Source: a bacterium (GTDB lineage Bacteria; Pseudomonadota; Alphaproteobacteria; Rickettsiales; RI-342). Taken from it: a stretch of DNA of 64,000 nt. Below are positions 1 to 64,000 of this stretch, in pieces (positions within the stretch are counted from its first letter, which is position 1; every line of letters starts with the position of its first letter). Both the position numbers and the translations under genes were made by a program. The notes under the pieces were generated by a model. The model saw only the letters and a program-made list of their open reading frames with translations. It was not told the origin of the DNA and ran no database searches. The stretch covers positions 1 to 64,000 of the forward strand of contig WGMV01000003.1 of the NCBI GenBank assembly GCA_016124905.1. Direction: 5' to 3'.

Positions 1-1614
1 AAGATCATACGGGCCATTGAAACGCACCCCAAGGCCGGTCGAGGCCAGGGTTGCCGTTTTTTCTTCACCGCTACCGGTTTGAACATCCCGGTTCCAGACC
101 TTGCCGACATCATAGAAGCCGTAAACCTGGTAATCCTGAACCACCACCCAGCTGAGCGTATCATTATATTGTAGTTCCAGACGGCCGGCAGCACCGCTGT
201 CACCGGTAATTTCAGACGGGTCATAACCACGACCGAAGGACGGGCCGCCAATGCCAAATTCTTCCGAAGCCAGAAGCGGATCGGCGGAAAGCTGACCGCT
301 GAAGGCCACTTCAGCCGTCCAAGGGCCGCTGATCGGCTGAACGCGGGTTGCATCAAACGTGGCCTTGGTGAATTTTTCATCGCCATTCACGCGAGATGTT
401 GTGATACCAGCCGGTGTTTCACCGGCATTCAACACATCCAAACCTTGATAGATACCAAGTTCAAAGCGGTTCACGCCAAAATATTTGTCCGCCATGTCAT
501 AGGCGAGCGAAGCACTGGCAACGCGCAGCTTATCGACATAGCTGAGGCTGCTGCTGTTGGACAGGCGGGAATTACGGTACTCAAACCCGCCGGTGGCAAA
601 CAGGTTGCTCTGACGGCTGCGCAGCAGCGGTTGCGTGACATAGGCCGCATAGGAGAAGCTGTTACCCGCGATATCCAGCGATTCAAGCTTGGAGCCCGGG
701 TTAGTATCGGTCGTGGAGGCCTGCAGACGGATGCGCGTCCCTTCCGATCCCACATATTCATCATGAACAATCTCGCCATAGGCCAGCTCGTCGCCCTCGG
801 CAGACATAACGCCGCGCACCTGCGTGCGCTCGTTCAGACCGAAAATATTATTGAAACCGGCCGTGGCATTCACCAAGTACGGCCCCAGATAACGGCTGCC
901 GCGGTTATCAATCCCAAGCGAACCGTCAATTTTCTTTTCCTCAAGCACCACCACCACATCGGCCATGCCCTTTTCAGAAGCCGACGGCTGAATCACCGCG
1001 CGGGCGGACATGCCGGGAAGATCCTCCGCCAGAAGCAGATAACGCTCCAGCTCGGACGCCTTGACCGGCGCACGCAGCGGAATCTGGTTCAGGTAGGATT
1101 GCACCAGCCCGCGCTGATCGGCGGAACCGCCTTCCAGACGAATATTGCTGACACCGCCCTCGATTACCTGAATACGGGCCACACCGCCTTTAACGCGCTG
1201 GGGCGGCACTATTGCCTGAGACAGAATATAACCTTCGTTGCGGTAAAATGCGGTCACTGCATCGGCGATGCGCTGCAGATCGGCCAGCGTTACTTCCGTG
1301 CCGATGTAACGGGCGTAGGATTCCTGAACCTTTGCCTGGTCGAATACCGTCACCCCTTCAAGCTGAACAGATTGCAGCGTGAATTTCGCGCCGCCTTCTT
1401 TGATATCGAGCCCTTGCTTCTCATCCTTGCGCTCAATCGTGACCGGCTTGGTTTCCGGCGTGATGCGCGTGCGCAGTTCGCGTTCTTGTCGGCCCGGATC
1501 CGCCGTAGGAGGCACCTGGGCATGTACCGGCATAGAAACACCTGCCAGAGCCGTTGCGGCCAAAAGGCTGAAAATTCCATGTTTCACAAAACGCACGTCG
1601 CGATGCTCAAGCAT
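1..1614 (-). CDS. Two-partner secretion outer-membrane transporter (TpsB, ShlB/FhaC/HecB family), partial
   Basis: Minus-strand frame open to the left edge, so the C-terminus is missing; about 538 codons are present. TpsB proteins are Omp85-superfamily pores that export a large TpsA exoprotein across the outer membrane. The start at 1614 has a strong AGGAGGG ribosome site five bases upstream and gives a signal peptide with a basic N-terminus, a hydrophobic core (GIFSLLAATALAG) and a cut near PVHAQ. Residues about 75-210 look like POTRA domains, with a PPQRVKGGVARIQVIEGG stretch typical of FhaC-like proteins. The rest reads as a 16-strand barrel, with the hallmark GRGYDPSEITGDSG near residue 460. 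FhaC is about 560 aa, so little is missing. No TpsA lies directly upstream; a TpsA-like gene sits at the other end of the window. Confidence 0.9.
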   Translation of the reverse strand, partial: MLEHRDVRFVKHGIFSLLAATALAGVSMPVHAQVPPTADPGRQERELRTRITPETKPVTIERKDEKQGLDIKEGGAKFTLQSVQLEGVTVFDQAKVQESYARYIGTEVTLADLQRIADAVTAFYRNEGYILSQAIVPPQRVKGGVARIQVIEGGVSNIRLEGGSADQRGLVQSYLNQIPLRAPVKASELERYLLLAEDLPGMSARAVIQPSASEKGMADVVVVLEEKKIDGSLGIDNRGSRYLGPYLVNATAGFNNIFGLNERTQVRGVMSAEGDELAYGEIVHDEYVGSEGTRIRLQASTTDTNPGSKLESLDIAGNSFSYAAYVTQPLLRSRQSNLFATGGFEYRNSRLSNSSSLSYVDKLRVASASLAYDMADKYFGVNRFELGIYQGLDVLNAGETPAGITTSRVNGDEKFTKATFDATRVQPISGPWTAEVAFSGQLSADPLLASEEFGIGGPSFGRGYDPSEITGDSGAAGRLELQYNDTLSWVVVQDYQVYGFYDVGKVWNRDVQTGSGEEKTATLASTGLGVRFNGPYDL

Positions 1615-1766
1615 CAAGCCCTCCTTTTATAGCAAGGTTGGGCATAGCAATTTTTATCAACAAGTAAAGGGCATTCTTTTATACGACTTGTTTAAAAAAC
1701 AACCATTTATCTTAGAATAATTCTTACCCGGGCTTAAATCGCTATGATTTACTAGGTCTTCTAGTT

Positions 1767-1862
1767 TTATATGCGGCGCATCGAAGTAAAAGCCGCAAGA
1801 AAACCACCCACACAAGCCATGACGGTTGCCAAAAAAATGATGCATTTATGCAACAGATGCGC
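1767..1862 (-). other. In-frame hydrophobic extension after the stop of the 665-aa gene
   Basis: Directly after the TAA at 1863-1865 the same frame stays open for 31 codons and encodes AHLLHKC followed by IIFLATVMACVGGFLAAF and SMRRI, a good transmembrane helix, before TAA at 1767-1769. It has no ATG near its beginning; TTG at 1853 is the only plausible start. It may be a decayed C-terminal anchor, a readthrough product, or chance. Confidence 0.25.
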
Positions 1863-3860
1863 TTAGTGACGCAGATGGGCTCCGGCGTCGGGCGCGGTCG
1901 CCAGTTCACGAAACGCGGTGTCCGCTTGCTGGCGCACGCTGCTTTTATCATTAAAAACAGTCTTTGTGGCGTCAAGCAGGGCATTATCTTGTTGAATAGC
2001 CGCCAAAGGCACGCTCGCCTCACTCAGCATGTTGTCCGGGCTTGGCTGCGCCATAAAATAGCTGGGCGAGCCCCCTTCAGCCTGGCGACTTTCACCGGCA
2101 GCAAGCACCGGCTCGGCAATGCCCGCCAGCAAACGGTATGCCCCATCCTGGCCGGTCAGCGGCGCCATCTGGCCTGCCTTGCCTATAATACCGCGCGCCA
2201 GCACGTGCTCCAGGCTTTCTCCCGGCTCCATGGGCAATTTCCCTGTCTGCTGGGCAAACCGTACCGCGGGCTGCTGCGCCAGCCACTGCACCATGGAAGC
2301 AAGCGCAGACATGCTGCTTTCCGCCAGCGCTTGCGGCGCAAGGGATGTATCGGCCGTGCGCAGCCAGCGTTCCGCCGCCAGCGAGAAAAGCTCATCGGGA
2401 TGCACGCGCCGCTTGGGCTCCACCGTAAGACCGAACAGCGCGTTCGTGACGAAATAGGTCCCCACCATCAGGGCATAAGGGACGGCCGACAACCGCAAAC
2501 GGTTATACATCTGGTAGTTGGCAATGCCTTCAATGAACTCCTCATTACCCAGCGCCTTGGCATGAGCGATCAGCTCCTTGCGTGGCAAATCCCACCATTT
2601 CATCGGCTGGCCGTCTTTGCCGATCTTGTTTGGCTGAAACGCCTCGTCGCTGAACTGCTGACGCAGCGCTTCCTTGGCCGGTTCGCTCCGTACAATGTCC
2701 CGTGCGGCCGTGCCGAAGCCAAGTGCGTTATGGATCACCGCCAAAGCGATCAGCGAATTAGGGCGCTCCTGAAGAAAATGGAACGTCTTTTGCGCCAGCG
2801 GGTTTTGTTTGATGACATTGCTGGCGCGTGTATCTTCCAGGCGGATTCCCTCTTTCGGCATCATCAGAGAAATTGGAAACCCGACACTGGCAAAGAAGGA
2901 CTGCACCATTTTAATGGGGTTTTTCTGCTGAACACCCGCCATGAAAAGCCCGCCGGACGCCACTATAAGCCCGACCTTGCCAATGGCGGCAGCATGTTCT
3001 GCAAGATAGGTATCCGCCTGTTCCGAAAGGCTCACCTTCGGCAGTTGCGGCTTGGCGGCGGCAGGATAACCGGACGGCTTGCCCGCCAGCGCATGATCCA
3101 TCTTATCCATCAGCGCCTGAGACGGGCTGTTGGGATCTGGACGATCACCCCAGCCGGACATGACGATACCGGTCGCGCTGCACGCCACGCCAAAAGCAAG
3201 GTCGCCATACCCGCGCGACTTGATCGTCCCGATGGAATTCATCAATCCTACCAGGAAGCTGAGCGTATCGCCGATGAAATACATTCGGCCGATGAGCTTG
3301 ATGGGGCTTACGGCATATTCATGCTTGATCGCCTTTACCGGCCCGTCCCGGCGGATGCGCGCCATAAGCGGCATGGTCTGTTCGGCTAGCTGATTGCGGG
3401 CCTGCGTGGTGATGGCATCGTCCGCAATGCCGCAATCATTGAAATAATCCAGCCATTCCGTCGAATGCTGTTCTTTGCGGTTCAACGGCCCCACATCCAC
3501 CACCACCCGCATTTCCGTCTGGGTAGAGGAGTCATAAGGGCCCGCTTTTTTCGCCTTATAGGCAATGAGCTCCGCCTCGCTGGGTGCCTTGGGCGCAAGG
3601 CGAACATGGATGGCAGAGGCATCCACGCCTTTTTTCATCAGTGCGTCCTTGATGCAGGCAATATGGTCCGGCGTAACGGTCCCCGGCTCTCCCAGCACAA
3701 GCGAAACGCGGTTCAGGCCGATGCCCTCTTTGCGTCCGCGCTGCGGCCTGCCGAAAAACTGGATATCCTGCAGAACGGGGAAATTTTTAGCTGCGGCATC
3801 ATCTGGCGCCCCGCTCACGGGTGCTTCAGCTTGGGTCATCGGTGCCTGCGTACCGTCCAT
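1863..3860 (-). CDS. Unrecognised 665-aa membrane-associated protein
   Basis: Not matched to a family I know. The N-terminal about 190 residues are soluble and mixed alpha/beta. Hydrophobic segments follow at about residues 200-240 (MYFIGDTLSFLVGLMNSIG and a Gly/Ala-rich stretch), 300-345 (KVGLIVASGGLFMAGV, then SFFASVGFPISLMM), 375-390 and 465-490 (VPYALMVGTYFVTNALFGL). The C-terminal 170 residues are Ala/Gln-rich and helical, without Cys clusters or nucleotide-binding loops. There is no signal peptide. The start at 3860 has a weak AGG upstream; Met8 is an alternative. It stands alone between the TpsB gene and ldcA, all on the minus strand. The frame continues into a transmembrane peptide after the stop. 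Confidence 0.75.
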   Translation of the reverse strand: MDGTQAPMTQAEAPVSGAPDDAAAKNFPVLQDIQFFGRPQRGRKEGIGLNRVSLVLGEPGTVTPDHIACIKDALMKKGVDASAIHVRLAPKAPSEAELIAYKAKKAGPYDSSTQTEMRVVVDVGPLNRKEQHSTEWLDYFNDCGIADDAITTQARNQLAEQTMPLMARIRRDGPVKAIKHEYAVSPIKLIGRMYFIGDTLSFLVGLMNSIGTIKSRGYGDLAFGVACSATGIVMSGWGDRPDPNSPSQALMDKMDHALAGKPSGYPAAAKPQLPKVSLSEQADTYLAEHAAAIGKVGLIVASGGLFMAGVQQKNPIKMVQSFFASVGFPISLMMPKEGIRLEDTRASNVIKQNPLAQKTFHFLQERPNSLIALAVIHNALGFGTAARDIVRSEPAKEALRQQFSDEAFQPNKIGKDGQPMKWWDLPRKELIAHAKALGNEEFIEGIANYQMYNRLRLSAVPYALMVGTYFVTNALFGLTVEPKRRVHPDELFSLAAERWLRTADTSLAPQALAESSMSALASMVQWLAQQPAVRFAQQTGKLPMEPGESLEHVLARGIIGKAGQMAPLTGQDGAYRLLAGIAEPVLAAGESRQAEGGSPSYFMAQPSPDNMLSEASVPLAAIQQDNALLDATKTVFNDKSSVRQQADTAFRELATAPDAGAHLRH

Positions 3861-4018
3861 TCAGCCTATCCATCATGCCTGTACGCATAATTTGTAACGA
3901 TTCTACATGAATATTTTGTGACATATGCCGCAACGCAGCATTATTTATCCACATAGCCCACCGCCAACATTAGCAGGCATTGATTAGCCAAATGCTAATC
4001 CGCAATCGGAACAATTAT

Positions 4019-4939
4019 TCAGGCCGAGGGCAACCCCAGTATAATGGGCAGGTTGGTACGGCGATGCCCCACCCCATTTAAACGGAACACCGGAAACGCC
4101 GCATCTAAGGCGAAACGCTGCAGCACGGCCTCAATTTTATTGCCCCCGTCAGGCTCGTCGCCGCCATTCATATCCCCCAGCAGCACACCCTTTGCCTTGG
4201 CAAACACCCCCGCCTGCGAAAGCTGGGTGAGCATGCGGTCAATCCGGTAACCCCGCTCATCCACCTCCTCCAGCAGTAGCCAGCTATCTGCGGCATCCAC
4301 CTGCCAGGCCGTACCCAATGAGGCCAGCACCAGGCAGAGATTCCCCCCGATGATGCGTGCCCCCTGCTCTACCTTGGCAACATGGCGGGCAGCCGCATTC
4401 ACCGCCACGGGCATGGGAGATGCATAGCCGCCTATGCGCCAAAGCCTCCCTATACCCGCCACGGTTTCCTCATCCAGCCGGTCATCGGCCCACTGTGCCA
4501 TCACCGGCATATGAACGCTCGGCCAACCCCAGCGCTGATTCACCAGCATGTGCAGCGCCGTGATGTCTGAAAACCCGGCTAGCCACTGGAAATGCTCTGG
4601 CTTCGGCATGGCCAGCAATTCCGGCATCAGCCGCGTTGCGCCATAGCCGCCGCGCAAGGCCCACAGGGCTTTGCTTTGCCTGTCGGCAAAAGCCGCTTTC
4701 ACATACTCCAGCCTTTTGGCATCGCTATTGGCGCACAGCAGGTCATCGCCAAGCAGATCATCCGGAACAAAAGGCACAAACCCCAGCCCCTTCACCAGCT
4801 CCACAGCCTTGTTCACCTGCCCCGGCGTAACGGGATAAGAGGGGGCAATCAGGGTGATTTTATCCCCCGGGGCAAGCAATGGCCCTTCCGGGTTGGTTGC
4901 AACCGCTTGTGCGGAATGGGAAGCACGGTTAAGACTCAC
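4019..4939 (-). CDS. ldcA: Muramoyltetrapeptide L,D-carboxypeptidase (peptidase family S66)
   Basis: Predicted cytoplasmic serine peptidase that removes the terminal D-Ala from recycled murein tetrapeptides. The GTG start at 4939 was chosen because AGGGGG lies eight bases upstream, the 306-aa product matches the family (E. coli LdcA is about 304 aa), and a longer frame to 5095 would run antisense through the cysS start. The S66 triad is visible: Ser124 in GFSDIT, Glu224 or Glu225 in LLLEEVDE and His292 in NGVGHRRTNLP. The N-terminal LLAPGDKITLIAPS is also typical. It is divergent from cysS with only 23 bp between starts, so the two promoters must overlap the coding ends. A microcin-immunity role (MccF) is possible for S66 proteins, but the context favours recycling. 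Confidence 0.9.
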   Translation of the reverse strand: MSLNRASHSAQAVATNPEGPLLAPGDKITLIAPSYPVTPGQVNKAVELVKGLGFVPFVPDDLLGDDLLCANSDAKRLEYVKAAFADRQSKALWALRGGYGATRLMPELLAMPKPEHFQWLAGFSDITALHMLVNQRWGWPSVHMPVMAQWADDRLDEETVAGIGRLWRIGGYASPMPVAVNAAARHVAKVEQGARIIGGNLCLVLASLGTAWQVDAADSWLLLEEVDERGYRIDRMLTQLSQAGVFAKAKGVLLGDMNGGDEPDGGNKIEAVLQRFALDAAFPVFRLNGVGHRRTNLPIILGLPSA

Positions 4940-4962
4940 GCAGAAAGCCCCCTGACGAGATA

Positions 4963-6366
4963 ATGCACATGACGCTGCACCTTTATAATAGCCTGACACG
5001 AAAAAACGAGGCTTTTGCGCCGATCGACCCCAAACAGGTGCGCCTCTATGCCTGCGGCCCGACGGTTTATGACCGGGCGCATATCGGCAACGCACGGGCG
5101 GTGGTGGTTTATGATGTGCTTTTCCGCCTGCTTCGTCAGATATATGGCGATAACCATGTCACCTACGTTCGCAACATCACCGACGTGGATGACAAAATCA
5201 ACGCCGCCGCCACCCAGAATGGCGAAACCATTCAAGCGCTGACCACACGCGTCACCGGCTGGTTCCATGCCGATATGGAGGCCATCGGCGCCCTCCCGCC
5301 AACGCACGAACCCCGCGCCACGCAATATATCCCCCAGATGCAGGACATGATCCAGAAGCTCATCGATCAGGGCGCCGCCTATGCCGTTACCGAAGGCCCC
5401 GACACGGGCCACGTCCTGTTCGCCGTGGAAAAATGCGATCATTATGGCGAGCTTTCCGGCCGCAAACTGGATGAACTGGTAGCCGGCGCCCGTGTGGCGG
5501 TGGAATCCTACAAACGGCACCCGGGTGATTTCGTGCTCTGGAAGCCCGCCGCCCAGACCGATGACCCCTCCTCCATCTTCGACAGCCCCTGGGGCAAGGG
5601 CCGCCCCGGCTGGCACATCGAATGCTCAGCCATGAGCCATACTCTGCTGGGTGAGAATTTCGATCTGCATGGCGGCGGAGCGGACCTCAAGTTCCCCCAC
5701 CATGAAAATGAGATCGCCCAGAGCACCTGCGCCTATCCGGGTTCCCATTTCGCCACCACCTGGGTGCATAACGGCTTTGTGACCGTGGCGGGCGAGAAAA
5801 TGTCCAAATCCCTTGGCAACTTCACCACGGTCCGCCAATTGCTTGACCAGGGCATCAAGGGCGAGGTCATTCGCCTGGTGTTCCTTGGCACGCATTACCG
5901 CAAGCCGCTCGACTGGAATGAGAAATCCATCGCCGATGCCAAGGCCATGCTGGATGGCTGGTACCGCATCCTGGCCCGTTACGCATCACTGACCATCGGC
6001 AGCCAGCCCCTGCCGGAAACCATCATGCAGGCCATGAACAACGACATGAACCTGCCGGAAACATTGGCCGCCATCAGTGCCATGACCAAAGAACTGAACA
6101 GCCTGGATGCAAACACGCCATCCAACCCGGAAAAAGCCCTTGCGCTGCTGGGCACGCTGCAATGGCTGGGCCTGTTGAACGAATCAGCGGATACATGGTT
6201 CGGCACCAATGCCATCCCTGCGGAAATCATCGAAATGGCGGAAAAACGACTGGCCGCCAAGCGATCGAAAGACTTTGCAGCCGCCGATAAATTGCGCGCG
6301 GACATCACCGCCCTTGGCTACAGCCTCGAAGACACGCGCGAAGGCTATAACATACACAAGATATAG
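4963..6366 (+). CDS. cysS: Cysteinyl-tRNA synthetase
   Basis: Class I aminoacyl-tRNA synthetase charging tRNA-Cys in the cytoplasm. The 467-aa length is normal. Visible signatures are CGPTVYDRAHIGNAR at residues 31-45 (HIGH motif as HIGN, with the zinc Cys31), WHIECSAM and HHENE (further zinc ligands), and KMSKSLGNF near residue 280. The C-terminal part with AAKRSKDFAAADKLR is the usual anticodon-binding region. Met3 (4969) is an equally good start; the ribosome site is weak in both cases. It is transcribed away from ldcA and followed by a 195-bp gap before a small gene. Confidence 0.97.
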   Translation: MHMTLHLYNSLTRKNEAFAPIDPKQVRLYACGPTVYDRAHIGNARAVVVYDVLFRLLRQIYGDNHVTYVRNITDVDDKINAAATQNGETIQALTTRVTGWFHADMEAIGALPPTHEPRATQYIPQMQDMIQKLIDQGAAYAVTEGPDTGHVLFAVEKCDHYGELSGRKLDELVAGARVAVESYKRHPGDFVLWKPAAQTDDPSSIFDSPWGKGRPGWHIECSAMSHTLLGENFDLHGGGADLKFPHHENEIAQSTCAYPGSHFATTWVHNGFVTVAGEKMSKSLGNFTTVRQLLDQGIKGEVIRLVFLGTHYRKPLDWNEKSIADAKAMLDGWYRILARYASLTIGSQPLPETIMQAMNNDMNLPETLAAISAMTKELNSLDANTPSNPEKALALLGTLQWLGLLNESADTWFGTNAIPAEIIEMAEKRLAAKRSKDFAAADKLRADITALGYSLEDTREGYNIHKI

Positions 6367-6561
6367 ATGTTTTACCCCTGCCCGGTAACGCATATTCTGT
6401 GGGTGAACAGCATAAGAGTTTGTCGAAACTTACATACTTGGCTTGCAACCAAAAAATTTGAAAATGTTGTAAATTTTTACCTTGGTTACACGCGCTTACC
6501 GTGTCAAAAATAGACCCTGTGGTCGCCACAAAAAAATGCGTTCCAGGAGGGAGAAACCGCC

Positions 6562-6750
6562 GTGCAGATGCATGACGAGGAGTATATTTTCGTATCAGAT
6601 GGGGTTGAGTTCGGCCGTTTTCCGAAGCGTTTGTTCAAGCTTTGTAAAAATCCCGACACCGCAACCGTAAAAGAGCTGCGCGAGCTGTTGCAGCTGGTCA
6701 ACACCGCCCCGGCTGACGAAACACTAGATGTTGAGTTGACGACGCACTAG
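6562..6750 (+). CDS. Small hypothetical protein (62 aa)
   Basis: GTG start preceded by AGGAGG at 6545-6550; an ATG follows two codons later (6568). The product is acidic at its N-terminus (DEEYIFVSDGVEFG) and helical after residue 30 (KELRELLQLVN), soluble, and without Cys clusters or membrane segments. No family recognised. The 190 bp before it are AT-rich relative to the neighbourhood and could hold a promoter. It converges with the next gene on the minus strand. Confidence 0.55.
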   Translation: MQMHDEEYIFVSDGVEFGRFPKRLFKLCKNPDTATVKELRELLQLVNTAPADETLDVELTTH

Positions 6751-6812
6751 TCATTGGTGCGTCATTCACACGGTTTCTGCCACCATCCAGGTGGCTGCGG
6801 GAGATGCTCTCT

Positions 6813-7274
6813 CTACCTTCGGTGCAATTCCATATCCACTTGCGCGCGCTTGGCCAAAACATGCGTATCAAGCTTGATCGAATCGCGCATTTTACGCACC
6901 GGTACACTTCGCATCATTCGTAACCCCACATAGCCGATACTGTTGTTCAGGATTGTAATGCGCTGCATTTCTCCAACGGTTGGCTGATTGTCGATCACCT
7001 CTTCCTGTACCAGTTCAAGCAGGTATTTCAACGCCACCAGAAGCGATTCATCATCAAGCACCGGCGCCATGGCAATGCGCTGTTCGCATCGCTCAAGCAT
7101 TGCCAGCAGGCGTTGCTGCGCCTTGTCTGATAAGCTTGGTGAATCCGCCAGATGCTGCAATGCCTGGCGATGACGATAATGATCAATGAAGCAGGACGCG
7201 GCTTTTTTCCGAGCACCATAAATCCGTCGCCCACCCTTCACTTTTTGCCCTGCGGCAGCTGTGGACAGAACCAT
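6813..7274 (-). CDS. Hypothetical protein (153 aa), basic N-terminus and helical core
   Basis: The start at 7274 is placed seven bases after AGGGG. Two further in-frame ATGs lie upstream: 7280, where the AGGGG would touch the codon, and 7319. The first 30 residues are strongly basic (KVKGGRRIYGARKK). The remainder is helical with Leu-rich segments (SLLVALKYLLELVQEEV) and a basic C-terminus. It has no signal peptide or membrane span. It could be a small nucleic-acid-binding or regulatory protein, but nothing in it proves that. Confidence 0.55.
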   Translation of the reverse strand: MVLSTAAAGQKVKGGRRIYGARKKAASCFIDHYRHRQALQHLADSPSLSDKAQQRLLAMLERCEQRIAMAPVLDDESLLVALKYLLELVQEEVIDNQPTVGEMQRITILNNSIGYVGLRMMRSVPVRKMRDSIKLDTHVLAKRAQVDMELHRR

Positions 7275-7402
7275 AGCCATTCCCCTTATACTGGCTGTAT
7301 CAATGATGGTTTTTAACAACCCTACCTAGGGTTGCTGTTACCATGACAGATTGCAATTCGCAACTCTTGAATTATTATAAGCAAGGAAAACAGAACCAAA
7401 GG

Positions 7403-8881
7403 TTATCGTCTAAATCCTTCAACTCGCCATACATGCAGGAGAATGGCTGGCTTTCCGTGAATGGGCACATTTATTTCCCCAAGGGGCTCTACATTCTCAA
7501 AATCCAAGAGAGCCGGTGTGGGTTTATCGGGCGTAACAAGCACATAGGGCTGTTGCTGAGGCTGTTGAAACACCCCTCGCATCAGCTGAAAATGATCCTG
7601 CACCTGGGTTGGCTGCTGCTGCCACTCCACCACATCCCTGCCATGCGCGCCGGCATAATAGCTCATCAAGGCGCTGATCTTGCGCCGGTCAGCCAACAGC
7701 GTTGCATCGGGGTTTGCCTCCAGAAACATCCGCGTCTGCCTGCCCGCTTCATCCCACCCGCGCAGGCGGTAAAATGGGTCAATACGTTTGGTCACGCGGA
7801 CCCCGGCCAGATTTAATAATGGCTCATAGCCATAAAAAACAGGGATCAACATCAGATGCAGCGCAAGCGCCGTCTTTAGAAGCAATGGTCGTCCGCCCAT
7901 CCACAACGCGGCCAGCATGGCGGCCGGAATCAACGAAGGCGCCGCCCAGTTGCCATGCGCGCGCGTGATAAAGCTCAACACCAGAATGGCAAGCATGGAA
8001 GGCGCTAGCAGCCATAGCAGGAAACGAACCGTTGTATCTGCCTTGTAATGGCGAACGGCTGCAATAAAGCCGATAAAACCGAGAAACAACACGGGCCCAA
8101 GCAGTCCAATCTGAGCTCCAATAAACTCCCCAAGATTAGACAGATGAAAACGGCTGTTATCCTCCGTCAGCTGGGTAATATCCTCCGTATGTTTCAGGCT
8201 TACCATGCCGTGCTGAAGATTCCAGAGGATGTTAGGCATAAAAACAAGGCCCGCCAGCGCCGCCCCCACATATAATCGTGGGTTGGCAAACAGGTGGCGC
8301 TGATACATCAATGCCCATAACCCCACCCCGAACGCGGCAAATGCCATGTTATACTTGCTCAGCAGCCCAAGCCCGCCCACCAGTCCGGTTGCAAGCCACC
8401 AGCGCCACTGGTTGCTGAGGCGCGCCTCCCAGAAGCACAGCATGAACAGCGCCCAGAACATCAACAAAAACGGATCGGTCGAAATCAGCCCCGAGGAAAG
8501 GGTCACCCCCGGCATGGTGAGAAACAAAAGCGCGCACCAGAAGGCCGTTTTTTCCGGCCATTCAAACCGTATCGCCAAACGGTATATCACCACGCTGGTA
8601 ACAGCATAAGCCAACGGGGATGCCAGCTTTACGGCAAGAACCCCGTCATTGCCCAGCAACCGCGTGGTTGCCGCAATCATCCAGCCCACCATGGGTGGTT
8701 TGGAATAATACCCCCAGTCCGGCGTTAACGACCAGAACCAGTATTGCGCCTCATCGGCAAAAAGCGGGTAAGGATAAAACGCCAGATAAAGAATGCGAAT
8801 AGACGTAACGGCAAACACCGCCAGCAACAGCCATCCTGACTGTGGCAATTCCCTCAATGGTGAAGATGGTTTCAGCGCCAT
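7403..8881 (-). CDS. GT39/ArnT-like membrane glycosyltransferase
   Basis: Predicted polytopic inner-membrane enzyme of the PMT_2/ArnT superfamily, which uses polyprenyl-phosphate sugars to modify lipids or proteins on the periplasmic side. The 492-aa protein has about ten hydrophobic segments. The first periplasmic loop carries the family's acidic motif, ADEAQYWFW, followed by PDWGYYSKPPMVGW at about residues 43-65. The C-terminal 120 residues form a soluble domain. The substrate cannot be told from sequence: lipid A aminoarabinose genes are absent here. It lies 42 bp upstream of pilU's stop and may not belong to that operon. Confidence 0.85.
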   Translation of the reverse strand: MALKPSSPLRELPQSGWLLLAVFAVTSIRILYLAFYPYPLFADEAQYWFWSLTPDWGYYSKPPMVGWMIAATTRLLGNDGVLAVKLASPLAYAVTSVVIYRLAIRFEWPEKTAFWCALLFLTMPGVTLSSGLISTDPFLLMFWALFMLCFWEARLSNQWRWWLATGLVGGLGLLSKYNMAFAAFGVGLWALMYQRHLFANPRLYVGAALAGLVFMPNILWNLQHGMVSLKHTEDITQLTEDNSRFHLSNLGEFIGAQIGLLGPVLFLGFIGFIAAVRHYKADTTVRFLLWLLAPSMLAILVLSFITRAHGNWAAPSLIPAAMLAALWMGGRPLLLKTALALHLMLIPVFYGYEPLLNLAGVRVTKRIDPFYRLRGWDEAGRQTRMFLEANPDATLLADRRKISALMSYYAGAHGRDVVEWQQQPTQVQDHFQLMRGVFQQPQQQPYVLVTPDKPTPALLDFENVEPLGEINVPIHGKPAILLHVWRVEGFRR

Positions 8882-8923
8882 GCCCCGTCATAGCACAGAT
8901 GCGCGCTGCGGCAATCGCCGCTA

Positions 8924-10063
8924 TCAGAACTGGTTGTTAATATAGCCTGCGCCGCCGGCGTCGCCACTCTGCTTATGCTCCGCGTACCACTGACGCAGCT
9001 TGAGCTGAAGGTCAGTACGGCTGTCGGCCTCCTGCAGTGCCGTGTCTTCATGGATGCGCCCTGCCACTACCTGATCCAGCAGGGACTGGTCAAAGGTGCA
9101 CATGCCCTGCCCGCGTGATTTACCCATGATTTCCTTGATCTCGCCCACCTTGTTTTCCATGATGAGCTGGGTGATGCCGCCTTCATTGATAAGGATTTCC
9201 GGCACCATGATTTTGCCGCCCTGGAGCGTGTCCACAAGCCGCTGGGCCAGAATGCCCGAAAGATTATGCGCAAGGCTCTTCAGCACGCGATGCTGATCAT
9301 GCGCGTCATACATGTCCAGCACGCGCTCTATGGTGTGGTTGGCGCTGTCGGCGTGAAGGGTGGCAAGGCAGAGATGCCCGCTCTCGGCCGCGGCGATGGC
9401 AAGCTCCATGGTTTCAATATCTCGGATTTCCCCAACCATGATCACATCGGGCCGCTGGCGTAATGCATTCTTGAGCGCACCGGCGAAACTACGCGTATCA
9501 ATACCCACGTCGCGTTGTGTAAACAGGCAGCGGTTCGGCGTATGTACGAATTCGAGCGGGTCTTCCACCGTAATAATATGCCCGTGGCCATTGCGGTTGC
9601 GGTGGTCAATCATCGCTGCCAGCGAGGAGGATTTGCCGACCCCCGCCTTACCGACCACCAGCACCAGCCCCGCGCGCCGCATGGCAAACTGCCCGTAAAT
9701 TGCTGGCAGGTTCAAATCCGCCAGGGTGGGAATGATGGTTTTGATATGGCGGATGACCATGCCGTTCTGCTGTTGCTGACGAAACAGGTTAAGACGAAAA
9801 CGAGCCTGTCCGTTCCAAGGAAATGCATAATTGAATTCCAGATCGCGCTCGAATAGCGCCCACAATTCATCCGGCACCAGATAACGCGCCATGCTGTTGA
9901 CCTGCAGCGGTGTCAGCGCCTGCTGCTGCACAATCGGCACAATCCGGTCACCCGTGCGCATGCATGGCGGAACACCGACCGTCAGGTACAGGTCGGCCCC
10001 ATTCTGGCTCACCATGGTGTCCAGCAGTTTGGTGATCAGTTCCTTGCCTTCATTCGGCTGCAT
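8924..10063 (-). CDS. pilU: PilT/PilU-family twitching ATPase (PilU-like)
   Basis: Secretion-superfamily ATPase of the PilT/PilU branch, normally a cytoplasmic hexamer that retracts type IV pili. Length 379 aa. Visible are the N-terminal PilT PAS-like domain (GADLYLTVGVPPCMR), Walker A GKAGVGKSS at 138-146, the Asp box HIITVEDPLEF, Walker B DVIMVGEIRD and the His box LATLHADSAN. The Gly/Gln-rich tail and NALRQRPD favour PilU over PilT. Its ATG overlaps the pilT stop by one base, implying translational coupling. No pilin, PilB, PilC or secretin gene is present in the window. Confidence 0.88.
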   Translation of the reverse strand: MQPNEGKELITKLLDTMVSQNGADLYLTVGVPPCMRTGDRIVPIVQQQALTPLQVNSMARYLVPDELWALFERDLEFNYAFPWNGQARFRLNLFRQQQQNGMVIRHIKTIIPTLADLNLPAIYGQFAMRRAGLVLVVGKAGVGKSSSLAAMIDHRNRNGHGHIITVEDPLEFVHTPNRCLFTQRDVGIDTRSFAGALKNALRQRPDVIMVGEIRDIETMELAIAAAESGHLCLATLHADSANHTIERVLDMYDAHDQHRVLKSLAHNLSGILAQRLVDTLQGGKIMVPEILINEGGITQLIMENKVGEIKEIMGKSRGQGMCTFDQSLLDQVVAGRIHEDTALQEADSRTDLQLKLRQWYAEHKQSGDAGGAGYINNQF

Positions 10064-11157
10064 TATCTATGCCCCTGCTGCGCGCCACCGGCGTGGCGTT
10101 GCTGCCCGCCATTGGCATTTTCTTCATCACCGGCGCCATAGAGATATACACGCGCCACCTCCTCCGTGATCACGCCTTCCTTCAGTTGCTCGGCCACTAC
10201 ATCCTTCATCAGCTGCATGCCGTGCTTGGTACCGGTCTGGATGAGCGAGACCAGCTGCGGGATTTTCCCCTCGCGGATCAGGTTACGCACCGCCGGTGTT
10301 CCGAGCATGATTTCATGCACGGCGATACGCCCCTTGCCATCCGCTTTTTTCAGCAGGTTCTGTGTAATGATGCCTTCAATCGAGCTGGAAAGCATCGCGC
10401 GGATCATCTCTTTTTCGTTAGCGGGAAACACGTCGATGATACGGTCGATGGTTTTCGGCGCGCTGTTGGTATGCAGCGTGCCCAACACAAGGTGTCCCGT
10501 TTCAGCAGCGGAAAGTGCAAGACGTATCGTCTCGAGGTCGCGCATCTCCCCCACCAGAATGATGTCAGGGTCTTCGCGGAGGGCGCTTTTCAAGGCAATG
10601 GTGAAGGATTTGGTATTCTCGCCCACCTGCCGCTGGTTGATGAGCGAACGCTTGGATTGATGGACAAATTCCACCGGGTCTTCAATCGTGATGATATGGT
10701 GGCTATGCGTGGTGTTCATGTAATCCACCATGGCCGCCATGGTGGTGGATTTGCCGCTACCCGTCGGCCCCGTCACCAGTACCAGCCCTTTTTTGAGGGT
10801 GGAGAGTGATTTCAGAATCTGCGGCGCCTTCAGCTCATCAATAGTTTTGATTTGGGTTGGAATATCGCGGAAAGAAGCCGCCGGCCCGTTGATGGTATTG
10901 AATGCGTTGATACGAAACCGCATATCCGCCCCAAAGGATACGGCAAAATCCAATTCAAGCTCACGCTCGTAAACTGAGCGTTGCTGCTCGGTCATCAGGC
11001 TGTAAAGGAGGTGCTTCACCTGTTCCGCGTTCAGCGGCGGTGTGTTGAGCGGCATCATGTCGCCATGGATACGCAGCACGGGCGGATTACCGGTGGACAG
11101 GTGCAAGTCCGAGGCCGAGTTCTGCTTGGCGAATGTCAGTAGCTCAAGAATTTCCAT
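10063..11157 (-). CDS. pilT: Type IV pilus retraction ATPase PilT
   Basis: Hexameric ATPase powering pilus retraction. The start at 11157 was chosen because GGAG lies six bases upstream and the product then begins MEILELLTFAKQ, as in known PilT proteins; an ATG at 11169 is the alternative. Visible are SASDLHLSTGNPP, Walker A GPTGSGKST at 130-138, the Asp box HHIITIEDPVEF, Walker B DIILVGEMRD and the His box GTLHTNSA. The C-terminal AIRNLIRE-type motif is present as AVRNLIREGK. The tail after residue 340 is Gly/Gln-rich. It sits between a TPR protein and pilU in one minus-strand run. Confidence 0.93.
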   Translation of the reverse strand: MEILELLTFAKQNSASDLHLSTGNPPVLRIHGDMMPLNTPPLNAEQVKHLLYSLMTEQQRSVYERELELDFAVSFGADMRFRINAFNTINGPAASFRDIPTQIKTIDELKAPQILKSLSTLKKGLVLVTGPTGSGKSTTMAAMVDYMNTTHSHHIITIEDPVEFVHQSKRSLINQRQVGENTKSFTIALKSALREDPDIILVGEMRDLETIRLALSAAETGHLVLGTLHTNSAPKTIDRIIDVFPANEKEMIRAMLSSSIEGIITQNLLKKADGKGRIAVHEIMLGTPAVRNLIREGKIPQLVSLIQTGTKHGMQLMKDVVAEQLKEGVITEEVARVYLYGAGDEENANGGQQRHAGGAQQGHR

Positions 11158-11193
11158 GTCAGGCTCCATCGGTCAGCCGTGACAGCGACTGAC

Positions 11194-13242
11194 TCAGGTA
11201 CCTTTAGACCGCAAAAAGATTAATCTTTCTTGTATATTTTTAGCATCCAGCTGAATGCTGGAGTCTTTTTGATTCTGCATCGCCTCCAGCACCTGCTGAT
11301 AAAGCCGCACGGCCTCGGTATTCTGCCCCATCTTATCCAGTGCAATGGCCAGATTATAACGGTACGTAACATTCTCGGGCGAAAGCGTCACAGCCCGCGC
11401 CAGTGAGCTGGCGGCATTCTCATACTCGCCGTTCTTCATGTAAACCATACCCATCTGCGCGGGGATTGGGCTGAAATCCGGGTTACGCCGCGCCAGTTCA
11501 TCCAGCTGGCGGATGGCGTCGCCCGGCGCAATATCGCTCATTAAGGCGAAGAAATTGTTCAAGCCGTCGGTATAGTTCGGATAATAGGACAGTAGCTCGG
11601 CATAGGCGCGTTGTGCCTGAGCATATTGCCCGTTGCGGTGAAGCGACGTTGCCAGCCCGAACATGCCAAGCTTGTTGCGCGGATCTTCCATCAGCACCTG
11701 CCGATACATGGATACAGCGCTTTCCGTCTGCCCCATCATCAGCGCCTCATACGCCTGGTTCAGCTCCTCCTCGACGGTGGATTTGCGTTGCCCGCGGCGC
11801 GCGGAAGCGCCGACCGGCTTATCGTCAGCATACCCCTCCTCGGGAAAATCGCTTTCATCCGTCACGCGTTCGATAGTTACCGGCGGCTCCGGCCGCTCCG
11901 GCATGCTGCGGCTGCTGAGCCCGGACGGCAGGCGGCGCACCACTTCGTCCACGTTGGATGGAATGCGCGAAGAGGGCATCAACGGCATAGGCTCTCTGGA
12001 ACTGTACCAGGACGCATGGTTTGGCCGGGAAGCCAAACTGGCAACCACCGGCGGCTCGGGAGCCTCGGGTTTTGCGGTCGGCAACGGAATTTTCACCATG
12101 CGCACGGGTTTAGGCTCCGATACCGTGCCCGAAACATCTCCCCCAACCGGGCTTGTTTCCATGGCCGCCTTTTTTATTTCCGCGGGAAGCTCCACAGGCC
12201 CGCCTGATGCTGTTTCCTTTACGCGCGTTGTGACTTCAGGCGCTTGCGGCATCGTAATGGTAACGGGCGGAAGTAGCGGCACATCCCCAGCCGTCTTGTC
12301 TGAAACTTTGGGCAACACCGGTGGCGGCAACACGGGGGGCGCTGCGGTGGGAGTGGCGGGGGCTGCCGCAGCCGCCACGGGTGGCACAGCCGGAGCAGGC
12401 GCAGGCACGGCAACCTTGGCGGGCGCAGGCTCCACGGGGATTTTTTCCACCTTGGCAGCAGGGGGAGCGGCTATGGCGGCCTCCACCGCAGCCGGTGGCG
12501 CCACGGCGGGCGCCTTGGCAGGCGGAGGCGCAGCCATGGGCTTCACCGGAACAGCCGCCTCGGATGCAACCGGCGGAAGCACGGGTGCGGTTGGTATAGC
12601 GGCTTTCGCGGCCGTCGCCGGGATGGGGGGCAACGCCACAGGCGCAACCGGAGCCTTTGCCGCTGCAGGATCCACCTTTTTCTCCGCTGGCTTGACAGCA
12701 GGGGCTTCGGCCACGGCGGGGGGTGGCGGCAATTGCGTGGGGGGCAATGTCGGCGGAGTAAGGTTCAGCGAGGATGGAGGCTTCGCCAGATCTTTTGCGG
12801 CAGCGGGTGCTTCTGCCTCTTTGATGTCTGCCGGTATGGGCTGTAACTCAACCGGCATGGCAGGGGCAGCCGCATTCTTGGCCTTGTTTGCAGCTTGGGC
12901 CTTACCGGTTTCAGCAGCGGCTTTTTCCTTGCCGCTGGCGGGTGGCGGCTTGAATCCCGGTATGCTGGCGCTATCGGCCTTTAGCGGCTGCTCCTTGCCG
13001 CCCAGCATAGGCGAGACCACCTCGTTTTTATCATCCAGCTTTACGGGGTCGATCGGCTCGAACAGGTCTTTATCGGGAATCGGCTGGGAATCAGCTGATA
13101 CAGCACTTGTATCGGCGGCGAACAAATCGGCGGCGGGCAGCAGCCACAAAAGGGAAACCGAACACAGCAAAGCATAACCGCACCGCACCACAAATGGGCG
13201 GTTCGGCTGCTTAACCCCACGGGTTCGCCGGTTACCTGCCAT
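11194..13242 (-). CDS. Pro/Ala-rich TPR protein with N-terminal signal or anchor
   Basis: 682 aa from ATG 13242; TTG 13251 is an alternative. A basic N-terminus (NRRTRG) and hydrophobic stretch (YALLCSVSLLWLLPAADLFA) give a signal peptide or anchor, so the protein is periplasmic or membrane-tethered. Residues about 60-400 are low complexity, rich in Pro, Ala, Val and Lys, and likely an extended spacer. The last 180 residues contain at least four TPR-like helix pairs (LNQAYEALMMGQTESAVSMY, NKLGMFGLATSLHRNGQYAQ, YRYNLAIALDKMGQNTEAVR). It ends 37 bp before pilT and probably heads the operon. By analogy with PilF/TadD-type TPR proteins it could be a pilus assembly factor, but this is inference. 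A long open frame on the other strand is a composition artefact. Confidence 0.8.
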   Translation of the reverse strand: MAGNRRTRGVKQPNRPFVVRCGYALLCSVSLLWLLPAADLFAADTSAVSADSQPIPDKDLFEPIDPVKLDDKNEVVSPMLGGKEQPLKADSASIPGFKPPPASGKEKAAAETGKAQAANKAKNAAAPAMPVELQPIPADIKEAEAPAAAKDLAKPPSSLNLTPPTLPPTQLPPPPAVAEAPAVKPAEKKVDPAAAKAPVAPVALPPIPATAAKAAIPTAPVLPPVASEAAVPVKPMAAPPPAKAPAVAPPAAVEAAIAAPPAAKVEKIPVEPAPAKVAVPAPAPAVPPVAAAAAPATPTAAPPVLPPPVLPKVSDKTAGDVPLLPPVTITMPQAPEVTTRVKETASGGPVELPAEIKKAAMETSPVGGDVSGTVSEPKPVRMVKIPLPTAKPEAPEPPVVASLASRPNHASWYSSREPMPLMPSSRIPSNVDEVVRRLPSGLSSRSMPERPEPPVTIERVTDESDFPEEGYADDKPVGASARRGQRKSTVEEELNQAYEALMMGQTESAVSMYRQVLMEDPRNKLGMFGLATSLHRNGQYAQAQRAYAELLSYYPNYTDGLNNFFALMSDIAPGDAIRQLDELARRNPDFSPIPAQMGMVYMKNGEYENAASSLARAVTLSPENVTYRYNLAIALDKMGQNTEAVRLYQQVLEAMQNQKDSSIQLDAKNIQERLIFLRSKGT

Positions 13243-13391
13243 ATCTTTCAACTGCTGCTACCCCACCTTTGCAGCTAAATATAGGTTTTACATTAAAATA
13301 AACCCTTCTTTAACACAAGATATAGTTATATTGTCCGGTTTATTATCCTGCAGTGCTTGCAGCCCCCATAAATGGGCTGTAAATTGCCCGC

Positions 13392-14501
13392 ATGGCAGAT
13401 TTTTACCAGCGCATACGCCCGCTTCTTTTTTGGATCGACCCCGAAACCGCCCATAAAATAACCATTTGGGCGCTCAATAAGGGCTGGGTTCCCGCGGCAA
13501 AATTCTTGCCAGCCAAATCCCTCGAGATACGGCTATGGAATATGCCGTTCCCTCACCCCTTGGGGCTGGCCGCGGGTTTCGACAAGCATCTGGAAGTTCC
13601 CGGCCCTCTGCATGAGCTCGGCTTTGCCTTTACGGAAATGGGCACCATCACGCCCCAACCCCAGCCGGGCAACCCCAAACCGCGCATTTTCCGCCTGGTT
13701 GAGCAGGAAGCCGTCATCAACCGCTTCGGCTTCAACAGTGAAGGCGCCGGGAAAGCCTACGAACGCCTCCAGTCCATCATCCAAAGGGGTGAGCTTCCAG
13801 GCGGCTCCATTGTCGGCATCAATATCGGCAAGAACAAAACCACCATCCATGCTGAAGGCGATTACGTAGCGTTGCTCCAGCGCTTTCACGATCAGGCGGA
13901 TTACATCACGGTCAATATTTCCTCCCCCAACACCGAAGGCCTGCGCGACCTGCAAAACCGGGAGAAACTCGACGAGCTTCTCAGCATCCTCATGCGCGAA
14001 AAGGCTAGCTTAGAGCGCACGCGCCGCCGCAAACCGCTGCTGCTAAAAATTTCGCCGGATGAAAATGAGGACTCCCTCGCCACCATTGCCGAGCTTGCCC
14101 TCTGGCACCAGCTGGATGGCTTGATCGTCAGCAACACCACGGTCTCACGCTCCGACGTGCCGGAACGTTACAGGGAAGTCAATGGCGGCCTGAGCGGCAA
14201 ACCGCTGATGCCGCTGGCCACCCAGGCGCTACATCATCTTTACCGGTTCACCGAAGGTAAAATGCCGCTGGTGGGTGTCGGCGGCATTTCCAGCGCCGAT
14301 GACGCATGGGAAAAAATCCGCGCGGGCGCGGTTCTATTGCAATTATATACAGCGTTCATTTACCAGGGACCCAAAGTAATAGCTGATATCGTAAAGGGTT
14401 TGGAACGAAAACTGCGCGAGCATGGATTTACCCACCTGATGGAGGCCGTTGGCACCGCCCATCCGGACATTAAACCGCAATACCCGGAATGGACGCTATG
14501 A
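13392..14501 (+). CDS. pyrD: Quinone-dependent dihydroorotate dehydrogenase (class 2)
   Basis: Oxidises dihydroorotate to orotate in pyrimidine synthesis, passing electrons to quinone at the inner membrane. 369 aa. Class 2 is shown by the N-terminal helical membrane-binding extension (YQRIRPLLFWIDPETAHKIT). FMN and substrate signatures are GLAAGFDKHLEVPG, GFNSEGAG, NISSPNTEGLRDLQ (catalytic Ser region), SNTTVSR and GVGGISSADDAWEKIRAGA. The stop codon overlaps the next gene's ATG (ATGA), so translation is likely coupled. Confidence 0.96.
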   Translation: MADFYQRIRPLLFWIDPETAHKITIWALNKGWVPAAKFLPAKSLEIRLWNMPFPHPLGLAAGFDKHLEVPGPLHELGFAFTEMGTITPQPQPGNPKPRIFRLVEQEAVINRFGFNSEGAGKAYERLQSIIQRGELPGGSIVGINIGKNKTTIHAEGDYVALLQRFHDQADYITVNISSPNTEGLRDLQNREKLDELLSILMREKASLERTRRRKPLLLKISPDENEDSLATIAELALWHQLDGLIVSNTTVSRSDVPERYREVNGGLSGKPLMPLATQALHHLYRFTEGKMPLVGVGGISSADDAWEKIRAGAVLLQLYTAFIYQGPKVIADIVKGLERKLREHGFTHLMEAVGTAHPDIKPQYPEWTL

Positions 14502-15727
14502 AGAAAAACGGCAAAGCGGGCGGGCCATTGCAGCACGTCACCGTGTTGGACATGAGCCGCGTGCTGGCCGGCCCATGGTGCACACAAACTCTGGCGGATT
14601 TCGGCGCAACCGTCATCAAGGTGGAGCACCCCTCCCGCAATGACGTAACCCGCCAGTGGGGCCCGCCCTATCTGCCCGATGATACAGGCGGCAACAGCAA
14701 CGAATCAGCCTATTATCTGGCAACCAACCGCAGCAAGCACGGCATCGCGGTGGATTTTGCCACACCCGAGGGACAGGCCTTCCTGAAGGATCTCGCAACC
14801 AAAGCCGACGTGCTGGTGGAAAACTTCCTGCCTGGCACGCTGGCGCGTTACGGCCTCGGCTATGAGGAGCTCAAACGCGCCAATCCGAAACTGGTTTATT
14901 GCTCCATCACCGGCTTCGGGCAGACGGGACCGCTTTCGAAACAACCAGGTTACGATTACATGATCCAGGCGGCATCCGGCCTCATGAGCATCACCGGCGT
15001 GCCTGACGGCGAAGGCGGCCAGCCCATGCGTGTGGGCATTCCCGTGGCCGATCTGTTTACCGGCATGGCCGCCACCCAGGCCATCCTGGCCGCGCTTCTG
15101 GCGCGCGATACGCCTGGCCATCCGCAGCATGGCAAAGGCCAATGGCTTGACCTCTGCCTGTTCGATGTACAGATCACCATGCTGGCCAATCAGTTGATGA
15201 CCACGCTGCTTTCCGGCAAATCACCGGGCCGCATCGGCAATCGTCACCCATCCATCGTGCCATACCAATGTTTCGATACGGCGGATACGCCCATCATCAT
15301 CGCCGTCGGCACGGATGAGCAATATCAGGATCTCTGCGGCATCATGGAAATGCCGGACATGGCGGAAGACCCCCGCTTCATCAGCAATCCCGATCGCGTT
15401 CAGCATCGCAATCTTCTGGAAGGACTTCTTCAGCAGCGCTTTTTGGCCCGTCCCTCAACTCATTGGCTGAATGCGTGCAGCAAATGCGGCATTCCCGCCG
15501 CGCCGATTCTGGATATCCGCCAGGCGATCGAACACCCGCAAAGCATGGCGCATAATCTCTTTCATCCCATCATGCACCCTCTGGGTATGGAAATTAAACT
15601 GCCGCGTAACCCAATCCGATTTTCTGATACGCCCGTTACCGATCCAGTCGCTCCTCCTATGCTGGGTCAGCACAATAAGCTCTACGGGCTTCCGCCGTTT
15701 AAGCATGCTAAAAAACCGGTCGGCTAA
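14498..15727 (+). CDS. Class III CoA-transferase (CaiB/BaiF family)
   Basis: 409 aa from the ATG that overlaps the pyrD stop; an in-frame ATG at 14489 would add three residues. Family III enzymes move CoA between organic acids. Signatures are LDMSRVLAGPWCTQTLADFGATVIKVEHP near the N-terminus, NRSKHGIAVDF, NFLPGTLARYGLGYEEL, TGFGQTGPLSKQPGYDYMIQA (including the catalytic Asp in PGYD) and HPQHGKGQWLDLCLFD. Substrate cannot be assigned; pairing with pyrD gives no pathway hint. Confidence 0.9.
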   Translation: MKKNGKAGGPLQHVTVLDMSRVLAGPWCTQTLADFGATVIKVEHPSRNDVTRQWGPPYLPDDTGGNSNESAYYLATNRSKHGIAVDFATPEGQAFLKDLATKADVLVENFLPGTLARYGLGYEELKRANPKLVYCSITGFGQTGPLSKQPGYDYMIQAASGLMSITGVPDGEGGQPMRVGIPVADLFTGMAATQAILAALLARDTPGHPQHGKGQWLDLCLFDVQITMLANQLMTTLLSGKSPGRIGNRHPSIVPYQCFDTADTPIIIAVGTDEQYQDLCGIMEMPDMAEDPRFISNPDRVQHRNLLEGLLQQRFLARPSTHWLNACSKCGIPAAPILDIRQAIEHPQSMAHNLFHPIMHPLGMEIKLPRNPIRFSDTPVTDPVAPPMLGQHNKLYGLPPFKHAKKPVG

Positions 15728-15729
15728 CC

Positions 15730-16539
15730 TTAAAATAAATACAGCACCATCAGCATCAGAATGCCGAATACGATGCGATACCAGCCAAAAGGCGCAAAGC
15801 CATTGCGCGTGACAAAGGCAATCATTTTACGCACCACAATCACCGCGGCGATGAAGGCGGAAACAAACCCGATAGCCAGCACAAGCCCATCCTGGGCGTG
15901 CAGCAAATGAGCGCTTTTGTAGAGATCGACACTGCTGGCCGCCAGCATGGTCGGCACAGCCAGAAAAAAGGAAAATTCAGCCGCCGCTTTTCGCTCCACC
16001 CCAAGCAGCATGGCGCCGATGATCGTCGCCCCCGAGCGTGATACGCCAGGGATCATCGCCAGACACTGACACAGGCCTATCTTGAAGGCCATTTTTTTAT
16101 CCACAGCATCCACGCTGTTCACCCATGGAGATAAATGCGCGTATTTTTCCACCAGCAGAATAGCCACCCCGCCCACAATCATGCTGGCAATCACTACCGA
16201 GGAGCAAAAGAGCACGTCTTTGATATAATCGTGAAACAACCCACCCAGCACCAGCGCAGGAACCAGCGCCACCAGAAGATTCAGAGCAAAACGCCAGGCC
16301 ACCGGGTCTCGCTTCGGCAATCCCAGCAGCACGCTGTAAAACCGCTCCCGGTAAAGCCACAAAATCGCTGAAATAGCGCCCAGCTGTATGAATACTTCAA
16401 ATACCTTGCCGGGAGGCCCCTTAAAGGACATTATTTCTTCCAGCAAAATCAAATGCCCGGTGGAGGAAACGGGCAAAAACTCCGTCAATCCCTCCACCAC
16501 CCCCAGCAACACGGCTTGCAAAAGGGTGACGATATCCAT
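15730..16539 (-). CDS. uppP: Undecaprenyl-diphosphatase UppP/BacA
   Basis: Integral membrane phosphatase regenerating undecaprenyl phosphate for peptidoglycan synthesis. 269 aa from ATG 16539, with GGAG six bases upstream; an ATG at 16551 is the alternative. Diagnostic motifs are EGLTEFLPVSSTGHL at residues 13-27 and PGVSRSGATI (second active-site loop). About eight hydrophobic helices are visible. Its stop lies two bases from the convergent CoA-transferase stop. Confidence 0.95.
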   Translation of the reverse strand: MDIVTLLQAVLLGVVEGLTEFLPVSSTGHLILLEEIMSFKGPPGKVFEVFIQLGAISAILWLYRERFYSVLLGLPKRDPVAWRFALNLLVALVPALVLGGLFHDYIKDVLFCSSVVIASMIVGGVAILLVEKYAHLSPWVNSVDAVDKKMAFKIGLCQCLAMIPGVSRSGATIIGAMLLGVERKAAAEFSFFLAVPTMLAASSVDLYKSAHLLHAQDGLVLAIGFVSAFIAAVIVVRKMIAFVTRNGFAPFGWYRIVFGILMLMVLYLF

Positions 16540-16679
16540 GCCATGCTCCATAACGTGGTTACCACCCCTCCATACAGGTCAATCTCGCCTTCCGCCAGAT
16601 GCAGGGATTGAAATCGTAAAAAAACCCGTTAGGTTATCCATTAACGTTTTTCGCCCCCGTGTTAAGGATTTTTTGCCCA

Positions 16680-18998
16680 ATGCTGCGCACCCGCATTTCC
16701 GGTGGATTGATGCTTCTACTTGCATTGGCGATAGCCCTGTCCCTGGCCAGCTTCAACCCGGCGGACCCCTCCTTCAGCCTGAGCCGCGGCGGCGACGGCG
16801 AGATCGCCAACTGGCTGGGCACCACCGGCGCCTATATGTCGGACCTGATGCTGCAGCTCATGGGGCTTGCCTCCGTTGTGCCCGCCATCGTGCTGGCACG
16901 TCTGGGTTGGAAGCGCCTGCGCGATAACCCGGCGGGGCATGGCTGGCTGAGGCTGGCGGGTCTCTGCATCGCCATGCCCGCGCTGGCGGCGGCAAGCTCG
17001 CTTCTTCCAGCGCCAATGCGCTGGCCCGTTTCCACCGGCATGGGTGGCTATATTGGCTTTTTCATGGAAACAAGGCTGGAGCCATGGATGGGCCCCTGGC
17101 TGCTTGGCCTGGTCAGCTTCATCGTCGGGACGGCCGGTTTTCTACTGGCGGCGGCCATTCAATTCTCATTGGTCGGCAGCATGGGTGCGCGTGCCGCCAT
17201 ATTCAGTGCAAGCGCAGGCCTGTGGGCGCTGGAGCGCAGCCTGGGCCACGTGTTTGATCGCTTCTCGGAATTGTTCACCTGGCGCTGGCAGGGTTTCAAC
17301 CGTCAGGCCGTTGCCAGGCCCAAAACACGCCCTTCCCGTGGCCCCCGCGCCGTGAAAATGCCCGTTTTGCAAGATGAGGATGAAGACGAGGAGGACAGCG
17401 CGCCCTCCACACGTCACACCGCCCATGTGGAAGCCGCCCCCAATGGCCGCACCAGGCAAAAAACGCTGCCCCTCGCAGGCGGCGCCGAAGGCCGCTTCAT
17501 GCTGCCCGGCATGGAAATGCTCACCCCTGCACCCAAACAGGGCAAACAGGCCGTCAATCATCAGGCTCTCAGCCAGAACGCCCGCCTGCTCGAATCCGTG
17601 CTGGAGGATTTCGGCGTGCATGGCACCATTCAAAACGTGCGCCCCGGCCCGGTGGTGACCCTCTATGAACTCGAGCCCGCACCGGGTACGAAATCCTCTC
17701 GCGTCATCGGCCTGTCGGACGATATCTCCCGCTCCATGTCCGCCGTCTCCGCGCGCATCTCCGTTATCCCGGGCATGAACGCCATGGGCATCGAACTACC
17801 CAACACCAAGCGCGAAACCGTCTACTTGCGCGAACTCATTGAATCCCCTGAATACCAGAACAATCAGCACTCCCTGCCGCTCGCCCTCGGCAAGGATATC
17901 GCCGGAGAAACGGTCGTAACCGACCTCGCCAAGATGCCGCACCTTCTGGTAGCCGGCACCACCGGCTCCGGTAAGTCGGTGGCCATCAACACCATGATCC
18001 TGTCGCTGCTCTACCGCCTTACGCCCGCGCAATGCCGCTTCATCATGATCGATCCCAAAATGCTCGAGCTCTCCATCTACGAGGGCATACCCCACCTGCT
18101 GGCCCCCGTGGTGACGGAACCCGGCAAGGCCGTGGTCGCGCTCAAATGGACCGTGCGTGAAATGGAACAGCGTTACCGCCTCATGTCCAACCTCAGCGTC
18201 CGCAACGTTGCAGGTTACAACCAGAAAATCCGCGAAGCCGCCGCCAATGGGCAGATTCTCACCCGCCGCGTGCAGACCGGGTTCGACCCCAATACCGGCC
18301 AGCCCATCATGGAAGAGGTGCCGCTGGACATGAACCCCCTCCCCTACATCGTCGTCATCGTCGACGAAATGGCGGATCTTATGCTCGTGGCGGGCAAGGA
18401 CATCGAATCCTCCATCCAGCGCCTCGCACAGATGGCGCGCGCCGCGGGTATTCATATCATCATGGCCACGCAGCGCCCCTCGGTGGATGTCATCACCGGT
18501 GTCATCAAAGCCAACTTCCCGACCCGCATCAGCTTCCAGGTAACATCAAAAATCGACAGCCGCACCATCCTGGGTGAGCAGGGCGCCGAGCAGCTCCTCG
18601 GCATGGGCGACATGCTCTACATGTCCGGCGGCAGCCGCATCAACCGCGTGCACGGCGCCTTCGTCGCCGACAAGGAAGTGGAAGCCATTGTGGAGCACCT
18701 CAAACGCCAGGGCGAGCCGGAATATGTCGCCGACGTCACCGAATTTGACGACGGCTCCGAAGGCGGCGACATGGGCGACGCGGAAGGCGACTCCGGCGAT
18801 GAGAACGACCTCTACCGTCGCGCCGTGGAAGTCGTCGTGCGCGACAAGAAACCCTCCACCAGCTATGTGCAGCGCCGCCTGAAAATCGGCTACAACCGCG
18901 CCGCCAGCCTGATCGAGAAAATGGAAGAGGACGGCATCATCAGCGCACCCAACCACACGGGCAAACGTGAGATCCTGCGTCAGGGAGCCGAGGCATGA
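16680..18998 (+). CDS. ftsK: DNA translocase FtsK
   Basis: Septum-anchored DNA pump that clears chromosome dimers at division. 772 aa. ATG 16680 follows AAGGAT; a GTG at 16659 would add seven residues. The N-terminus has four hydrophobic spans within about residues 10-180, then a short charged linker (DEDEDEEDSAPS), the alpha/beta motor with Walker A TGSGKSVA near residue 430 and Walker B VVIVDEMADLM, and the gamma winged-helix domain at the C-terminus (SYVQRRLKIGYNRAASLIE) that reads KOPS sites. Overlaps glmU by four bases. Confidence 0.96.
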   Translation: MLRTRISGGLMLLLALAIALSLASFNPADPSFSLSRGGDGEIANWLGTTGAYMSDLMLQLMGLASVVPAIVLARLGWKRLRDNPAGHGWLRLAGLCIAMPALAAASSLLPAPMRWPVSTGMGGYIGFFMETRLEPWMGPWLLGLVSFIVGTAGFLLAAAIQFSLVGSMGARAAIFSASAGLWALERSLGHVFDRFSELFTWRWQGFNRQAVARPKTRPSRGPRAVKMPVLQDEDEDEEDSAPSTRHTAHVEAAPNGRTRQKTLPLAGGAEGRFMLPGMEMLTPAPKQGKQAVNHQALSQNARLLESVLEDFGVHGTIQNVRPGPVVTLYELEPAPGTKSSRVIGLSDDISRSMSAVSARISVIPGMNAMGIELPNTKRETVYLRELIESPEYQNNQHSLPLALGKDIAGETVVTDLAKMPHLLVAGTTGSGKSVAINTMILSLLYRLTPAQCRFIMIDPKMLELSIYEGIPHLLAPVVTEPGKAVVALKWTVREMEQRYRLMSNLSVRNVAGYNQKIREAAANGQILTRRVQTGFDPNTGQPIMEEVPLDMNPLPYIVVIVDEMADLMLVAGKDIESSIQRLAQMARAAGIHIIMATQRPSVDVITGVIKANFPTRISFQVTSKIDSRTILGEQGAEQLLGMGDMLYMSGGSRINRVHGAFVADKEVEAIVEHLKRQGEPEYVADVTEFDDGSEGGDMGDAEGDSGDENDLYRRAVEVVVRDKKPSTSYVQRRLKIGYNRAASLIEKMEEDGIISAPNHTGKREILRQGAEA

Positions 18999-20353
18999 TC
19001 GACGAATCCCTTGCCATCATCATCCTCGCCGCCGGCAAAGGCACGCGCATGCGCTCCGGCCTTCCCAAGGTGCTTCACCGCGTAGCCGGAGAAACCATGC
19101 TCGGCCATGTGCTTCACACCGCCGACATGCTGGGAACCGAGAAGCTGGTCGTCGTCACCGCGCCGGACATGCCCGCCGTGCAGGAAGAGGTGTTCAACAA
19201 GGCGCCCCGCGCCCATGTAGCCATCCAGCAGTCGCAGCGCGGTACGGCCGATGCCGTGCTTGCCGCGAAGGAATGCCTGGAGGGCTTCACCGGTCACGTT
19301 ATGGTGATGTATGGTGATACGCCGCTGGTACCGCCCGCCCGCGTGGCAGAGCTGCTCAAACAGCTGGATGAGCACGCGCTTGCCATCATCGGTACCGAGC
19401 CCCCCTCCCCCAAAGGCTATGGCCGCCTGATTCTGAACAAAAAAGGCGACGAGGTTCAGGCCATTGTCGAGCAGAAGGACGCCACGCCCGAGCAGAACGC
19501 CATCACCATCTGCAATTCCGGCCTCATGGCCGTCCGCAGCGATTGCCTGTGGGATCTGCTGGCCATGGTCGGCAACAAAAACGCCTCCGGCGAATATTAC
19601 CTGACCGACCTGGTTACCATCGCCCGCAAGGAAGGCCTCACCTGCGGTGTGCTGCATGCCCCTTATGCCGAGGTAATGGGCGTTAATTCTCAGGGCGAAC
19701 TTGCCCAGGCGGAACAGCTGTTTCAGCAGCAGTTACGCACCAAATGGATGACGGAAGGCGTCACCATGGTCGCGCCGGAAACCGTGTTCCTCAGCCGCGA
19801 TACCGAACTTTCGCCCGAAGTGGTGATCCACCCCAATGTGGTGTTCCTGCAGGGCGTAAAAGTGGAAAAAGGCGCTGAGCTGAAAAGCTTCTCCCATTTC
19901 GAATCCTGCCATATCGGCGAGAATGCCGTTGTGGGCCCCTATGCGCGCCTGCGCCCCGGCACCGTGCTGGAAAAAGGCGTACATGTCGGCAATTTCGTGG
20001 AAGTGAAAAACAGCCACATCGGCACGGGCAGCAAGGTTAATCACCTCAGCTACATTGGCGATGCCGAGCTCGGCCGCTCCGTCAATATCGGCGCGGGAAC
20101 CATCACCTGCAATTACGACGGTTTCGCCAAATACCCGACCAAAATCGGCGACCATGTTTTCATCGGCTCCAATTCCGCCCTGGTGGCCCCCATTCAGGTA
20201 GGCGATGCCGCCATCGTCGGCGCAGGCTCCACGGTGGTGGAGGATGTGCCGCCGGACGCCATGGCCGTGGCCCGCTCCCATCAGACGACCATCCCCGGCA
20301 AGGCCCGGGAATACCGCGCCAACAAAGGAAGCCAGAAACAACGACTCTCTTAA
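18995..20353 (+). CDS. glmU: Bifunctional GlmU: GlcNAc-1-P uridyltransferase / GlcN-1-P acetyltransferase
   Basis: Makes UDP-GlcNAc for peptidoglycan and lipopolysaccharide. 452 aa. The N-terminal pyrophosphorylase domain shows ILAAGKGTRMRSGLPKVLH at residues 8-26, QRGTADAV and YGDTPL. The C-terminal left-handed beta-helix shows hexapeptide repeats (GPYARLRPG, VGNFVEVKN, NIGAGTITCNYDGF). Start ATG overlaps the ftsK stop as ATGA. Short 11-bp repeats follow directly after the stop. Confidence 0.97.
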   Translation: MIDESLAIIILAAGKGTRMRSGLPKVLHRVAGETMLGHVLHTADMLGTEKLVVVTAPDMPAVQEEVFNKAPRAHVAIQQSQRGTADAVLAAKECLEGFTGHVMVMYGDTPLVPPARVAELLKQLDEHALAIIGTEPPSPKGYGRLILNKKGDEVQAIVEQKDATPEQNAITICNSGLMAVRSDCLWDLLAMVGNKNASGEYYLTDLVTIARKEGLTCGVLHAPYAEVMGVNSQGELAQAEQLFQQQLRTKWMTEGVTMVAPETVFLSRDTELSPEVVIHPNVVFLQGVKVEKGAELKSFSHFESCHIGENAVVGPYARLRPGTVLEKGVHVGNFVEVKNSHIGTGSKVNHLSYIGDAELGRSVNIGAGTITCNYDGFAKYPTKIGDHVFIGSNSALVAPIQVGDAAIVGAGSTVVEDVPPDAMAVARSHQTTIPGKAREYRANKGSQKQRLS

Positions 20354-20359
20354 CATTCA

Positions 20360-20403
20360 GCCAAACCGCTGCCAAACTGCTGCCAAACTGCTGCCAAACT
20401 GCT
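20360..20403. repeat. Four tandem 11-bp repeats after glmU
   Basis: Four head-to-tail copies of GCCAAACTGCT (the first has C for T at position 8) starting six bases after the glmU stop. The period is one helical turn. It is not part of any supported coding frame. It may be slippage-generated, or iterated protein-binding sites upstream of the Pro/Gln-rich gene. Confidence 0.85.
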
Positions 20404-20463
20404 GATTGTCACGAAGATGCCACAATTTTTAGTTACGTTTCCGCAACCTGAACGAGGTATGCA

Positions 20464-21828
20464 ATGAGATTCTGGCAAAAACTCCTGTCCCTGTGCGTCG
20501 CTGGCAGCTTTCTTTCCGCCAGCACGGCCCATGCGTATGAACCGACCGTTGGCGGCAGCCCGCAACCGGCGCCACAGCAATATTACCCGGTACAGCAGCC
20601 CTATCCACCACAGGCATACCAGCAGCCGCAGGGGTATGCGCCCCCGCCCTATGCACAGCCGCAACCCGCATCCCAGCCCTACGCGCCGCAGGGCAACCCA
20701 CAACTGAACCAGCCGCCTCAGCAGGCGCAACCGGCCTATGCGCCCCAGCCTTATGCCCAGCCGCAGCCTTCCGCTCCCGCCGGGTATGCGCCGCAGCCCT
20801 ATGCGCAGCCGCAACCCGCACCCCAGCCTTACGCACCGCAGGGCAACCCGCAAATGAACCCGCCGCCTCAGCAGGCGCAACCGGCCTATGCACCCCAGCC
20901 TTACGCCCAGCCCCGGCCAGATGCGCAGCCCTATGCACCCCAGGGCAATCAGCCAGCGCCGGCGCAATTTAACCAACCCAGGCCGGTGCCGGGTCAGCCC
21001 TATTCGCAATATCGCCCAATCGGCAATCCCCGCTATACCCAGCCGCAGCAGGCAGTGAATGGCCAGCCGCAGCAGCAATACGTGACTTCAACCACCGTCA
21101 CTCGCACGGGATACCCGTCCAACGAAGCCGCCCAGATGAACGAGCTCGCCCCGGCCGCGGGCCCTCAGGCCAATCCGCCCTACCCACCATCCCAGCAGCC
21201 CCGTTATGTGGTGAAGCAACAAACAGAGGAACGCTACACCGAGCATGTAACGGCCGAATCCTCTTCATCCTCCAAATCCAAAACCACCACCAAAACATCC
21301 TCTAAAACAAAGCGTCAGGTAAAGCCGCTCAAGACGACCACGGCCCCGGCCGCCGCTAAGGAGAAAAAATCCGCCAAAGCGGACAATGCCGAGGCGGAGC
21401 GCATGAACAGCGCCGCACCGGCCGCCGGTGGTGCCGCCGCAGGCGCCGCCATCGCCTCTTCTTCCAATAATGGCAGCCAGCAACTCGCCCCCGGTCAGCA
21501 GCGCTACGTGGAGCAATACCGCACCACAACCACCACAACCGAGCAGGTCCCGGTGCAAACCTACGAGCAACAGCAATATACCCAGCAGGTATATGCTCCT
21601 CCCCCGCCGCAGGGTTATTATCAGCAGCCCCCGCAACAGCAATACGCCGCTGCGCCCCAACCCGCCCCCGCCCCTGCGCCCGTTCCGGCAAGCGATCCCA
21701 ACGCGGATGACGGCGAAGGCTGGTACGATGAATTCGCAGGCTCCCCAGCCAGCATGGTCGTGCTCGGCGTGGGCGCCGTCGTCGCCGCAGGCCTTTTCCT
21801 CTGGGGCATCACCCACTGGTTTGATTGA
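20464..21828 (+). CDS. Secreted or periplasmic Pro/Gln-rich repeat protein with C-terminal membrane helix
   Basis: 454 aa, start preceded by GAGGT. A signal peptide (FWQKLLSLCVAGSFLSASTA, cut near AHA-YEP) leads into about 170 residues dominated by Tyr, Ala, Pro and Gln, including two exact-length 50-residue repeats. A Ser/Thr/Lys-rich basic stretch follows at about 255-300, then an Ala/Gly segment, another Gln/Tyr/Pro block and a final transmembrane helix (VVLGVGAVVAAGLFLWGI). Both ends hydrophobic with a Pro-rich middle suggests a protein spanning the periplasm or anchored at a membrane, but no family is recognised. The start of the next gene is six bases after its stop. Confidence 0.85.
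   Translation: MRFWQKLLSLCVAGSFLSASTAHAYEPTVGGSPQPAPQQYYPVQQPYPPQAYQQPQGYAPPPYAQPQPASQPYAPQGNPQLNQPPQQAQPAYAPQPYAQPQPSAPAGYAPQPYAQPQPAPQPYAPQGNPQMNPPPQQAQPAYAPQPYAQPRPDAQPYAPQGNQPAPAQFNQPRPVPGQPYSQYRPIGNPRYTQPQQAVNGQPQQQYVTSTTVTRTGYPSNEAAQMNELAPAAGPQANPPYPPSQQPRYVVKQQTEERYTEHVTAESSSSSKSKTTTKTSSKTKRQVKPLKTTTAPAAAKEKKSAKADNAEAERMNSAAPAAGGAAAGAAIASSSNNGSQQLAPGQQRYVEQYRTTTTTTEQVPVQTYEQQQYTQQVYAPPPPQGYYQQPPQQQYAAAPQPAPAPAPVPASDPNADDGEGWYDEFAGSPASMVVLGVGAVVAAGLFLWGITHWFD
20632..20931 (+). repeat. Two tandem 150-bp coding repeats
   Basis: Units 20632-20781 and 20782-20931 are equal in length and nearly identical in protein sequence (GYAPxPYAQPQPA, QPYAPQGNPQ, PPQQAQPAYAPQPYAQP in both). The unit is an exact multiple of three, so copy number can change without breaking the frame. 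Confidence 0.85.
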
Positions 21829-21833
21829 TCCTT

Positions 21834-22613
21834 ATGCAACCTGACCATACCCGCTACAGTGAGCGCACTGAATGGATTGGCAATGTCATCGGGCATTTCC
21901 ATCAGGACAAGATATCGCCAAAAGAAAAACTCCAGGCCGTGCAGAATGCTGCGGAGAAATCGCACCTCAGCCTCATGGCTAACAGCCCTCTGAATGCATT
22001 GAACAACCAGGTCGGTCGTCATGTATTTTCCATAGGCAATCTCTATGGCGCGCTTTCTGCCGACATCAGTAAATACATGGCCGCCAGTGGCGAAATAGAC
22101 GAGCGCACTGCAAACTATGCGCTTGGATTACTGATGAACATTCATCAGCATGACAGTACCAATGCTCAAAACGTCGAATTTATCGAACGTGGCGGCAGGG
22201 GAGCACTCAACCGCGCCATCCTTTTCCCCGCAGGCGGCATCATGCTTTCGGTATTAAGCGCCTTTGCCGCGATTCCAACCTTTGGCGCCACCTTGCCGCT
22301 GGTGCCTGTGTTCGTAACAGCTGGCCTGGGTGTCGGGGCCATCAACGGCCTGCAGGCCTATGGCATCCATCAGGATGCGAAATACGACGTTCTTGTCCAA
22401 TCACGCCATATTGCTTCCGCAGGCCAGCAGGCCCTTACTCCCGCGGATGCAGGACTGGCCGCTCAATCCAACACCGAGCAACAGCGCAGCCTTCCGGAAA
22501 TCTTTGCGGGCACCCACACGGCCATAAAGGACTTCTTCGCCCTTCAGGCGCAGGAGGAAATGAACGCGGCTATGCGCCATCATCACATGCACGGCCACCA
22601 CCACCATTTTTAG
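21834..22613 (+). CDS. Hypothetical protein with membrane hairpin and His-rich tail (259 aa)
   Basis: ATG 21834 lies six bases after the previous stop, so the two genes are probably co-transcribed. Residues 1-120 are soluble and helical. Residues about 125-175 form a hydrophobic hairpin (LFPAGGIMLSVLSAFAAIP and LPLVPVFVTAGLGVGAINGL). The end carries a His cluster (HHHMHGHHHHF) that could bind Ni, Zn or Cu. No signal peptide. No family recognised. Confidence 0.75.
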   Translation: MQPDHTRYSERTEWIGNVIGHFHQDKISPKEKLQAVQNAAEKSHLSLMANSPLNALNNQVGRHVFSIGNLYGALSADISKYMAASGEIDERTANYALGLLMNIHQHDSTNAQNVEFIERGGRGALNRAILFPAGGIMLSVLSAFAAIPTFGATLPLVPVFVTAGLGVGAINGLQAYGIHQDAKYDVLVQSRHIASAGQQALTPADAGLAAQSNTEQQRSLPEIFAGTHTAIKDFFALQAQEEMNAAMRHHHMHGHHHHF

Positions 22614-22676
22614 CATGCTTGCATTCCCTTACCCCTGGTATTAAGGGTTAACCATCATTTCATGGATGGATCACTT

Positions 22677-23000
22677 ATGATGAAAAACATGCAGGGTTTC
22701 CTTAAACAGGCGCAGGAAATGCAGCGTCGTATCGAGGATGTGCAGACCAAACTTTCCGCGGCTGAATTTATCGGCAAGGCAGGTGGCGGCCTGGTGCAGA
22801 TTACCATCAGCGGCAAAAGCGACATGAAAAAGGTTTCCATTGATCCTTCCCTGCTGAAAGCAGAAGAGAAAGAAGTGCTGGAAGACCTGATCATCGCGGC
22901 ATTCAATGATGCCAAAAGCCAGTCTGAAAAAACCTTTGCCGATCAGATGCAATCCGTCACCGGCGGCGTGCTGCCCGCAGGCTTCAAACTGCCCATCTAG
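22677..23000 (+). CDS. ybaB: YbaB/EbfC family nucleoid-associated protein
   Basis: Small dimeric DNA-binding protein found next to recR in most bacteria. 107 aa from ATG 22677 (GGATGGA ribosome site six bases upstream); ATG 22662 would add five residues. The MMKNMQGFLKQAQEMQRRIE helix, central beta strands (GGLVQITISGK) and SVTGGVLPAGFKLP C-terminus fit the family. Three bases separate its stop from recR. dnaX, often upstream, is not here. Confidence 0.93.
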   Translation: MMKNMQGFLKQAQEMQRRIEDVQTKLSAAEFIGKAGGGLVQITISGKSDMKKVSIDPSLLKAEEKEVLEDLIIAAFNDAKSQSEKTFADQMQSVTGGVLPAGFKLPI

Positions 23001-23003
23001 CCC

Positions 23004-23597
23004 GTGGCGCAGGATAGCATCGACGCACTTGTCAAACTGCTAAGCAGGCTGCCCGGTGTGGGCGGCCGCTCCGCGCGGCGTATGGCGCTTCAGCTGCTTG
23101 GCAAGCGTGAAAGCCTGATGCGCCCACTCGCCATGCAATTGCTGGAAACCGCTGAGCGTGTGAAGGAATGCCCGCAATGCGGCAACTGGGACGAATCATC
23201 CCCCTGCCGCATTTGTACCGATGCCAAACGCGACAGCGGCGTCATCTGCGTGGTGGAAGATGTAGCCGACCTTTGGGCCATGGAACGCGGCCACCTCTTT
23301 AAAGGCCAGTACCATGTGCTGGGCGGAACACTCTCCGTCATGGATGGCCGCAAACCGGACGATCTCCGCATCGCCCCCCTCATCCAACGCGCCGCAAGCG
23401 AACAGGTGCGCGAGATCATCCTCGCCACCAACGCAACCGTGGAAGGCCAGACCACCGCCCATTACCTGATGGACCGTCTGGCGGAATGCAATGTCACCAT
23501 CACTCAGCTTGCGCAGGGCATTCCGCTTGGTGGCGAGCTGGACTATCTGGACGAAGGCACGCTGGGCGCCGCCTTGCGGCAGCGTCAAAAGGTCTGA
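23004..23597 (+). CDS. recR: Recombination protein RecR
   Basis: Acts with RecF and RecO to load RecA at gaps. 197 aa with a GTG start. Visible are the helix-hairpin-helix (LSRLPGVGGRSARRMALQLL), the four-Cys zinc finger CPQCGNWDESSPCRIC near residues 55-70, the Toprim domain (VICVVEDVADLWAME) and the C-terminal Walker-like region with GIPLGGELDYLDEGTL. Normal length. Confidence 0.97.
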   Translation: MAQDSIDALVKLLSRLPGVGGRSARRMALQLLGKRESLMRPLAMQLLETAERVKECPQCGNWDESSPCRICTDAKRDSGVICVVEDVADLWAMERGHLFKGQYHVLGGTLSVMDGRKPDDLRIAPLIQRAASEQVREIILATNATVEGQTTAHYLMDRLAECNVTITQLAQGIPLGGELDYLDEGTLGAALRQRQKV

Positions 23598-24053
23598 TCA
23601 GCCGAATTTGAAGGTTGTTGCGCCGATGCGCCGCATATAGTCCATATGCGCCAGCGTATCGTAATAAGCGACCATCTCAAACAGCAGCCCGTCTTTGAAT
23701 GTCATGCGCTTGATGACATGATTGCGATAGATTTCGTGCCCATCCTTGATGACCGAAACACCATGCTCGACAAACCCGACATTCGGCGTCACCGTCTGGT
23801 GCCACTGATCGTCGAAATATTCCGTACGGTCCACATTTCTGATCAGCTGGTCCATATATTGCCGGATATGTTCAGTACCGCTGATCACCTGCGGCACACC
23901 CGGCATGACATAGCCGGTCTTTACCGTGGACTGAGGGTGCCAGAGCCTTTTCCACCCTTCCAGATCCTTGGCATAAATATAATTTTTATAATCATCCCAC
24001 CAGGCTTCGTAATCCGCCGTTCTACCCGATGGCACAGCCAGTTTAGCACGCAT
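23598..24053 (-). CDS. SnoaL/NTF2-like fold protein
   Basis: 151 aa; ATG 24053 sits four bases after a strong GGAGGT, which favours it over ATG 24065. The cone-shaped NTF2-like fold is suggested by YEAWWDDYKNYIYAKDLEGW, an aromatic-rich strand pattern and TFKDGLLFEMVAYYDTLAHM, typical of SnoaL-like isomerases, hydrolases and limonene-epoxide-hydrolase relatives. Substrate unknown. Its stop abuts the recR stop (convergent). Confidence 0.75.
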   Translation of the reverse strand: MRAKLAVPSGRTADYEAWWDDYKNYIYAKDLEGWKRLWHPQSTVKTGYVMPGVPQVISGTEHIRQYMDQLIRNVDRTEYFDDQWHQTVTPNVGFVEHGVSVIKDGHEIYRNHVIKRMTFKDGLLFEMVAYYDTLAHMDYMRRIGATTFKFG

Positions 24054-24264
24054 AACAACCTCCATTTACTTGTAGCACTATTTTTTGTGCGGTCAGCATA
24101 GAGAGTTTGATTTATCATTGAAACATAAATATCAGTAAAAAATCCATATATTACATAATATTAGATTGATTCTAATCTGAGTGTTCCAATTCTCCCCCAA
24201 ACCCCCCTTCTCTCCTTTCGGAAGCCGCTGTAAATTTCGTGCTCATATTCAAGGGATTGGAAAT

Positions 24265-24744
24265 ATGCGCCACATCGAAACCCCCACCCAGGAAACCCTG
24301 AACAAAGGTGTCTATTGCATGGAAACCCCGGCAGAAGGCTCGCCCAGGCTTCGCCGTCAAAATGGCTCCATGCTGGACCTGCTTCTGCTAAAAAACATGC
24401 TCACCTCTGCTGAGCACAAAGCGGGAAGCCGCTTCGCCCGCGATTTCTCAATAGGGTCTGTCGGCCGGGTGGCAACGGCCAGCTGGAAAGAGCGAACGGG
24501 TAAGTCGGCCATATCGATGGATATGACAACACGGCAGGTACAATCACGCATGTCGTTTAACCGTGCCTGGAACAGCCTGGCACCATCCCTGCGCGACATC
24601 GCATGGCGCATCTGCTGCTTTGACGAAGGCCTGGAACAGGTGGAAAAGAGCTTAAACCTTCCGCGTCGTTCTGCTAAAGTTCTGCTGGCCGCCGCGCTGG
24701 ATCAGCTCAATCTTCATTACAGCCGCCCCCAAAAGCCGCATTAA
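24265..24744 (+). CDS. DUF6456-like protein
   Basis: 159 aa from ATG 24265 preceded by GGGATTGGAAAT. The pattern SPRLRRQ, then AGSRFARDFSIG, RVATASWKE, WNSLAPSLRDIAWRICCFDEGLEQVE and LPRRSAKVLLAAALDQL matches the DUF6456 family typical of Alphaproteobacteria, whose function is unknown to me. The C-terminal half resembles a helix-turn-helix, so a DNA-binding role is conceivable. The frame extends upstream to 24181 without a better start. Confidence 0.7.
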   Translation: MRHIETPTQETLNKGVYCMETPAEGSPRLRRQNGSMLDLLLLKNMLTSAEHKAGSRFARDFSIGSVGRVATASWKERTGKSAISMDMTTRQVQSRMSFNRAWNSLAPSLRDIAWRICCFDEGLEQVEKSLNLPRRSAKVLLAAALDQLNLHYSRPQKPH

Positions 24745-24820
24745 ACTTGCGTACTTAAGGCAAATTCAATAATTACGGCGTTATAACCAAGCGTTTAACC
24801 GATCATACGGGATTTCATCC

Positions 24821-27721
24821 ATGACCAGCGCCAATCAAGCCGCTACCCGCCGCCCCATCAGCGTGGAGGAATTCGAAGCATTTTCCGCCCTTTTCGGCGG
24901 CAATGCGGTGTTCGTGGAAGAGCTCTACGCCAAATATCTGGAAAACCCGAATGCCGTTGACCCAAGCTGGCGCGACATGTTCCGCGAGCTGCATGACGAT
25001 GCCCGCACCGCGCAGGCCAACCTGACCAAAGGCAGCTGGGCCGACCATCATACCCAGGTCATCGGCGCGAAAGACCCCGAGGAAGCCAAAGCCGCCAACA
25101 CCAACAAAAAAGGCCCGGCGGCAACCGAGGAACTGCTGAAACAGGTTTCCTTCGAATCCGTCCGCGCGCTCATGCTCATCCGCGCCTACCGTGTGCGCGG
25201 CCACTTCCATGCCAACTTGGATCCCCTGAACCTGGAAGAACGCAAACCTCATCCGGAGCTCGATCCCGCCACCTACGGCTTCAGCGACGACGACTGGGAC
25301 AAGGAAATCTACATCCATGGCGTGCTGGGCCGTCAGAAAGCCACCCTGCGCGAGATCATGGACATCCTCAACCGCACCTATTGCAGCACCATCGGCCTGG
25401 AATTCATGCATATCCAAAGCCCTGAGCAAAAAGCATGGATCCAGAGCCGTTTTGAAGACGGCGTCGGCACCCCCCGCCTGACGAACGAAGAAAAAAAAGC
25501 AACGCTGAAAGAACTGATCGAGGTCGAATCCTTCGAGAACTTCCTCCAGCTCAAGTTTCCGAGCATGAAGCGCTTCTCCGTTCAAGGGGGCGACCCCATG
25601 GTGCCGGGGGTGGAAATGGCCATTCGCACGGCCGCATCCCTCGGCATTGAAGACATCAACATCGGCATGCCGCACCGCGGCCGCATGAACGTGCTCACCA
25701 GCGTGATGAAAAAACCCTTCCTGGAGCTCTTCTCACTTTTCCATGGCAACCTGGATTACCCGGAAGGCGTTGCCAGCAGCGGCGATGTGAAATACCACCT
25801 CGGCACCTCGACCGACCGTGACTTCGGCAGCAAGAAGGTGCACATGACGCTGGCCGCCAACCCTTCCCACCTGGAAGCGGTAGACCCGGTTGTGCTGGGC
25901 CGCGTGCGCGCCAAGCAAGACTTGAAAGGCGATACCGAGCGCACCCGCTGCATGGGCATCCTCATGCATGGCGATGCCGCCTTCGCGGGCCAGGGCCTTG
26001 TGGCGGAGGTTCTCTCCCTCAGCCAGCTGGACGCCTACAAAACCGGCGGCACGCTGCATGTGATCGTCAACAACCAGATCGGCTTTACCACCAACCCGAA
26101 ATCCGGCCGTTCATCCCCCTATTCCACCGATGTGGCCAAAATGGTCGGCGCGCCGATTTTCCACATCAATGGCGATGACCCCGAAGCCGTGGTCTATGCC
26201 TGCCGCCTGGCAACCGAATACCTGATCGAGTTCCGCGCCGATGTGATTGTGGACATTATCTGCTACCGCAAATACGGCCATAACGAATCCGACGAGCCAA
26301 TGTTCACGCAGCCGCGCATGTACAAGGAAATCCGTCGTCACACCCTGCCCGCCACGCTCTATGGCCAGCGCCTGATTTCCGAAGGCACCGTCTCCCAGAG
26401 CGATGTGGACAAAATATTCGAACAATACCGCGAGCGCTTCGACAAGGAATTTGAAGATGCGCGCACCTTCCGCCCTAACGCGGCGGACTGGCTTCAAGGC
26501 CAGTGGTCGGGCTTCGCCCGCCCTGAGGGCGAACATCCGGATGTCGATACCGGCGCCGACCCCAAACTGCTGAAGGAAGTCGGCCTCGCCATTTCCAAAC
26601 ACCCGGAAGGCTACGACATCAACCCCAAAATCCTCCGCCAGCTCGACTCCAAAAAGGAAATGATCGAAAAAGGCGAGGACATCGACTGGGCCACCGGCGA
26701 GGCCCTTGCCTTCGGCACGCTGCTGAAGCAAGGCTATCCTGTGCGCATGACCGGTCAGGACGTCGAGCGTGGCACCTTCTCGCACCGCCATGCCGTGCTG
26801 ACCGACCAGACGGACGAGCGCAAATACGTGCCGCTCAACAACCTGGGCGACAAGCAGGCCAGCCTGACCATTTACAACTCAAACCTGTCTGAATTCGCCG
26901 TGCTCGGTTACGAATACGGCTATAGTCAGGCATCGCCCAACACGCTTACGCTCTGGGAAGCCCAGTTCGGCGATTTCGTCAACGGCGCGCAGGTGATCAT
27001 CGACCAGTTCATTTCGTCGGCCGAGATGAAATGGCTGCGCATGAGCGGCCTGGTGATGCTGCTGCCGCATGGTTACGAAGGCCAGGGCCCCGAGCACAGC
27101 TCCGCCCGTCTGGAGCGCTTCCTGCAGCTTTGCGCGCAGGACAACATGCAGGTGGCCAACTGCACCTCACCCGCCAACTATTTCCACATCCTGCGTCGTC
27201 AGCTGCTGCGCAACTTCCGCAAACCGCTGATCATGATGTCCCCCAAATCCCTGCTGCGTCACCGCCTTTGCGTGTCCAGCCTGAAGGATTTTGCCAAGGG
27301 CACAACCTTCCAGCCAGTCCTAGGTGAAGTGGACAAGCTGAAAAGCAAAATCCGTCGCGTCGTCCTCACCAGCGGCAAGGTCTATTATGATCTGCTCGAA
27401 GCACGCCGCGAAAAGAAGATCGACGACGTCGCTATTCTGCGTCTGGAGCAATACTATCCCTTCCCGGCCCGCAAACTGGCCGAAGCCCTGAAGCCCTATA
27501 AGGATGCTGAACTCGTCTGGTGTCAGGAAGAACCCCGCAACATGGGCGCCTGGACCTTCGTCAGCCCATTCATTGAGGAAGTGCTGGAACAGGCCAAATC
27601 CAAGCAGGATCGCCTGCTTTATGTGGGACGCCCTGCAGCCGCCAGCCCTGCCTGTGGCTATCTCAAGCTGCACAACCAGGAACAACAAGGCCTGGTAGCC
27701 GAAGCCCTGGGCATCAATTAA
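24821..27721 (+). CDS. sucA: 2-oxoglutarate dehydrogenase E1 component
   Basis: Thiamine-diphosphate enzyme decarboxylating 2-oxoglutarate in the TCA cycle. 966 aa, full length. Visible are the N-terminal E2-binding helix (NAVFVEELYAKYLENPNAVD), GMPHRGRMNVL near residue 285, HGDAAFAGQG, the ThDP fold with NNQIGFTTNP and HKYGHNE-like RKYGHNESDEPMFTQP, and the transketolase-type Pyr domain (GTFSHRHAVL, LPHGYEGQGPEHSSARLER). sucB, which usually follows, is not in the window; a tRNA and the mobile element follow instead. Confidence 0.97.
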   Translation: MTSANQAATRRPISVEEFEAFSALFGGNAVFVEELYAKYLENPNAVDPSWRDMFRELHDDARTAQANLTKGSWADHHTQVIGAKDPEEAKAANTNKKGPAATEELLKQVSFESVRALMLIRAYRVRGHFHANLDPLNLEERKPHPELDPATYGFSDDDWDKEIYIHGVLGRQKATLREIMDILNRTYCSTIGLEFMHIQSPEQKAWIQSRFEDGVGTPRLTNEEKKATLKELIEVESFENFLQLKFPSMKRFSVQGGDPMVPGVEMAIRTAASLGIEDINIGMPHRGRMNVLTSVMKKPFLELFSLFHGNLDYPEGVASSGDVKYHLGTSTDRDFGSKKVHMTLAANPSHLEAVDPVVLGRVRAKQDLKGDTERTRCMGILMHGDAAFAGQGLVAEVLSLSQLDAYKTGGTLHVIVNNQIGFTTNPKSGRSSPYSTDVAKMVGAPIFHINGDDPEAVVYACRLATEYLIEFRADVIVDIICYRKYGHNESDEPMFTQPRMYKEIRRHTLPATLYGQRLISEGTVSQSDVDKIFEQYRERFDKEFEDARTFRPNAADWLQGQWSGFARPEGEHPDVDTGADPKLLKEVGLAISKHPEGYDINPKILRQLDSKKEMIEKGEDIDWATGEALAFGTLLKQGYPVRMTGQDVERGTFSHRHAVLTDQTDERKYVPLNNLGDKQASLTIYNSNLSEFAVLGYEYGYSQASPNTLTLWEAQFGDFVNGAQVIIDQFISSAEMKWLRMSGLVMLLPHGYEGQGPEHSSARLERFLQLCAQDNMQVANCTSPANYFHILRRQLLRNFRKPLIMMSPKSLLRHRLCVSSLKDFAKGTTFQPVLGEVDKLKSKIRRVVLTSGKVYYDLLEARREKKIDDVAILRLEQYYPFPARKLAEALKPYKDAELVWCQEEPRNMGAWTFVSPFIEEVLEQAKSKQDRLLYVGRPAAASPACGYLKLHNQEQQGLVAEALGIN

Positions 27722-27739
27722 CCGTTTTTACTTGAGGCG

Positions 27740-27769
27740 GGATGGCCTTTGCGTTAGAAGGCCATCCTC
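27740..27769 (+). terminator. Hairpin after sucA
   Basis: Ten-bp perfect stem, 27740-27749 with 27758-27767 (GGATGGCCTT / AAGGCCATCC), eight-base loop, 19 bp after the sucA stop and just before tRNA-Val. The T-tract is poor, so termination may be partial. Confidence 0.5.
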
Positions 27770-27777
27770 CTGTTCGC

Positions 27778-27854
27778 GGGCGATTAGCTCAGTTGGTTAG
27801 AGCGCTACGTTCACACCGTAGAGGTCGATGGTTCGAGTCCATTATCGCCCACCA
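27778..27854 (+). tRNA. tRNA-Val (CAC)
   Basis: 77 nt with encoded CCA. Acceptor arm GGGCGAT/ATCGCCC, anticodon arm CTACG-TTCACAC-CGTAG (anticodon CAC, reads GTG) and T arm with GGTTCGAGTCC are intact. The recombinase frame on the opposite strand ends inside it, marking it as the integration locus. Confidence 0.95.
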
Positions 27855-29361
27855 TTCCCGACTTATTGACGTTAAACTGCGCTAAAAGCGAGAATGGAAG
27901 CGCGATTGCGGCGGTTCTAAAGCCTTCATTTCGGCAATAAGATAACCGGTCATCAAAGGCGAGTTTCAGTACCGCTCTTTGGTGTTCCAGTTGGTCGGAA
28001 TGCCAGAGTTTCTGCGGGTCTGACAGGAATGTGAAAGCGGTTCTAAATGTTTCGTCGAACGATTGCAGCGGGCGACCGCACAAGGCGATATTTTCGTTCA
28101 GCCTGATCTTCTCTTCTTCCAGTTTGCGAATCTGGTTTTCATATGAGGTAATGAGGATCGGGCTATCTGTTTCGACGATACGGTTAAAGAATTGCTCCGT
28201 CTTGCGCTCGATCATCAAAATTTCCTTACGGATCGTATCACCATCCAGCTTCAAGGCTTCACGTTGCTCATTCCATAAATCGGTGAACATTTGCGATGCG
28301 ACAAAGAAGAGCGGGGGCGAGGGTTTCAAATCGGCCAGCAACGCCTCGAATTCTTCCTCTACCTTCTCTTTACGCACGGACTTGCCGTACATGGTGCATT
28401 CGCGGCTATGGCAGAGGTAATAAGGATACTTCCCGTTTCGGCCCGTTGACCAGCAAGAGCTAAATGGCTTGCCGCAATGGCCGCAGAGAAGAAACCCTCT
28501 TAGCGGGAAGTCCTGCCGAATATCGGGACGGGCCGGAGCCTTGGCTTGACCGTTCAATCGTTGCTGAACTTTCTGGTAAGTCTCATAGCTGATTAACGGC
28601 TCATGTTGACCTTTCAGATGCCGAATACCCCATTCCGGCATGTCGATGTATCCGGCAAGCAGTTTGTTGCCGAGAAGAGTACGTATACGGGTATAATGAA
28701 CCTGCCCGTTCTTGTCTTTCGGATAGTGAGGCGACGATTCCAGAAACCGCTTGATCTCGCTTTGCGTTTCAAATCGACCGCACGCAAAGCCTTCCAATGC
28801 TTCCACGATCACGGAAGCGCAAGGCTCCTCGCGTGTCAAAATCTTTCCGTGATTTGCGTGCTTGCGGTAACGATATCCCGGCGGCGGATTGAAGCAGTAA
28901 TAGCCTTTCTGCATCCGTGCCTTCATCTTCTGACTGACTTGACGGCTATTTTGCTGGCGCTCCAGTTGCGACTGTGCCGCGAATACGGTCTCAACGAACT
29001 CGCCTTCCGGCGTGTCCTCGAAGTTGAAGTTGAGGCACTCGCGCGTGGCATTGCGGAGCTTCATCGCGTTGCGTAGCGATAGATGGAAAATCGTATCGCG
29101 CGCATACCGCTTAAGATCATCAAAAATAACGACATATTTTTCCGGCATGTTATCATCCAGAAAGCGCAGCAGCTTGACCATGCCCGGACGCTTCATGAAA
29201 TCGCCTTCGCCGGTTACGTCATCGGTAAAAATGGCAGCTACTTCATATCCTTTGCTTTTTGCATACTCACGGCAGCGAAAATCCTGAGAATCAAGACCAT
29301 GGCCTTCTATCACTTGCTTTTTGGAAGAGACGCGGCAATAAATGACAGCCTTTTGGCTCAT
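27811..29361 (-). CDS. Large serine recombinase (integrase of the element)
   Basis: 516-aa site-specific recombinase expected to integrate and excise the element. Residues 1-150 form the resolvase catalytic domain with YCRVSSKKQ (nucleophile Ser12), RPGMVKLLRFLDD and FDDLKRYARD. Residues about 165-270 form the DNA-binding recombinase domain (RKHANHGKILTREEP onwards). A zinc ribbon follows (LCGHCGKPFSSC and CHSREC), then a coiled coil (RKLEEEKIRLNENI). The last residues, MVGDNGLEPSTSTV, are encoded by the antisense strand of tRNA-Val, so the stop codon comes from the target tRNA. It overlaps the upstream 93-aa gene by four bases. Confidence 0.92.
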   Translation of the reverse strand: MSQKAVIYCRVSSKKQVIEGHGLDSQDFRCREYAKSKGYEVAAIFTDDVTGEGDFMKRPGMVKLLRFLDDNMPEKYVVIFDDLKRYARDTIFHLSLRNAMKLRNATRECLNFNFEDTPEGEFVETVFAAQSQLERQQNSRQVSQKMKARMQKGYYCFNPPPGYRYRKHANHGKILTREEPCASVIVEALEGFACGRFETQSEIKRFLESSPHYPKDKNGQVHYTRIRTLLGNKLLAGYIDMPEWGIRHLKGQHEPLISYETYQKVQQRLNGQAKAPARPDIRQDFPLRGFLLCGHCGKPFSSCWSTGRNGKYPYYLCHSRECTMYGKSVRKEKVEEEFEALLADLKPSPPLFFVASQMFTDLWNEQREALKLDGDTIRKEILMIERKTEQFFNRIVETDSPILITSYENQIRKLEEEKIRLNENIALCGRPLQSFDETFRTAFTFLSDPQKLWHSDQLEHQRAVLKLAFDDRLSYCRNEGFRTAAIALPFSLLAQFNVNKSGMVGDNGLEPSTSTV

Positions 29362-29639
29362 GAGATTTTTCCTTTCTTATATCCTGCTACTTCGCAAGCG
29401 GCACCGAAATCTTTTGCGATTGCTATATCAGGCGATGGTAACATGGGCCGCGATTCCCGGCCAAGTTTGCCAGCCCTATCCCGCTCTTTCATGGCATGCT
29501 GAACGGGATGCCTGCCGAAGGCGGCGGACACGAATTCTGCCATGATATTGAAGATACATTCCAATATGGAATCTTCTTTCTCACGTGGGAGGCCAAGGGA
29601 TTTAAGAGCGGGGCGATACTTTTCCTTGTCTAAGGGCAT
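29358..29639 (-). CDS. Small protein coupled to the recombinase (93 aa)
   Basis: Its stop overlaps the recombinase start (ATGA), and GGAGAA lies upstream of its ATG, so the two are translated together. The product is a soluble helical protein (REKEDSILECIFNIMAEFVSAAFG) with a basic middle (KERDRAGKLGRESR). No family recognised. By position it could be an excision or directionality factor or a recombinase partner; the sequence does not prove this. Confidence 0.6.
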   Translation of the reverse strand: MPLDKEKYRPALKSLGLPREKEDSILECIFNIMAEFVSAAFGRHPVQHAMKERDRAGKLGRESRPMLPSPDIAIAKDFGAACEVAGYKKGKIS

Positions 29640-29933
29640 AAAGGTTCTCCTTACGGGAGAGCTTGTAGCTTCATCCCATTTGATGGTTCTATTCAGTTGT
29701 CGATGGTGAAATGATTATAGCAATGCCGGGCATCCAAGATGGGCGGCAGGCAAGAACACTCGCACAGGCTCAGTCAGTGCGGCTAATTTCAGGCGCAATA
29801 CGAGTGATGCGGCTGATAAGCTATCATAAGATAGGAATATATTCCATGTTTTTGGAGCGCTGAGGGCAAAGAATAAAATAAAAGACAAAAGGGGACTGGA
29901 GTGTTTGTAATTTAATTACAAATAACTGAGTAA
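29640..29933. other. Gap between recombinase unit and the AT-rich gene pair
   Basis: No supported coding frame. Base composition shifts here from GC-rich to AT-rich toward 29.9 kb. It should hold the promoter of the recombinase unit (minus) and the end of the ankyrin gene transcript. No clear terminator hairpin or long repeat was seen. Confidence 0.5.
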
Positions 29934-30446
29934 TTACGGCTCAAACTTTCTTGGCGGCTTTGGTGGAATTCCATTAGTTGGAAGATCATCCTTATTCCAG
30001 TCGCTATCTTGGTCGAATGCTTCGGGGAATTGATATTTAGCAATAAGCTTTATCATATGAGGGTTTCCCTTTGTGAGCGCTAGTTGCCCATATTCACGGC
30101 CAAAAGCATCTCTGCGGGAAAAATCTATTTTATAAATACCATCAAATTCTTTATCGTCTGCATTTCGTATTCTATCCAATAAACTGCTTGTGGGCTTTTC
30201 AGGTACAGCTCTTAATGTGCTTTTGAAACGTAACAATAATTCAGCAATAGCAGTATTGTTATTGCAAATTGCCCAATGAAGAGCATCCATTCCATCGTCA
30301 TCTATCTGCCTAATACTTCTAGGATCATCGTTTAAAGCAGCTTTAACTCCTTCATAATCATTAGTCTGAGTGTAAGCTAAAATATCATATTCATATTTTT
30401 TCAAGCCATCACCAATAAGGGGGATATGTTTGTTTCTTTTATTCAT
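29934..30446 (-). CDS. Ankyrin-repeat protein (170 aa)
   Basis: Contains an ankyrin-like helix pair with the consensus pieces DDDGMDALHWAICNNNTAIAELLL (residues about 49-72, quoted motif GMDALHWAI) and a second, weaker one at REYGQLALTKGNPHMIKLI. An Asp/Pro-rich tail ends in PPKPPRKFEP. Probably a protein-binding partner. Its ATG overlaps the stop of the upstream unknown gene by four bases, so both are made from one transcript. Codon use is markedly AT-rich compared with the rest of the element, which suggests separate acquisition. An antitoxin, effector or defence accessory role is possible; none is shown. Confidence 0.8.
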   Translation of the reverse strand: MNKRNKHIPLIGDGLKKYEYDILAYTQTNDYEGVKAALNDDPRSIRQIDDDGMDALHWAICNNNTAIAELLLRFKSTLRAVPEKPTSSLLDRIRNADDKEFDGIYKIDFSRRDAFGREYGQLALTKGNPHMIKLIAKYQFPEAFDQDSDWNKDDLPTNGIPPKPPRKFEP

Positions 30447-31516
30447 GATGATGATGCCATAGAAGGTAACATACTGTCAAAAAAGTCAGAAAGTTCTGTC
30501 AATTCAATGGTTTCATTACCTAGTGGTAAGGCAATAACTGAAATTTGTACAAATTGAGGAATGTTAATTTTTTTATGTAGATCTATAGCGTTCCAATCCA
30601 TGATTGCTGAATCTATAACTGGTAGGGCGCAAAACCTTTTATAACCAGGCCACTCATCACCCTGTTTTCGTATAAAAGACAAAGTTGGTGCCCAAAAGCT
30701 TTTCTGAGAAGTGTTATGATAAGTATTTTCCATGACAAATGCGCACGATCTGCCAGTGTCGCTAATCAAAATACCATCATAGTCCCACGTTTGTTTTAAA
30801 AGTGGAACCATCATGCCCGTGTAATCCCAAAAATAAAGATGATTTAGAAAACTTTTACAGGTATTGGAAAGCCGTTCCGCAAACTTGATATGAATCTTTA
30901 AATATTCCTCACTATAGAAATTAGAAGCAATTTGTAGATCAGAGGTGAGATACGATGGCTCAAAAGCAACAACCCGTAGCCTATAGTATGATGTTCCTGG
31001 TATCTCCCTAAAAAACATGCAAACTATATCGTGAGAAGGAAAAATTCTGATTCCCAAAGAACGAGCGCCAAGTCCACCCGCAGTTAATGTGGCCGTTTTA
31101 CCAAGAAATGCTGGAATTTTTCGGTCAAAGCATAATTTGCCAAAAACATCCCCGTACATAACATGTGTTTGAGGGAAAGATAGAAGTTTACTGTATCCTT
31201 CCAACACAGTTTGTTTTTTAATAAATTCAATTAAAATGAAATAAAAATCGGTGTTGTTTGGTGTTATTTGCTTGATGCCTAAGAAATCCCTTAGCATGTC
31301 GTATTTCAATATAATTTTCTCTGTTTTTCTACCATCATAGCTGTGTCTTCTTGGGTAAGATTCCGAAGGTAGTAAATCTTCAATATCACCTATTATTGCT
31401 AATGCCCCTTTATCTGTACGGGCTTTGTAAAGCATCATTATATAGCGCACGGATTCCTTATCAAATACCGTGTAGTCACATTTAGAATTGCTCGTCGCTT
31501 TCTTTGCTTTTGCCAC
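30443..31516 (-). CDS. Unrecognised 357-aa protein of the AT-rich pair
   Basis: GTG 31516 chosen because AAGGGG lies five bases upstream; the frame is open to a TTG at 31537. Begins AKAKKATSNSK, basic. It is a soluble protein rich in aromatic residues (FDKESVRYIMMLYKA, FYFILIEFIKKQ, CMFFREIPGTSYYRLRVVAFEPSYL, HLYFWDYTG) with no membrane span, no Walker motif and no obvious catalytic constellation. The AT-rich base use is unlike that of its flanks. It shares a transcript with the ankyrin protein, and starts divergent from the 31640 gene with 123 bp between them. Function unknown. Confidence 0.72.
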   Translation of the reverse strand: MAKAKKATSNSKCDYTVFDKESVRYIMMLYKARTDKGALAIIGDIEDLLPSESYPRRHSYDGRKTEKIILKYDMLRDFLGIKQITPNNTDFYFILIEFIKKQTVLEGYSKLLSFPQTHVMYGDVFGKLCFDRKIPAFLGKTATLTAGGLGARSLGIRIFPSHDIVCMFFREIPGTSYYRLRVVAFEPSYLTSDLQIASNFYSEEYLKIHIKFAERLSNTCKSFLNHLYFWDYTGMMVPLLKQTWDYDGILISDTGRSCAFVMENTYHNTSQKSFWAPTLSFIRKQGDEWPGYKRFCALPVIDSAIMDWNAIDLHKKINIPQFVQISVIALPLGNETIELTELSDFFDSMLPSMASSS

Positions 31517-31614
31517 GTCGTCCCCTTGCGTCCCCAAGTATTTTTCCTCGAAGCTGTCAAACTCTCCTAATCAGCGTTGATTTGTTTCAACCCGTGAGAG
31601 TGACGGCGCCCGAT

Positions 31615-31631
31615 CTCCACATAATGTGGAG
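31615..31631 (+). promoter_or_regulatory. Palindrome covering the ribosome binding site of the 31640 gene
   Basis: CTCCACAT-A-ATGTGGAG, two perfect 8-base arms around one base. The right arm contains the GGAG ribosome site eight bases before ATG 31640. As DNA it could be an operator in the divergent 31516/31640 promoter region; as RNA, a hairpin (its loop would need to open a pair or two) would hide the ribosome site. Confidence 0.6.
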
Positions 31632-31639
31632 TCAGTCAC

Positions 31640-32002
31640 ATGATAGAGGAAAATACTGTCATTGTACCAACTTATAAAAAAGGAGAATCGCAAAGAGAAT
31701 GGAGAAAATTGCAAAGGCTAGCGCATATTGCCCGCCAGACATTGAGCGAGCGCGATTGGCCTACGGTCATGCAGCATTTGATGATGCATGCCGAAAGCCG
31801 AGGTATCCGGTTCCGTTATGCCGATGGACGGGATTTCGGACATCCGCATGTCGATGAGGTCTGGAAGGATGAGCGATACATCCGCAGTTTCTTACGCCAT
31901 GAGGTTTGCACCCATCCGGCCAAGGACGAACTGGTTGCGCTTTGCTTGATGCTTATGAAGCGCTATCCGGAAGAGATAGAAAAAGCCAAGTTTATTGGGT
32001 AA
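31640..32002 (+). CDS. Hypothetical protein (120 aa)
   Basis: Small soluble protein, basic at the N-terminus (YKKGESQREWRKLQRLAHIA) and helical at the C-terminus (DELVALCLMLMKRYPEEIEKA). Good ribosome site GGAG and a very strong terminator directly after it indicate a monocistronic, separately controlled gene. No family recognised. It may be an element regulator. Confidence 0.65.
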   Translation: MIEENTVIVPTYKKGESQREWRKLQRLAHIARQTLSERDWPTVMQHLMMHAESRGIRFRYADGRDFGHPHVDEVWKDERYIRSFLRHEVCTHPAKDELVALCLMLMKRYPEEIEKAKFIG

Positions 32003-32008
32003 TTCCAT

Positions 32009-32042
32009 AGCGCCGGAACCGAAACGTTCCGGCGCTTTTTTT
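32009..32042 (+). terminator. Rho-independent terminator of the 120-aa gene
   Basis: Perfect 11-bp stem 32009-32019 with 32026-32036 (AGCGCCGGAAC / GTTCCGGCGCT), loop CGAAAC, followed by seven T. It starts six bases after the stop codon. Confidence 0.9.
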
Positions 32043-32051
32043 ACTCATTTG

Positions 32052-32699
32052 TCATTTCATGTCAAGTTCCTGCCTCGGTGTGTTTGACCGGGACAAGGGA
32101 ATATCCTGCCCATGTTTCTGAAACGCTTCACGGATCAGGTTTTCCTGAGCGCGGTCGATATATTTCAGGCGCTCCACATAGCGCTTGCCGACAACGGCTT
32201 CGGGCTTTTCGTATCCGGCGCGTTCGGCTTGCCGGAGCCATTCGGCACGATGCGCCTTGAAGTGCACCGCCGCCTTTATGCGTATCTGACGTGTGCGGGC
32301 GACGACGTTCAGCACATCTTTTTCCAATGTGCTGAACGTCAGCTTTTCCGTCTGCGCCAGCTTTTGCAGCATGTTTCCTTCCGCCCGCTCAACGCGTGCG
32401 AGGCGCTGCATCAGTCGTTGATCGACGCGGCGCTGTGCTTCCTGCGTCAGGCTGATCATGCCATTCGCCCAGCCGGGCTTGAACTCCGGCTTTTGCTTGC
32501 CGTAGGTTTCAAGCCAGATGCGGTTCGTCTCCTGCGCGATCCAGTGATTGCGGTATTTCAGGGCGTGATCGGCGCAATCGTGTTTGAGGTTAAAGGCGCG
32601 GTCTTGAATGCGCCGCGCTTCCTCAATCTTTTGCACGTCGCCTTGAAACTCTTTCCAGATTTCAGGATTGGATTTTTGGAATGCGTCTTTGAGTATCAT
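32052..32699 (-). CDS. Coiled-coil protein of the mobilization region (215 aa)
   Basis: Highly charged, almost entirely helical and Arg/Glu/Gln-rich (RRVDQRLMQRLARVERAEGN, YVERLKYIDRAQENLIREAF), with no membrane segment or signal peptide. The ATG follows GGAAGAA. It is the last gene of the minus-strand run that contains the coupling protein. It could be a relaxosome accessory or a structural protein of transfer; I do not recognise the family. Confidence 0.65.
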   Translation of the reverse strand: MILKDAFQKSNPEIWKEFQGDVQKIEEARRIQDRAFNLKHDCADHALKYRNHWIAQETNRIWLETYGKQKPEFKPGWANGMISLTQEAQRRVDQRLMQRLARVERAEGNMLQKLAQTEKLTFSTLEKDVLNVVARTRQIRIKAAVHFKAHRAEWLRQAERAGYEKPEAVVGKRYVERLKYIDRAQENLIREAFQKHGQDIPLSRSNTPRQELDMK

Positions 32700-32774
32700 A
32701 GGAATTCTTCCTTATGCCGGTGGACGTGCGTCGCAAAATTGCGCGGCGATAACAGGGTCTGTTATGCTTTGAAG

Positions 32775-33095
32775 ATGACAGATGACATCCCTGCAAGTGG
32801 GCGGGCCGCCAACCAGAACGTCTCGTTCCGTTTCCTTACCGAAAACCCGAAAGCGATCATGGCGCGTGCCGTTATGCGGTCATGGATCGGCTATATGGAC
32901 GAAATGAACATCCCGCGCGATATGTGCGCCGAAGTGCTGCTCGATGCGTTTCTCCAATGCGTCAAGCCGAAGGAAGGAGAATATGAAAGAGTTGCGGCGG
33001 TCACGGAAATGTCGCAACTCATGCGTTGCCGCGACCGCCTGCAAGTCATGATCGACGAGATTATCGCCGCATACGGAGACGCCATTACTTCATGA
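32775..33095 (+). CDS. Hypothetical protein (106 aa)
   Basis: ATG 32775 gives MTDDIPASGRAANQNVSFRF; the longer open frame upstream is antisense to the previous gene and was not used. Contains two helical segments (KAIMARAVMRSWIGYMDEM, MRCRDRLQVMIDEIIAAYG) and could be a small regulator. It is divergent from the 215-aa gene (75 bp between starts) and overlaps the 3' end of the next minus-strand gene by 11 bp. No family recognised. Confidence 0.55.
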   Translation: MTDDIPASGRAANQNVSFRFLTENPKAIMARAVMRSWIGYMDEMNIPRDMCAEVLLDAFLQCVKPKEGEYERVAAVTEMSQLMRCRDRLQVMIDEIIAAYGDAITS

Positions 33096-33387
33096 AGGCG
33101 ATCAACGGACAGTCCGGCCCATGGGTAACTCTAACGCTTTGCCCGTTCAGGTAGGTGCAGCGGCTGTAGGTACGCGTTCCGTCATAATTTTGCGTATAGG
33201 TATAATCGTAGCGCAGATACGGCATGCCGTTGACCTGGACATAGCTCCATGCGAAGGCAAAGGGCGCAAGCAGCAACGCCAGCTTGACGAGAAGAAATAC
33301 GAAGAAAAGGGCGAGCCAGCGCAGCCACGGAAAGCGGCGGCGGCGTGAGGTGCTCCGGTAAGAGGCGATGCGGGGGGAATGAAACAT
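33085..33387 (-). CDS. Small single-span membrane protein (100 aa)
   Basis: Basic N-terminus (SYRSTSRRRRFPWLRW) followed by one strong transmembrane helix (LALFFVFLLVKLALLLAPFA) and a C-terminal domain with two Cys (SRCTYLN, GPDCPLIAF) probably in the periplasm. It lies 24 bp after the coupling-protein gene in the same direction, so likely co-transcribed with it. No family recognised. Confidence 0.65.
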   Translation of the reverse strand: MFHSPRIASYRSTSRRRRFPWLRWLALFFVFLLVKLALLLAPFAFAWSYVQVNGMPYLRYDYTYTQNYDGTRTYSRCTYLNGQSVRVTHGPDCPLIAFMK

Positions 33388-33411
33388 AATCTTACTCCTT
33401 GTTACGAATGA

Positions 33412-35052
33412 TTAGGGGCGCTTGGGATAGCGCAGCCGGATGCGGATTTTTCCGGTAAACGGCTTGCCGAACATCGGGTTGGTATCCGCCCATTGCTGGA
33501 ACGGGTCGATTTCATGGTAGCCGACCTTGAGGGCATGAATGGGCGGCTGGTCTTTGATAAGGACGATACTGTCGCCGAAGCGCAGGGCTTCATCCGGCGT
33601 CAGTAGCGGACGCGCCGCCTCGCCGACGCTCCGCATGGCCGGATCGGTGAATGCCTTGCCCAGCGCGAAACTGTCGGATTTGACCGTGGAGTTGCCGAGC
33701 ATTTTTGAGACGAGTTCGGCGGTCTTGAGCGAGCGAATGCCGAATATCTGCTTGCATTCGCATTGGCTGAGCAAGGTTTCCAGACTTTCGCGCCCATACA
33801 GCTTGGCATATTCTTCCAGTTCCTGAAGCACGAACCAGACGCGGCAGCCATATTCGCGCAGCGTGGTTAGTGCGTTCGACAGCCCCTCGATGCGGAAATT
33901 CGCCGCTTCGTCGAGCAGGAACAGCACTTCCCGGTTATTGCGGCAGCGGGTGAGTTCAGTCAGGGCGCACCAGCCGATCAGGCCGAGCCACGGCGCATAG
34001 ACTTTCATGCGGGCGGGATCGGCGATCAGGTAGACGGTCGCTTTTTCCCGCTTCAGATCGGATAAGCGGAAATCGCAGGCGCTGGTGCTTTCCGCCAGCC
34101 AGCCGCTGGAGGCGAACACGTCGAGCGCCTGTATCGCGCCCTCGCGGAAGGATTCCCATTGATTGGTGTTTTCCGCTTCCATCTTGGGCAGCAGGTCATG
34201 CGCCATATCCGCGAAATCGCCGTTCAGGATGGGGGATGCGGCGGCGACATACAGCGCCTCTTTCAGAGATGACTGGTCGCGCAGATAATGCAGCACGCGG
34301 CTGAGCGTCGGATTCTTTTCATGCGTGACGGTATAAATTGTCACCACCACGATCAGCTTGCGCGAGCCGTTGCGGAAAAACGTGTTTTCGCCCGATTGCG
34401 GCGGTTCGGCATGGAGTTGCAGCGCGATGGCCTGCGTATCGGCGATCAGGTCGGCATGGCGTCCCTCCTGCCAGTCGTCGATCAGGATTTGCAGCGGATT
34501 GTAACGCACCGGCGGGCCAAGCCGGTCTTCGTAAGCCCGCCCCGGATTGAGGCAGAGCACCCTTTGCCCGTAGCGCTTTTCACGAGTGTTTTTGGTGATG
34601 CAGGCCAGTGTGCCTTTGAGATCGGTCGTGATGATCGACGTATCGCCGGCATGCAGCAGGGCGGGAATAACGAAATTGACCGTCTTGCCGCCCCCGGCGG
34701 GCGAAAGCGTCAGACCATGCGTTTCACCCTTGAAGAAAAGCGGCTTACCGGAACTTGCCGATGCGCCGAGGAACAGCCCGTTCGTATCGTACTGTCTGTA
34801 GCGCCGGTGATCCGCTTCCGCCGCCCAGCGGGCCGAGCCTTTGCCGGTGCCGGGGCGCAGCGCAAGAAAACGGGCGAGCAGAATGCGGGCGACATCCGGC
34901 AGGCGCATGAGGAGACAAAAGACGCAGAAGAGCGCGAAGCCCTTGCAGACAAGATAAAGGCCGTCTTCGAAGAAAGAAGCGGCCCATCCGGACAGCGCGG
35001 CCAGAAAGCACAGTTGCGGCAACGATAGCGTTGCGCCGTGACGTGATGACAT
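33412..35052 (-). CDS. VirD4/TraG-type coupling protein (T4CP)
   Basis: Inner-membrane ATPase that links a relaxosome to a type IV secretion channel. 546 aa. Two hydrophobic helices lie in the first 55 residues; Walker A SPAGGGKT is at 117-124; RYNPLQILI and the Walker B VLFLLDEAANF follow; the C-terminus keeps the T4CP arrangement (VWFVLQELEEYAKLYG, ECKQIFGIRS). No VirB or Tra channel gene is seen, so it probably serves a channel supplied by another element. Its neighbours on both sides are unrecognised membrane or secreted proteins. Confidence 0.9.
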   Translation of the reverse strand: MSSRHGATLSLPQLCFLAALSGWAASFFEDGLYLVCKGFALFCVFCLLMRLPDVARILLARFLALRPGTGKGSARWAAEADHRRYRQYDTNGLFLGASASSGKPLFFKGETHGLTLSPAGGGKTVNFVIPALLHAGDTSIITTDLKGTLACITKNTREKRYGQRVLCLNPGRAYEDRLGPPVRYNPLQILIDDWQEGRHADLIADTQAIALQLHAEPPQSGENTFFRNGSRKLIVVVTIYTVTHEKNPTLSRVLHYLRDQSSLKEALYVAAASPILNGDFADMAHDLLPKMEAENTNQWESFREGAIQALDVFASSGWLAESTSACDFRLSDLKREKATVYLIADPARMKVYAPWLGLIGWCALTELTRCRNNREVLFLLDEAANFRIEGLSNALTTLREYGCRVWFVLQELEEYAKLYGRESLETLLSQCECKQIFGIRSLKTAELVSKMLGNSTVKSDSFALGKAFTDPAMRSVGEAARPLLTPDEALRFGDSIVLIKDQPPIHALKVGYHEIDPFQQWADTNPMFGKPFTGKIRIRLRYPKRP

Positions 35053-35091
35053 GAAGACCTCCTGTTGGTTGTGGAGGTTTCAGGATAAGAA

Positions 35092-35118
35092 AAACCCGCC
35101 CGGAACATGGGCGGGTTT
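35092..35118 (-). terminator. Rho-independent terminator (minus strand)
   Basis: Ten-bp stem 35092-35101 with 35109-35118 (AAACCCGCCC / GGGCGGGTTT), followed on the minus strand by TTCTTAT. It lies between the 35149 gene and the coupling-protein start, so the coupling-protein operon probably has its own promoter or relies on readthrough. Confidence 0.75.
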
Positions 35119-35148
35119 GAAAGATTCGGGTTTTCTTATGTATGCGGC

Positions 35149-36417
35149 TTATTGTCCGGCCCCAACGATATGCAGCGGGTCGAGAACGAGCCAGTTGCCA
35201 TTGGCGGGTTTTGCTTGGCCCATCGTCTCATTAAATCCTGTGCCGCCATTACCCCGACCGGGCGTAAAGGCGAAAGGCAGGGCGAAGGTTTCCCCGTCCA
35301 GAGCAATGCGGATTTCGCCTTTGACGCCCGCCCCGGATGCGCCGCCATACCAGTTGACCGCCAGCAGGGTTTTGTGCAAATCCACCGGCACGTTAAAAGC
35401 GACGGTTTCAAACCCGCCGCTGGCACGGGGGCTGTTCAGAAAATCCTTGCGGTAAACCCCTTCGGCGCTTTGCGTATGCTGGTAATTCAGCACGTCCGCT
35501 TTCTCGCCGGGGCGGGCATGCAGGTCGAGGTCGCAGAACGGGCAATCCCAGCTTATGCCGATTTCGACATTCTGCGCGTGATGCAAACGCTCCGGCGTGA
35601 CCGGATTGGCGGAAAGTTCCCGCTCGAAGATCGACACGTCTCCGGGGACGGGAATGCGGATATGCATCATTTCCATTTTATCCGTGTCTTCCCGGATAAA
35701 ATCATGCGGCAGTTTGCCCGCATGATCGGATACGCGTTTCCACAACGTTTCCCGGTCGCCAGTAAAACCGGACAGCACCGCGCCGTGGCCTTCGACGAAC
35801 AACGTCCAGAACCGTTTCACCCAGTAGGCATGCTTGCTGCCCGGCACCGGCTCATGCCCGGCGAAGCCAAGATAGACCCGCGCCCCGGCCAGCAGGTTTC
35901 CCTTACCTCGCAGGCTGAACGGCGTCACATCCGGCGCGGCGTTGAAATACCCGTCATTCGGCACCTTGCCGCCGTTCATACTTTGCTCCGGCTGCGCCGG
36001 ATCGAGATAGAGCGGCGAGCCGAGAATCACGATATCGGTATCGGCCAGCGGCGCATGGTTGCGACCGAGAAAATCCAGAAACTGCGGTAGCCGCACCGCG
36101 CCCGATCCCGTTCCGTCCAGTGACAGCAACTTGCCGACCAGTGCGCGGTTGACGTTGAGCTTCGCTTTCTCGCTGCGATAGGAGGCATTATTCGGCACCG
36201 CGAAAGTGCCGAGTGCCCGCAGGTTCCATGCATCGAACAGCAAGGCTTCTTCTCCCGGCTGAATCCGGCGCGTGAGATACTGCAAGGCTTCCTTGCCCTG
36301 CACAGCCGAGGGCGCAATGCCGATGATCAAACCTTGAGCGAAAGCGGGATTCCCGCAGCAGACAAGCAGCGTTGCGGTAGCTAGAACAGCAAGAGCTTTG
36401 TGAAGATAGGGTTTCAT
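35149..36417 (-). CDS. Secreted protein of the transfer region (422 aa), unrecognised
   Basis: ATG 36417 lies seven bases after AAAGGAG. Signal peptide (LAVLATATLLVCCGNPAFA) with possible lipobox-like Cys residues. The N-terminal 200 residues resemble an alpha/beta fold (TDIVILGSPLYLDPA, LAGARVYLGFAGHEPVPGS). The C-terminal 170 residues are beta-rich with WDCPFCDLDLHA, FNVPVDLHKTLLAVNWYGG and GEIRIALDGETFALPFAFTP. The DLDLH motif recalls DUF2135/YfaP-like domains, but this is weak. A periplasmic or surface role in transfer or mating contact is conceivable. Confidence 0.7.
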   Translation of the reverse strand: MKPYLHKALAVLATATLLVCCGNPAFAQGLIIGIAPSAVQGKEALQYLTRRIQPGEEALLFDAWNLRALGTFAVPNNASYRSEKAKLNVNRALVGKLLSLDGTGSGAVRLPQFLDFLGRNHAPLADTDIVILGSPLYLDPAQPEQSMNGGKVPNDGYFNAAPDVTPFSLRGKGNLLAGARVYLGFAGHEPVPGSKHAYWVKRFWTLFVEGHGAVLSGFTGDRETLWKRVSDHAGKLPHDFIREDTDKMEMMHIRIPVPGDVSIFERELSANPVTPERLHHAQNVEIGISWDCPFCDLDLHARPGEKADVLNYQHTQSAEGVYRKDFLNSPRASGGFETVAFNVPVDLHKTLLAVNWYGGASGAGVKGEIRIALDGETFALPFAFTPGRGNGGTGFNETMGQAKPANGNWLVLDPLHIVGAGQ

Positions 36418-36447
36418 AATCATACTCCTTTGAAAAATTGTGAAGAC

Positions 36448-37524
36448 CTACGCCGCGTCGTCGAAACGGGCGGCGCGTTTGAGGTAGGCGACCAGTTGAT
36501 TGTTGACGTAGACTTGCCGGGCGGCGCGAAGCGGCTCTAAACGCCCCTTCAATTGCGTGACCTTATCGGCCATCGGCGCATGATCTTCCCGCAATTCCTT
36601 GAGACTGCTCTTGTTCTCTCTGTAGTCCGGGTTGGGGCGTCGGGTCGTTTTTTCGTATAGGGAAAAACGGTTTCCGGCGGCGAGGAAGAGGGACGTGCCG
36701 ACGAAGATATCGGCCAGCAATTGCACGATGACGAAGGACGCGCCGCTATGCCCGCCATCTTCCGCCGCGTCGGTCGTAAAACTGTTCCAGTCGATCCCGG
36801 AGGACGCGGCCCCGAACGTCGCGGCGAACTGGACGATCCATGCCAGCATGAAAAGCACCGTCGCGGCATAGACGGTATAGACATAGAGATAATAGGCCCG
36901 GTCATGCGTAATGAACTGCGTGAAATGTTTCAGCGCAACGCTGCCAATCGGCACCATCGCCGCCAGCATGAGCGCCAGCGCCGGATGGTCGAGAAAAACC
37001 GGAATCCCAGCCGCCATGACGGTAGAGTAGATATTGCCCGCCCCCATTACGACGACAATGCTGCCCAGCAGGATGCACAGCCACCCCACCAGCTTGTCGC
37101 GCAGCGGCATTTTGACCTTTTCCGCTTCGTCGCCATTGCCGCCGAAATAGGCGGCGGATTTGACGGTCGGGCTGGTGGAGGTCAGTTGATGATGATGCCG
37201 GTCAATCGCCTTGCGCGATTGTTCGTTCTGGATTTCGATATCGGCAAGTTCCGTCTCCAATCGGCGGATTTCTTCCCCATGCACCGTATCGAATACCAGA
37301 CCGGCTTGTTCCTTCACCAGCCTTGAGGCTTCCTTGCGATCCGGCAAGGCAACAAGATTGCCGATGAAAGAAGGCATGTCCGGGACGGCGGAAAGGATGG
37401 AATCCAGCATGGGCTTTTCCGCCGCCTTATCCTTCTTGCCGCGCGGAGGACGGTTCTCCGTTTCCTCTCGCTCATGCGCCGGAATGTAATCCGGCCTGTA
37501 TTCCGTATGTTTGCGCTTTGCCAT
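36448..37524 (-). CDS. Membrane protein with cytoplasmic coiled coils (358 aa)
   Basis: ATG 37524 has an excellent AAAGGAGG ribosome site; an upstream in-frame ATG at 37599 lacks one. Residues 1-70 are basic and charged (KRKHTEYRPDYIP). A coiled coil follows (EEIRRLETELADIEIQNEQS), then three to four transmembrane helices at about residues 150-280 (LVGWLCILLGSIVVVMGAG, LALMLAAMVPIGSVAL, ATVLFMLAWIVQFAATFG, VIVQLLADIFVGTSLFLAAG), then another charged helix. It starts the minus-strand run that includes the secreted 422-aa protein, 30 bp downstream. No family recognised. Confidence 0.75.
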   Translation of the reverse strand: MAKRKHTEYRPDYIPAHEREETENRPPRGKKDKAAEKPMLDSILSAVPDMPSFIGNLVALPDRKEASRLVKEQAGLVFDTVHGEEIRRLETELADIEIQNEQSRKAIDRHHHQLTSTSPTVKSAAYFGGNGDEAEKVKMPLRDKLVGWLCILLGSIVVVMGAGNIYSTVMAAGIPVFLDHPALALMLAAMVPIGSVALKHFTQFITHDRAYYLYVYTVYAATVLFMLAWIVQFAATFGAASSGIDWNSFTTDAAEDGGHSGASFVIVQLLADIFVGTSLFLAAGNRFSLYEKTTRRPNPDYRENKSSLKELREDHAPMADKVTQLKGRLEPLRAARQVYVNNQLVAYLKRAARFDDAA

Positions 37525-37847
37525 AGAAACCTCCTTTAAGTGAAAGCCTCGCCAGCTTAACGCGTCGTTTCTCTCCTTGTGGGCGGTTTGCTCATTCATT
37601 AAAGAGTCTGGTTCCCGTTGACTCTCGAAATGTCGTTATCTATCTTCATAATATAAGTGGCCGTTGCCACTTTGGGGCGTCGAAACCTCTGTCTTCTGGC
37701 GGCATAAGTATGACCGTCATTCATACTCCTCGACTATGGTCGGGGAGGCACATGCGTATGTCCAAGGCGAAAGCCCAAAGGCATGTGCGAACCTTTCCAG
37801 AAGACAGGTTTTTCGAACTCCCCGATCACCAGCTCGGAGAGTTTATT
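37525..37847. other. Divergent intergenic region with an inverted repeat
   Basis: About 320 bp between the minus-strand transfer run and a plus-strand small gene. It contains the inverted repeat AAGTGGC-CGTT-GCCACTT at 37655-37672, which could be an operator or a hairpin. A frame beginning at 37710 is open into the next gene, but the better ribosome site is at 37848. No other structure was seen. Confidence 0.5.
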
Positions 37848-38165
37848 ATGTCTAATGAATCTAAAAATGAGTTACCCTTAAAATGGTCGAAGAAGAAGGT
37901 TGTCTATATTTCGGCAATCTTCGGGATTGTTCTCCTTACGCTTTGGAACAAGAACAGCGACATTAATGATGCAAGGCATATGTGCTTGGCTCAAGCCTCT
38001 ACAAGAGGCGTTCGAGACCCGCAACTTGCTTGTGATTGCGCGATGACCCAGCTTTCGAACCAAGTAAGCTATGTGCACTATATTCCTTGGATCAGGAATT
38101 TAGTTGAAGAGAATGAGAAAGCTGGCCGTAAAATGATCATGGATGCGATGAAGGCCTGCTTTTGA
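37848..38165 (+). CDS. Small single-span membrane protein (105 aa)
   Basis: ATG 37848 follows GGAGAG; ATG 37710 is an alternative that would add a basic 46-residue N-terminus. One membrane helix (VVYISAIFGIVLLTLW) is followed by a C-terminal domain with Cys residues (ARHMCLAQASTRG, LACDCAMTQ, MKACF). The DxxxxCLxxA and ACDCA pattern suggests a disulfide-containing periplasmic domain. No family recognised. Confidence 0.6.
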   Translation: MSNESKNELPLKWSKKKVVYISAIFGIVLLTLWNKNSDINDARHMCLAQASTRGVRDPQLACDCAMTQLSNQVSYVHYIPWIRNLVEENEKAGRKMIMDAMKACF

Positions 38166-38478
38166 TCGGTCTGTTTGCCGGTGCTGACAGGGCCGCGAAA
38201 ACAGGGCAAATCCAGAATGTACCTGACGCACTACTTTCGTTTGAAAGCTGGTTCGAAAAACTCTGCTTGGGTGCTGGGGGAGGCTATTCAGACGTACCGC
38301 AAGCTGTGTTTTGTAATACAAAACGCTTGGCAAGGGAGACGCTGCGCTCTCCCGTTGCATCCCTCTCGCTGTGCCACATCCTGGGCATCTTTCATAATTC
38401 AAGGTTTAGACTAACAAAGCACCGAACTTAGTAAGTAAGGATCAGATGCAAAGGCTTGCAAAATATTAGAATTATTGT
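38166..38478. other. Intergenic region before the copper island
   Basis: About 310 bp with no convincing gene; a 79-codon frame at 38175-38414 lacks a ribosome site. It holds a 17-bp inverted repeat GTTTTGTA-A-TACAAAAC at 38308-38324 and a GC-rich hairpin GGGAGA/TCTCCC at 38334-38353. The final 60 bp are AT-rich and probably contain the promoter of the cop genes. Confidence 0.5.
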
Positions 38479-38883
38479 ATGATTATTGATATGCAAAAGT
38501 TCCTTGGTATAGTCCTGATATTGGCACTCGTGATGACCACGAGCTTCGCACCGTCTATGTCTCATGCGATGTCTCATGATGGTGCCAAAGCTGTTCAAAA
38601 CACCCAAACCAAAGCCGCTAAAGGCCATGATTGCCACGGCCATGGTGAAGCAAAAGGGGATTCCCAAAAGAACGCGCAGAATGACAATGGCACCTCCGAC
38701 AAATGCTGCGATAAAGGCATGTGTAAGTGCGTCGGCGGTAACTGCCACAGCCTTTCCAAATATCTTGGCAATGGCGGCAACTCCATTTCCGCTGTTTCCA
38801 CCAGCAGTCTTGTTTTTGCGTTCGACAGTCAGTTTGTCGATTCCGCGCTGCCGAATCGTTTGAAACGCCCTCCCAAAGCCTAA
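38479..38883 (+). CDS. copL: CopL-like periplasmic metal-binding protein
   Basis: 134 aa; ATG 38491 is an alternative start, neither has a clear ribosome site. Signal peptide (FLGIVLILALVMTTSFA), then a His/Cys-rich region (GHDCHGHGEAKG and DKCCDKGMCKCVGGNCHS), and a C-terminus ending LPNRLKRPPKA. The CC...C.C cluster, the RPP end and its position directly before copA-copB match the CopL proteins of copLAB operons, which are needed for copper-induced expression in Xanthomonas. Sequence family assignment is by pattern, so moderately sure. Confidence 0.65.
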   Translation: MIIDMQKFLGIVLILALVMTTSFAPSMSHAMSHDGAKAVQNTQTKAAKGHDCHGHGEAKGDSQKNAQNDNGTSDKCCDKGMCKCVGGNCHSLSKYLGNGGNSISAVSTSSLVFAFDSQFVDSALPNRLKRPPKA

Positions 38884-38955
38884 TCCTTTTGCTGTTTACG
38901 CTACCCGTGCGCTTTCCGCGTATGGTGGCATTTCAACGTAAATCAAGGATTAGTT

Positions 38956-40593
38956 ATGCGATTACATCGTCTATGGATGGTGGCGCTGCTGGTGGTAGGG
39001 GCAATCTCCACACCTTCATACGCCAAGACCACTCAATATAATTTAACCATCGAGCGTTTGCCCGTGAATATCACCGGAAAAACGATGGAGAAAGTCACTG
39101 TAAACGGTGGCATTCCCGCGCCCACCCTTCGTTTTACCGAAGGCGATGATGTGGTGATTCACGTCACGAATAAAATGAAGGAAGATAGCTCTATCCATTG
39201 GCACGGGCTGCTGATCGATCCGGCGATGGATGGCGTGCCGACCTTCAATGGCTTTCCCGGCATCCGCCCCGGCGAAACCTTCACCTATCGTTTCCATATC
39301 CGCCAAAGCGGAACCTATTGGTATCACGCGCACAGCATGGCGCAGGAGCAAGACGGGCTTTATGGCTCCATCATCGCCGCGCCAAAGAAAGAAACCATCA
39401 AGGCTGACCGCGATTATGTCATCGTGCTTTCGGATTTCATTGAGGAAGATGGCGATACGGTGATGAGCAACCTCAAAATGATGTCGGATTATTACGCCAA
39501 TGCCCGCCTGACCATCGGTGATTTTTTCAAGGATGTAGGCGAGCGCGGATGGGATAAGGCATGGAATGATGCGAAGGATTGGGGCGATATGCGTATGGCA
39601 CGCACCGATCTTTCGGATGTGACCGGCTATACGTTCCTGACCAACGGCAAATCACCTGAGCAGAACTGGACAGGTATATTCAAGCCCGGTGAGCGCGTGC
39701 GTCTGCGCTTTATCAACGCTTCGGCCATGTCGTTTTTCGATGTGCGTATTCCCGGCCTGAAAATGAGTGTGGTGCAATCTGACGGGCAGAATGTCGAGCC
39801 GGTGGCGGTGGATGAATTCCGCTTCGCCCCTGCCGAAACCTACGATGTGATTGTCACACCGCAGGATAGCAAGCCCTACACCATCGCCGCTGAATCCATC
39901 GACCGTAGTGGCTTTGCCATTGGCACGCTGGCCACATCCGAAGGACAACGCGGGAAGATTCCTGCGCTGCGCCCACGCGCTTTGCTCACGATGGGCGATA
40001 TGAACATGGAAATGATGATGAAAGATGACCCGGACATGGAGATGACCCCCGCCGACATGATTAGCGGCTGGGCGAAGGCCGGAACGCCGGAAGGCGATAA
40101 GGCGCTTTCCTATGCCGATCTGCGCTATGCCGGAATCCAGAAGGATACCCGCCAGCCGGAGCGCACCATTGATGTGAAGCTGGGCGGCAATATGGAGCGC
40201 TTCATCTGGACGATCAACGGCAAGAAGTTCAGCGAAGCGGAGCCTATCAAGTTGCGTTACGGCGAAAGGGTAAGGCTTGCCTTCACGAATGAAACCATGA
40301 TGGCGCACCCCATGCACCTGCACGGCATGTTTGTACAGCTCGAAAACGGCCAGCCCGCCGAAAAACTACCAAATAAACATACGGTCATTGTGCCGCCTGG
40401 AGGCTCGTACTCTGTGCTGCTAACAGCGGATGAAGCGGGCGAATGGGCGTTTCATTGCCATCTGCTTTACCACATGATGGCAGGCATGATGACCAAAGTG
40501 GTGGTCGCCAAGCTCGACCCCGGTGATGTGCCGCCTCCCGCAAAAACCACTACAACACCAGCAACCAGCGGAGGCCACCATGCAACGCATTAA
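38956..40593 (+). CDS. copA: Periplasmic multicopper oxidase CopA (PcoA family)
   Basis: 545-aa copper-resistance oxidase, probably oxidising Cu(I) to Cu(II) in the periplasm. Signal peptide MRLHRLWMVALLVVGAIST, apparently Sec type without a twin-Arg pair. All four copper-binding motifs are visible: HWHGLLIDPAMDG, YWYHAHSMAQEQDGLYG, HPMHLHGMFVQLENG and HCHLLYHMM (type 1 Cys within HCH). A Met-rich loop (MGDMNMEMMMKDDPDMEM) is the usual CopA copper-binding segment. Start preceded by AAGGA. Overlaps copB by 14 bp. Confidence 0.95.
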   Translation: MRLHRLWMVALLVVGAISTPSYAKTTQYNLTIERLPVNITGKTMEKVTVNGGIPAPTLRFTEGDDVVIHVTNKMKEDSSIHWHGLLIDPAMDGVPTFNGFPGIRPGETFTYRFHIRQSGTYWYHAHSMAQEQDGLYGSIIAAPKKETIKADRDYVIVLSDFIEEDGDTVMSNLKMMSDYYANARLTIGDFFKDVGERGWDKAWNDAKDWGDMRMARTDLSDVTGYTFLTNGKSPEQNWTGIFKPGERVRLRFINASAMSFFDVRIPGLKMSVVQSDGQNVEPVAVDEFRFAPAETYDVIVTPQDSKPYTIAAESIDRSGFAIGTLATSEGQRGKIPALRPRALLTMGDMNMEMMMKDDPDMEMTPADMISGWAKAGTPEGDKALSYADLRYAGIQKDTRQPERTIDVKLGGNMERFIWTINGKKFSEAEPIKLRYGERVRLAFTNETMMAHPMHLHGMFVQLENGQPAEKLPNKHTVIVPPGGSYSVLLTADEAGEWAFHCHLLYHMMAGMMTKVVVAKLDPGDVPPPAKTTTTPATSGGHHATH

Positions 40594-41320
40594 AACATAC
40601 CTTTTGGCTTCATGCTTCTCGCTCACGCTGGCAGTGCCTGCATTGGCGGAAGATATGGCCGGAATGAATGCGAAGGGATTTAAGATGGAACATGGTGGCG
40701 AAACCTTCCACATGTTCCGGCTTGAAACGGATACCGGCGTGAGTCGTGGCGATAGTGTTTCCAGCTGGGATTTGGATGGCTGGATAGGCACCGATGAAAA
40801 CAAGCTATGGATTAAATCTGAAGGCGAACACAAAGACGGCAAGCTGGAAGAAGCCGAGTTATGGGCAATGTACAGCCGCAATATCTCGACATTCTGGGAT
40901 GCACAGGCCGGACTTCGCTACGATTTTGAGCCACGCGGCACTGGGTATTTCGTGGCGGGTTTCACAGGCCTTGCGCCTTATTATTTTGAAACCGAGGCGC
41001 ATCTTTTCGTTAGCGAGCACGGCGATGTGACCGGACGGCTGCGCGAGGAAAACGATATCCTGATTACGCAGAAACTCATTTTGCAGCCTTATGCCGAAGT
41101 CAACCTCTCCGCGCAGGATGTGCCGGAGCAGGATATTGGCGCTGGGATAGCGGACGGCAAAATCGGGCTCCAAACCCGGTACGAATTCACCAAAAAATTC
41201 GCGCCATACATAGACGTTCACTATGGCCGGAAGTTCGGTGAAACCGCGTCTATCGCTGAAAGCGATGGCGAGGACAAGGATGAGTTAGTCGGCGCTATCG
41301 GCCTTCGCCTCATGTTTTAA
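40580..41320 (+). CDS. copB: Outer-membrane copper resistance protein CopB (PcoB family)
   Basis: 246 aa from ATG 40580, overlapping the end of copA. Signal peptide (TYLLASCFSLTLAVPALA) and a beta-barrel pattern with SSWDLDGWIGTDENKLWIK, QAGLRYDFEPRGTGYF and a final GLRLMF, the aromatic C-terminal signal for outer-membrane insertion. The Met/His-rich N-terminal segment seen in many CopB proteins is short here (MAGMNAKGFKMEHGG). Functions with CopA. Confidence 0.92.
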   Translation: MQRIKTYLLASCFSLTLAVPALAEDMAGMNAKGFKMEHGGETFHMFRLETDTGVSRGDSVSSWDLDGWIGTDENKLWIKSEGEHKDGKLEEAELWAMYSRNISTFWDAQAGLRYDFEPRGTGYFVAGFTGLAPYYFETEAHLFVSEHGDVTGRLREENDILITQKLILQPYAEVNLSAQDVPEQDIGAGIADGKIGLQTRYEFTKKFAPYIDVHYGRKFGETASIAESDGEDKDELVGAIGLRLMF

Positions 41321-41344
41321 TCAACCAATCTAAAGGAGAATTCC

Positions 41345-42040
41345 ATGAAGAAATTATTGCTTACCACAGCGCTGATGCTGGCAGCTACGCCTGCATTTGC
41401 AAAAGAAGTCACGATCAGGGAAGTTACCGATGCCGACACAGGTAAGGCTTACTTCTCGCCGGATAAACTTACCATTCAACCCGGTGATACGGTGGTATTT
41501 GAAAACGCTCAGGATGAGATGCATGAAGTGATGTTCGTCAATGTGCCAAAGAGCGTGGACGAAATGATTATGTCACCCATGCACGAAAAGAAAGGTGATA
41601 AGTTTTCTTATACTTTCACCGTTCCCGGCACCTATCAATTCCACTGCCATCCGCATGAAGCACTGGGCATGAAAGGCACGCTGATTGTAGGCCATGCCTC
41701 CAAACCCGGTGAAACAAAATCAATGGATCACCACAAACTCTCGCAAAAACTTGAAAAAGGTGAAACCGCAGGCGGTGTAAACACCCCGGCTGGCTCCAAG
41801 GCATTTGCGGGTGGCGATGTGGCGGCAACGGGTAAAGTGGTGAGTGTGGATGCTGGCAAGCATACCATCAAGCTGAAACATGACCCGATCAAGGCTCTCG
41901 GCTGGCCGACAATGACCATGAACTTCACTGCCGATAGCGATGTTGATCTGTCCGGTGTGAAGGAAGGCGATGCCGTGTCATTCACTCTCAAACCGCAAGG
42001 CAAAGATGATTACACTATAAACTCGATCAAGAAGAACTAA
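41345..42040 (+). CDS. Cupredoxin fused to a CusF-like copper-binding domain
   Basis: 231 aa with strong AAAGGAG ribosome site. After a signal peptide (LLLTTALMLAATPAFA), residues about 20-120 form a plastocyanin-like domain with type 1 copper ligands His (EMHEVMF), Cys, His and Met (FHCHPHEALGM). A linker (KPGETKSMDHHKLSQKLEKG) leads to residues about 160-228, a CusF-like barrel with the characteristic WPTMTMNF and VDLSGVKEGDAVSFTL. It is likely a periplasmic copper carrier that may accept Cu(I) in the CusF part and act as an electron carrier in the other. Confidence 0.85.
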   Translation: MKKLLLTTALMLAATPAFAKEVTIREVTDADTGKAYFSPDKLTIQPGDTVVFENAQDEMHEVMFVNVPKSVDEMIMSPMHEKKGDKFSYTFTVPGTYQFHCHPHEALGMKGTLIVGHASKPGETKSMDHHKLSQKLEKGETAGGVNTPAGSKAFAGGDVAATGKVVSVDAGKHTIKLKHDPIKALGWPTMTMNFTADSDVDLSGVKEGDAVSFTLKPQGKDDYTINSIKKN

Positions 42041-42045
42041 GGCGA

Positions 42046-42081
42046 AATCACCCTCCGGCGATGGCAAGGCGGAGGGTGATT
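42046..42081 (+). terminator. Hairpin after the cupredoxin-CusF gene
   Basis: Perfect 12-bp stem 42046-42057 with 42070-42081 (AATCACCCTCCG / CGGAGGGTGATT), loop 12 bases, followed by TGTTGTCTT. Starts five bases after the stop. The T-tract is interrupted. Confidence 0.65.
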
Positions 42082-42157
42082 GTTGTCTTAAAACAGTATT
42101 TTATATTTATGGGACGTTCGCCAAAATAAGCTGTGATAAATTTACAAGGAGGTAAGC

Positions 42158-42670
42158 ATGTCACCCTATATCCGTTTTCTATTAATGATTTTAACATCCA
42201 CGCTTGTCATGTTCGGGCTTACCTACCTCAATAGCTATCAGGCCGATCATGTGTTTTTTAGTGAAACACGGCTTTACATGGCGTTTTTAATGGGAGCGGC
42301 GATGGCGGTGGTCATGCTGAGTTTCATGCTGGGCATGTACAAGGATAAAAAGCGCAATCTGACTATTTACGCGGGTAGCGCCGTTATTTTCGTTGCGGCA
42401 TTGTTTCTGGTGCGGAGCCAAACCACCGTGGACGATACATCCTACATGCGGGCGATGATACCCCATCACTCTATTGCCATTTTGACCAGCGAACGAGCCG
42501 GAATCAAAGACTTACGGGTGCGTGAACTGGCGGATGGAATTATCAAAGCCCAGCGCAAGGAAATCGATGAAATGAAATGGCTAATAAACGATATTGAAGC
42601 CAACGGCCTCGCCTCCACCCAAGATAAAGCGCAGGAAAGGCCAGTGCCGGAATTTGAAGAAAAGTTGTGA
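42158..42670 (+). CDS. DUF305 membrane protein
   Basis: 170 aa, strong AAGGAGG site. Three hydrophobic helices (FLLMILTSTLVMFGLTYL, LYMAFLMGAAMAVVMLSFML, IYAGSAVIFVAALFLV) precede a DUF305-type region (DTSYMRAMIPHHSIAILTSE and LADGIIKAQRKEIDEMKWLI). The MIPHHS motif is the family's likely metal-binding site. DUF305 proteins are common in copper and silver resistance islands; molecular role not established. Confidence 0.85.
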   Translation: MSPYIRFLLMILTSTLVMFGLTYLNSYQADHVFFSETRLYMAFLMGAAMAVVMLSFMLGMYKDKKRNLTIYAGSAVIFVAALFLVRSQTTVDDTSYMRAMIPHHSIAILTSERAGIKDLRVRELADGIIKAQRKEIDEMKWLINDIEANGLASTQDKAQERPVPEFEEKL

Positions 42671-42695
42671 TTCTTATTGGGATATTAAGGAAATT

Positions 42696-42724
42696 AGCCC
42701 CTCAAAATATGAGGGGCTTTTTTT
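42696..42724 (+). terminator. Rho-independent terminator after the DUF305 gene
   Basis: Eight-bp stem AGCCCCTC / GAGGGGCT (42696-42703, 42711-42718), loop AAAATAT, followed by seven T. It separates the cop unit from the MerR-controlled unit. Confidence 0.9.
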
Positions 42725-42728
42725 GATA

Positions 42729-42760
42729 TTGACCTTAGAGTGTGCTCCAAGGTGTAAGAT
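42729..42760 (+). promoter_or_regulatory. MerR-type promoter/operator of the second metal unit
   Basis: -35 TTGACC (42729-42734) and -10 TAAGAT (42755-42760) are separated by 20 bp, and the spacer holds the dyad ACCTTAGAG-TGTG-CTCCAAGGT (42732-42753). An over-long spacer with an ACCTT...AAGGT dyad is the signature of promoters untwisted by MerR/CueR-type activators. The regulator gene itself starts 20 bp downstream, so autoregulation of the whole unit is expected. Confidence 0.8.
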
Positions 42761-42779
42761 GTAAAAAAGTGAGTTGCTT

Positions 42780-43817
42780 ATGAAAGAATTGACCATAGGA
42801 AAATTAGCGGAAATAACCGGCACTACGGCGGATACGCTGCGCTATTACGAGAAGATGAAGCTGCTTAAAGCATCTTCACGCTCACGCGCCGGATATAGGC
42901 TATACGAGGAAAATGCAGTGAGCGTTGTTCGTTTTATTCGCGGAGCAAAAGCGTTGGGATTTACGCTGGTTGAGATTCGCCAACTACTCACTTTAAGCAC
43001 CTCCGATCAGGCCAGTTGCGCGGAAGTATTGAAACATACAGAGGGCAAAATCATCGAAGCCGAAGCTAAAATCCTTGAACTCAAGGCAATCAAAAAGGTT
43101 CTTTCTCAACTGGTGAAGGCTTGCCCCGGTGACAGCACGAGCGCGAAAGCCTGTCCGATACTTGACCACATCCAGAAAAAAGCAAAATCACTGGTAATTC
43201 TGGCAGTGGCAATAGCATCCTTCAGTCTGCCTGGGGAAGCAGAATCCAAGCCTATTTCCTATGTTGATGGCTTCATGGTGATGCAGGAAAATGACGAAAC
43301 CGGCCATACCCTTTCAATGGATTACACCATCGATCCCAAGCTCGCGCTGGGGCTATATGCAAAGAAAGAAAGCGGAGATAAAGATTTTACGACTATCGGC
43401 CCGCAGGTGAATTATCTGGTCAAGCGTTGGAATATGCCGGACGGTCAGGCCAATATTTTCAGCATGACCGGCGCTGGCGTATCGCATTGGAAGGGTGACG
43501 ATGAATTTTCCGCATGGACGGGTATTCTGGCTGATTACGAGACTCGCCGTATTTTTACTTCCTACGAAATTCGCGGCATGTTCGCGGGCGATTTTGAGAA
43601 ATCGATATGGCAGCGGGCGCGTGTTGGATTTGCGCCATATCTTGCGAACTACGATGACTTAAATACTTGGTTCATGGTGCAGGTCGATTATCACCCGGCC
43701 AAGGAAGATAATGTGGTGGTTACGCCACTGGTGCGCTTCTTCTACAAAACAACGCTGGTGGAAGCTGGTTACAGCAGCAACGATCACGTCATGTTTAACT
43801 GGGTATTACAATTTTAA
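42780..43817 (+). CDS. MerR-family metal regulator fused to an outer-membrane-barrel-like protein
   Basis: 345 aa in one frame. Residues 1-70 are a MerR winged helix (IGKLAEITGTTADTLRYYEK, AGYRLYEENAVSVVRFI), 75-115 the dimerisation helix, with metal-site Cys residues in SCAEV and ACPGDSTSAKACPI as in Hg/Zn/Cu MerR proteins. Such regulators normally end near residue 135. Here the frame continues with KKAKSLVILAVAIASFSLPGEAES, which reads as a complete signal peptide (quoted core SLVILAVAIASFSLPGEA), and about 200 residues of alternating beta strands ending FNWVLQF, an outer-membrane barrel end. No ATG or TTG lies in frame at the junction; GTG inside the hydrophobic core is a poor start. Either a real fusion, an unusual internal start, or a lost frameshift/stop. 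Confidence 0.85.
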   Translation: MKELTIGKLAEITGTTADTLRYYEKMKLLKASSRSRAGYRLYEENAVSVVRFIRGAKALGFTLVEIRQLLTLSTSDQASCAEVLKHTEGKIIEAEAKILELKAIKKVLSQLVKACPGDSTSAKACPILDHIQKKAKSLVILAVAIASFSLPGEAESKPISYVDGFMVMQENDETGHTLSMDYTIDPKLALGLYAKKESGDKDFTTIGPQVNYLVKRWNMPDGQANIFSMTGAGVSHWKGDDEFSAWTGILADYETRRIFTSYEIRGMFAGDFEKSIWQRARVGFAPYLANYDDLNTWFMVQVDYHPAKEDNVVVTPLVRFFYKTTLVEAGYSSNDHVMFNWVLQF

Positions 43818-43826
43818 GGAGGAATT

Positions 43827-44111
43827 ATGCGAAAATTTTTACTCACCACCGTTATTTTTTCACTCATGGCCGGTGCCGCCAATGCGGAAACCATCAAGGC
43901 TTCCGTCACCGGCTTGGTATGTTCTTTCTGCGCCACCGGCATAGAAAAGACCTTCAAGGCTGAATCCGCTGTTGAATCGGTGCATGTGGATTTGGAAACC
44001 AAACTGGTGACAATCGGAACGAAGGAAGGCCAAACGATGGATGACGCCACTGTAACCAAGTTGATTACGGATGCCGGTTACACAGTCACCGGAATTACGC
44101 GAGAAAAATAA
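43827..44111 (+). CDS. MerP-like periplasmic HMA-domain metal chaperone
   Basis: 94 aa, AAGGAGG site. Signal peptide (LLTTVIFSLMAGAANA) and one heavy-metal-associated domain with GLVCSFCATGIEK (metal-binding CxxC) and the usual beta-alpha-beta pattern (VESVHVDLETKLVTIG, ITDAGYTVTGI). It probably binds Cu(I) or Hg(II) in the periplasm. Its stop overlaps the next ATG by one base. Confidence 0.9.
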   Translation: MRKFLLTTVIFSLMAGAANAETIKASVTGLVCSFCATGIEKTFKAESAVESVHVDLETKLVTIGTKEGQTMDDATVTKLITDAGYTVTGITREK

Positions 44112-44494
44112 TGCATCCTGAAAAACGCGCAAGCCACGGCATAGTTTCAACGATTGCTCTTTTTGGCTCATTCAGCACGCTGTTTTGCTGCGCATTACCG
44201 GCATTGCTGGTTTCTATCGGAGCGGGCGCGGCAGTAATCGGACTGGTAAGCACGTTCCCGCAACTGATCTGGCTATCGGAACATAAGGTGGGGTTGTTCA
44301 TCTTCGCGGGTATCATGCTCACCCTTTCCGGGACGATGCGCTACCTCACGCGCAATGCGCCATGCCCCGCCGACCCAGCAAAAGCCAAAGCCTGTATGCG
44401 GATGCGCCGCTTTAGCCTCGGTATCTTCCTGTTTTCACTCGCCATGTACTCCGTAGGCTTCTATTTCGCCTTTATCGCAGCTAAACTAATGTAA
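44111..44494 (+). CDS. MerT-like membrane metal transporter
   Basis: 127 aa with three to four hydrophobic helices. The first holds a Cys pair ([20 protein letters not shown]), as in MerT, and a second Cys pair lies in a loop ([15 protein letters not shown]). MerT takes metal from MerP into the cytoplasm. Here no MerA reductase follows; a P-type ATPase does, so the role may be copper handling or transfer between the periplasmic chaperone and the pump. Start overlaps the MerP-like gene. Confidence 0.75.
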
Positions 44495-44498
44495 AGCC

Positions 44499-46883
44499 AT
44501 GAAACACGATCACCACCAAGCCTCAGCTACCTATACCGTGAAAGACTTGGTATGCGGTATGAATGTTGACCCGGAAAAAGCGCATCATCATACCCGCTTA
44601 GGCGATAACGATTATTACTTTTGTGGCAAGGGTTGCTTGGAAAAATTCACGGCCAATCCTAACCAATATACCCAGCCTGTTAAAGCGCATGGAAGTTGCT
44701 GCCACGGTCATCACAAGCCAGCGCCTACAGTACAGCCCGCCATCGGCAAGGATGTTATTTACACTTGCCCGATGCACCCGGAAGTACGGCAAATCGGCTC
44801 CGGCACATGCCCGAAATGCGGCATGGCGCTTGAACCTGAAAACATCGCTGAAAGCGAAGGCGATGACCCGGAATTAAAAGATATGACACGTCGCTTCTGG
44901 ATTGCGGCGGTGTTATCCATCCCCTTACTGTTCTTAGGCATGGGAGCGCACATCGTCAGTGGCAGCTTGCATGAATTCCTTATGAGCCGAACAGCGATAT
45001 GGCTCCAGCTGGCGTTATCCACACCAGTAGTGCTGTGGTGCGGTTGGCCGTTCTATGAGCGCTTTTGGCAATCGCTGAAGCATAAAAGCCCTAACATGTT
45101 TACGCTGATCGGCCTAGGTGTGGGCGTGGCCTATATTTATAGCGTTATTGTCACGCTTACTCCACAGCTGCTTGCAGGATTATTGAGTGAAGGTGTAGCG
45201 CCCGCTGTTTATTTTGAACCCGCCGCAGTGATTACGGCGCTGGTGCTGCTGGGACAAGTGCTAGAACTCAAAGCCCGCGCTCAAACATCCAGTGCTATGC
45301 GTGCGCTGCTTGATTTAGCGCCCGCCACCGCGAGGGTGATTCGTGATGGAAGGGAAGAAGATATCTCGCTGGCGGAAATACAGCAAGGCGACGTGTTGCG
45401 TGTGCGTCCCGGCGAAAAAGTGCCGGTGGATGGCGCGGTGCTGGAAGGCTCAAGCGCCATTGACCAATCCATGATTACCGGCGAGCCTGTGCCGGTGGAA
45501 AAATTCCCCGGCGATAAGGTGACGGGCGCAACCATCAACGGCACGGGTAGCTTTACCATGCGGGCAGAGCACGTCGGCAATGAAACCATGCTAGCGCAAA
45601 TTGTCGATATGGTGAGCAAAGCCCAGCGTACCCGCGCACCGATTCAACGGCTGGCCGATAAGGTTTCAGGTTATTTTGTGCCAGCGGTAATTTTAGTGGC
45701 CATCATCGCTGCTATTGTGTGGGGAGTATTCGGGCCGGAACCGCGAATTGGCTATGCCATTCTTAACGCCGTTGCGGTATTAATTATTGCTTGCCCATGC
45801 GCCTTGGGCCTTGCCACGCCTATGTCGATTATGGCCGGAACCGGCAGAGGCGCAAAAGCCGGTGTGCTGATTAAAAATGCTGAAAGCTTGGAAGGCTTTG
45901 AGAAAATAGATACGCTGATTGTCGATAAAACCGGCACCCTCACTGAGGGAAAACCTAAACTCATGTCGGTAGTGGCGGCGGCGGGCTTTGAACAAACCGA
46001 AGTGCTGGAACTTGCTGCTAGTCTCGAACGCGGCAGCGAACACCCTTTAGCAGAAGCGATTGTATCTGGCGCAACTGAAAAAGGCGCAAACCTAACCAAT
46101 GCCAGCGAATTCAAATCAATCACTGGCAAAGGCGTGACTGGCATTATCAACGGCAAAAAAGTAGCGCTGGGGAATATCGCTTTACTAGAAACTCTGGGGA
46201 TTGACGCGGCGGGCGTGAAAGGCCAGGCCGATGCATACCGGGCGCAAGGGCAAACCGCCATGTTTGTCGCCATCGATGGCAAGGCCGCAGGAATTATCAC
46301 TGTGGCCGACCCAATCAAAACAACCACCGTGGATGCCATCAAGCAGCTAAAAGCCGATGGCTTACGCGTGGTGATGTTGACCGGGGATAATAAAACAACC
46401 GCAATGGCAGTTGCCAAAAAGGTAGGCATTGAGGAAGTGGAAGCGGACGTGCTGCCCGATCAAAAAAATGCGGCAGTAAGAAAATTGCAGGAACAAGGCC
46501 GCAAAGTGGCTATGGCCGGTGATGGGATTAATGATGCTCCTGCTTTAGCACAAGCCGATGTTGGCATTGCAATGGGAACCGGCGCAGACGTGGCAATGGA
46601 GAGCGCGGGTATCACGCTCATTCAAGGGGATTTGATGGGGATTGTACGGGCAAGGCATTTGAGCCGAGCCACCATGCGGAACATACGGCAGAACCTGTTC
46701 TTTGCCTTCGTCTATAATGCGCTCGGTGTGCCGGTAGCAGCCGGTGTGCTGTATCCCTTCTTCGGGATTCTCCTAAGTCCGATTTTTGCCAGTGCTGCAA
46801 TGGCGCTTAGTTCGGTGTCCGTGATCGTGAATAGCTTGCGCTTGAGGAATATTACTCTTTTAGCGACCTATCGCACAGATTGA
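44499..46883 (+). CDS. Cu(I)-exporting P1B-type ATPase with YHS and CxxC metal-binding N-terminus
   Basis: 794 aa inner-membrane pump moving Cu(I) out of the cytoplasm. Residues 13-50 are a YHS domain ([27 protein letters not shown]). Residues about 87-115 form a heavy-metal-binding segment ([20 protein letters not shown]). The usual HMA domains are absent. The core shows TGEP as [11 protein letters not shown], the ion site [10 protein letters not shown], phosphorylation site [20 protein letters not shown], and [20 protein letters not shown]. The last helices ([27 protein letters not shown]) are the Cu(I) class signature. Last gene of the MerR-controlled unit. Confidence 0.94.
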
Positions 46884-46981
46884 TCTCTTTATTAGAATAA
46901 TGCTATAAAATAGAAAAATTTTAAACGATTGAAATGAAATAATAAATAAAGCTTAGGGCTGGGCCCTCGGCGCACTTCAAG

Positions 46982-47045
46982 AAAAATAGACAAGGCCGTG
47001 TAGTCGGGCGTTGCCCTCCGGCCCGCACCAACCTTGTCGATTTTT
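46982..47045. repeat. 64-bp structured inverted repeat upstream of ardA
   Basis: AAAAATAGACAAGG (46982-46995) pairs with CCTTGTCGATTTTT (47032-47045), 13 of 14 positions, and the 36 bases between contain a second stem CGGGC/GCCCG. The outer A- and T-rich ends resemble a bidirectional terminator, which would close the ATPase transcript; the branched inside is more than a plain terminator. Confidence 0.65.
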
Positions 47046-47081
47046 CCTTCCGTTTGCACACCCCCTGTTCGCCACGAGGCA

Positions 47082-47101
47082 GGGTTGCATGCATGCAACC
47101 C
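47082..47101. promoter_or_regulatory. Perfect 20-bp palindrome before ardA
   Basis: GGGTTGCATGCATGCAACCC, fully self-complementary, ending 22 bp before the ardA start. A perfect dyad with a TGCATGCA centre suggests a dimeric repressor operator; the -10 region of ardA could overlap it. Confidence 0.7.
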
Positions 47102-47123
47102 ATTCTTAATTCAGGAGGTAGTG

Positions 47124-47630
47124 ATGACACGGTTATATGCCCAGCCTTACGATATTTCGGCGAGCGGTTTCTTTTTCGAGAGCGTGGAAGAGTACCAGAG
47201 TAAGCGCCAGCAATGCCGCAATGATTACGGCGCACCGGTGGAGGAATTCGAGATTCAGTTCATCGACGGCGAGGATATGGACGCCGACCTGTTCAAATCG
47301 CTGAGAGTACATCAGGGAGATTTCGATGCGTTTTTGCAAGTTTGTGAGGACTGGAGCGATGACCAGAAAATCCGCGTCATTATCGCCGTGGGGGAATGCG
47401 GCTACCGCTTCGATCCCCGGACGGGAGACCCGGAAGACTTCGATATTGACCTGTACGAGATGGATAGCCTTAGAGAGCTTGCCTATCACTTCGTAGAGGA
47501 AGGGCTGTTTGGTGACATCCCGGAGCGTATCCACTGCTATCTGGATTATGACGCTATCGCCCGCGATTTAAGTATGGATTACAGCGAAACCAGCATCGGC
47601 GGCCAAAACCTCATTTACCGCTGCGGGTAA
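47124..47630 (+). CDS. ardA: Antirestriction protein ArdA
   Basis: 168 aa, start at a strong AGGAGGT site; the frame is open further upstream but crosses the palindrome. ArdA proteins are acidic DNA mimics that block type I restriction during transfer. The sequence is very acidic and fits the alphaproteobacterial ArdA pattern: YDISASGFFFESVEEYQ, EEFEIQFIDGEDMDADL, IIAVGECGYRFD, LAYHFVEEGLFGDIPE, YLDYDAIARDL, and the end QNLIYRCG. Convergent with the relaxase gene. Confidence 0.9.
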   Translation: MTRLYAQPYDISASGFFFESVEEYQSKRQQCRNDYGAPVEEFEIQFIDGEDMDADLFKSLRVHQGDFDAFLQVCEDWSDDQKIRVIIAVGECGYRFDPRTGDPEDFDIDLYEMDSLRELAYHFVEEGLFGDIPERIHCYLDYDAIARDLSMDYSETSIGGQNLIYRCG

Positions 47631-47636
47631 AAAGTC

Positions 47637-47665
47637 GCCTGTTCCCCCCAATCGGGGGAACAGGC
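47637..47665 (-). terminator. Strong hairpin between ardA and the relaxase gene
   Basis: Perfect 12-bp stem 47637-47648 with 47654-47665 (GCCTGTTCCCCC / GGGGGAACAGGC), five-base loop. On the minus strand it is followed by GACTTTTTA, so it best serves the relaxase transcript, and may also stop ardA transcription. Confidence 0.7.
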
Positions 47666-47672
47666 ACACCGC

Positions 47673-48977
47673 TTACATCCCCGGTTCAAAGCTGGGGCCG
47701 GAGCGCTTGCGTTTCGGAGGATTCGGACCGGTTCTCTGCGGTTTTTCTATCTCCGAATGGATTTCCTTGGTTATGCCTTCATAGCGCCCGATTTCCTTGC
47801 GGAAATCCAGAAGCAGTTCCTGATAGCCCCGGCGATATTCGATCACCCGTTCCTGCAATTCCCGGCGCATGCGTAACTGCTGTTCGATGAGCCGTTGCCG
47901 TTCTTCACGGTCACGGAGGTGGCACTGTTGCAGTTCCTGTTCATTTCTTGTGCGAATCTCGCCATATTTCCCGGTGATACGGAGCCAGATGCCTCTCAAG
48001 CCTCTCGGCATACGCGCCGACCGATTACGATCCTCCTGCTGTTTACGTTCTTTCTGTTGCGCTTCCAGATCGCGGCGCTGGTTCGTATGCATCCATTTCA
48101 TAACGGATATTTCATGGAGATAGTCTTTGTATTTCTCCTTCACCGTGGTCTTTAACTCTACAATATCGTTTCGGAATGCATCCGCCGTTTGCTTATTGAA
48201 CGCGATAAGGGTTTCGGCGACGGACGGCAGGTTGTCCGCATCGCCCAGCTTTTGCGTCAGGTCTTTCGTCTTCAGCTTGAGCATGCGACTCAGGGAATAG
48301 ATTTCTCCCTGAGTGTCCATGACCACGAAGCCGCGCTTGTCGCCTTGCGCCAAGCGAAAGCCTCTCTCATGCAGCGCATTTTCAAAGGACGAGCGGTTGT
48401 CTGCCTGTTCCCAAGCGGTTTTCAATGTCATTTTTGTCATAGCGGGATGTACCTCCGTACGTTTGGATTGTTGCCATTCTTCATGGGTGAAATTGTTCGG
48501 GTCGCGTAAGCTGTGGTCGATGAAGCCCTGCGGCAGTTCCCAGCCGTATTGCAGGTAAAGCCGCTTCGAGAGATCGTTCAGCTTGCGCTTGTAGTGGGGC
48601 AGGTTTACTGCCTTCATAGTGCGGGCATTGATGCGCGACCAGATGCAATGGGCATGGCGGCGGCCATCTTTCTCATGGAATACCACCACCCGCGGCTGGC
48701 CTTTCAGCCCCATCGTTTTCTCAATCTTTGCCAGCGTTGTTTCAAAATACTCGACCGGGGCGGATTCATGGGCGGGCGGGTTGAGCGACACCGAGAACAG
48801 GTATTGTTTGCAGCGTGTTCCCCGGCTGGCGGCATAAATCTCATCCAATGCCCCGCGCACCGTATCGGAGAGAAAGCCCGATACTTCATGCACTTCTACA
48901 TGCTCGTTATCGTGTACGTTCAGAAGATGCGCCGCCATTTGCCTTGCGCCGCCGCGCTGGTTTCCTTCAAGAATCAT
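47673..48977 (-). CDS. Relaxase / mobilization nuclease (VirD2-MobA superfamily)
   Basis: 434-aa DNA nickase for conjugal mobilization. The N-terminus MILEGNQRGGARQMAAHLLN and the HEKDGRRHAHCIWSRIN block at about residues 100-116, which carries the three-His metal site, fit a relaxase family common in alphaproteobacterial mobile elements. A clear catalytic Tyr is not obvious in the N-terminal segment. The second half is a long basic coiled coil (QRLIEQQLRMRRELQERVIE). Its start overlaps the end of the mobC-like gene by 11 bp. An oriT should lie nearby but was not identified. Confidence 0.88.
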   Translation of the reverse strand: MILEGNQRGGARQMAAHLLNVHDNEHVEVHEVSGFLSDTVRGALDEIYAASRGTRCKQYLFSVSLNPPAHESAPVEYFETTLAKIEKTMGLKGQPRVVVFHEKDGRRHAHCIWSRINARTMKAVNLPHYKRKLNDLSKRLYLQYGWELPQGFIDHSLRDPNNFTHEEWQQSKRTEVHPAMTKMTLKTAWEQADNRSSFENALHERGFRLAQGDKRGFVVMDTQGEIYSLSRMLKLKTKDLTQKLGDADNLPSVAETLIAFNKQTADAFRNDIVELKTTVKEKYKDYLHEISVMKWMHTNQRRDLEAQQKERKQQEDRNRSARMPRGLRGIWLRITGKYGEIRTRNEQELQQCHLRDREERQRLIEQQLRMRRELQERVIEYRRGYQELLLDFRKEIGRYEGITKEIHSEIEKPQRTGPNPPKRKRSGPSFEPGM

Positions 48978-49356
48978 CGCGGCCTCCTTGACTGAGTGCC
49001 TTCATCAGCAGGGAGCGGATGGAGCGCACCTCACGGCAGGCGTCATGCAGGTGCTGTTCCGTATCTGGCGTGACCGGCAGGGAGCCGCTGTTTGCAGCCT
49101 TTGCCAGTTGGTTGAGATTAGCGGCAAGGCGGGATGCGCCAAGCGCAGTAAGAAGTTGCGCCAATAGCGTCTGATCCGCCACTGGGCGGTGCAGGCGGCG
49201 TTTGCGTGGCGTGGGCCTGTCGAACAGCCGGGAGCGGATATAAGCTCCCAGCGACATATTTCCAGCCTCCTGTTCCAGTTTCGCCCGTTCCTCAAAAGAC
49301 AGGCGCAAGCAGAACGGCGCGGGAGCCGCCCGCTTTTTATCGTGGGATTCGGTCAT
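48967..49356 (-). CDS. MobC-like relaxosome accessory protein
   Basis: 129 aa from ATG 49356 (AGGA eight bases upstream); the frame extends to 49452 without a good site. A ribbon-helix-helix-like start (FCLRLSFEERAKLEQEAGNMS, quoted core LRLSFEERAKLEQEA; AYIRSRLF) and LGASRLAANLNQLAKAANSG match plasmid mobilization proteins of the MobC type that help the relaxase open oriT. Co-transcribed with the relaxase. Confidence 0.85.
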   Translation of the reverse strand: MTESHDKKRAAPAPFCLRLSFEERAKLEQEAGNMSLGAYIRSRLFDRPTPRKRRLHRPVADQTLLAQLLTALGASRLAANLNQLAKAANSGSLPVTPDTEQHLHDACREVRSIRSLLMKALSQGGRDDS

Positions 49357-49435
49357 GGGTGTGTCCTGATATATGGAAAGAAAATAAAGCAGCCGCACCG
49401 CCAAAGTGGGCGGGGGCATGGGGTAAGGTGCCAAA

Positions 49436-49467
49436 AAGCAAAAGCCGGGCATTTTTATGCCCGGCTT
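49436..49467 (-). terminator. Rho-independent terminator downstream of mnmC
   Basis: Perfect 11-bp stem 49442-49452 with 49457-49467 (AAGCCGGGCAT / ATGCCCGGCTT), TTTT/AAAA loop, followed on the minus strand by TTGCTTTTT. It closes transcription coming from mnmC and lies close to the right end of the mobile element. Confidence 0.85.
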
Positions 49468-49549
49468 GAGGATTCGACTGTCAGGAACGACCTATCAGGA
49501 AGGCCCGAAGAAAATATGCTTCGGCACTGTCTTCAAAACTTCTTCCCAT

Positions 49550-51358
49550 TCACCCAAAACAGTGAATAATCGGTTCGAAGTGGCTGCATTTATGTCCACC
49601 ATCCAGCAACCCTGTCAATGTCCCGCGCGATCCATGCGCCAGGTGCAAATAAAGCCCCGCTGGCATCTGCGGCAGAAATGCGCGAACATCCCCCATCAAC
49701 GGCATCCGCTGAGGCGTGGCGCAACGAATTGCCGCCCAAGGCTTCACATCCTTTGCATCCACCCCCGGAAATATTTGCTTCAATTTGCCAAGCAACACAT
49801 CCACTTCATCATTCCGGATATCAGACAAAGCATCATGTCTCACAAAACTCGACCCCAGCACCATCCGTCCATCATGTAAGGGAGTAAGGTACTCACCCCA
49901 ATTGATCACTGTTTTTAACCTGGCCAGCCGATCATCCGGCCTGAAGGAAATCAGCTGCCCTCGTACCGCTTCCAGCGGCAAATCCGGCAAAAGCGCCTTG
50001 GCGCCAAAACCGGTGGCCAGCACCACATGGTCAGTCAACATCGCGTGGCACTGCCCTTGTATGGAAACACGCCAGCCAATGCCGTCATGCTCCAACTGCG
50101 TTACACGGCTGTTAGGCATGAACTCTATAGATTCTCCTGCATGCGTCAGCAGCGCCCGGCAAAGGCTTTTCATGCACATCCAGCCGCCTTCGCCATAAAA
50201 AACGCCCCCGGCAGGCACATCCACCCCCGCCAGATACCTCGCCTCCTCACGGCTGACCTTACGCATAACCGAGTCCGGAAGCGATAATTTTGCCAGTAAC
50301 CGTGCATGGCGGTCTTTACCCGGCTTATCCACCTCAAGCGCAAGCACGCCGCAAAGCTCTCCCTCAAGCTGAAAACCTTCCGCCTTCAACCCTTGCCAGA
50401 TGTGCCGCGCATGGCCGAACCCCCGCGCATAAAGCTGCCCGCGCTCACTCCAATCCGCCGTGAAATAAGGCGCGAATGCCGCTGCGGGGTTGCCGCTCGC
50501 ACCGGCGGCCAGATCATCCCCCGCCTCAAGCATCACCACCTCACGTCCCTGCCGCGCCAGGTGCCATGCCGCACCCACACCTGCCACACCGCCGCCGATC
50601 ACCACTGCAGGCTGGGATCCCTTCACCATGGCGGGCGCAGCCGCTTCAATACGATAAACGCCTTTCAGCATGTCCCGCTTGCGGCCAAAGCCTCTGGCCT
50701 TTTCCATTAAGAACCCGGCCGCCGCCAGCCCTCGCCGCACGTGCCCCGCGGCTGTAAAGCTCGCAAGCGTGGCCCCGGCCTTGCTCATCCGCGCCATTTC
50801 TGCAAACAGGGCCTGCGTCCACATGCCTTCATTTCCAGCTGGTGCAAACCCATCCAGAAACCATGCATCCACGCAATGTGCCTCACCAAACGCCGCCAGG
50901 CATTCCACCGCATCCCCCAGCAAAAGGCGAAGCTCAATCCGCCCACCTTCGAGATAACGCACATGCTCACCCGGAAAGGGATGCGGATAAGCTCTCAGCA
51001 ATGCCGCGCTTAATTCGGCCAGTTCAGGCCACACGGCATGCGCCCTGGCCATGTCCTCCGGCCTCATGGGGTGCAGTTCGGTGGTGATGTAGCAAAGATC
51101 GGGCCTGGGCTCCGGCAGCGCCTTCCACATCTGCCACAGAGCTAGAAAATTCAGCCCCGTGCCAAAACCCGTTTCCGCTAGGGTAAACCTGTCACAGTCG
51201 GCCAGACGGCCAGGCAATCCATTCTGAGCCAGAAACACGTACCGCGCCTCTTCCAGCCCATTTTCAGCCGAATAATACACATCGCCATATTGGGCGGAGC
51301 AAGGCAACGCTCCGTCTTTCCATTCAACCGCCGCAGGTGTGGGTAGAAGCTTGACCAA
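49550..51358 (-). CDS. mnmC: Bifunctional tRNA modification enzyme MnmC, atypical C-terminus
   Basis: 602 aa. Completes the mnm5(s2)U modification at tRNA wobble positions. The N-terminal methyltransferase (MnmC2) shows LAETGFGTGLNFLALWQMW and DAWFLDGFAPAGNEGMW; the C-terminal FAD oxidoreductase (MnmC1) shows VVIGGGVAGVGAAWHLARQG and HVVLATGFGAKALLPDLPLE. Known MnmC proteins continue about 30-40 residues after GSRG with a conserved helix; here the sequence changes after HGSRGTLTGLL to an unrelated GGHKCSHFEPIIHCFG. The 3' end may have been replaced when the neighbouring element inserted. Confidence 0.9.
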   Translation of the reverse strand: MVKLLPTPAAVEWKDGALPCSAQYGDVYYSAENGLEEARYVFLAQNGLPGRLADCDRFTLAETGFGTGLNFLALWQMWKALPEPRPDLCYITTELHPMRPEDMARAHAVWPELAELSAALLRAYPHPFPGEHVRYLEGGRIELRLLLGDAVECLAAFGEAHCVDAWFLDGFAPAGNEGMWTQALFAEMARMSKAGATLASFTAAGHVRRGLAAAGFLMEKARGFGRKRDMLKGVYRIEAAAPAMVKGSQPAVVIGGGVAGVGAAWHLARQGREVVMLEAGDDLAAGASGNPAAAFAPYFTADWSERGQLYARGFGHARHIWQGLKAEGFQLEGELCGVLALEVDKPGKDRHARLLAKLSLPDSVMRKVSREEARYLAGVDVPAGGVFYGEGGWMCMKSLCRALLTHAGESIEFMPNSRVTQLEHDGIGWRVSIQGQCHAMLTDHVVLATGFGAKALLPDLPLEAVRGQLISFRPDDRLARLKTVINWGEYLTPLHDGRMVLGSSFVRHDALSDIRNDEVDVLLGKLKQIFPGVDAKDVKPWAAIRCATPQRMPLMGDVRAFLPQMPAGLYLHLAHGSRGTLTGLLDGGHKCSHFEPIIHCFG

Positions 51359-51373
51359 AATACCCCCAAAAGC

Positions 51374-51400
51374 AAAAAGGCCGCGCTGGGCGGCCTTTTT
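51374..51400 (-). terminator. Terminator after tRNA-Pro
   Basis: Perfect 11-bp stem AAAAAGGCCGC / GCGGCCTTTTT around GCTGG. On the minus strand it stops transcription from tRNA-Pro just before the mnmC start, with a T-tract on both sides. Confidence 0.85.
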
Positions 51401-51403
51401 ACA

Positions 51404-51480
51404 TGGTCGGGGTGAGAGGATTCGAACCTCCGGCCTCTACGTCCCGAACGTAGCGCGCTACCAGACTGCGCCACACCCCG
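51404..51480 (-). tRNA. tRNA-Pro (CGG)
   Basis: 77 nt including CCA. Acceptor CGGGGTG/CACCCCG, anticodon arm CTACG-TTCGGGA-CGTAG (anticodon CGG, reads CCG), T arm GAGGTTCGAATCCTC intact. Confidence 0.95.
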
Positions 51481-51501
51481 ATGAAAACAGTGCCCGCGGT
51501 T

Positions 51502-52098
51502 TTACGAATTAACCACTACCGATGCAAGCTTTTTCCGCTCATCGGCCAACGCGGCCTCATCCTCGATCTTCAGGCTGGTGGCGCCGCGCTGCATGCCCAC
51601 CACACCCGTACGCGCCACTTCCACCATGCCAAGCGGCCGCATCAGGTCCACAAAACTGTTCACCTTCGGCGCGCTCGCGGTGATTTCAAACACGAAGCTC
51701 TCCACCGTCGCATCCACCACGCGCGCATTGAACGCATCCACGATGCGCAACGCCTCCACCCGTGCCTGGCCGGACGCCACCACCTTGATCAGCGCCAGCT
51801 CTCGCTCTACATGCGCGCCCGCCAGCGTCAAATCCTCCACCCGGTGCACCGGCACCAAGCGCTCCAGCAATGACACAATCTGGCTGATCACCGTCTCTGG
51901 CCCCGACGTCACAATCGTGATGCGCGACAATTTGCGCTCCTGGTCCACCTCGGCCACCGTCAAGCTCTCAATGTTATAGCCACGGCCCGAGAACAGCCCC
52001 ACCACGCGCGCCAACACGCCGAACTCGTTATCCACCAGCACGGCCAGCATATGCCGTTGGTGTGGTGCCGCTTTGAATGCTTCTGCCCGTGTGGTCAT
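51502..52098 (-). CDS. ilvN: Acetolactate synthase small (regulatory) subunit
   Basis: 198 aa from ATG 52098 (GGGG four bases upstream); ATG 52125 would add nine residues. Regulates branched-chain amino acid synthesis by valine binding through its ACT domain, visible as HMLAVLVDNEFGVLARVVGL and FSGRGYNIESLTVAEVD. The C-terminal ALS_ss domain includes LALIKVVASGQARVEALRIV and VNSFVDLMRPLGMVEVARTG. The large subunit gene, normally directly upstream, is absent; the upstream region holds tRNA-fMet. Also named ilvH. Confidence 0.95.
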   Translation of the reverse strand: MTTRAEAFKAAPHQRHMLAVLVDNEFGVLARVVGLFSGRGYNIESLTVAEVDQERKLSRITIVTSGPETVISQIVSLLERLVPVHRVEDLTLAGAHVERELALIKVVASGQARVEALRIVDAFNARVVDATVESFVFEITASAPKVNSFVDLMRPLGMVEVARTGVVGMQRGATSLKIEDEAALADERKKLASVVVNS

Positions 52099-52425
52099 AA
52101 ACCCCAGCTTTTGTGCTTTGCGCAAAGAGTTAGAGAATTAGCTTGCAACCGCAAGCCATTTCTTCTATCACCCCAATACTTTGCACCAAAGCATTGCAAA
52201 CTGGTTACACAAAACCCCACTAGAATAAGATTTTCTGCGGTTTTGCCTGTACCCACTGGCCCGATTCATCAGACCAGCGCAACGCAGCCCCTCCGGGGTT
52301 TAATGGTGCTACCGGGTTTACCCGGAAAACAATGACGCGGGGTGGAGCAGCCCGCCGTAGTGGAGCGAAAGCGAAACGGTATAAACAAAAGCTGCTGCCG
52401 GGCTTTGCCCGGTAAGTAATGGTGA
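52099..52425. other. Intergenic region with a duplicated tRNA-fMet 5' segment
   Basis: About 325 bp without a gene. TGACGCGGGGTGGAGCAGCC followed by CG occurs at 52333-52354 and again at 52423-52444, the second copy being the start of tRNA-fMet. Each is preceded by a related small hairpin (CCGGGTTTACCCGG and CCGGGCTTTGCCCGG). This looks like an imperfect 90-bp tandem duplication. It also contains the promoters of ilvN and the tRNA. Confidence 0.7.
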
Positions 52426-52502
<77 letters not shown>

Positions 52503-52504
52503 AC

Positions 52505-52537
52505 AAAACCCCGGCATGTCCGGGGTTTTTTGTTTTT
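52505..52537 (+). terminator. Terminator of tRNA-fMet
   Basis: AAAACCCCGG / CCGGGGTTTT stem with CATGT loop, then TTTGTTTTT, starting two bases after the tRNA end. Confidence 0.88.
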
Positions 52538-52568
52538 ACATGCCCCCGCATTAGGCTATAGGCACCGC

Positions 52569-54404
52569 ATGCTTACGATTCAGGACCTCACTTACCGCAT
52601 TGCCGGGCGCACCTTGTTCGACAACACCTCCTTCAACCTTTCCGCAGGGCACAGGGTGGGGCTGGTCGGCCCTAACGGCACGGGCAAATCCACCCTCTTT
52701 AAGTTGATTTCCGGCGAACTCACGCCCGATGGCGGTGAAATCTCCCTCGCTAAAGGCGCGAGCCTCGGCATGGTCAGGCAGGACCTACCGGAAGACGACA
52801 CAACACTCATCGATGTGGTGCTGGCCTTCGACAAGGAACGCTCCGCCCTGCTGAAGGAAGTGGAAACCTGCGAGGACATGCAGCGCATCAGCGACATCTA
52901 CACCCGCCTGGAAGAAATCGGCGCCTACGACGCCCCCTCTCGTGCCGCCACCATCCTCGCTGGCCTTGGTTTCAACGATACGGCACAGAACACCGGCATC
53001 CAGAATTTCTCCGGCGGCTGGCGCATGCGCGTGGCGCTCGCCGCTGCACTGTTCTGCGAGCCCAACCTGCTGATGCTCGATGAGCCGACCAACCACCTCG
53101 ATTTCGAAGCCCTCGTCTGGCTGGAGCAATATCTCAGCAAATTCCGCGAAACCCTGCTCATCATCAGCCACGACCGCGAGATCCTGAACAAGACCGTCGA
53201 CATCATTCTCCATCTCGACCGCCAAAAGCTCGTCGGCTACACCGGCAATTACGACTGGTTCGAACGCCGCCGCGCCGAGAAGATGATGAACCAGCAGGCC
53301 ATGCACGAACGCCAGATGGCGCAGAAGGCCAAAATGATGGAATTCGTCGACCGCTTCCGCGCCAAGGCCAGCAAGGCCCGCCAGGCGCAAAGCCGCCTGA
53401 AGGCCATTGAGAAAATGGACATCGTCGATGCCGTCATCGCCGACCGCGTCACCGCTTTCGCCTTCCCGCAGCCGCAGGAACTCGCCTCTCCCCTCATCAC
53501 GCTGGACGGCGTGGATGTAGGCTACGAACCCGGCAAGCCCATCCTGAAAAATCTGAACCTCCGCATCGACATGGACGATCGCATCGCCCTGCTCGGCGCC
53601 AACGGCAACGGTAAATCCACGCTGGTGAAACTCCTTTCCGGCAAGCTCGCGGAGCAAAAAGGCCACATCCACAAATCCGGCAAGATGAAAGTGGGTTATT
53701 TCGCCCAGCACCAGACAGAAGAACTGGACGTCACCCTCACCCCGTTCGAAGTCATGCGCGAAGCACTGAAAGGCACCGCCGAACCCAAAATCCGCGCCAT
53801 GCTCGGCCATTTCGGTTTCGACAAACACAAGGCCGATACCAAGGTGGGCGAACTTTCCGGTGGCGAGAAGGCGCGCCTGCTTTTCTGCCTCATGAGCCAC
53901 GACGCCCCGCACATCATGCTGCTTGACGAACCGACCAACCACCTCGATATCGACGCGCGCGAAGCTTTGATGCAGGCGCTCAACAATTACGAAGGCGCCG
54001 TCATCCTCGTCAGCCACGATCCGCACCTGGTGGAATGTGTGGCCGACCGCCTCTGGCTGGTGGCCGATGGTACCTGCCAATCCTACAATGACGACCTGGA
54101 TGCGTATCGCAACCTGGTCATGCGCCAGCGCCGCAAGGAACGCGACGACGCCCGCCAGGATGCCAAGGCGGGCAAGAAGTCACGCCGCGAATCCGCCGAG
54201 ACGCCCGAACAGCAATCCGCCAAACTGGAAAGCAAAATCGCCGACCTTACCACCCGCAAATACGAATTGGAAAATGAAATGGCCGCCCTGGCCAGCAGCA
54301 GCGACGCCAAAGGCATCACCAAACTCGATGCCAGCTACAAACAACTGCTGCAGGAACTGGAACAGGCGGAAACCGAGCTGGAAGCGCTGATCGCCACCCT
54401 TTAG
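52569..54404 (+). CDS. ABC-F family ATPase (Uup/YbiT type)
   Basis: 611 aa without membrane segments, so a soluble ribosome-associated ABC-F protein rather than a transporter. ATG 52569 begins MLTIQDLTYRIAGRTLF; the frame upstream is noncoding. Two nucleotide-binding domains: GPNGTGKST, signature FSGGWRMR and LLMLDEPTNHLD in the first; GANGNGKST, LSGGEKARL and IMLLDEPTNHLD in the second. The charged inter-domain linker (MMNQQAMHERQMAQKAKMM) and C-terminal coiled coil (ESKIADLTTRKYELENEMAA, quoted core LTTRKYELENEMAA) fit Uup-like members. May act in translation or DNA structure maintenance. Confidence 0.92.
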   Translation: MLTIQDLTYRIAGRTLFDNTSFNLSAGHRVGLVGPNGTGKSTLFKLISGELTPDGGEISLAKGASLGMVRQDLPEDDTTLIDVVLAFDKERSALLKEVETCEDMQRISDIYTRLEEIGAYDAPSRAATILAGLGFNDTAQNTGIQNFSGGWRMRVALAAALFCEPNLLMLDEPTNHLDFEALVWLEQYLSKFRETLLIISHDREILNKTVDIILHLDRQKLVGYTGNYDWFERRRAEKMMNQQAMHERQMAQKAKMMEFVDRFRAKASKARQAQSRLKAIEKMDIVDAVIADRVTAFAFPQPQELASPLITLDGVDVGYEPGKPILKNLNLRIDMDDRIALLGANGNGKSTLVKLLSGKLAEQKGHIHKSGKMKVGYFAQHQTEELDVTLTPFEVMREALKGTAEPKIRAMLGHFGFDKHKADTKVGELSGGEKARLLFCLMSHDAPHIMLLDEPTNHLDIDAREALMQALNNYEGAVILVSHDPHLVECVADRLWLVADGTCQSYNDDLDAYRNLVMRQRRKERDDARQDAKAGKKSRRESAETPEQQSAKLESKIADLTTRKYELENEMAALASSSDAKGITKLDASYKQLLQELEQAETELEALIATL

Positions 54405-54405
54405 C

Positions 54406-55437
54406 TCATTTCATCTTATCCAGCGGCACGCCCTTATATTTGCCCGTCAGTGTTTTCAGGAAGGCGGAGATAGCCTGCACCTCTTCAGGCTTCAAATTGG
54501 TGCCCAGCTGATATTTGCCCATTTTGCGCACAGCCTCTTCCAGAGTGGGCACCTTGCCATCATGGAAATAAGGTGCGGTCACCCCCACATTGCGCAGCAT
54601 CGGCACCTTGAACCTGTATTTATCTTCCTCAAGCCTGGTTGCGCTGTAGCGCCCCATATCGCTCTCAGAAACTTTCCCGCCCCTGTCTTTGAAATAATCC
54701 TGATTCAACGCTTGATAGCTCTCACCACCGAAGTAATTGCCGCTGTGGCAATTAGCGCAGCCCTTGGTCTTAAACAGCGCGAATCCTCTTTTCTCCTGTT
54801 CATTTAACGCCTGTTCATCGCCCCGCAGAAAATCATCAAAACGCGAGTCCGGCGTAATCAGCGTCTTTTCAAATTCTGCAATCGCATCGGCAATGGTCTC
54901 CTCGCTGATTTTTCCTTGATAGAGCTTCCCAAAAGCCGTCACATAATCCTTGTTTGCCTTCACCCGCTCCACCAGATTATGCCATTTGGCAACCATCTTG
55001 CCATCGCCATGGATTGAGGGTTCCTCACCACGCTTCTTGACGTCGTCATTCTCCATTTCCTGCACCAGTGCATAAAGCGCCTGCGCATTCAGATTCGCCG
55101 CACGCCCGTTCCAGAACTGCACAAAATTACGGTCGGAATTATAAACGGTGGGCGAATTCACCTTGCTCATCTGCCCCATTACACCCGGCGAAAGGGGCAA
55201 CTGATCGCTGCCGCCCTTTTTCAGATCATGGCAGGATGCACAGGATATCTTCCCATCGGTGGAAAGCGCCCGGTCGTGGTATAGCTTGCCGCCAAGCTCG
55301 GCCTTGGGCTCATTAACCCTCACCTGGGGCGGCAACGGCGTGTAGGTATAGACCTTATCCGCAGCCCATGCTCCCGAACCCGTTACACAGGAGAAGAACA
55401 GAACACTCACCGCAGCCTTGCAAAAAACCTTCCTCAT
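54406..55437 (-). CDS. Di-haem cytochrome c peroxidase, divergent paralogue
   Basis: 343 aa; periplasmic enzyme family that reduces hydrogen peroxide with electrons from cytochrome c. Signal peptide ending GAWA. Two haem sites, CASCHDL near residue 66 and CANCHSG near 226, plus the distal Met in FKVPMLRNV and PYFHDGKVPTLEEAV. The loop that is QALGPVENPVEM in its neighbour reads QALYALVQEMENDDVKKRGE here, with an 18-residue insertion, so the conserved active-site/calcium loop is altered. It may be less active or have another substrate. 18 bp after the paralogue; probably one operon. Confidence 0.92.
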   Translation of the reverse strand: MRKVFCKAAVSVLFFSCVTGSGAWAADKVYTYTPLPPQVRVNEPKAELGGKLYHDRALSTDGKISCASCHDLKKGGSDQLPLSPGVMGQMSKVNSPTVYNSDRNFVQFWNGRAANLNAQALYALVQEMENDDVKKRGEEPSIHGDGKMVAKWHNLVERVKANKDYVTAFGKLYQGKISEETIADAIAEFEKTLITPDSRFDDFLRGDEQALNEQEKRGFALFKTKGCANCHSGNYFGGESYQALNQDYFKDRGGKVSESDMGRYSATRLEEDKYRFKVPMLRNVGVTAPYFHDGKVPTLEEAVRKMGKYQLGTNLKPEEVQAISAFLKTLTGKYKGVPLDKMK

Positions 55438-55455
55438 GGCGCGGCCTCCTCTGGC

Positions 55456-56433
55456 CTATTTCATCTTGTCCAGCGGCACAGCTTTGTATTTCCCCGTGAG
55501 GGTTTTCAAAAATGCCGTGATGGCCTGCACCTCATCCGGCTTCAAATCCATCCCCAGCTGATATTTGCCCATTTTGCGCACGGCATCGTCCAGCGTCACC
55601 GCCTTGCCGTCATGAAAATAAGGCGGCGTCACGGCCACGTTGCGCAGCATCGGCACCTTGAAGAAATGCCGGTCCTCTTCCTTCTTGGTCACATTGAAGC
55701 GTCCCATATCGCCATCGGTCAGCCTGCCGCCGCGGGCTTTGAAATAATCCGGGTTAAGCTGCTGGTAGGATTCACCCCCGAAGTAATTGCCGCTATGGCA
55801 GGTAGTGCATCCCACGGAAGTGAAGAGCTCGAACCCTTTCTTTTCCTGCTCCGTTAGCGCCTTGTCATCGCCGCGCAGATAATCGTCAAAGCGGGAATCC
55901 GGCGTGATCAGCGTCTTTTCAAATTCCGCAATTGCATCGGCAATGTTTTCCTTCGTCACCTTGCCGCCGTAAATTTTCTTGAACGGCTCCGTATAATCCT
56001 TGTTCGCCTTAACCTTCTCCACCACATTGGGCCATTTCTCACCCATCTCAACGGGGTTTTCAACCGGCCCCAGGGCTTGTGCCTTCAGGTCTTTCGCACG
56101 CCCATCCCAGAACTGCACAAAATTATGCGCGGAGTTGTAAACGGTGGGGGAATTCACCCCGCCCTTCTGCCCTTTCACCCCGGGGGAAACCGGTAACCGG
56201 TCCACGCCGCCCTTTTCCAATGCGTGACAGGATGCGCAGGAGATACTGTTATCCACGGAAAACAGCTTGTCATGGTACAGCTTGTCGCCAAGTGCGGCCT
56301 TGGCTTCATTCACCTTGACGGTTTGCGGCAATGGCTTGTAACCCTTTTTGGCGTCATCCGCCGCCCATGCGGCATGTGCCATAACAATCGCGGCCATCAC
56401 AGCCGCCACAGAACCCTTGCGTGCAATACCCAT
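55456..56433 (-). CDS. Di-haem cytochrome c peroxidase
   Basis: 325 aa with signal peptide (SVAAVMAAIVMAHAAWA). Haem sites CASCHAL and CTTCHSG, the intact loop LGPVENPVEMGEKW, distal Met in FKVPMLRNVAVTPPYFHDG. Canonical bacterial CCP. It lies first in a tandem pair with the divergent copy and likely protects against periplasmic peroxide. The two proteins share most of their sequence, so they arose by duplication. Confidence 0.94.
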   Translation of the reverse strand: MGIARKGSVAAVMAAIVMAHAAWAADDAKKGYKPLPQTVKVNEAKAALGDKLYHDKLFSVDNSISCASCHALEKGGVDRLPVSPGVKGQKGGVNSPTVYNSAHNFVQFWDGRAKDLKAQALGPVENPVEMGEKWPNVVEKVKANKDYTEPFKKIYGGKVTKENIADAIAEFEKTLITPDSRFDDYLRGDDKALTEQEKKGFELFTSVGCTTCHSGNYFGGESYQQLNPDYFKARGGRLTDGDMGRFNVTKKEEDRHFFKVPMLRNVAVTPPYFHDGKAVTLDDAVRKMGKYQLGMDLKPDEVQAITAFLKTLTGKYKAVPLDKMK

Positions 56434-56461
56434 CTATTCCCCCCAGAACAATAACGCCAGA

Positions 56462-57274
56462 TTAGCAAACTTCCGCCTCTTGCCAAGCGGTTAGAAAATC
56501 CCTGTACACCTTTTTTGTTTCGCCCTGGCTGGTCAGCCACTCCCGCACCTGGTCCACCGCCTGATCATGCAGCTTAGCGCTGGTGCGGCCCGTATGCAGT
56601 GCATGGCGCAAATACACCAGGTAGGTATTCAGCACATCTGTTTCGCAATAATCGCGGATGGCTTCCATCTCCCCCCGGTCATACATGGGCATCACATCGC
56701 TGCCGTCGGGACCGAATTTTCCCGGCAGGCCCAGAATGGAACACACCTCATTCAACCGGATACGGGCCGAAGCGCCGTAATCCGAAAGCACCTCCAGCAG
56801 GTCGCAATGCCAGTCGGCGCTGTAGCGGCTTTGGTAATTGTTCCACTTATCGCCACTTTGATACAGCCACGAGGCCTGCACGCCATATTTCATGGCGCGG
56901 TATTTCAGCACGGGTATGTCAAAGGTGCGGCCATTAAAGGTTACCAGGCGCGGACGCATTCTTCCGGCATAGGCGAAAAACCCCTTGATCAGCTGCTCCT
57001 CGCTGGAATCCGCCTCCCCGCCACAGCGCACCTCTTCCAGCGTGTAGCATTCCCCATCGCTGCCGTAATCGATATGCGCCTTCACCATGCCGATGGCCAC
57101 CACCTTGTGAAAAGGCTGGCGCAAAAAAGCATTCTTTCCGTCCGTCGCTTTCAGGTGATAATCCTCCAGCGCCCTGCGCTGTTCGGAAAGATCGGCTGAC
57201 TCCAGCCCTATCAAACCTTTTGCCGCCTCGGCATCCGGTATGGTTTCAATATCCAGCACCAGCAAATGTTCCAC
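56462..57274 (-). CDS. Predicted 3'-5' exonuclease, PolB-like DEDDy family
   Basis: 270 aa. The DnaQ-like fold is shown by Exo I LVLDIETIPD (Asp8, Glu10), Exo II TFNGRTFDIPVLKYRA and Exo III YCETDVLNTYLVYLR (Tyr-x3-Asp, DEDDy type). The family is described as related to the exonuclease domain of DNA polymerase B and occurs as a stand-alone protein in many Proteobacteria. Length and domain order look complete. Role in repair is probable but not shown here. Confidence 0.88.
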   Translation of the reverse strand: MEHLLVLDIETIPDAEAAKGLIGLESADLSEQRRALEDYHLKATDGKNAFLRQPFHKVVAIGMVKAHIDYGSDGECYTLEEVRCGGEADSSEEQLIKGFFAYAGRMRPRLVTFNGRTFDIPVLKYRAMKYGVQASWLYQSGDKWNNYQSRYSADWHCDLLEVLSDYGASARIRLNEVCSILGLPGKFGPDGSDVMPMYDRGEMEAIRDYCETDVLNTYLVYLRHALHTGRTSAKLHDQAVDQVREWLTSQGETKKVYRDFLTAWQEAEVC

Positions 57275-57331
57275 GAACGTCCCCCCTGCAATTACAAGGG
57301 CAACCTAACGAAGCCCGGCCTGTGTGGCAAG

Positions 57332-57847
57332 TCAGGCAGCGGCGGTGATACCGTCAACGCCATGGGGAAGAACAGGCGCATAGGCCTTATCTGCGGCGGC
57401 ATGATTCTCCAGCGCCGTTTCATGATGATAATGGTACGTAAACTGCTTCCCGTCGTAACGCACACCCACCAGGTTATCATTGTGGTAATGCAGGCAGGTT
57501 TTATCGGTAAACCCTTCCTTCAGCAGGCTGATGGCATCGGCAATATCATGGCTCGTCGGGGTTTCCTGCACATGTTCGGCGCCGACCAGCAGCTGCAAAC
57601 TGCCGCTTTCCACCGGCGCGATAAAGAAAATACTGTGATGGGGCGCCAGAATATAGGTGGCCACTATTTTTTTACCGCCCCGGCGGTGAGCCAGCCGCAC
57701 CAGCACGGTTTCCGCATGCGGGTTGGAAATTTTCCACAAATGGTCCCATTCACCCATGCAGCGGTAGCGGCGGTCATGCGCCGCCAAGCCTAACGCCTTG
57801 ACATTAATTACGCGTTTCGTTTTTTCCTGAACATATTCGCCGGGCAT
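57332..57847 (-). CDS. Hypothetical protein (171 aa)
   Basis: ATG 57847 directly follows GGAGGGAAT, a strong site; the frame extends upstream without one. Soluble, mixed alpha/beta with His-rich patches (KTCLHYHNDNLVGV, FTYHYHHETALENHAA). The first half contains VINVKALGLAAHDRRYR and WDHLWKISNPHAETVLVRLA. No family recognised. Possible metal binding by the His patches is speculation. Confidence 0.65.
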   Translation of the reverse strand: MPGEYVQEKTKRVINVKALGLAAHDRRYRCMGEWDHLWKISNPHAETVLVRLAHRRGGKKIVATYILAPHHSIFFIAPVESGSLQLLVGAEHVQETPTSHDIADAISLLKEGFTDKTCLHYHNDNLVGVRYDGKQFTYHYHHETALENHAAADKAYAPVLPHGVDGITAAA

Positions 57848-57929
57848 ATTCCCTCCGTTTTCTCTTATGAAGGGATATAAGCAATGAACGTGCCAAGATT
57901 GGATCGGATGTGAAATTAGTTGCAAATGG

Positions 57930-58538
57930 CTAGCGTGCGGCCTTCTGCAAAAGCCCGGCCAGATAGGCATCTATCAGCGAAACGATCATTTCCGCCACTT
58001 GGCTGGCGCCTTTCAGCCCAAGCTTGTGCCCCTGGCTCAAATGGCCAATACCATAGATGCCCGACCACAGCACCCGCGCCGCCACCCCCGCCCGCTCGGG
58101 GTCATTTCCGAGAATTGGCATCAGCACCTGCTCAAACGGCACGAAAATGGATGCCAACAGTGGCTGATAGGCTTCCGGCAGCGTCAGGCCGGGTTTCGGG
58201 CGAAACTCCATCCATGCCTGCCACAGGCCTGGATATTGTGCAATGAAACCAAGCATGGTCTGCGCCAGGGTAAACAGCGCCTCTCGTGGCGGTTTTCCGG
58301 CAATCGCCGCCGTTGCCAGCTTTTCATGTAGCAGCGAAAGCGTATGGAGCTGCACCTGCGCCAGCAAATCATCCCGATCCTGAAATAAGTGATAAAGCGT
58401 ACCGACCGTGTAGCCAATTTCCTTGGCTACATTGCGCATGGAAAGCGCCTTGGCGCCTTTTTCGGTCAGCAGGCGCTGCGCAGCCTCAATGGCCATTTCG
58501 CGCAATTGTTCCGGCTGGTGATCATTACGGCGGGCCAT
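57930..58538 (-). CDS. TetR-family transcriptional regulator
   Basis: 202 aa. N-terminal helix-turn-helix (AAQRLLTEKGAKALSMRNVA, then EIGYTVGTLYHLFQDRDDLL) is the TetR/AcrR pattern. The ligand domain is Leu-rich with a WHG-type C-terminal region (RVLWSGIYGIGHLSQGHKLG). Likely a repressor of a neighbouring gene; candidates are itself, the 171-aa gene or the DUF423-like gene. Ligand unknown. Confidence 0.92.
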   Translation of the reverse strand: MARRNDHQPEQLREMAIEAAQRLLTEKGAKALSMRNVAKEIGYTVGTLYHLFQDRDDLLAQVQLHTLSLLHEKLATAAIAGKPPREALFTLAQTMLGFIAQYPGLWQAWMEFRPKPGLTLPEAYQPLLASIFVPFEQVLMPILGNDPERAGVAARVLWSGIYGIGHLSQGHKLGLKGASQVAEMIVSLIDAYLAGLLQKAAR

Positions 58539-58592
58539 GTAACATCCCTAAATAAACACCGTTATATAATCATGCCGCACGCTTCTGTCCAG

Positions 58593-58967
58593 TCACTTGC
58601 GCAGCAACGCGAAGGCAGTTAACAGCCACCCCGCCATGCCGAGCAGGCCCAGAAATGGAATCAGCGGACCAAACGAGAATAAGAAAAACAGACGAACATA
58701 AATGCTGGAGGCAAACAGCACTCCGGCGCCGCCAATCAGCCAGCCGCCTGCAAGCGCCAGCCTTCTGCTTCGGAAAGCATTTACATGAAAGCCCACCTGT
58801 AAGGCCGCCAGCACATGGACGGCATGCACCATCCACGCTATCAAGAAACTAAGCCATGCCGCCGGCTTCATCACCGACATGCCATGCGCGCCGAACGCCC
58901 CGGCAAGCATCCAGAAAAACCCCATGAACAGCGCAAAAAGAATTAAGTTCCGTTGGCTTTTATCCAT
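58593..58967 (-). CDS. DUF423-like small membrane protein
   Basis: 124 aa with four hydrophobic helices. The AGAFGAHGM motif near residues 22-30 and GWLIGGAGVLFASSIYVRL followed by GPLIPFLGLLGMAGWLLTAF match the DUF423/YgdD family of small inner-membrane proteins of unknown role. Good start with GGGGAGAGC upstream. Transcribed in line with the TetR gene, 54 bp apart. Confidence 0.8.
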   Translation of the reverse strand: MDKSQRNLILFALFMGFFWMLAGAFGAHGMSVMKPAAWLSFLIAWMVHAVHVLAALQVGFHVNAFRSRRLALAGGWLIGGAGVLFASSIYVRLFFLFSFGPLIPFLGLLGMAGWLLTAFALLRK

Positions 58968-59017
58968 GATGCTCTCCCCTTCATTCCTCTAGGGGCTAAG
59001 CCATTTGCGGCGACAGG

Positions 59018-62000
59018 TCAACCAGTGATCACGCGGCGGCGGCGCTCCGGAACCGGCAGTTCCTTGTCGTTCACGCTGAAATAGTGCCGCACTTCAGGGG
59101 CGACGTATAACAATCCCTCCACCATATACCCCGGCAATGGACGGATAGTCGGGTGGAATTCCATAGCGGATGGTTTCGTTGCGGGCCCAACCGGGTTTTG
59201 CCACCATAATTCCGCATTACCTCCGTCATTATCCTGATACATGTCAAACAGATGGGTCAGGACTGCCGGTTGCGTAAGGCCGTTCAACACGGGCGCAGGC
59301 ACATTAACAGGCGGCACGGACGGTGGAGAAGCAACCCCTGTTACCACCAGCGCCCCGTTTACATAATACAAAGTATAGTTCGCCCCGCCCGTTCCTCCGG
59401 AAGGCGTGATGACATAAGTACCAGGAGCCGCATGAATGCCTGCATTGGCGCCCATCGCCACACCAGACACCACCGAAGGCAGGTCGCCATTCCTCAATCC
59501 GCTTAAGGTGTAGGTAAAGGCGGGGTTAGGTTCGCCCTGCGCACGCGTGGCATTATCGGCAATCACATTCAAACCGGCCCGTGCAATGGTCAGCGTGCCG
59601 TTCTGCCGGACAATGGTGTAATTACCGCCCGCGCTGCCACCCGTAAGGCTGATGGCGGCAGTCCCCGCCCCTGTGCCGACATTGGCTGCCGTCGAGAGGC
59701 TGTAGCCGGTGAAAAGACCGACGCCGTCACTGTTTTTGAAACCACTGAAACCAAGTGTCAAAACCGGGTTAGCATCGCCATAGACCTTGGTCTTATTTTG
59801 CGCCGTCACCGTCAGCACCGCCGGTGTGATGGTCAACACGCCGTCATTCCGCACGATGGTGTAATTGCTGCCTGCGCTGCCGCCCGTAAGTGTAATGGCT
59901 TCCGTTCCCACGCCGGTGGTGGCATCCGCCAGGCTGGAAAGCGTATAGCCTGTGAACAAGGCCGATGTGTCGCTGTTCTTGAATCCGCTGAAACCCAGCG
60001 TTAAGGCAGGGTTTGCATCGCCATATTCCTTCGTCTTGTTCTGCGCCGTCACCGTCAGCGTGGCAGGTGTGATCGTCAGCACGCCGGTATTGGCGGAAAC
60101 AATGCTGTAGCCCATATCCGACACAAGCGTATTGACGGAGGCGTTGATACCCGCCGTACCTATGCCGGTAGAGTTGGTTGCCGCCGTGGAGAAGCTGGCG
60201 CTGCCCGTTAGGGCGGTAGCAGCCGTATCTCCGTCAATGAATCCACTGTAGGAAGGTGTAAAACCAGGATTGGCATCGCCATATTCCCGGCTGACGCTGC
60301 TGGCGGAAACCGTAATCGTCGGTGCGATACTGTAAAGAAACACATTGCCCGTTTCCGTCACCGAGCCCGGCGGGTATCCGCCATAGGTGCGGTTATATCG
60401 TTTTACAAAGCCTGAACTTTCACCCCGCGTGTCATCAGCAGGGTCTGCGCTGTAAATCAGGTAACGGCCCGCACCCGGATTAAGGCTCCCGGCGCCCGCC
60501 TGGTTATCGAAAATGGAAGCGGCGATCACCAGGCTGTTGCCATTGCCCGTGGTTGCCAGGCTTCCATTCAGGCGCACCGTTCCGCCGGAGAGCAAAAGCA
60601 GGCGCGAAGGTATGGAAATGGCACCGCCCGTGGTCACATCTCCCGATGATAAAGAGCCGATACTCACGCGCGTGCCTGAATACAGCCTTCCAAGCGTCCC
60701 GGCCGAAAGCTGCCAGCTGCCGGCGCCCCCCGCCAGCCCTATGGTGCTTCCGGCCGTATAAGGCACCAGGTTAATATCGCCCGTTGTGCGAATATCCCCA
60801 CTGTCGGAAACGATATCGGATGTCACGCTAAGGCTGGATAGCGCTGTACCGGCTCCCACATCATCGTCAAACGTCACCTGCCCCGTCTTGGCGTTCAGTA
60901 CCAGCGCCTGCGCGCCATCCACAAGGCTGTTAAACGTAATGTTGCCGCCATCGGTAGCAAGCGTGATGCCCGCATTCAACAGCACCGGCCCCGTAAAACG
61001 GAACGCCGCATTACTGAGTGCCACAGCCGCCTGGTTGCCAAGCAGCACGATGCGGTTGCTCACATCCGCCGCGGCCCGCACAAACCGCACAGGGTCCTTC
61101 CAGTTGCTGTATGCGCCGATCTGGATGGCGGCCGTACTGTCGCTACGTCCGAAAATAATCTCCGAAAACCCGTCTTGAATGGCATCAAGCTCGGAGGTGC
61201 TGAAATTCATGATGCCGCTTCCACCTGCAATGCCAACCGATGTGGTAATGGACCCCGGATAAAAGCTTAAGGTGCCTGTACCGCTCAAATTGGCGCCAAT
61301 GGTAACATCGCCGGTGGTCTGGAATGTGGCATTGTTCGCATTGAAATTCTGCGCCCCGGTAACGTTGATACCACCACTGCCGGAAACGAATGAAACCGGC
61401 GCATTCCAGCCCGTATAGCCCGCAATCTCCAGCGAAACGGTGCTGGCGGCATTGCCGAACGTCAAGCTGCCCCAGCCGCTCTGGATACGTGCAAGCTCGA
61501 TTGCATCCACATTGAACGTACCGGCGCCCCCGGCCAGACCGACCGTAACGTTATTACTGACCGGCCGCATGGTTAAATCGCCCCCCGCGCTGGTGAGGTT
61601 GGCATTCAGGCTGAATGCCCCATCCGCCAGGAAGGTGGCATCGTTCCCGTTGAAATTCTGCGCACCCGCCACGGTAATGCCGCCAGTCCCGCTGCGGAAA
61701 GTCACATCATCCGCCCAGGTGGTAAAGCTATTAAGTGTCAGCAGGCTGGCGCTGGCATCATTGCCAAACACAATGCCGGACCAGCCGTTCTGAATACGTC
61801 CAAGCTCGGTTGCATCAATGGCAACCGCACCCGCGCCACCGGCCAGCCCCATGGCCACGTTGGTGGCGGCCTGCATGATGGTAAGCACGCCCGTGCCGGA
61901 AAGATTGGCATTGATCGCCATGTTGGAATTGGTTTCGAACGTAGCGTTATTACCATTGAAATTCTGCGCGCCCGCTACCGTGATAACACCTGTATTGGTG

Positions 62001-64000
62001 TAAAAATGCACCGGGTCCCGCCAGTTGGAATAGGCGTTGATCGCCATGGCCACGGTGGAGTCGGCACGGCCGAACATAATCTCCTGCCATCCATCGGTAA
62101 TTCGGTCGAGCTCAGCCACGCTAAGCCCCATGGTGCCCGCTCCCCCGGCCAGGCCGGTGGTGGTATTGGTGGCCAGCGGCTTGAAATAAAGAATGCCACT
62201 TCCCGTAAGTGCCGCATTGATAGCCGGATTGGAACCCAGCTCCATGGTAAGATTGTAAGTGCCCGTATTCTGCGCCCCGCTCACCGTCACCACGCCGGTG
62301 CTGCTGCGGATGGTCAGGTGCGTATTCCAGGTCACGGCATTGAAGGTCTTGGTTCCGGTATCGCCCGTTGTGCCGATATAGATATTGGCAAAACCAGGCT
62401 GAATATTATCCAGAGATGCGTTTGAAACCGTCGTTGTGCCGGCAACCGCCGCACTGCCAATAATGGTGTTATTGCTCACATTGGACGAAGAAAGCGTGAG
62501 ATTACCAGTTCCGTTCAATGCGGCATTGATCTGGATCTCCCGGTCGGCACGCAGGGTCATGTTATACGCGCCCGCATTCTGCGCCCCGGCAATCACCACA
62601 TTATTGTCATCCACCCGGAAGTCCGTGTTATAGTTCCAGGTGTAAGCACCAACCGTCATCAATGAATCCAGGGTAGAGGTGCTGCCGAATACCACGGTGG
62701 CCCACCCGGCCTTGATACGGTCCAGCTTGGCATTGGTCAGTTGCAGGGTTCCCGGCTGGCCGTCACCGATTCCCATCGCCACGTTGGCATCCGGGCCGAT
62801 GGCAAGCGTGCCGGTACCGTTCAGGTCCTGGTTGAAATTCATCAGGCGTCCGCTGAAGGTGGCATTATTACCCTGGAAGTTCTGCACGCCATTCAGGTTG
62901 ATGGCCCCCGTGCCGCTGCGAAAGATTACGTTATCATTCCAGGTATAGGCCTGGATATCCATCGCCCCTGTGTTGCCTGCAAGCCCAAGCGAGATGCTGC
63001 CCCATCCGTTGGTGATCAGCCCCAGTTCCGCATCGGTCAGGTTATACCCACCCGCCGAACCATTGCCGATGCCCACCGTACTGTTTGTATCCGGCGTCAG
63101 GCTCAATGTGCCGCTGCCCGTTAATGAAGCCAGAACATTGATAGTGCGTGAAGAAAGCGTGAGGTTATTGGTAAGGGCGTCCTGCGCGCCATTCACGGTA
63201 AGCCCCGCATTGCCGGTACGGATGGTGGTATTATCGTTCCAGGTTGCAGCACGCAGATCAACGGCGCCGGTCCCGTTTGTCCGGCCGATCACGATACTGC
63301 CCCACCCGTTTGTGATGAAACCGAGCTCGGTTGTATCCAGGTTGAACACGCCGGTCGCGCCATTACCAACACCGATAGTAACGCCTGTGGCATCCGGCTG
63401 GAAGGTAAGCGTGCCCGTGCCCGTCAGCGCGCCCGCCACCGTCAGGTTGCGGGTATTGATCGTCATGTTGCCGCTGCCGGTGCCAATGGTTCCGTTGATA
63501 TTGATGGTGCCGTTTCCGGTATAAAGGTTCAGCGCTCCCGTATAGCTCCAGCCATCCACATCAATCGTACCCAGAAAAGACGTGCTGCCGAGCTGAACCG
63601 TGTTCCACCCGGCAGCAATATTGGCCCTGTCCGTTGCGCTGATGTTAAAGCTCGCCGTAGTGCTGCCGATGCTCATATTACCCGTGGTGTTCTTCGGCTG
63701 GATAATGAGGGTGGAGTTGGCACCTGCATCAGAGATGGAAGCATTCAGCACCACATCCCGGCCAACCGTGTAGGTTTGCCCCGTTCCTGAAATCGGAGCG
63801 TTCACCACCACGTCACGATGGGCATTGAGGGTAAGACGCGTGGCCCCCGTCCAGGAAATAGCGTCGGCAATGGTGATATCGCCATTGCCCGCCCCGCTGG
63901 CATTGGTTTGAATGGTGACGTTACTGGCATTGAGAAGATTCACCAGCGTACCTGCCGTGGCTGCATCGCCGATATTTACATAGGATGTTGCATTGGAAGC
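59018..64000 (-). CDS. Large repetitive exoprotein (TpsA/filamentous haemagglutinin-like) with MBG domains, partial
   Basis: Frame open from the right edge to 59018, at least 1,660 codons; the N-terminal TPS secretion domain lies outside. The right-hand part has about ten repeats of roughly 105 residues with the motif ELxxIxxGWxxIxxG (for example TELGFITNGWGSIVIG, AELGLITNGWGSISLG), interleaved with NGAQNFNGNNATF-like strands, typical of a right-handed beta-helix adhesin. Then come four MBG-type repeats (VTAQNKTKEYGDANPALTL, GFSGFKNSDT) at about 60.4-59.4 kb, the last degenerate (ADNATRAQGEPNPAF). The 120-residue end (LPVPERRRRVITG) is basic. Surface adhesin or biofilm matrix protein is likely. 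Confidence 0.88.
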   Translation of the reverse strand, partial: ASNATSYVNIGDAATAGTLVNLLNASNVTIQTNASGAGNGDITIADAISWTGATRLTLNAHRDVVVNAPISGTGQTYTVGRDVVLNASISDAGANSTLIIQPKNTTGNMSIGSTTASFNISATDRANIAAGWNTVQLGSTSFLGTIDVDGWSYTGALNLYTGNGTININGTIGTGSGNMTINTRNLTVAGALTGTGTLTFQPDATGVTIGVGNGATGVFNLDTTELGFITNGWGSIVIGRTNGTGAVDLRAATWNDNTTIRTGNAGLTVNGAQDALTNNLTLSSRTINVLASLTGSGTLSLTPDTNSTVGIGNGSAGGYNLTDAELGLITNGWGSISLGLAGNTGAMDIQAYTWNDNVIFRSGTGAINLNGVQNFQGNNATFSGRLMNFNQDLNGTGTLAIGPDANVAMGIGDGQPGTLQLTNAKLDRIKAGWATVVFGSTSTLDSLMTVGAYTWNYNTDFRVDDNNVVIAGAQNAGAYNMTLRADREIQINAALNGTGNLTLSSSNVSNNTIIGSAAVAGTTTVSNASLDNIQPGFANIYIGTTGDTGTKTFNAVTWNTHLTIRSSTGVVTVSGAQNTGTYNLTMELGSNPAINAALTGSGILYFKPLATNTTTGLAGGAGTMGLSVAELDRITDGWQEIMFGRADSTVAMAINAYSNWRDPVHFYTNTGVITVAGAQNFNGNNATFETNSNMAINANLSGTGVLTIMQAATNVAMGLAGGAGAVAIDATELGRIQNGWSGIVFGNDASASLLTLNSFTTWADDVTFRSGTGGITVAGAQNFNGNDATFLADGAFSLNANLTSAGGDLTMRPVSNNVTVGLAGGAGTFNVDAIELARIQSGWGSLTFGNAASTVSLEIAGYTGWNAPVSFVSGSGGINVTGAQNFNANNATFQTTGDVTIGANLSGTGTLSFYPGSITTSVGIAGGSGIMNFSTSELDAIQDGFSEIIFGRSDSTAAIQIGAYSNWKDPVRFVRAAADVSNRIVLLGNQAAVALSNAAFRFTGPVLLNAGITLATDGGNITFNSLVDGAQALVLNAKTGQVTFDDDVGAGTALSSLSVTSDIVSDSGDIRTTGDINLVPYTAGSTIGLAGGAGSWQLSAGTLGRLYSGTRVSIGSLSSGDVTTGGAISIPSRLLLLSGGTVRLNGSLATTGNGNSLVIAASIFDNQAGAGSLNPGAGRYLIYSADPADDTRGESSGFVKRYNRTYGGYPPGSVTETGNVFLYSIAPTITVSASSVSREYGDANPGFTPSYSGFIDGDTAATALTGSASFSTAATNSTGIGTAGINASVNTLVSDMGYSIVSANTGVLTITPATLTVTAQNKTKEYGDANPALTLGFSGFKNSDTSALFTGYTLSSLADATTGVGTEAITLTGGSAGSNYTIVRNDGVLTITPAVLTVTAQNKTKVYGDANPVLTLGFSGFKNSDGVGLFTGYSLSTAANVGTGAGTAAISLTGGSAGGNYTIVRQNGTLTIARAGLNVIADNATRAQGEPNPAFTYTLSGLRNGDLPSVVSGVAMGANAGIHAAPGTYVITPSGGTGGANYTLYYVNGALVVTGVASPPSVPPVNVPAPVLNGLTQPAVLTHLFDMYQDNDGGNAELWWQNPVGPATKPSAMEFHPTIRPLPGYMVEGLLYVAPEVRHYFSVNDKELPVPERRRRVITG

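Follow-up and report, generated by a model that had tools for sequence, protein, structure and literature searches.

Our analysis of the window, a stretch of 64,000 nucleotides of bacterial DNA, revealed a gene that joins a MerR-family metal sensor, a signal-peptide-like segment and a beta-barrel-type domain of about 190 aa, in that order, in a single chain. The fusion is conserved and unusual, yet both of its parts are of known kinds, and it does not amount to a new system. A cytoplasmic DNA-binding sensor and an outer-membrane protein have different destinations, and their conservation in one chain forces cleavage, tethering or a hidden start of translation. We favor, with a probability of roughly 0.55, the reading that the gene encodes a polyprotein precursor, of which the barrel would be exported and then released by signal-peptidase cleavage, while the MerR part would be left inside the cell, free or membrane-tethered. 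The features of the region are collected in Table 1.

Table 1. Features of the fused gene and its surroundings in the window.
Feature	Position	Strand	Basis
Intrinsic-terminator-like hairpin AGCCCCTC...GAGGGGCT with T run, at the end of the upstream cop/DUF305 genes	42696..42724	+	by eye
MerR-type promoter/operator: TTGACC -35, 20-bp spacer within ACCTTAGAGTGTGCTCCAAGGT dyad, TAAGAT -10	42729..42760	+	conservation, genome scan
MerR-family metal-sensor half, residues 1-131	42780..43172	+	Pfam, 4ua1 alignment, dN/dS
Basic MerR tail QKKAKS, putative signal-peptide n-region	43173..43190	+	matches C-terminus of unfused MerR (HISKKAKP, then stop)
Hydrophobic core and c-region LVILAVAIASFSLPGEAES, A-x-S / A-x-A cleavage motif before KPIS	43191..43247	+	motif, hydropathy
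Outer-membrane beta-barrel-like domain ending FNWVLQF, with stop codon	43248..43817	+	C-terminal signature, dN/dS, low-confidence fold model
MerP-like periplasmic HMA protein	43827..44111	+	next after barrel in every neighbourhood checked
MerT-like inner-membrane protein, CCALP motif	44111..44494	+	assigned from motif and context
CopA-type P1B ATPase	44499..46883	+	domain search and neighbourhood comparison

The gene is a single uninterrupted open reading frame (42780-43817, forward strand) of 345 aa from ATG, free of stop codons and frameshifts. Residues ~132-156 of its product comprise a basic stretch, a hydrophobic stretch and an A-x-A/S motif, and residues ~157-345 are rich in predicted beta structure up to the C-terminal FNWVLQF. 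The in-frame fusion proposed by an earlier, sequence-only reading of the window is real, as the frame is open here and the same fusion occurs at L014, L015, L016, L022 and L024. That reading had allowed for an indel at the junction or for homologues that are never fused; the comparison revealed the same in-frame joint at these five further loci. Since the architecture recurs there, in four other genomes, a local sequencing error does not account for the fusion. The window does come from a draft assembly of 47 contigs, in which an error might have deleted a stop/start pair between two genes; six distinct loci, among them MAGs of two separately named deposits, and two fused copies inside one genome make the chance of such an error negligible, and assembly or read error was rejected.

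A search with the C-terminal part alone, as that reading had suggested, retrieved homologues in 33 of the 344 genomes of the order and, outside it, in 17 genomes of a class-wide draw and one more of a phylum-wide draw. Nearly all of them stand alone in open frames of about 205-270 aa, and most carry their own signal peptide. The fused form was encountered among these homologues at six loci in five genomes from three families of the order: the window, L014 and L015 (both copies of UBA6178, G325), L016 (one of three copies in MAG 336R, G246), L022 (G321) and L024 (G249). The fused open frames measure 347-374 aa, and their MerR half belongs to the same subfamily as that of the window. Literature searches confined to open-access papers yielded no fusion of MerR to an exported protein.

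The MerR part has a length of about 131 aa, in place of the earlier estimate of about 135. It matches the Pfam families MerR_1 (1e-14) and MerR-DNA-bind (8e-15), with scores of 54.7 and 55.6 bits against cut-offs of 21.6 and 25.4 for the helix-turn-helix and DNA-binding domains, respectively; these matches are confined to the first ~111 residues, and Pfam gave no match in the protein beyond the MerR region. Among solved structures, B. megaterium MerR (4ua1, E 4e-22) comes closest; C80, C115 and C125 align with its three-cysteine triad, which we take to be the metal ligands of that protein. The NCBIfam models for metal class reached no equivalog cut-off, the nearest being ZntR (124 bits vs a cut-off of 143); the metal may be a soft divalent ion such as Hg, Cd, Pb or Zn, or Cu.

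Directly upstream of the fused gene, a promoter with an internal dyad reads TTGACC-ttagagtgtgctccaaggtg-TAAGAT. Its 20-bp spacer falls in the over-long range (19-20 bp) typical of MerR promoters. The operator that had been noticed just ahead of the gene was borne out by a pattern search (1 match observed, 0 expected by shuffling) and by a scan of the 2.36-Mb genome, where it is the only zero-mismatch match, and a MerR-type operator is kept before all six fused loci and three unfused ones. The window genome and G321 each encode one other recognizable MerR protein; because there is only this one, the fused MerR is the natural partner of the operator. A DUF305 membrane protein (42158-42670) lies between a cupredoxin gene and the operator in the window, and a YHS/TRASH-like protein occupies its place at L014 (4073-4483) and L015. 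At 41345-42040, one protein combines a plastocyanin-like cupredoxin with a CusF domain, a further periplasmic fusion in the cluster.

At L017, L018 and L021, from the same order, and at L093, from outside it, MerR and barrel are encoded by two genes of the same kinds that touch or overlap each other. At L017 and L018 the stop codon of MerR overlaps the barrel ATG (CCATGAAA), at L021 it stands just ahead of that ATG (AAGTGAATATG), and at L093 the barrel ATG precedes the end of the MerR gene by about 14 bases. Being the more widely spread, the unfused state is presumably ancestral. Unfused MerR proteins end in HISKKAKP or similar before their stop codon; in the fusions the same basic tail continues into the hydrophobic core and now appears to act as the n-region of the signal peptide. 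The start codon of the barrel, an ATG in unfused relatives, has been lost in all six fusions. The signal peptide had been described as complete, which needs amending: a signal-like segment is present, its n-region is the MerR tail, and it has no start codon of its own.

Cleavage, internal initiation and membrane tethering had been offered as three ways out of the conflict between the halves. None of the six fusions has an in-frame ATG, GTG or TTG in the stretch from the MerR end motif to the hydrophobic core, so internal initiation of the barrel is unlikely and a canonical start was rejected, leaving cleavage, tethering or both. Two ATGs at FMVMQ, considered as barrel starts, would yield a barrel without a signal. 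The barrel could also be translated separately from a non-canonical Ile or Leu codon in the junction, giving two ordinary proteins; in all fusions the HI motif has ATC, ATA or ATT for its Ile, and unfused relatives start at ATG in the same stretch. We regard this as improbable, since that Ile is also found in unfused MerR proteins and pairing with the anti-Shine-Dalgarno sequence is weak to moderate in the junction (-0.1 kcal/mol in the window and in L016; the other fusions range from -3.0 to -5.7); the next gene, encoding MerP, reaches -7.3 to -12.1 kcal/mol. It is plausible that the fusion couples the levels of sensor and surface protein, as had been supposed. Such coupling is probably older than the fusion, because the genes already abut or overlap in unfused relatives.

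Between fused copies, dN/dS by the Nei-Gojobori method was 0.04-0.14 for the MerR half in most measurable pairs (0.22 in one saturated pair) and 0.02-0.15 for the barrel, several pairs being not measurable and synonymous sites being near or past saturation in many. These values point to strong purifying selection on both halves. The linker is just 25-69% identical among fusions, yet it is about as hydrophobic as the signal peptides of free-standing barrels, within their range, and retains the A-x-A/S before KPI; drift of this kind, with hydrophobicity and cleavage motif preserved, is the signal-peptide mode of evolution. Because the linker evolves like a signal peptide and both halves have low dN/dS, both halves and the export step are likely to be still functional. 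The fusion might have inactivated one half, with a working MerR and a lost barrel or the reverse, and its patchy occurrence together with additional free copies in some genomes (G246, G325) would fit this. We consider such a loss highly improbable, as dN/dS is low in both halves over near-saturated synonymous distances and no second barrel copy was found in the window genome or G321.

The barrel family shares further features of outer-membrane proteins. Of its 33 aligned members, 32 have a C-terminal Phe, with positions -3, -5 and -7 hydrophobic, and 32 lack cysteine. The Pfam outer-membrane barrel OMP_b-brl_2 is weakly matched by 6 of the 33 (best 8e-4), and PagL and BBP2 are each weakly matched by one. 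AlphaFold models, built from shallow alignments, were of low confidence, with mostly strands in the barrel (pLDDT 35) and a pLDDT of 45 for the full chain. Solved structures in the PDB and a plasmid collection gave no match for the barrel, and a viral collection gave none for the full fused protein. By these signatures the C-terminal part is a putative outer-membrane-type barrel, probably located in the outer membrane.

A single clade of all six fused barrels was rejected (p 6e-5) because the L024 barrel is distant; with L024 left out, one origin of the other five was not rejected (p 0.31). The MerR tree gave no firm rejection of one clade for all six (p 0.07-0.09). The L024 barrel is 49% identical to that of L016, and its MerR half is 88% identical to that of L016 and groups with it at 95/94; the same figures, 88% for the MerR halves and 49% for the barrels, describe L016 (fused ORF 578-1624) against L024/L074. 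Either the fusion happened two or three times, or it happened once and a different barrel half was later swapped in at the joint. Recombination seems to have taken place at this joint. The scatter of the fusion across families suggests horizontal movement of the operon.

Beside the metal operon (47034-49452) lie genes for an ArdA-like antirestriction protein, a MobA/VirD2-type relaxase and a NikA/MobC-like protein, a region that is likely part of a mobilizable element, and a tRNA-Pro is located near these mobilization genes (51404-51480).

The polyprotein reading would proceed as follows. One gene would give one precursor, whose N-terminal MerR half would fold in the cytoplasm, and the basic MerR tail with the hydrophobic segment would serve as an internal signal sequence, N-in and C-out, sending the C-terminal domain through Sec. 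The DNA-binding half has to remain inside, and the outward direction of the C-terminal part would follow from the basic residues on the N-side of the signal sequence. Signal peptidase I would cut at the kept A-x-A/S site, the freed barrel would reach the outer membrane, and the MerR part would be left facing the cytoplasm, probably with the signal remnant tying it to the inner membrane; there it would bind metal and switch on its own operator. Export, cleavage, tethering, outer-membrane location and the identity of the metal are all predictions here. The signal peptide with its cleavage motif was recognised from motif and hydropathy, and the cleavage site in the window (GEAES before K) is less clean than in the relatives (AEA or AQA before K). 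The stoichiometry also speaks against a polyprotein, since it is odd for a regulator and an outer-membrane protein to be produced 1:1. Nor is the fusion needed for barrel function, because most barrel homologues are unfused. There is a documented precedent in HCV, where signal peptidase leaves the core protein anchored by the signal peptide of the next protein, E1 (PMC5402940).

The chain may instead stay uncut. Regulators of the ToxR/CadC layout have an N-terminal DNA-binding domain, one hydrophobic segment and an extracytoplasmic C-terminal domain (PMC10269533), and the order of parts in the fused protein equals theirs, so that the signal could be a permanent anchor and the barrel-like domain an extracytoplasmic module. 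We find this rather unlikely, given that none of the six fusions has lost the A-x-A/S site, the hydrophobic core is not longer than in free signal peptides and the C-terminal outer-membrane signature is retained.

The fused protein would be a MerR laid out like a membrane-bound regulator, and the gene would offer a small system in which to see whether exporting one half affects transcription controlled by the other. Tentatively, each translation could yield one sensor, tethered at the inner membrane next to the MerP/MerT system, together with one outer-membrane barrel, so that regulator number would track barrel export and blocked export would alter the state or stability of the regulator; we hold this as a possibility somewhat short of an even chance. 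The barrel family, which is undescribed, keeps company with MerP-like and MerT-like proteins: the order barrel, MerP-like, MerT-like is constant in the neighbourhoods checked (window 43248-44494; L014-L018, L071, L074-L080), with or without MerR. The MerT-like protein of the window had no above-cut-off match in Pfam, and NCBIfam and PHROGs gave no match at all. Several barrel neighbourhoods contain genes for CopA ATPase, multicopper oxidase, CopB and cupredoxin nearby. The three proteins possibly form a metal route through outer membrane, periplasm and inner membrane; we know of no dedicated outer-membrane component assigned to MerP/MerT-like systems.

Among known systems, the free-standing barrels of the family (L002, L003, L017, L018, L021, L023, L093 and others) are homologous to the C-terminal part, about 35-76% identical to that of the window and, where checked, have the same MerP-MerT neighbours, but possess their own start codon and signal peptide and have no MerR attached. 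With the metalloregulators MerR, ZntR, CueR and CadR the window protein shares the helix-turn-helix and MerR DNA-binding domains, the three-cysteine metal triad and an operator within a 20-bp promoter spacer. It differs from them in that its C-terminus runs on into a predicted exported domain, its gene opens the operon, preceded by an operator of its own, and its MerR half reaches no equivalog cut-off. A bacterial precedent is the FbcH cytochrome b/c1 precursor found in Bradyrhizobium, which has an internal signal sequence and is cut by signal peptidase into two mature proteins. The window gene resembles it as one bacterial gene with an internal signal sequence and a predicted signal-peptidase cut, whereas it pairs a DNA-binding regulator with an outer-membrane-type protein. 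Like ToxR/CadC-type regulators, the window protein has a DNA-binding N-terminus, a single hydrophobic segment and a predicted exported domain, and a table of characterised cases of that type holds no MerR-type example (PMC10269533). Unlike them, it has a MerR-type domain that brings along a metal site in the cytoplasm, its signal looks cleavable, and its C-terminal outer-membrane-type barrel exists alone elsewhere.
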